13,215 bases of DNA from an uncultured bacterium (GTDB lineage: Bacteria > Desulfobacterota > Desulfobulbia > Desulfobulbales > Desulfobulbaceae): the NCBI GenBank assembly GCA_903896915.1, contig CAITZN010000109.1:1-13215 (forward strand), given 5' to 3'. This document shows, piece after piece, positions 1 to 13,215 of this stretch. The position numbers were made by a program, and so were the translations under genes. The number at the start of each line of letters is the position of its first letter. Position 1 is the stretch's first letter. The notes under the pieces are model-generated. The model made no database searches, was not told the DNA's origin, and was given only the letters and a program-made list of their open reading frames with translations.

Positions 1-21
1 TCGGTTCTGGAGCGCATGCCG

Positions 22-72
22 TGATTCCTCAAGGTTTCTCACCGGTCGAGCCGGGGATGCTTTGAGGAATCA
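22..72 (-). repeat. 11-bp inverted repeat overlapping the nfo stop codon, possible terminator
   Basis: TGATTCCTCAA at 22-32 is the exact reverse complement of TTGAGGAATCA at 62-72. The 29-nt loop holds a smaller nested hairpin (CCGG-CTCGA-CCGG on the minus strand). The arm at 62-72 contains the TGA stop of nfo, so the structure sits at the end of the nfo message. The opposite arm also begins with TGA on the plus strand. No run of T follows on either strand, so it is not a textbook intrinsic terminator. It may protect a 3' end or act as a terminator for two convergent transcripts. Confidence 0.5.
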
Positions 73-924
73 GGTCAGGAACGATCGTAATCGTCTCAGA
101 TTTTCAATATCTTCGGCAAGGTCGGCCCCTTTTGGTGTTTCCAGCGTCATCGGATGATGCTGGAAGCGGGGATCGGTGAGCAGGTTTCGAAAGCCCTCGA
201 TCCCGATTTTGCCCTCTCCGATATGTTCGTGCCGGTCAACCCTGCTGTTGCATTCTTTTTTTGAATCGTTGAGATGGAAAAAAAGGATGCGATCGCAGCC
301 GATGCTGTGCTCCAGCTGGTCGATGGTCTGTTGATATTCTGCCGGGCTGCTTAACTCGTAGCCGGCGGCAAAAATATGGCAGGTGTCGACGCAGACCCCC
401 AGGTGTTTGGGATATCGACTTCGCTGCAGGAGCCAGCCGAGTTCTTCGAATCTGCTGCCCAAAGCGGTTCCCTGTCCTGCAGTGGTTTCAAGCAGTATGA
501 TTAACTCCGATTCAAGACCCCCAGAGCGTTCCAAAGCCAGGTCCAGATTGCGCGCGACCTCAGTCAACCCCTGTTCGATTCCTGCACCGCCGTGACTGCC
601 CGGGTGGATCACCACAAAGCCAATGCCGAGCTGCTGGCATCGTGCCAATTCTTCTCCAAAGGCGCTCACTGATTTTGTCGCCATTTCTGCTTGTGAGGCC
701 GCCAGGTTGATCAGGTAGGAGGCGTGGGAGGCCACCGGCATCATGCCGTTTTCTTGCCATCTTTCCTGAAATAGTCGAATCTCTTCCGGTTGCAGTGGTT
801 TTGACCGCCACTGCCGCTGGTTGGCAGTGAATATCTGCAACGACTCACCTCCCACCTGCTTGATTCGGTCAAAGGCTAGATACAGGCCGCCAGCAACAGA
901 TTGATGGGCTCCGAGTAACGGCAT
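70..924 (-). CDS. nfo: Endonuclease IV (apurinic/apyrimidinic endonuclease)
   Basis: This is a 284-residue Nfo-family AP endonuclease, which cuts the DNA backbone 5' to abasic sites in base-excision repair. The N-terminus (LLGAHQSVAGGL, then FTANQRQW) matches the family start. All nine zinc ligands known from E. coli Nfo can be placed: His67, His107 (IHPGSHGG), Glu146 (LLETTAGQG), Asp180 and His183 (CVDTCHIFAAGYEL), His217 (HLNDSK), Asp230 and His232 (DRHEH) and Glu262 (LETPKG). Length fits the family (about 280). I chose the ATG at 924 because it aligns with the E. coli start and lies 34 nt after the surE stop; the frame stays open upstream to 999, but that part would run into surE. It is probably the last gene of the M48-surE-nfo run. 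Confidence 0.96.
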   Translation of the reverse strand: MPLLGAHQSVAGGLYLAFDRIKQVGGESLQIFTANQRQWRSKPLQPEEIRLFQERWQENGMMPVASHASYLINLAASQAEMATKSVSAFGEELARCQQLGIGFVVIHPGSHGGAGIEQGLTEVARNLDLALERSGGLESELIILLETTAGQGTALGSRFEELGWLLQRSRYPKHLGVCVDTCHIFAAGYELSSPAEYQQTIDQLEHSIGCDRILFFHLNDSKKECNSRVDRHEHIGEGKIGIEGFRNLLTDPRFQHHPMTLETPKGADLAEDIENLRRLRSFLT

Positions 925-958
925 CACCAATCTCGCGAAAGAGAAAGGGGAAGGGGTA

Positions 959-1711
959 TCACATCTTCCATTGCTGTTCCAGGTATTCAAGGCCGCCATG
1001 ATTGGTCAGATCAAGTTGAATAGGTGTAACCGAAACAGAGCCGTTGCGTACCGCCTGTTCATCGGTATCGTCGCCGCCCGACCAGAGCACGGTGCCGCCG
1101 CCGATCCAGTAGTGTTTACGCCCCCAGGGATCGAAGGTCTCCTGGATGGAATCCTGATAGATCCTTCTTCCCTGGCGGGTGAAGCGAATACCCTGGATTT
1201 CTCCGGCTTTAAGCGGCGGGATGTTGATGTTGAGCAGGGTGTTGGGCGGCAGGTGCATGGTCAGGGCCATTGAGGCGAGCTTCCAGGCGACTGCGGCGGC
1301 AACTTCAAAATCATAGGGCGGATTGCCGGCCAGGGAGAAGGCCAGCGAGGGGATGTCATACATGGTTCCTTCAATGGCTGCCGAGACCGTGCCCGAATAG
1401 CTGATGTCGTCGCCCAGATTGGCACCAGGGTTGATTCCGGAAACTAGCAGGGCGGGTTTTTGCTTGAGAATTTTATTGATGGCGATGGTCACGCAGTCGG
1501 TGGGGGTACCGTCAATGGTGTAGATGTTATGCTCGAGTTCGATCACCCGGAGTGGTCGGTTCATGGTCAGCGAATGGCTGACTGCGGAATTGTCTCGCTC
1601 CGGTGCGACAATCACGGCCTCGCCCAGAGAGCTGACTGCCTCGTGCAGGGCACGGATGCCTGGGGCGTAGACGCCGTCGTCGTTGGTAACAAGAATTAAA
1701 GGTTTGGACAT
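959..1711 (-). CDS. surE: 5'/3'-nucleotidase SurE
   Basis: A 250-residue SurE protein, a metal-dependent phosphatase that removes phosphate from nucleoside monophosphates and is linked to stationary-phase survival in E. coli. The N-terminal ILVTNDDGVYAPGI motif is diagnostic. The metal ligands are Asp11 and Asp12 (NDDG), Ser42 (RDNSAVSHS) and Asn94 (SGINPGANLGDD), followed by YSGTVSAAIEG. Length equals the usual family length, so it looks intact. The ATG has no strong Shine-Dalgarno. It lies 121 nt downstream of the M48 gene and 34 nt upstream of nfo on the same strand. In many proteobacteria surE is next to pcm or nlpD, so this neighbourhood differs from E. coli. Confidence 0.96.
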   Translation of the reverse strand: MSKPLILVTNDDGVYAPGIRALHEAVSSLGEAVIVAPERDNSAVSHSLTMNRPLRVIELEHNIYTIDGTPTDCVTIAINKILKQKPALLVSGINPGANLGDDISYSGTVSAAIEGTMYDIPSLAFSLAGNPPYDFEVAAAVAWKLASMALTMHLPPNTLLNINIPPLKAGEIQGIRFTRQGRRIYQDSIQETFDPWGRKHYWIGGGTVLWSGGDDTDEQAVRNGSVSVTPIQLDLTNHGGLEYLEQQWKM

Positions 1712-1774
1712 GGGCTGGTCAAATCGGTCTGCATTGCTTTGAAGGGTTGCAAAATGGTTTCTAGTCGTCAGGTT

Positions 1775-1786
1775 TTTACGCGTAAA
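1775..1786. promoter_or_regulatory. 12-bp palindrome upstream of surE
   Basis: TTTACGCGTAAA is a perfect 12-bp palindrome in the 121-nt gap between the M48 gene and surE, 64 nt upstream of the surE start. It could be an operator half-site pair for a dimeric regulator. I do not recognise the motif, and there is no clear promoter around it. Confidence 0.25.
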
Positions 1787-1832
1787 TCATTCTAAACATC
1801 CGGGGGCGATGGACTTGGCAATCTTTGACGGA

Positions 1833-3641
1833 CTATTCTTTTTCTCGCCACCGCTGTTTACGGAATTTTTCGATCTGAGCCAGGTAATAGGCGCGATTTT
1901 CTGGATTAAGGCGAAGGGCTTTTGTCTCCGTAGTCAACGCCTCTTCTATCAATCCGTTTGCCCAATAGGCAGTGGCCAGGGTGTCCATAATATATCCCCG
2001 CTCTTTGGGCAGGATGGCCGTTTTTGCGAGCGTTAAGGCGCGTTCAGGATTGCGAATGTCTTTGTCTTGAGCAGTGAGCAGCAGCCAGGCAAGGTTGTTG
2101 TTGGCCGCTGCATTCATGGGGGTGATAGCTAGGGCTTTTTCATAGGCATCAACCGCTTTTTGTTCCATCTTGCGGCTTTGCAGAAAATCTCCGAGAAGAA
2201 TGAACCATAAGCTGTTTCCCGGTTCCTGACTTGCTTTCTGCAGCAAAACCGCCTCGGTATATTGTATCTCGTGATTACCCGATAATTTTTCGATATCAAC
2301 CTGATGCAAACTCAAAATCAGTAAACCAATACTGAAAAAATAGAGCGCAAGGCTTAAGTAAAGTTTTCGGTCATGCCTTTTAATGTGAGCCTGGTCCTGT
2401 TCGCATTTATTGAGAAAATCGATCCGTTCTCCTATGCCGAAATGGTGCCAGTTTTTTTCTTCCCGGTTGCCGCCACTGAGCAGCGATATTTTCTCGAATG
2501 ATGCGATTAGGGGGATGCTCGTGCCTTGAGCTTTGAACACATAGAGGTCGGCCTGGCGTTCAAAATTGCGGATGAAATAGCCAAAAATGTAACGGAAGTA
2601 AATGAGCATGAGTGGCAAAATTGGTGCCGTCGCTAGCACGCCGAGCAGGTTTTGTGGGGCTACTTGCAGGATCTGTAGCAGTCGGTAGAAAAGATCACTG
2701 GCGAGGATGAAATGGGGTAAAGGTGCCGCCAAAGCTCCAGTCAACAGGCTGAAGCTGAGGAAAAGAACGATATAAAGGATAAGGTGCAAGCGTTTGACAT
2801 GGCCGATCTCATGGGCAAGGACACTGTCGAGTTCATCGTTTGACAGGGCCTCTAGAAGGGCGGGCGTGATCATCAAATAGCGCAGTCTGGGGATTATACC
2901 CATGATGCCTGCTGTGAGGGCCTGTCCTTCAAAAAGAGGCCAGTAGAGGATGTCGGAATGGAAGCCTTGGGTTTTGCAGAACCCAACGATCCGTTCTCGC
3001 ACCGGTCCTGGAGGCAGGGGCGTGCAACCCCAGAGAAAGCGGACCATCGGCGGGAACGCCAGCACCAGGAAAATTAGAAATATGGCGAAGAGGACCAGGT
3101 CACCCCAGGGCGAGCGCAAAAACTCGGCCAGAGCAGGAAAAGGAAGGGCTCGCAGGAGATCAAAGGTTAGGGAGAGGACCAGCCAAGGCAGTACAATAGG
3201 CAGGTTGGCTTTGATGTTTGATAGAACAAAAGCAAAAGGGGTGTACGTACGTTGAAAGAGCTTTTGGTAATGAGGCCTAGCCGCGAGCCAGATGACGGTC
3301 AGCAGGAAGAAAAAAAAGCCAAGGCCGGCAATGTTGGTCAGCACCGGCAAGCGGTCGCCAAAAGACAGAGGCTTGAGATAGTATTTTATGTCCAGGAGAT
3401 AGACAAAACCCATGAACACCAGCACTGCCAAAATTGACAGCTTCTTTTCCACGGCGGAATATATGGTCGGCCCGACAGCAATCCCTGTGGACATTCGTTT
3501 GGCAATGTGGGCAAATCCCCAGATGATTATGGCGGCAGCGAAAACCGTCCATAATGCTGGAATGGATGGTTTGTCTGGCGGGGTATTGGTGGAGAAGACA
3601 AAGATGGCCACGAGAAAATAGAGAAGATTATTATACAGCAT
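1833..3641 (-). CDS. Multi-pass membrane M48 metalloprotease with C-terminal TPR repeats
   Basis: A 602-residue integral membrane protein of the M48 (HtpX/Ste24-like) zinc protease superfamily. The active-site HEXXH is HEIGH at 277-281 (VLAHEIGHVKRLH), and the third zinc ligand is probably Glu361 in FERQAD. About six hydrophobic segments precede the active site (roughly 3-17, 30-47, 68-84, 104-121, 146-163, 181-199). Others follow at about 286-306, 335-356 and 428-446. Residues 475-585 contain two to three TPR units (for example GDFLQSRKMEQKAVDAYEKA and NNLAWLL). M48 proteases usually act in membrane-protein quality control; the substrate here is unknown. TPRs are also found in BepA-type M48 proteases, but those are periplasmic and lack this multi-pass N-terminus. 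The ATG start has only a distant AGG upstream. Confidence 0.9.
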   Translation of the reverse strand: MLYNNLLYFLVAIFVFSTNTPPDKPSIPALWTVFAAAIIIWGFAHIAKRMSTGIAVGPTIYSAVEKKLSILAVLVFMGFVYLLDIKYYLKPLSFGDRLPVLTNIAGLGFFFFLLTVIWLAARPHYQKLFQRTYTPFAFVLSNIKANLPIVLPWLVLSLTFDLLRALPFPALAEFLRSPWGDLVLFAIFLIFLVLAFPPMVRFLWGCTPLPPGPVRERIVGFCKTQGFHSDILYWPLFEGQALTAGIMGIIPRLRYLMITPALLEALSNDELDSVLAHEIGHVKRLHLILYIVLFLSFSLLTGALAAPLPHFILASDLFYRLLQILQVAPQNLLGVLATAPILPLMLIYFRYIFGYFIRNFERQADLYVFKAQGTSIPLIASFEKISLLSGGNREEKNWHHFGIGERIDFLNKCEQDQAHIKRHDRKLYLSLALYFFSIGLLILSLHQVDIEKLSGNHEIQYTEAVLLQKASQEPGNSLWFILLGDFLQSRKMEQKAVDAYEKALAITPMNAAANNNLAWLLLTAQDKDIRNPERALTLAKTAILPKERGYIMDTLATAYWANGLIEEALTTETKALRLNPENRAYYLAQIEKFRKQRWREKE

Positions 3642-3666
3642 AAATTTTTTGTACCTATTTTGTCAG

Positions 3667-3684
3667 GGCGACCTACCGGTCGCC
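3667..3684 (-). promoter_or_regulatory. Hairpin in the leader of the M48 protease gene
   Basis: GGCGACC and GGTCGCC form a perfect 7-bp stem with a 4-nt loop, ending 25 nt upstream of the M48 ATG on the minus strand. If transcription starts further upstream it would sit in the 5' untranslated region. No T-run follows, so it is not an intrinsic terminator. Its role is unknown. Confidence 0.3.
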
Positions 3685-3825
3685 GCGGGTAGTTGGCCGG
3701 AAGGTAGTGCCAATGAAATGAGCCCTTAAAGTATGCATGTTTACGGCAATGTGCCAGAATCGTTTGTACTTATTTTAGGTTTTTCTGGATGTTGCCCTGG
3801 ATTTTAGGAAAATTGTGAAAAACGG

Positions 3826-3853
3826 TTGACCTGTCGCTGATTTCTGTTATAAT
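3826..3853 (+). promoter_or_regulatory. Sigma-70-type promoter of the CAU tRNA gene
   Basis: TTGACC (3826-3831) and a perfect TATAAT (3848-3853) are separated by 16 nt. A TG one base before the -10 box makes it an extended -10. The predicted start is about 15 nt upstream of the tRNA, as expected for a strong tRNA promoter. Confidence 0.88.
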
Positions 3854-3874
3854 ATTAAGTTTACTGAAACTTCA

Positions 3875-3951
3875 GGGCCTATAGCTCAGTTGGCTAGAGC
3901 CACCGGCTCATAACCGGTCGGTCCCTGGTTCGAGTCCAGGTGGGCCCACCA
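3875..3951 (+). tRNA. tRNA with CAU anticodon (tRNA-Ile2 more likely, or elongator tRNA-Met)
   Basis: A complete 77-nt cloverleaf with encoded CCA. The acceptor stem GGGCCTA pairs with TGGGCCC, discriminator A, then CCA. The D stem is GCTC/GAGC, the anticodon stem ACCGG/CCGGT around the loop CTCATAA, and the T arm CCTGG-TTCGAGT-CCAGG. The anticodon is CAT. It is not the initiator, because position 1-72 is a normal G-C pair and the anticodon stem lacks the three G-C pairs. The C4-G69 and C5-G68 acceptor pairs are those favoured by the lysidine synthetase TilS in E. coli tRNA-Ile2, whereas elongator tRNA-Met usually lacks them. I therefore lean to the AUA-reading isoleucine tRNA, without certainty. 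Confidence 0.97.
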
Positions 3952-4085
3952 TTATTTCGGAAGAGTGGATAGGGGTTTCCCTTTAAACCTTCCTCCCCCT
4001 CCACAGCACCTACTGACTTTGAATGCGTTGAGCGGTTACCGACAACTATGGCTGAAACAACAGAGGGGCATTGAAAAGAATGTCT

Positions 4086-4129
4086 AAAAAGAGGTACATC
4101 CCCTAGAGGATGTGCCTCTTTTTCTTTAT
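4086..4129 (+). terminator. Intrinsic terminator after the tRNA, directly before nif3
   Basis: AAAAAGAGGTACATCC (4086-4101) and GGATGTGCCTCTTTTT (4108-4123) form a 16-bp stem with one G-T pair and a 6-nt loop, flanked by A5 and T5 tracts. The stem can work on both strands. It lies about 135 nt after the tRNA and ends 14-20 nt before the GTG start of the Nif3 gene. Whether it only ends the tRNA transcript or also limits entry into nif3 cannot be told from sequence. Confidence 0.9.
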
Positions 4130-4142
4130 AGAGTAATACACT

Positions 4143-4946
4143 GTGCCTATCGTCCAAGATTTTCTCAATATCCTGCAACACATAACCCCGGAAGACCTAG
4201 CCGAAGAATGGGATAATGTCGGCCTGCTGGTCGGTAATCCGCAACAGGCAGTGAACCGTATTCTGCTGGCGCTAGATCCTTCCTGTTCACTCATAGACCT
4301 GGCCTGTTCCGGACGGTACGATCTTGTCATCACGCACCATCCCATCATATTCAGGCCGTTGAAATCGCTTCGGACTGACACCCCTACAGGCAAATTTATT
4401 GCTCGAGCTACCGGTGCAGGTATTAGTGTCATTGCCTGTCATACCAATTTTGATTCGATTGAAGGTGGTGTTAGCGATATTTTAGCCACTGCCCTTGGTC
4501 TCACCATGACCCGACCGCTGGTCCAGGCAAGCAAAAGCTGTGACCCCAGCTGCGGGCTTGGTCGTATCGGTATGTATCCGTTGGCAGTGCCAGTAGCAAC
4601 CTTTCTAGCCCGTCTGCACCAGGCTTGTGCTCCGCCTTGGATACTTGAGGCTGGCCACAGGCCGCAGCAAGTTGCCACAGTCGCCGTCTGTGGCGGATCG
4701 TGTTCCGATTTAGCCGAAACCGCCCTGCGTCATGGTGCGGATGTCTTTGTCACTGCTGAAGTGAAGCATTCTGTAGCCCGTTGGGCCGAGGATGCCGGCT
4801 TATGGATCCTTGATGCCGGACATTTCGCCACCGAAAACCCGGCAATGTCCATTTTTAAAAATCGGCTACAGCAACAGGCTGTTGATCTCAGATGGGACAT
4901 AGAAATTGACACAGCAGGTCAGCAATCACCATTACGGCTTGTATGA
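4143..4946 (+). CDS. Nif3-like dinuclear metal center protein (YbgI/DUF34 family)
   Basis: A 267-residue member of the Nif3/YbgI family, widespread hexameric proteins with a two-metal centre whose cellular job is still unclear; the homolog is often labelled as a GTP cyclohydrolase type 2-like protein, which I would not take as a function. Family marks are LAEEWDNVGLLVG near the N-terminus, ITHHPIIFRP with His65 and His66, CHTNFDS with Asp104, and DAGHFATENP with His227 and Glu231; these are the expected metal ligands. The GTG start is fixed by a stop codon three codons upstream and by the N-terminal match. The Shine-Dalgarno is weak (AGAG). It heads a run with a zinc-ribbon protein, RNase H and rnpB, an order seen in other phyla. 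Confidence 0.93.
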   Translation: MPIVQDFLNILQHITPEDLAEEWDNVGLLVGNPQQAVNRILLALDPSCSLIDLACSGRYDLVITHHPIIFRPLKSLRTDTPTGKFIARATGAGISVIACHTNFDSIEGGVSDILATALGLTMTRPLVQASKSCDPSCGLGRIGMYPLAVPVATFLARLHQACAPPWILEAGHRPQQVATVAVCGGSCSDLAETALRHGADVFVTAEVKHSVARWAEDAGLWILDAGHFATENPAMSIFKNRLQQQAVDLRWDIEIDTAGQQSPLRLV

Positions 4947-5065
4947 ACAGGACTTTCTGGCTTCAGATACCCACAAAATGTAAGAGAACAGTGCGTTTCT
5001 GAGTGCCGGCCACCCGTTACTTCTTGGTTTTTAAACACTAGACTCACCGATTGAGGAGCTCATCA

Positions 5066-5794
5066 TTGAAAGAGGAAATACTCAAACTCATCAAGTTGCA
5101 GGAAATCGACAGTGAAATTGCCGGATTCGACAACATTATCGCCAAACAACAGGCCCTCATCGCTAGTCGTGAAAATGCGATTGTGGAGAAACAGGAGGCG
5201 ATAACAGTTTTTCGTGGCAAGATTGAACTACTCGATCAAAAACAGCGGGAAACCAAGGCCGAGCACGATGACGCCGGTATTCGAGTGAAAGACCGGCAAA
5301 ACAAGATGATGCAGGTGCAGACCAGTAGAGAGCACCAGGCCTTGCTGAAAGAAATCGAGGAAAATAAAAGATTGCTGAAGGAGACGGACGACCGAGTTCT
5401 GCTGTTTATCGAACAGATCGAACAGCTGGAACAAGAGGTCGCTACCTTGGAGAACTTGTGTTTGGGTGAGCAGCAACTGCTGAAGGAAGCGATCGAGACC
5501 GTCGAAAAAGAGATTAAGCGCATTGAGGTTTCCAAGAAATCAGTCGTCAGTCAGCGGGAGAAGGAGGCTTTGGTGATTCAGGCACCCTATCTCAAGCGCT
5601 ACATGATGCTTCTCAATAAGCGCGAAGGGATTGCGGTGGTGGCGATCAACGACAACGTTTGCCAGGGATGTTACATGGGGTTGCCGCCGCAACAGGTCAT
5701 CGAAATACGCAAGGCCGATAAATTTAATACTTGTCCAACCTGCCAGCGAATTCTCTATTTCAAGGAACAAGAGGACGAAGCTGTTGGTAAATAA
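5066..5794 (+). CDS. Coiled-coil protein with C-terminal C4 zinc ribbon (CT398/FlgZ-like)
   Basis: A 242-residue protein. Residues about 5-170 are charged and heptad-rich, predicting a long antiparallel coiled coil. Residues about 195-235 form a zinc ribbon with Cys199/Cys202 (CQGC) and Cys223/Cys226 (CPTC). This is the architecture of the CT398 / HP0958 (FlgZ) family; the Helicobacter protein binds the sigma factor RpoN and an mRNA, but most family members have no assigned role. I chose the TTG at 5066 because GAGGAG at 5053-5058 is an excellent Shine-Dalgarno 7 nt before it; the only other upstream start, TTG at 5051, would overlap that site. The 3' end overlaps the RNase H gene by 11 nt, which suggests translational coupling. 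Confidence 0.88.
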   Translation: MKEEILKLIKLQEIDSEIAGFDNIIAKQQALIASRENAIVEKQEAITVFRGKIELLDQKQRETKAEHDDAGIRVKDRQNKMMQVQTSREHQALLKEIEENKRLLKETDDRVLLFIEQIEQLEQEVATLENLCLGEQQLLKEAIETVEKEIKRIEVSKKSVVSQREKEALVIQAPYLKRYMMLLNKREGIAVVAINDNVCQGCYMGLPPQQVIEIRKADKFNTCPTCQRILYFKEQEDEAVGK

Positions 5795-6407
5795 CCGGTT
5801 GACCAGAGACCAGGTTCTCCAGACCCTGGCTGAACAACTCGACGATGCGTTGCTCACCCGGTTATTCTCCAGTCACAGCGCCCATGACATCCGGCAGATT
5901 ATAATGGGAAACCAGGGGGCTGGGAGTTCTGCTTCCGGTTCTACCCTACTTTCCCCGGTGTCAGCAAAAACAATTCGCTCTACGGCTGGAGGTCGTTGCA
6001 AACTCTTCACCGATGGCGCCTCCAGAGGAAACCCTGGGCAAGCCGGTGCCGGTGCAGTCCTCTATGATGAGAACAGTCTGGAGTTAGCCGCCAAATCCGT
6101 TTATCTCGGCACCTGCACCAATAATGTCGCGGAATACAAGGCGCTGCTTATCGGATTGGAGGAGGCGCTGCAGCTTGGTTGTACCGAGCTGACGATCGCC
6201 CTTGATTCGGAATTGATTGTCCGCCAGATCCAGGGCCGGTATAAGGTCAAAAACGAAACCTTGCTGGTACTGTTTAATGAGGTGAAGAAGTATCTTGCCC
6301 GTTTAGGCAAATGGTCCGTCATTCATGTGCCCCGGGCGCTGAATGCCAGGGCCGACCAGCTGGCGAATAAGGGTATTGATCAAAAAGAGCATCAGGAGTA
6401 TCCTTAA
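5784..6407 (+). CDS. RNase HI-like protein with N-terminal helical extension
   Basis: A 207-residue protein with an RNase H type I domain at about residues 72-200, predicted to cut RNA in RNA-DNA hybrids. The four catalytic acids are visible: Asp77 (LFTDGASRGNPG), Glu117 (NNVAEYKALL), Asp141 (ALDSELIVRQI) and Asp191 (NARADQLANKG). It belongs to the branch related to YpdQ/YpeP and to the RNase H half of mycobacterial Rv2228c, not to classic E. coli RnhA. Residues 1-45 are a helical extension ending in DIRQII, followed by a Ser/Gly/Thr-rich linker. Start choice is less certain: TTG at 5784 has GAGG at 5771-5774 and overlaps the upstream gene by 11 nt; TTG at 5799 is an alternative. rnpB follows 26 nt downstream. 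Confidence 0.88.
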   Translation: MVNNRLTRDQVLQTLAEQLDDALLTRLFSSHSAHDIRQIIMGNQGAGSSASGSTLLSPVSAKTIRSTAGGRCKLFTDGASRGNPGQAGAGAVLYDENSLELAAKSVYLGTCTNNVAEYKALLIGLEEALQLGCTELTIALDSELIVRQIQGRYKVKNETLLVLFNEVKKYLARLGKWSVIHVPRALNARADQLANKGIDQKEHQEYP

Positions 6408-6433
6408 GCAACAACGTCAGGGAGCTGAAAAGG

Positions 6434-6801
6434 AAAGGGGTGAATGCATGGTCGCTCCGGCTCGCCGGAGAGGAAAGTCCGAACACCACAGGGCGCGGTG
6501 GTTCGTAACACGAACGTTGGGCGACTGACGGAAAGTGCCACAGAAAACACACCGCCGATGGGGCGTGCAAGCGCCCACAGGTAAGGTTGAAATGGCGAGG
6601 TAAGAGCTCACCGCCTCCATGGTGACATGGAGGGCAGGGTAAACCCCACCGGGTGCAAGACCAAATAGGGAGGCGCTTGAGGGCGGCCCGTCCAAAGCTT
6701 CCGGGTAGGTTGCAAGAGATGCCGGGTGACCGGTGTCCCAGTTAAATGATCATGGTCCGCCTCCGGGCGGAAACAGAATTCGGCTTATAATTCACCCCTT
6801 T
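6434..6801 (+). ncRNA. rnpB: RNase P RNA, bacterial type A
   Basis: The catalytic RNA of RNase P, which trims the 5' leader of tRNA precursors. Conserved blocks appear in order: GAGGAAAGTCC (6469-6480 region), CACACCGCCGATG, AGGTAAGAGCTCACCGC, GTAAACCCCACCGGGTGCAAG, ACCAAATAGGG, and ACAGAATTCGGCTTAT near the 3' end. Helix P1 is AAAGGGGTGAAT (6434-6445) with ATTCACCCCTTT (6790-6801). Hairpins with stable loops include CTCCATG-GTGA-CATGGAG (6615-6632), GGGCGT-GCAA-GCGCCC, and CCGCC-TCCG-GGCGG (6757-6770). The exact ends are inferred from P1. The P1 3' strand runs into a T tract (6799-6805) and probably ends transcription. A possible weak promoter (TTGATC 6376-6381, 17 nt, TATCCT 6399-6404) lies in the end of the RNase H gene; co-transcription from upstream is equally possible. 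Confidence 0.97.
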
Positions 6802-6805
6802 TTTT
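6799..6805 (+). terminator. T tract following rnpB helix P1
   Basis: The 3' strand of rnpB helix P1 is followed by seven T residues. Base-paired P1 plus this tract resembles an intrinsic terminator, but the helix closes over the entire RNA, so it would only work if the local CCGCC-TCCG-GGCGG hairpin upstream or P1 itself causes the pause. The next start codon, GTG of ispDF, is only 11 nt further on. Confidence 0.45.
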
Positions 6806-6816
6806 CTCAACAGCGC

Positions 6817-8022
6817 GTGCCAGATTACACTCTCCATCGCTCCCTAGCCGGGGTTATCATTCCGGCGGGGGGGATAGGTTCCCGCCTCGGTCATAAGCAA
6901 CCGAAACAATTCCTGCCTCTGGCCGGATTGCCCATCCTTGTCCGCACCTGCAGGGCCTTCCTCGATATGGAAGCGATCCGCTGCGTGGTTGTGGCTGCAC
7001 CTGCTGATTACTACCAGGCGACCATCGATCTGCTGCATCGGCATCTGAGCAAGCAAGAGATCGGAAAACTTATATTCACCATTGGCGGCGTTACCCGTCA
7101 GGATTCCGTCTTCGCCGGCCTGAGTGCGCTTCCTGACGATATATCGCTGGTTCTGGTCCATGATGCCGCCCGGCCTCTGATCGACCAAGCGACCATCGAT
7201 CGCTGTCTGCAGGGCGCTGCCCAGTACGGGGCGGTGATCGCTGCAGTCCCAGTCAAAGATACTCTCAAACAGGCTTCCCGCACGGGAATGATCGAAAAAA
7301 CGGTCGATCGCATTAGTCTCTGGCAGGCCCAGACCCCGCAGGCGTCTCAAAGGAAACTGCTTGAGCAAGCCTTTGCAGCTGCCGCCCGACAACAGTTTGT
7401 CGGTACTGACGAGGCCTCCCTTCTTGAAGCTGCCGGCATACCGGTTAGGCTTGTTGAGGGCACGGAACGCAACCTGAAAATCACCCATCCCGAAGATCTG
7501 CAGGTGGCGGCCGCCCTGCTGCAGGAGGAGCTGGTCATGAAAATAGGTCATGGTTTTGATGCCCATCGCCTGGTCTCGGGCAGGAAACTTATTCTTGGTG
7601 GTGTCACCATCCCTTTTGAACTAGGGCTTGACGGCCACTCCGATGCCGATGTCGTGGCCCACGCTTTGACCGATGCCTTGCTCGGCGCACTCGGTGCGGG
7701 CGATATCGGTCGCCATTTTCCCGATACCGACCCGCAATATAAAGGTATCAACAGCCTGCTTTTACTGGCCCAGGTGCAACAATTAGTGGCGGCGCGTCAG
7801 TGTCAGTTGGGTAACGCGGACATCACCATCGTCTGCCAGCGCCCCAAACTGGCCTCGTATCTTGCCGAGATGCAGGCCAATCTCGCCCGCTGCTGTAAGG
7901 TTTCCTCAGCAGCGATCAATATCAAGGCAACAACCACCGAAAAAATGGGGTACACGGGACGGGGCGAAGGGATTGCCGCCCATGCCGTGGTCCTGTTGAG
8001 GGCTGATCATGGAAGTGAATAG
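6817..8022 (+). CDS. ispDF: Bifunctional IspD/IspF: MEP cytidylyltransferase and MEcPP synthase
   Basis: A 401-residue fusion of two enzymes of the non-mevalonate (MEP) isoprenoid pathway. Residues 1-240 are IspD, which makes CDP-methylerythritol from CTP and MEP: nucleotide-binding IIPAGGIGSRLG with Arg23, PKQF with Lys30, VHDAARPL, and GTDEASLLEAAG. Residues 241-401 are IspF, which makes the cyclodiphosphate: GHGFDAHR (Asp248, His250), DGHSDADVVAHA (His282) and TTEKMGYTGRGEG near the end. Each half has the length of the stand-alone enzyme, so there is almost no linker. The enzyme between them, IspE, is not in the window. The GTG at 6817 is the only start codon between the end of rnpB and the IspD core; it has no clear Shine-Dalgarno. 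The 3' end overlaps the peptidase gene by 14 nt. Confidence 0.94.
   Translation: MPDYTLHRSLAGVIIPAGGIGSRLGHKQPKQFLPLAGLPILVRTCRAFLDMEAIRCVVVAAPADYYQATIDLLHRHLSKQEIGKLIFTIGGVTRQDSVFAGLSALPDDISLVLVHDAARPLIDQATIDRCLQGAAQYGAVIAAVPVKDTLKQASRTGMIEKTVDRISLWQAQTPQASQRKLLEQAFAAAARQQFVGTDEASLLEAAGIPVRLVEGTERNLKITHPEDLQVAAALLQEELVMKIGHGFDAHRLVSGRKLILGGVTIPFELGLDGHSDADVVAHALTDALLGALGAGDIGRHFPDTDPQYKGINSLLLLAQVQQLVAARQCQLGNADITIVCQRPKLASYLAEMQANLARCCKVSSAAINIKATTTEKMGYTGRGEGIAAHAVVLLRADHGSE
7523..7539 (+). promoter_or_regulatory. Internal Shine-Dalgarno and ATG at the IspD-IspF junction
   Basis: AGGAGGAG at 7523-7530 is followed by ATG at 7537-7539, in frame with the fusion, with 8 nt between AGGAGG and ATG. 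This ATG is exactly the first codon expected of stand-alone IspF (MKIGHGFDAHR, 161 residues to the stop). It is a stronger initiation signal than the one at the start of the fusion itself, so free IspF may also be made. Confidence 0.6.
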
Positions 8023-9154
8023 AGAACGGCTGGCCGCCAATTTTACGGAACTGTGCGAAATCGACAGCCCCTCCCGGGAGGAAGGGCAAATTTCGCAGCG
8101 ATTGCAGACGATTTTTCGAGAACTCGGCCCTGCAGAAATTGTTGAAGACGATTCGAGCGGCCGCACCGGTTCGGAATGCGGCAACCTGATTATTCGTTTT
8201 GCCGGCAATGTAGAATTGGAACCGATCTTTTTCAGCTGCCACATGGATACAGTGCAACCGGCCAGGGGGGTGCAGGTCAAACGGACCGGCGATCTCTTCA
8301 CCAGCGCTGGCGACACCGTCCTGGGCAGCGACGACAAGTCGGGGCTTGCCGCTTGTATCGAGGCTATGCGGATGTTGCAGGGAGAGGGACGAGCCCACCG
8401 ACCGGTTGAGTTTGTCATCACCACCTGTGAAGAAATAGGTCTGGTCGGCGCTAAGATGCTTGACCCGAAGCTCATCCGAGCCAAGGAGGGCTACGCGCTT
8501 GACTCCAGTGGTTTTGCCAAGGTCATCACCCACGCCCCGGCTGCTAATCGGCTGACCATCACCGTGTGCGGGGTTGCCGCTCACGCCGGACTGCATCCGG
8601 AATGGGGAGTGAACGCCCTGATCGTGGCGGCCAAGGCCCTGGCCCAGGTCCCCACAGGCCGAATCGACGAAGAAACCACCGCCAACTTCGGCACTATCAA
8701 CGGCGGCACCGCTTCCAACATCGTTCCGGACAGGGTGGTTATCGAGGGCGAGGTCCGCAGCCATTCTGTGGAAAAACTTGATCGGCTGACTGAGGCAATT
8801 CGGGAGATTTTCATTACGACTGTTGCCGACTGGAGGGATCCCGCTGGCGAGGCCAAAGGAGCGCCCTCAGTGAGTATCGAGGTCCGCCAGGATTTCCCGG
8901 TGATGCAGCTGGATCGGGAAGATAGGGTTATCCGGCGGGTGGACGCGGCGGCGCAGTCAATCGGTATGGAATTATCCTACGAAAAAGCGGGGGGCGGCAG
9001 TGATGCCAACATTTTCAATGGCTACGGTCTGGCCACTGCGATCATCGCCACCGGCATGACCAACGTCCATTCCACCAATGAGCAGGTAGAATTGCAGGAC
9101 ATGGTCGATCTGACCCGTTTGTTGATTGCCCTGCTGACCGAATCGTCCTGTTGA
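8009..9154 (+). CDS. M20-family metallopeptidase, PepT-like
   Basis: A 381-residue di-zinc peptidase of the M20 family, closest in motifs to tripeptidase T-like proteins, which remove N-terminal residues from short peptides in the cytoplasm. Metal and catalytic residues can be placed: His78 and Asp80 (SCHMDTVQPARG), Asp108 (GSDDKSGLAA), Glu141/Glu142 (TTCEEIGLVGAK), Asp165 (ALDSSG) and His354 (NVHSTNE). The lid/dimerisation domain lies around residues 180-290 (AHAGLHPEWGVNA, NGGTASNIVPD). The GGGSDAN segment at 328-334 is also typical. The ATG start overlaps the ispDF stop by 14 nt in another frame, with GAGGG just upstream, implying coupled translation. Other M20 substrates cannot be excluded. 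The gene converges with selD. Confidence 0.92.
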   Translation: MEVNRERLAANFTELCEIDSPSREEGQISQRLQTIFRELGPAEIVEDDSSGRTGSECGNLIIRFAGNVELEPIFFSCHMDTVQPARGVQVKRTGDLFTSAGDTVLGSDDKSGLAACIEAMRMLQGEGRAHRPVEFVITTCEEIGLVGAKMLDPKLIRAKEGYALDSSGFAKVITHAPAANRLTITVCGVAAHAGLHPEWGVNALIVAAKALAQVPTGRIDEETTANFGTINGGTASNIVPDRVVIEGEVRSHSVEKLDRLTEAIREIFITTVADWRDPAGEAKGAPSVSIEVRQDFPVMQLDREDRVIRRVDAAAQSIGMELSYEKAGGGSDANIFNGYGLATAIIATGMTNVHSTNEQVELQDMVDLTRLLIALLTESSC

Positions 9155-9219
9155 CGTCAGGTGTAGCTTGTGGCTGATTAATCTGTCAGGCCTCACAACC
9201 TAAACTCGTGACAGTAGGG

Positions 9220-10284
9220 TTACTCAATAAACACTATTCCTGGGTCTGTTGCTCTCACTGAACCGATTATGCAACACTCCGGCGCGTATTCGCGTTGCGA
9301 GAGGGCTTCGAGCAGGAGTTTGGCTGGCTCTGCTTCCATGGCCAGCAGCAGGCCTCCCGAGGTCTGCGGGTCGTAGGCGATCAGCTCCAGGCTATCCATC
9401 TCAGCGAGTACGGATCGCACCCACGGGCGGTAAAAGTCCCGGTTGCGGTAGGCCCCTTCGGGGATAATGCCCATATCGGCAAATTCGTGCACTCTGGGCA
9501 GAATAGGCAGTGTAGCATGGTCAAGATGGATGGAAACCCGTGAGGCCTCCGCCATTTCGTGCAGGTGGCCGAGCAACCCGAATCCGGTGATGTCGGTGCA
9601 GCCGTGGACCCCGGCGCGAAGCTTTTCGTCTTCGTTGAGGATTTCCATGGGCAGTCGGTTGAGGGTCGCCATCAGCTCTACCAATCCTTTTTCTGTTGCT
9701 GTATCGGCAAGACCGCCTTTGATGGCTGTCGACAGGATGCCGGTCCCCAGGGGCTTGGTGAGCAGCACCACGTCGCCAGCCCTGGCACCACTGTTGCGCA
9801 AGACCCGTTCCGGATGGACCAGGCCGGTGACCGAGAGTCCGTATTTCAATTCCAGATCTTCGATGGAATGGCCGCCGACCAGGAGCGCACCGGCCTCCTT
9901 GATTTTTTCCAGCCCCCCTTCGACTACCCGGCGGAAAACTGACGGGTCCATGGTCTTGGCTGGACAGGCCAGAATGTTCATGCACAGAAGCGGCTTGCCT
10001 CCCATGGCATAGACATCTGACAGGGCGTTGGCAGCGGCAATGCGACCAAAATCATAGGGATCATCGACGATGGGCGTGAAAAAATCCACGGTCTGAATGA
10101 GGGCAGTAGTAGGGTTAAGACGGTACACCCCGGCATCGTCGCAGGTTTCCGTCCCTACTAACAGATTAGGGTCAAGGGGCAGATCAAGACCGCACAATAT
10201 CCGACCCAGGTCCCCTGGGCCCAGCTTGGCAGCTCAGCCTGCGGCTTTGACGGTTTGGGTCAGTTTGATGGGTGTTTGGGTCAT
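9220..10284 (-). CDS. selD: Selenide, water dikinase containing selenocysteine (UGA at codon 17)
   Basis: SelD makes selenophosphate from selenide and ATP, the selenium donor for selenocysteine and selenouridine synthesis. Reading the minus strand from ATG at 10284 gives MTQTPIKLTQTVKAAG, then TGA (10236-10234), then AAKLGPGDLGRIL, and continues in frame for 354 codons. Aligned by eye with E. coli SelD, the UGA falls on catalytic Cys17 and Lys20 is conserved, so the UGA should be read as selenocysteine. Downstream landmarks are NLLVGTETCDDAGVY, TVDFFTPIVDDPYDFGRIAAANALSD, VYAMGGKPLLCMN, GGHSIED, TKPLGTGIL, DITGFGLLGHL and DPQTSGGLLLA, all typical. GCAGGACAAA just before the ATG provides a Shine-Dalgarno. 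An ordinary gene caller would start at 10197 and lose the active site. No selA, selB or tRNA-Sec is in the window. Confidence 0.95.
10203..10221 (-). promoter_or_regulatory. SECIS-like hairpin after the selD UGA codon
   Basis: On the minus strand GGCCCAGG and CCTGGGTC form an 8-bp stem (one G-T pair) closed by the loop GGA. The stem begins 12 nt after the UGA and the apical loop 20 nt after it. A G at the first loop position and this spacing fit the known rules for bacterial SECIS elements, which recruit SelB to insert selenocysteine. Confidence 0.8.
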
Positions 10285-10419
10285 TTTGTCCTGCTGTTTG
10301 TCATGTCGTTAATTGGGTCAATTGCAATATTCTGACAGGGTACCCGATATTTTGTTGAAAAAAAACGTGTAATCTGGTTGTAGATAATCTTCTTAAGATG
10401 GCTGGATTGACAAAAGTAC

Positions 10420-10456
10420 AGGCACAAGGAATCGTTCTTTGTGCCTTTCGATTTTT
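10420..10456 (+). promoter_or_regulatory. 12-bp inverted repeat with T-rich tail upstream of purF
   Basis: AGGCACAAGGAA (10420-10431) and TTCTTTGTGCCT (10435-10446) pair over 12 bp with one G-T pair and a TCG loop. TTCGATTTTT follows. It ends 33-43 nt before the purF ATG. No plus-strand gene precedes it (selD is on the other strand), so it is either an attenuator in the purF leader or, as DNA, an operator. A consensus TTGACA lies at 10407-10412, but with 17-nt spacing the -10 box would be the poor AATCGT inside the repeat. Confidence 0.5.
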
Positions 10457-10488
10457 GGTACATCCTGACAATATTGTAGGCAGTTGAT

Positions 10489-11919
10489 ATGAAAGAGCAA
10501 GTATCTGTTTGTGAACTAACGACAAAACCCCGGCATGAATGCGGTATCTGCGGAATCTTCGGTCACCAGGATGCCGCCAAGCTCGCCTACTTCGGTCTGT
10601 ACGCCCTGCAGCACCGAGGCCAGGAGAGTGCTGGAATTGTTGCCGGTGATGGCAAGAAGGTTGTTATCCATAAGCAGATGGGCCTGGTTGCCGATGTCTT
10701 CACTGAGCGGGTCTTGCAGCGTCTACCGGGCCACCTGGCTGTCGGTCATGTCCGTTATTCCACCACCGGCGAATCGAATATCGTTAACACCCAGCCCTTC
10801 ATGGTGCATCACAAGGGGTTGTCGTTGAGCGTTGCCCATAACGGTAACTTAGTCAATTCTATTGCTCTTAGAAGGCATCTGGAGCAGATGGGCTCTATTT
10901 TCCAGACCACCATGGACAGCGAGATCGTGATCCACCTCCTGGCGCGCCATCTCGACCGGGGACTGCAGGAGGCCATTAAAACAACTTTTTCCTGTATCCA
11001 GGGAGCCTATTCGCTCTTGCTCATGACTCCGGATACTATGATCGCAGTTCGTGACCCTAACGGTTTTCGGCCTCTTTGTCTGGGTATCCTTGACAACGGC
11101 GGTTATGTGGTTGCATCCGAGACCTGTGCTCTGGATCTGATCGAGGCCGAATATGTGCGGGATATCGAACCGGGCGAGGTCGTAATCATCAATGAGCAGG
11201 GATTGACCTCACTTTTTCCCTGGGCCCCGGTGCAAAAGAGTTTCTGTATTTTTGAGCATGTCTATTTCGCCCGTCCCGACAGCGACGTCTTTGGATTTAA
11301 TGTCTATGCCGCCAGGAAGCGGATGGGTGAAATTTTGGCGAGGGAGACGAAAATCGAGGCCGATTTCGTCATGCCCTTTCCGGATTCCGGCAATTATGCC
11401 GCCATCGGTTATTCCAACGCCTCAGGCATTCCTCTGGAAATGGGAATGATCCGCAACCATTATGTTGGTCGTACCTTTATTCAGCCGACCCAGTCGATGC
11501 GTGATTTTTCCGTCCGGGTCAAGCTGAATCCGGTGCGCGCACTGTTGAAGGGCAAACGAGTTATCATTGTTGAAGATTCCATCATTCGTGGTACCACCGG
11601 ACGCAGTCGGGTGCAGTCGTTGCGCCATGCAGGGGCAGCGGAGATCCATATGGTTGTCAGCTGTCCACCCACCCGGCATGCCTGCTACTACGGTATTGAC
11701 TTTCCATCCAGTTCTCAGCTGATCGCCGCCGGCAATACGGTCGAGGGAATTCGTGACTATCTCGGTCTTGATTCCTTGACCTACCTCAGTGTCGAGGGGA
11801 TGGTAGAGGCCACCGGTCTGAGCCGGGATAACTTCTGCCTGGCCTGTTACAACGGGGAATACCCGATTGAGCCGGATAAGAATTTTACCAAGGATGCCTT
11901 TTCCGATTGCGGTTGCTGA
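10489..11919 (+). CDS. purF: Amidophosphoribosyltransferase (glutamine PRPP amidotransferase), Fe-S type
   Basis: PurF catalyses the first committed step of purine synthesis, converting PRPP and glutamine to phosphoribosylamine. The 476-residue protein has an N-terminal glutaminase domain whose nucleophile should be Cys18 (ECGICGIFG), preceded by a 17-residue segment that would be cleaved as a propeptide. RGQESAGI and AHNGNLVN are family motifs. The PRPP-binding loop is VIIVEDSIIRGTTGRS at 358-373. Cysteines at 253 (SFCIFEHVYFARPDS), 399 (HACYYGID), 450 and 453 (FCLACYNGEYP) match the four [4Fe-4S] ligands of the Bacillus subtilis enzyme, so this is the iron-sulfur, self-processed type rather than the E. 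coli type. The C-terminus ends in DCGC. A ferredoxin gene follows 100 nt downstream. Confidence 0.96.
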   Translation: MKEQVSVCELTTKPRHECGICGIFGHQDAAKLAYFGLYALQHRGQESAGIVAGDGKKVVIHKQMGLVADVFTERVLQRLPGHLAVGHVRYSTTGESNIVNTQPFMVHHKGLSLSVAHNGNLVNSIALRRHLEQMGSIFQTTMDSEIVIHLLARHLDRGLQEAIKTTFSCIQGAYSLLLMTPDTMIAVRDPNGFRPLCLGILDNGGYVVASETCALDLIEAEYVRDIEPGEVVIINEQGLTSLFPWAPVQKSFCIFEHVYFARPDSDVFGFNVYAARKRMGEILARETKIEADFVMPFPDSGNYAAIGYSNASGIPLEMGMIRNHYVGRTFIQPTQSMRDFSVRVKLNPVRALLKGKRVIIVEDSIIRGTTGRSRVQSLRHAGAAEIHMVVSCPPTRHACYYGIDFPSSSQLIAAGNTVEGIRDYLGLDSLTYLSVEGMVEATGLSRDNFCLACYNGEYPIEPDKNFTKDAFSDCGC

Positions 11920-11957
11920 GGCACTGGCGCGGGGAGTCGCCGCCCCAGATGTTTTGC

Positions 11958-11977
11958 GCACAATCTTTTGATTGTGC
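11958..11977 (+). repeat. 8-bp perfect hairpin between purF and the ferredoxin gene
   Basis: GCACAATC and GATTGTGC pair perfectly around a TTTT loop, 38 nt after the purF stop and 42 nt before the ferredoxin ATG. No T-run follows, so termination is unlikely; it may be a processing or stability element in a shared transcript. Confidence 0.4.
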
Positions 11978-12019
11978 ACCGGAGACCGACACGTTCCCCC
12001 CCGTGATGATCGCCAGCAG

Positions 12020-12229
12020 ATGAATGCCATTTTTATTGATAGTTATCGCTGCAGTGGTTGTGCAACCTGCACTACGATGTGTCCCGATGTTTTTGTGCTC
12101 AATCCGCTCACAGAAAAGGCCGAACTGATCTTTCCTGATCAGGAGGTCACCGATTCTGTTCGCCTGGCCGCAGCTTATTGCCCTGAAAAATGCATTGTCC
12201 TTGCACCTGAAGGCGGGATGGTGCGCTGA
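12020..12229 (+). CDS. Small [4Fe-4S] ferredoxin
   Basis: A 69-residue electron carrier. Cys11, Cys14 and Cys17 (CSGCATC) with Cys54 (YCPEK) are the expected cluster ligands, as in the single-cluster ferredoxins of Desulfovibrio gigas and Thermotoga. CPDVF at 21-25 matches the segment after the cluster motif in that group. Cys21 corresponds to a D. gigas cysteine that forms a disulfide; its partner position seems to be Ser here. An additional Cys58 (PEKCIV) is less usual. The ATG at 12020 was chosen because the family begins just before the first cysteine; the frame is open back to 11972 but the extra 16 residues look unrelated. No strong Shine-Dalgarno is visible. The stop overlaps the next gene's ATG (TGATG). 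Redox partner unknown. Confidence 0.92.
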   Translation: MNAIFIDSYRCSGCATCTTMCPDVFVLNPLTEKAELIFPDQEVTDSVRLAAAYCPEKCIVLAPEGGMVR

Positions 12230-12822
12230 TGAGCCGCCTCATTCTCCTCTGGCTTTGTTGGTGTTGCCTGCACAGCCTGCTGATTACCGTAACGGTCCGA
12301 CACTGGTTTGAAGCGAGGGGTGGCGCTTGGCTCGGTTTTTACCGGCTTGGCTATGTCTTGTTTTCTCTTGTTACGCTGTTACCCCTGCTCTGGTACACCA
12401 AAACCGTCCCGCAGCATCTGGTGGTTGCCCCGTCGAGTGCGCTCCAAGGGCTCCAGATGATCCTCTTTTTATACGCCCTGGTTTTTTTTATCGGTGGCCT
12501 GAGGGTCTATGATCTTAGTGTATTTCTCGGCCTGCAAGAGTTGCGGGATTATCGGGTTGGATGCAAAAGCACATCCCCGATCTTGAAGCAAACCGGTATA
12601 TTACGCTTCGTTCGCCACCCCTGGTATAGCGGCGGTATCGCTCTGCTCTGGGCCATGCCGACCCTCACCGATGTCTCCTTGGTCACTCGTACCCTGCTCA
12701 CCTGCTATCTCGTTGTCGGAACCCTGCTCGAAGAGCGTAAATTGAAAGCATCTCTGGGCGAGCTGTACCGGACTTATTGTCGCCACGTTCCTATGCTCCT
12801 TCCCTGGAAGTTCGGCCGCTAG
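12229..12822 (+). CDS. Membrane methyltransferase, isoprenylcysteine carboxyl methyltransferase-like
   Basis: A 197-residue multi-pass membrane protein with four or five hydrophobic segments (about 3-22, 38-57, 74-92, 132-143, 150-167). The C-terminal part carries the ICMT/PEMT family signature: GILRFVRHPWY at 123-133, then EERKLKASLGELYRTY at 168-183 and HVPMLLP. These residues bind S-adenosylmethionine in characterised relatives. Bacterial members methylate varied small or lipid-linked substrates, and NnrU-like proteins are distant relatives, so I give no substrate. The ATG overlaps the ferredoxin stop by one base, which implies coupled translation. It appears intact. No clear terminator follows it. 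Confidence 0.82.
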   Translation: MSRLILLWLCWCCLHSLLITVTVRHWFEARGGAWLGFYRLGYVLFSLVTLLPLLWYTKTVPQHLVVAPSSALQGLQMILFLYALVFFIGGLRVYDLSVFLGLQELRDYRVGCKSTSPILKQTGILRFVRHPWYSGGIALLWAMPTLTDVSLVTRTLLTCYLVVGTLLEERKLKASLGELYRTYCRHVPMLLPWKFGR

Positions 12823-12986
12823 ATCCCATAGCGTATTTTCCCTACCCTTTCTGATGCAAAGCCTCTCTGTTCCAGACCGGTAAGGGTGGAGACAACGTTG
12901 CCATAATACTATCATGTCGCGGTTTTTTTCATGCCACAGTCAGGGCAGAAGCACGATATCTGTCAATGTGTAAGGTTTTTTCCTGT

Positions 12987-13014
12987 TTGCGTGGTTTTAT
13001 TTAAATTATATAGA
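12987..13014 (+). promoter_or_regulatory. Possible promoter of the DUF4337-type gene
   Basis: TTGCGT (12987-12992) and TATAGA (13009-13014) are 16 nt apart in an AT-rich stretch 55 nt before the next start codon. Matches to consensus are partial, so this is only a candidate. Confidence 0.35.
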
Positions 13015-13068
13015 TTATGTTGAAGTTGATGCAAAACCATAAATCAATATACGTCAGGGGGGAAATTC

Positions 13069-13215
13069 ATGTCTGAACAAAAGGAAAAGTGGCAGGGAAT
13101 GCTGGCGCTTTCAACGGCAATTATGGCGGTTTTAGCCGCCTTGACCACGCTCTACATGGGGAAGTATTCTTCTCGTGCTATCATGGGTCAGGGCCAGGAA
13201 AGTGATCAGTGGGCA
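13069..13215 (+). CDS. DUF4337-type membrane protein, N-terminal fragment
   Basis: The first 49 codons of a gene that runs off the end of the window. The start is supported by a purine-rich Shine-Dalgarno (CAGGGGGG, about 6 nt before the ATG). The peptide begins MSEQKEKWQGMLALSTAIMA and has one hydrophobic segment at about residues 11-30. It continues with SSRAIMGQGQESDQWA. The order hydrophobic segment, then a short polar stretch ending in (D/N)QWA, recalls the N-terminus of DUF4337 proteins, a family of unknown function. Only the N-terminus is visible, so the family call is tentative. Confidence 0.7.
   Translation, partial: MSEQKEKWQGMLALSTAIMAVLAALTTLYMGKYSSRAIMGQGQESDQWA

Follow-up and report, generated by a model that had tools for sequence, protein, structure and literature searches.

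A selD gene with a conserved in-frame UGA at its catalytic codon most likely encodes a selenoprotein in an uncultured Desulfobulbaceae bacterium

The selD gene (selenide, water dikinase) of this uncultured bacterium is interrupted by a single in-frame TGA, and the question that it raises is how this codon is read. The window, that is, the whole stretch of 13,215 nucleotides that was analysed, is contig C109, one of the 734 contigs of a 3.2-Mb assembly (G000) that is 84.55% complete, and all selD coordinates refer to it. The gene occupies 9220..10284 of the minus strand (354 codons plus the stop codon at 9222-9220). Under table 11 the default open reading frame is 325 amino acids long and begins at TTG 10197. 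Reading through the TGA adds 29 codons, up to a proposed ATG start at 10282..10284 (minus strand) with AGGA 4 bases upstream, and gives a protein of 354 residues, which is the extension that the preliminary description of this DNA had put forward. The product scores 372.1 bits against the TIGR00476 profile (cut-off 125) and aligns with E. coli SelD (PDB 3u0o) over residues 1-342 with E = 1e-77. The claim that its N-terminus matches that of the E. coli protein was also correct: the first 36 residues align without gaps, the TGA (codon 17, 10234..10236, minus strand) falls on Cys17, and the conserved Lys codon at 10225..10227 (minus strand) falls on Lys20, so that the two proteins share the lysine and differ in having Cys17 in E. 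coli and UGA here. The codons around the TGA (GCA GGC TGA GCT GCC AAG, minus strand) give UAAK as the UxxK motif, with UGA in place of the catalytic Cys and the Lys three residues on, and codon 17 most likely specifies selenocysteine (Sec).

Translation could instead start at TTG 10197 and produce a truncated, SelD-like product in which the catalytic loop is missing, as the 325-aa frame of table 11 would have it. However, such a protein would miss both Lys20 and the residue at position 17, all 30 genes that we inspected show protein-level conservation of the upstream codons around the TGA, and it is the ATG at 10284 that is preceded by AGGA; we give this start hardly any credence. Default annotation thus goes wrong here, as had been foreseen, and the right annotation of selD matters because the default gene call, starting at TTG 10197, drops the catalytic residue.

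Conservation of the TGA was followed in 55 genomes of the order, our own assembly included, 23 of which belong to the genus. A SelD match with one in-frame TGA was present in 48 of the 55 (the gene being partial in G020 and G029), and a TGA-free selD was the sole copy in none of them; in the remaining seven (G007, G013, G019, G028, G030, G043 and G053) the SelD matches were weak, partial or absent. Within the genus, 20 of the 23 genomes had a SelD match, and all 20 had the TGA. The codon was read directly in the 30 best matches, each from a different genome and one of them from our own, and was TGA at codon 17 in every case; note that for the other 18 TGA genomes the result is an automated count of in-frame stops. 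A pseudogene or a sequencing error, the TGA having arisen by mutation or by misreading of TGC or TGT, might be suspected in one metagenome-assembled genome whose default call is shorter and runs from TTG 10197. Against this, 29 further genomes, drawn from the genus, family and order, carry the TGA at the same codon, and the rest of the frame is intact, its product being 60-85% identical to theirs (85% to the nearest relative, G010). We consider a mutation or misread exceedingly improbable.

No TGA-free selD was found in 43 of the 48 genomes that carry a UGA selD, and an extra TGA-free copy was found in five (G024, G032, G041, G045 and G051). The products of these extra copies are 55-59% identical to the SelD studied here over nearly the full length, but they differ from it in having TGC or TGT at codon 17, in a broken hairpin (see below) and in forming a clade of their own. 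In a tree of 95 SelD proteins, from which the distant TGA genes of 18 other genomes were left out, the 32 closest UGA genes (L001-L030, L051 and L052) form a single Sec-only clade with a support of 100/100, and the five Cys paralogues form a separate clade inside a group of 14 Sec and 5 Cys proteins. The Desulforhopalus SelD (L069), which has Sec, lies outside the 32-gene clade. When the set was widened to 91 typed loci, codon 17 was Sec in 64 and Cys in 27; typing required a Lys three residues on, 17 of the 80 loci of one search gave no type, and the duplicates L050 (= L002) and L053 (= L021) were excluded from this set and from the hairpin counts.

The second feature of the locus is a SECIS-like hairpin at 10203..10221 (minus strand), GGCCCAGG-GGA-CCUGGGUC, which begins 12 nt past the UGA and has 8 pairs, one of them G-U, and a GGA loop. 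In bacterial SECIS elements a loop G lies at a typical spacing from the UGA; here the loop G is 21 nt after it, and the stem-loop with an early loop G is as in those elements. We do not accept the hairpin as evidence on its own, since 656 of 5000 synonymous-codon shuffles (13.1%) of the single sequence reach at least 8 pairs and 4.6% fold as well; with dinucleotide shuffles z was -2.3, and 3 of 200 were as good.

A natural control comes from setting the UGA selD genes, which have the hairpin, beside the Cys paralogues, which lack it. Among the 32 UGA genes, all 8 pairs are kept in 22, 7 in nine and 5 in one, so that the 8-bp hairpin with its GGA loop, as originally described 12 nt after the UGA, is conserved with at least 7 of 8 pairs in 31 of 32; an unbroken stem of at least 7 pairs is seen in 26 of the 32. 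In the five Cys paralogues the peptide context is nearly identical, and only 5, 5, 5, 6 and 6 pairs are retained, in unbroken stems of only 4 or 5 (Mann-Whitney p = 6e-5 for UGA vs Cys genes, a statistic that ignores kinship). Over the 256 cells of the alignment of the 32 UGA genes, 95.3% are paired vs 93.7 +/- 0.5% in shuffles, with 0 of 500 as high, and versions of the alignment that were slid along reached at most 57.8%. The covariation score was 0.200 vs 0.169 in shuffles (2 of 500 as high). Neither the number of covarying pairs nor that of pair types exceeded the shuffles (as high in 477 and 482 of 500, respectively) because just one pair of the hairpin has changed on both sides, 7 genes having U-A there in place of C-G. 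In the wider typed set, a stem of at least 7 pairs was present in 45 of 64 Sec genes vs 4 of 27 Cys genes, counts that ignore kinship.

The assembly also contains a second standard Sec gene. FdhA (G000:C429:311-3361, L178; 1375 bits) has one in-frame TGA, read as UHSP, followed by a 9-pair hairpin; in the FdhA search, which covered 10 genomes, three passed the cut-off and each of the three matches had one TGA. FlpD (PF02662) counts on the other side: this family has Sec in two relatives at the level of the order, but its five matches in G000 are all free of TGA, and it gave no additional Sec gene.

The UGA is at codon 17, it is conserved, and the hairpin is kept in the UGA genes and broken in the Cys paralogues. 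These observations, together with FdhA, support well the original proposal that SelD is itself a selenoprotein, and we infer both the insertion of Sec and the activity of the enzyme. We regard it as very probable that the UGA is recoded by SelB and Sec-tRNA-Sec: the hairpin 12 nt downstream would guide this recoding, and the Sec inserted would stand in for the catalytic Cys17 of the E. coli enzyme. The family is not new, as had been acknowledged from the start: SelD was tabulated in 2006 among the selenoproteins of Desulfotalea psychrophila (Table 3 of PMC1794560), and Sec-containing SelD appears in the table of PMC13188914. As far as those tables go, the Sec-SelD of D. psychrophila and other deltaproteobacteria belongs to the same family (TIGR00476), with UGA at the catalytic codon and UxxK, and the species alone distinguishes the present gene from the D. 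psychrophila type. The dependence of selenophosphate synthesis on its own product, which had also been pointed out, holds for Sec-SelD in general. Thus, judged by its sequence, this Sec-SelD appears to be real and of a long-known kind; what would be new are a U73 tRNA that may bypass the self-dependence and a MetE-like gene with a UGA, both discussed below.

If SelB and Sec-tRNA-Sec recode the codon, the genome should encode the machinery. The preliminary description had taken the UGA to imply the presence of selA, selB and selC; none of them was found in the assembly, and the implication is still probably true. Profile searches of this 84.55%-complete assembly gave no selA over the cut-off and no full selB (the best match, E 1.5e-17, was under the cut-off), and a G73 tRNA-Sec was not found in a tRNA-Sec search with strict filters, in which 62 of 276 candidates were scored in G000. 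The only listed match to the tRNA-Sec family over the gathering score in this assembly is C393:5827-5921. Across the 55 genomes, selA was over the cut-off in 47, selB in 48 and the tRNA-Sec family over the gathering score in 52, a count that includes look-alikes. In G001, whose genome is a single contig, the three genes are widely separated, and if each were absent independently, the chance of missing all three would by our own estimate be about 0.4% (0.155 cubed).

That this species might have lost the Sec trait was weighed as an explanation for the absent selA, selB and G73 tRNA-Sec; neighbourhood comparisons favour gaps for selB and selA. Out of the 10 kb around selB of G010, G000 matches the last 0.5 kb (lon-like) and, elsewhere, 213 bases at 69%. 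The lon-like piece, about 3.4 kb from the selB position in G010, starts at base 40 of contig C265 of G000; since C265 begins inside the lon-like gene, the place of selB lies past a contig end. The 6 kb around selA of G009 have just two short matches in G000, of 115 and 52 bases. As for selC, the recA-like side of its surroundings in G010 is on contig C345 of G000 and the sequence diverges after it (names by inspection); the neighbours of selC differ in part between G009 and G010. An assembly gap is the likely explanation for the missing selB and selA, and for selC the comparison favours neither a gap nor a loss; since most relatives have selA, selB and selC and the place of selB is beyond a contig end, all three are probably encoded in sequence that the assembly lacks. 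In G010 an integrase-like ORF (by inspection) is found about 500 bases after the G73 tRNA-Sec gene (L047, G010:C25), which suggests that an element has inserted at selC there.

This match on contig C393 of our assembly is a tRNA-Sec look-alike (L040, 2828-2922, minus strand) with a UCA anticodon, an 8/4 fold and U73. Its D-arm resembles that of tRNA-Sec, the variable arm is long, the acceptor stem has 8 bp and the T-stem 4 bp (stems by inspection), and its 3' end, AACCAGUC-U-CCA, makes U73 the discriminator; the G73 tRNA-Sec genes of G001, G009, G010 and G022 end in CACUUCC-G-CCA. In the look-alikes of G001 and G010 the eighth acceptor pair is mismatched. The U73 type is present in at least 11 of the 23 genomes of the genus, G000 included, a count that leaves out two marginal matches (G013 and G016), and CCA is fully encoded in 6 of the 11. 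Nine of the 11 also have a higher-scoring tRNA-Sec match, G000 and G003 being those without it. Thus, about half of the genus carries a cysteine-type tRNA that could read the codon of selD. Another cysteine tRNA with an 8/4 fold, found in deltaproteobacteria, was reportedly described by Mukai et al. in 2017 as a mimic of tRNA-Sec that may act as an opal suppressor. A look-alike ending in CCAGUC-U-CCA was also seen in a different family of the order (L150, G054:C158, about 2797-2895). For the tRNA of G000, we gave up the initial idea of an additional tRNA-Sec of the ordinary kind because its discriminator is U, not G; G73 is described as essential for tRNA-Sec in the available part of the Secmarker paper (PMC5330540).

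Cysteine tRNAs of the selC* type, U73 and tRNA-Sec-like and some of them with a UCA anticodon, are described in the portion of PMC7609411 available to us. The tRNA of G000 resembles them in combining U73 with a tRNA-Sec-like body. It differs in its T-stem, UUGG/CCAA, which is without the A51a bulge (by inspection), and in having no selB* or cysS* beside it, although in the same portion of that paper such a neighbour is reported for some groups only. We have therefore not filed it under selC*. Its neighbours are an ABC-transporter-like ORF (by inspection) and TusA-, DsrE-, OsmC- and MetE-like genes. In G041 (L041, G041:C104), a selB copy adjoins a U73 tRNA with A1:U72 (by inspection), and further along the same stretch lie a YedF-like gene (by inspection) and a Cys-SelD. 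The arrangement resembles the selC*/selB* pairs in the accessible text of PMC7609411, with a TGA-free selD in addition.

The U73 tRNA of G000 might, from its sequence, read UGA as Cys. One can then ask whether the selD codon is read, wholly or partly, as cysteine by this tRNA, giving a selenium-free Cys-SelD. The tRNA is there in G000, where G73 tRNA-Sec, selA and selB were not found, and its type recurs in those 11 or more genomes of the genus; U73 cysteine tRNAs, some with UCA, have precedents in PMC7609411 as far as its available text goes, and the E. coli form of SelD has Cys17. However, the SECIS-like hairpin is conserved in the UGA genes, the other 10 U73 genomes include nine with the higher-scoring tRNA-Sec, nine with selA and ten with selB over the cut-off, and genus members such as G002 and G005, where the other tRNA-Sec type is the only one seen, share both the UGA and the hairpin. 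We hold a cysteine reading to be quite improbable. Less remote, and still unlikely, is a dual reading in part of the genus, in which the UGA would be decoded as Sec through SelB and the hairpin and as Cys through the U73 tRNA with its UCA anticodon. If this were true, the Cys reading would yield a selenium-free SelD and solve the problem of a Sec-SelD that needs its own product, and the U73 look-alike would be a backup under selenium starvation. No report of a Cys reading of selD was found in the literature searched, as far as its accessible text goes. Recoding of the codon to Sec remains our preferred reading.

About 60 bases after the U73 tRNA of G000 begins a run of TusA-like, DsrE-like, OsmC and MetE-like genes, in which the OsmC protein carries a weak TusA part (below Pfam's cut-off). 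The MetE-like gene (L040, G000:C393, 206-1378, minus strand; PF01717, E = 4e-35) has an in-frame TGA at codon 224. MetE-like matches were found in seven of the 55 genomes: six are full-length with one TGA each (G000, G003, G006, G020, G022 and G032), and the seventh is a TGA-free fragment in G019. Among 395 genomes sampled from the phylum there were five more distant full-length matches (42-52% identical), all five without TGA. The whole gene run is present in five of the six genomes with the UGA gene, the run of G003 being cut by a contig end. The U73 tRNA precedes it in G000 and G022; in G003, G006 and G020 the tRNA is on another contig and the run is not beside it, and in G032 the tRNA-Sec family search revealed no U73-type tRNA.

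The column of the TGA is occupied by Cys in 119 of the 120 best homologues, with one gap (the best 120 of 7977 hits, from 8000 candidates scored with a query that had C in place of U); note that the database consists of standard gene calls, in which full-length Sec forms would not appear. A stem-loop is predicted past the UGA in all six genes. H253, C255, E289 and C350 of the Cys homologue P0008, which we take to be the MetE zinc ligands, are invariant in the alignment. The AlphaFold model of P0008 has a mean pLDDT of 89.2, with residues 217-222, including the Cys of the UGA column, below 50. MetE-like proteins are absent from the available part of a table, published in 2026, that lists 119 families of prokaryotic selenoproteins (PMC13188914), in the text of which 'methionine synthase' and 'MetE' occur 0 times; among the literature matches listed, one contained the methionine synthase term, PMC5372852, by its available text a vitamin B6 review. 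The MetE-like UGA gene is thus a candidate for a selenoprotein family outside that table.

Finally, the window also contains an RNase P RNA at 6436-6803 (297 bits), which overlaps the start of an IspD-IspF-like ORF at 6733-8022 (named by inspection). Because of this overlap, the true start of the ORF is probably downstream of the listed one.
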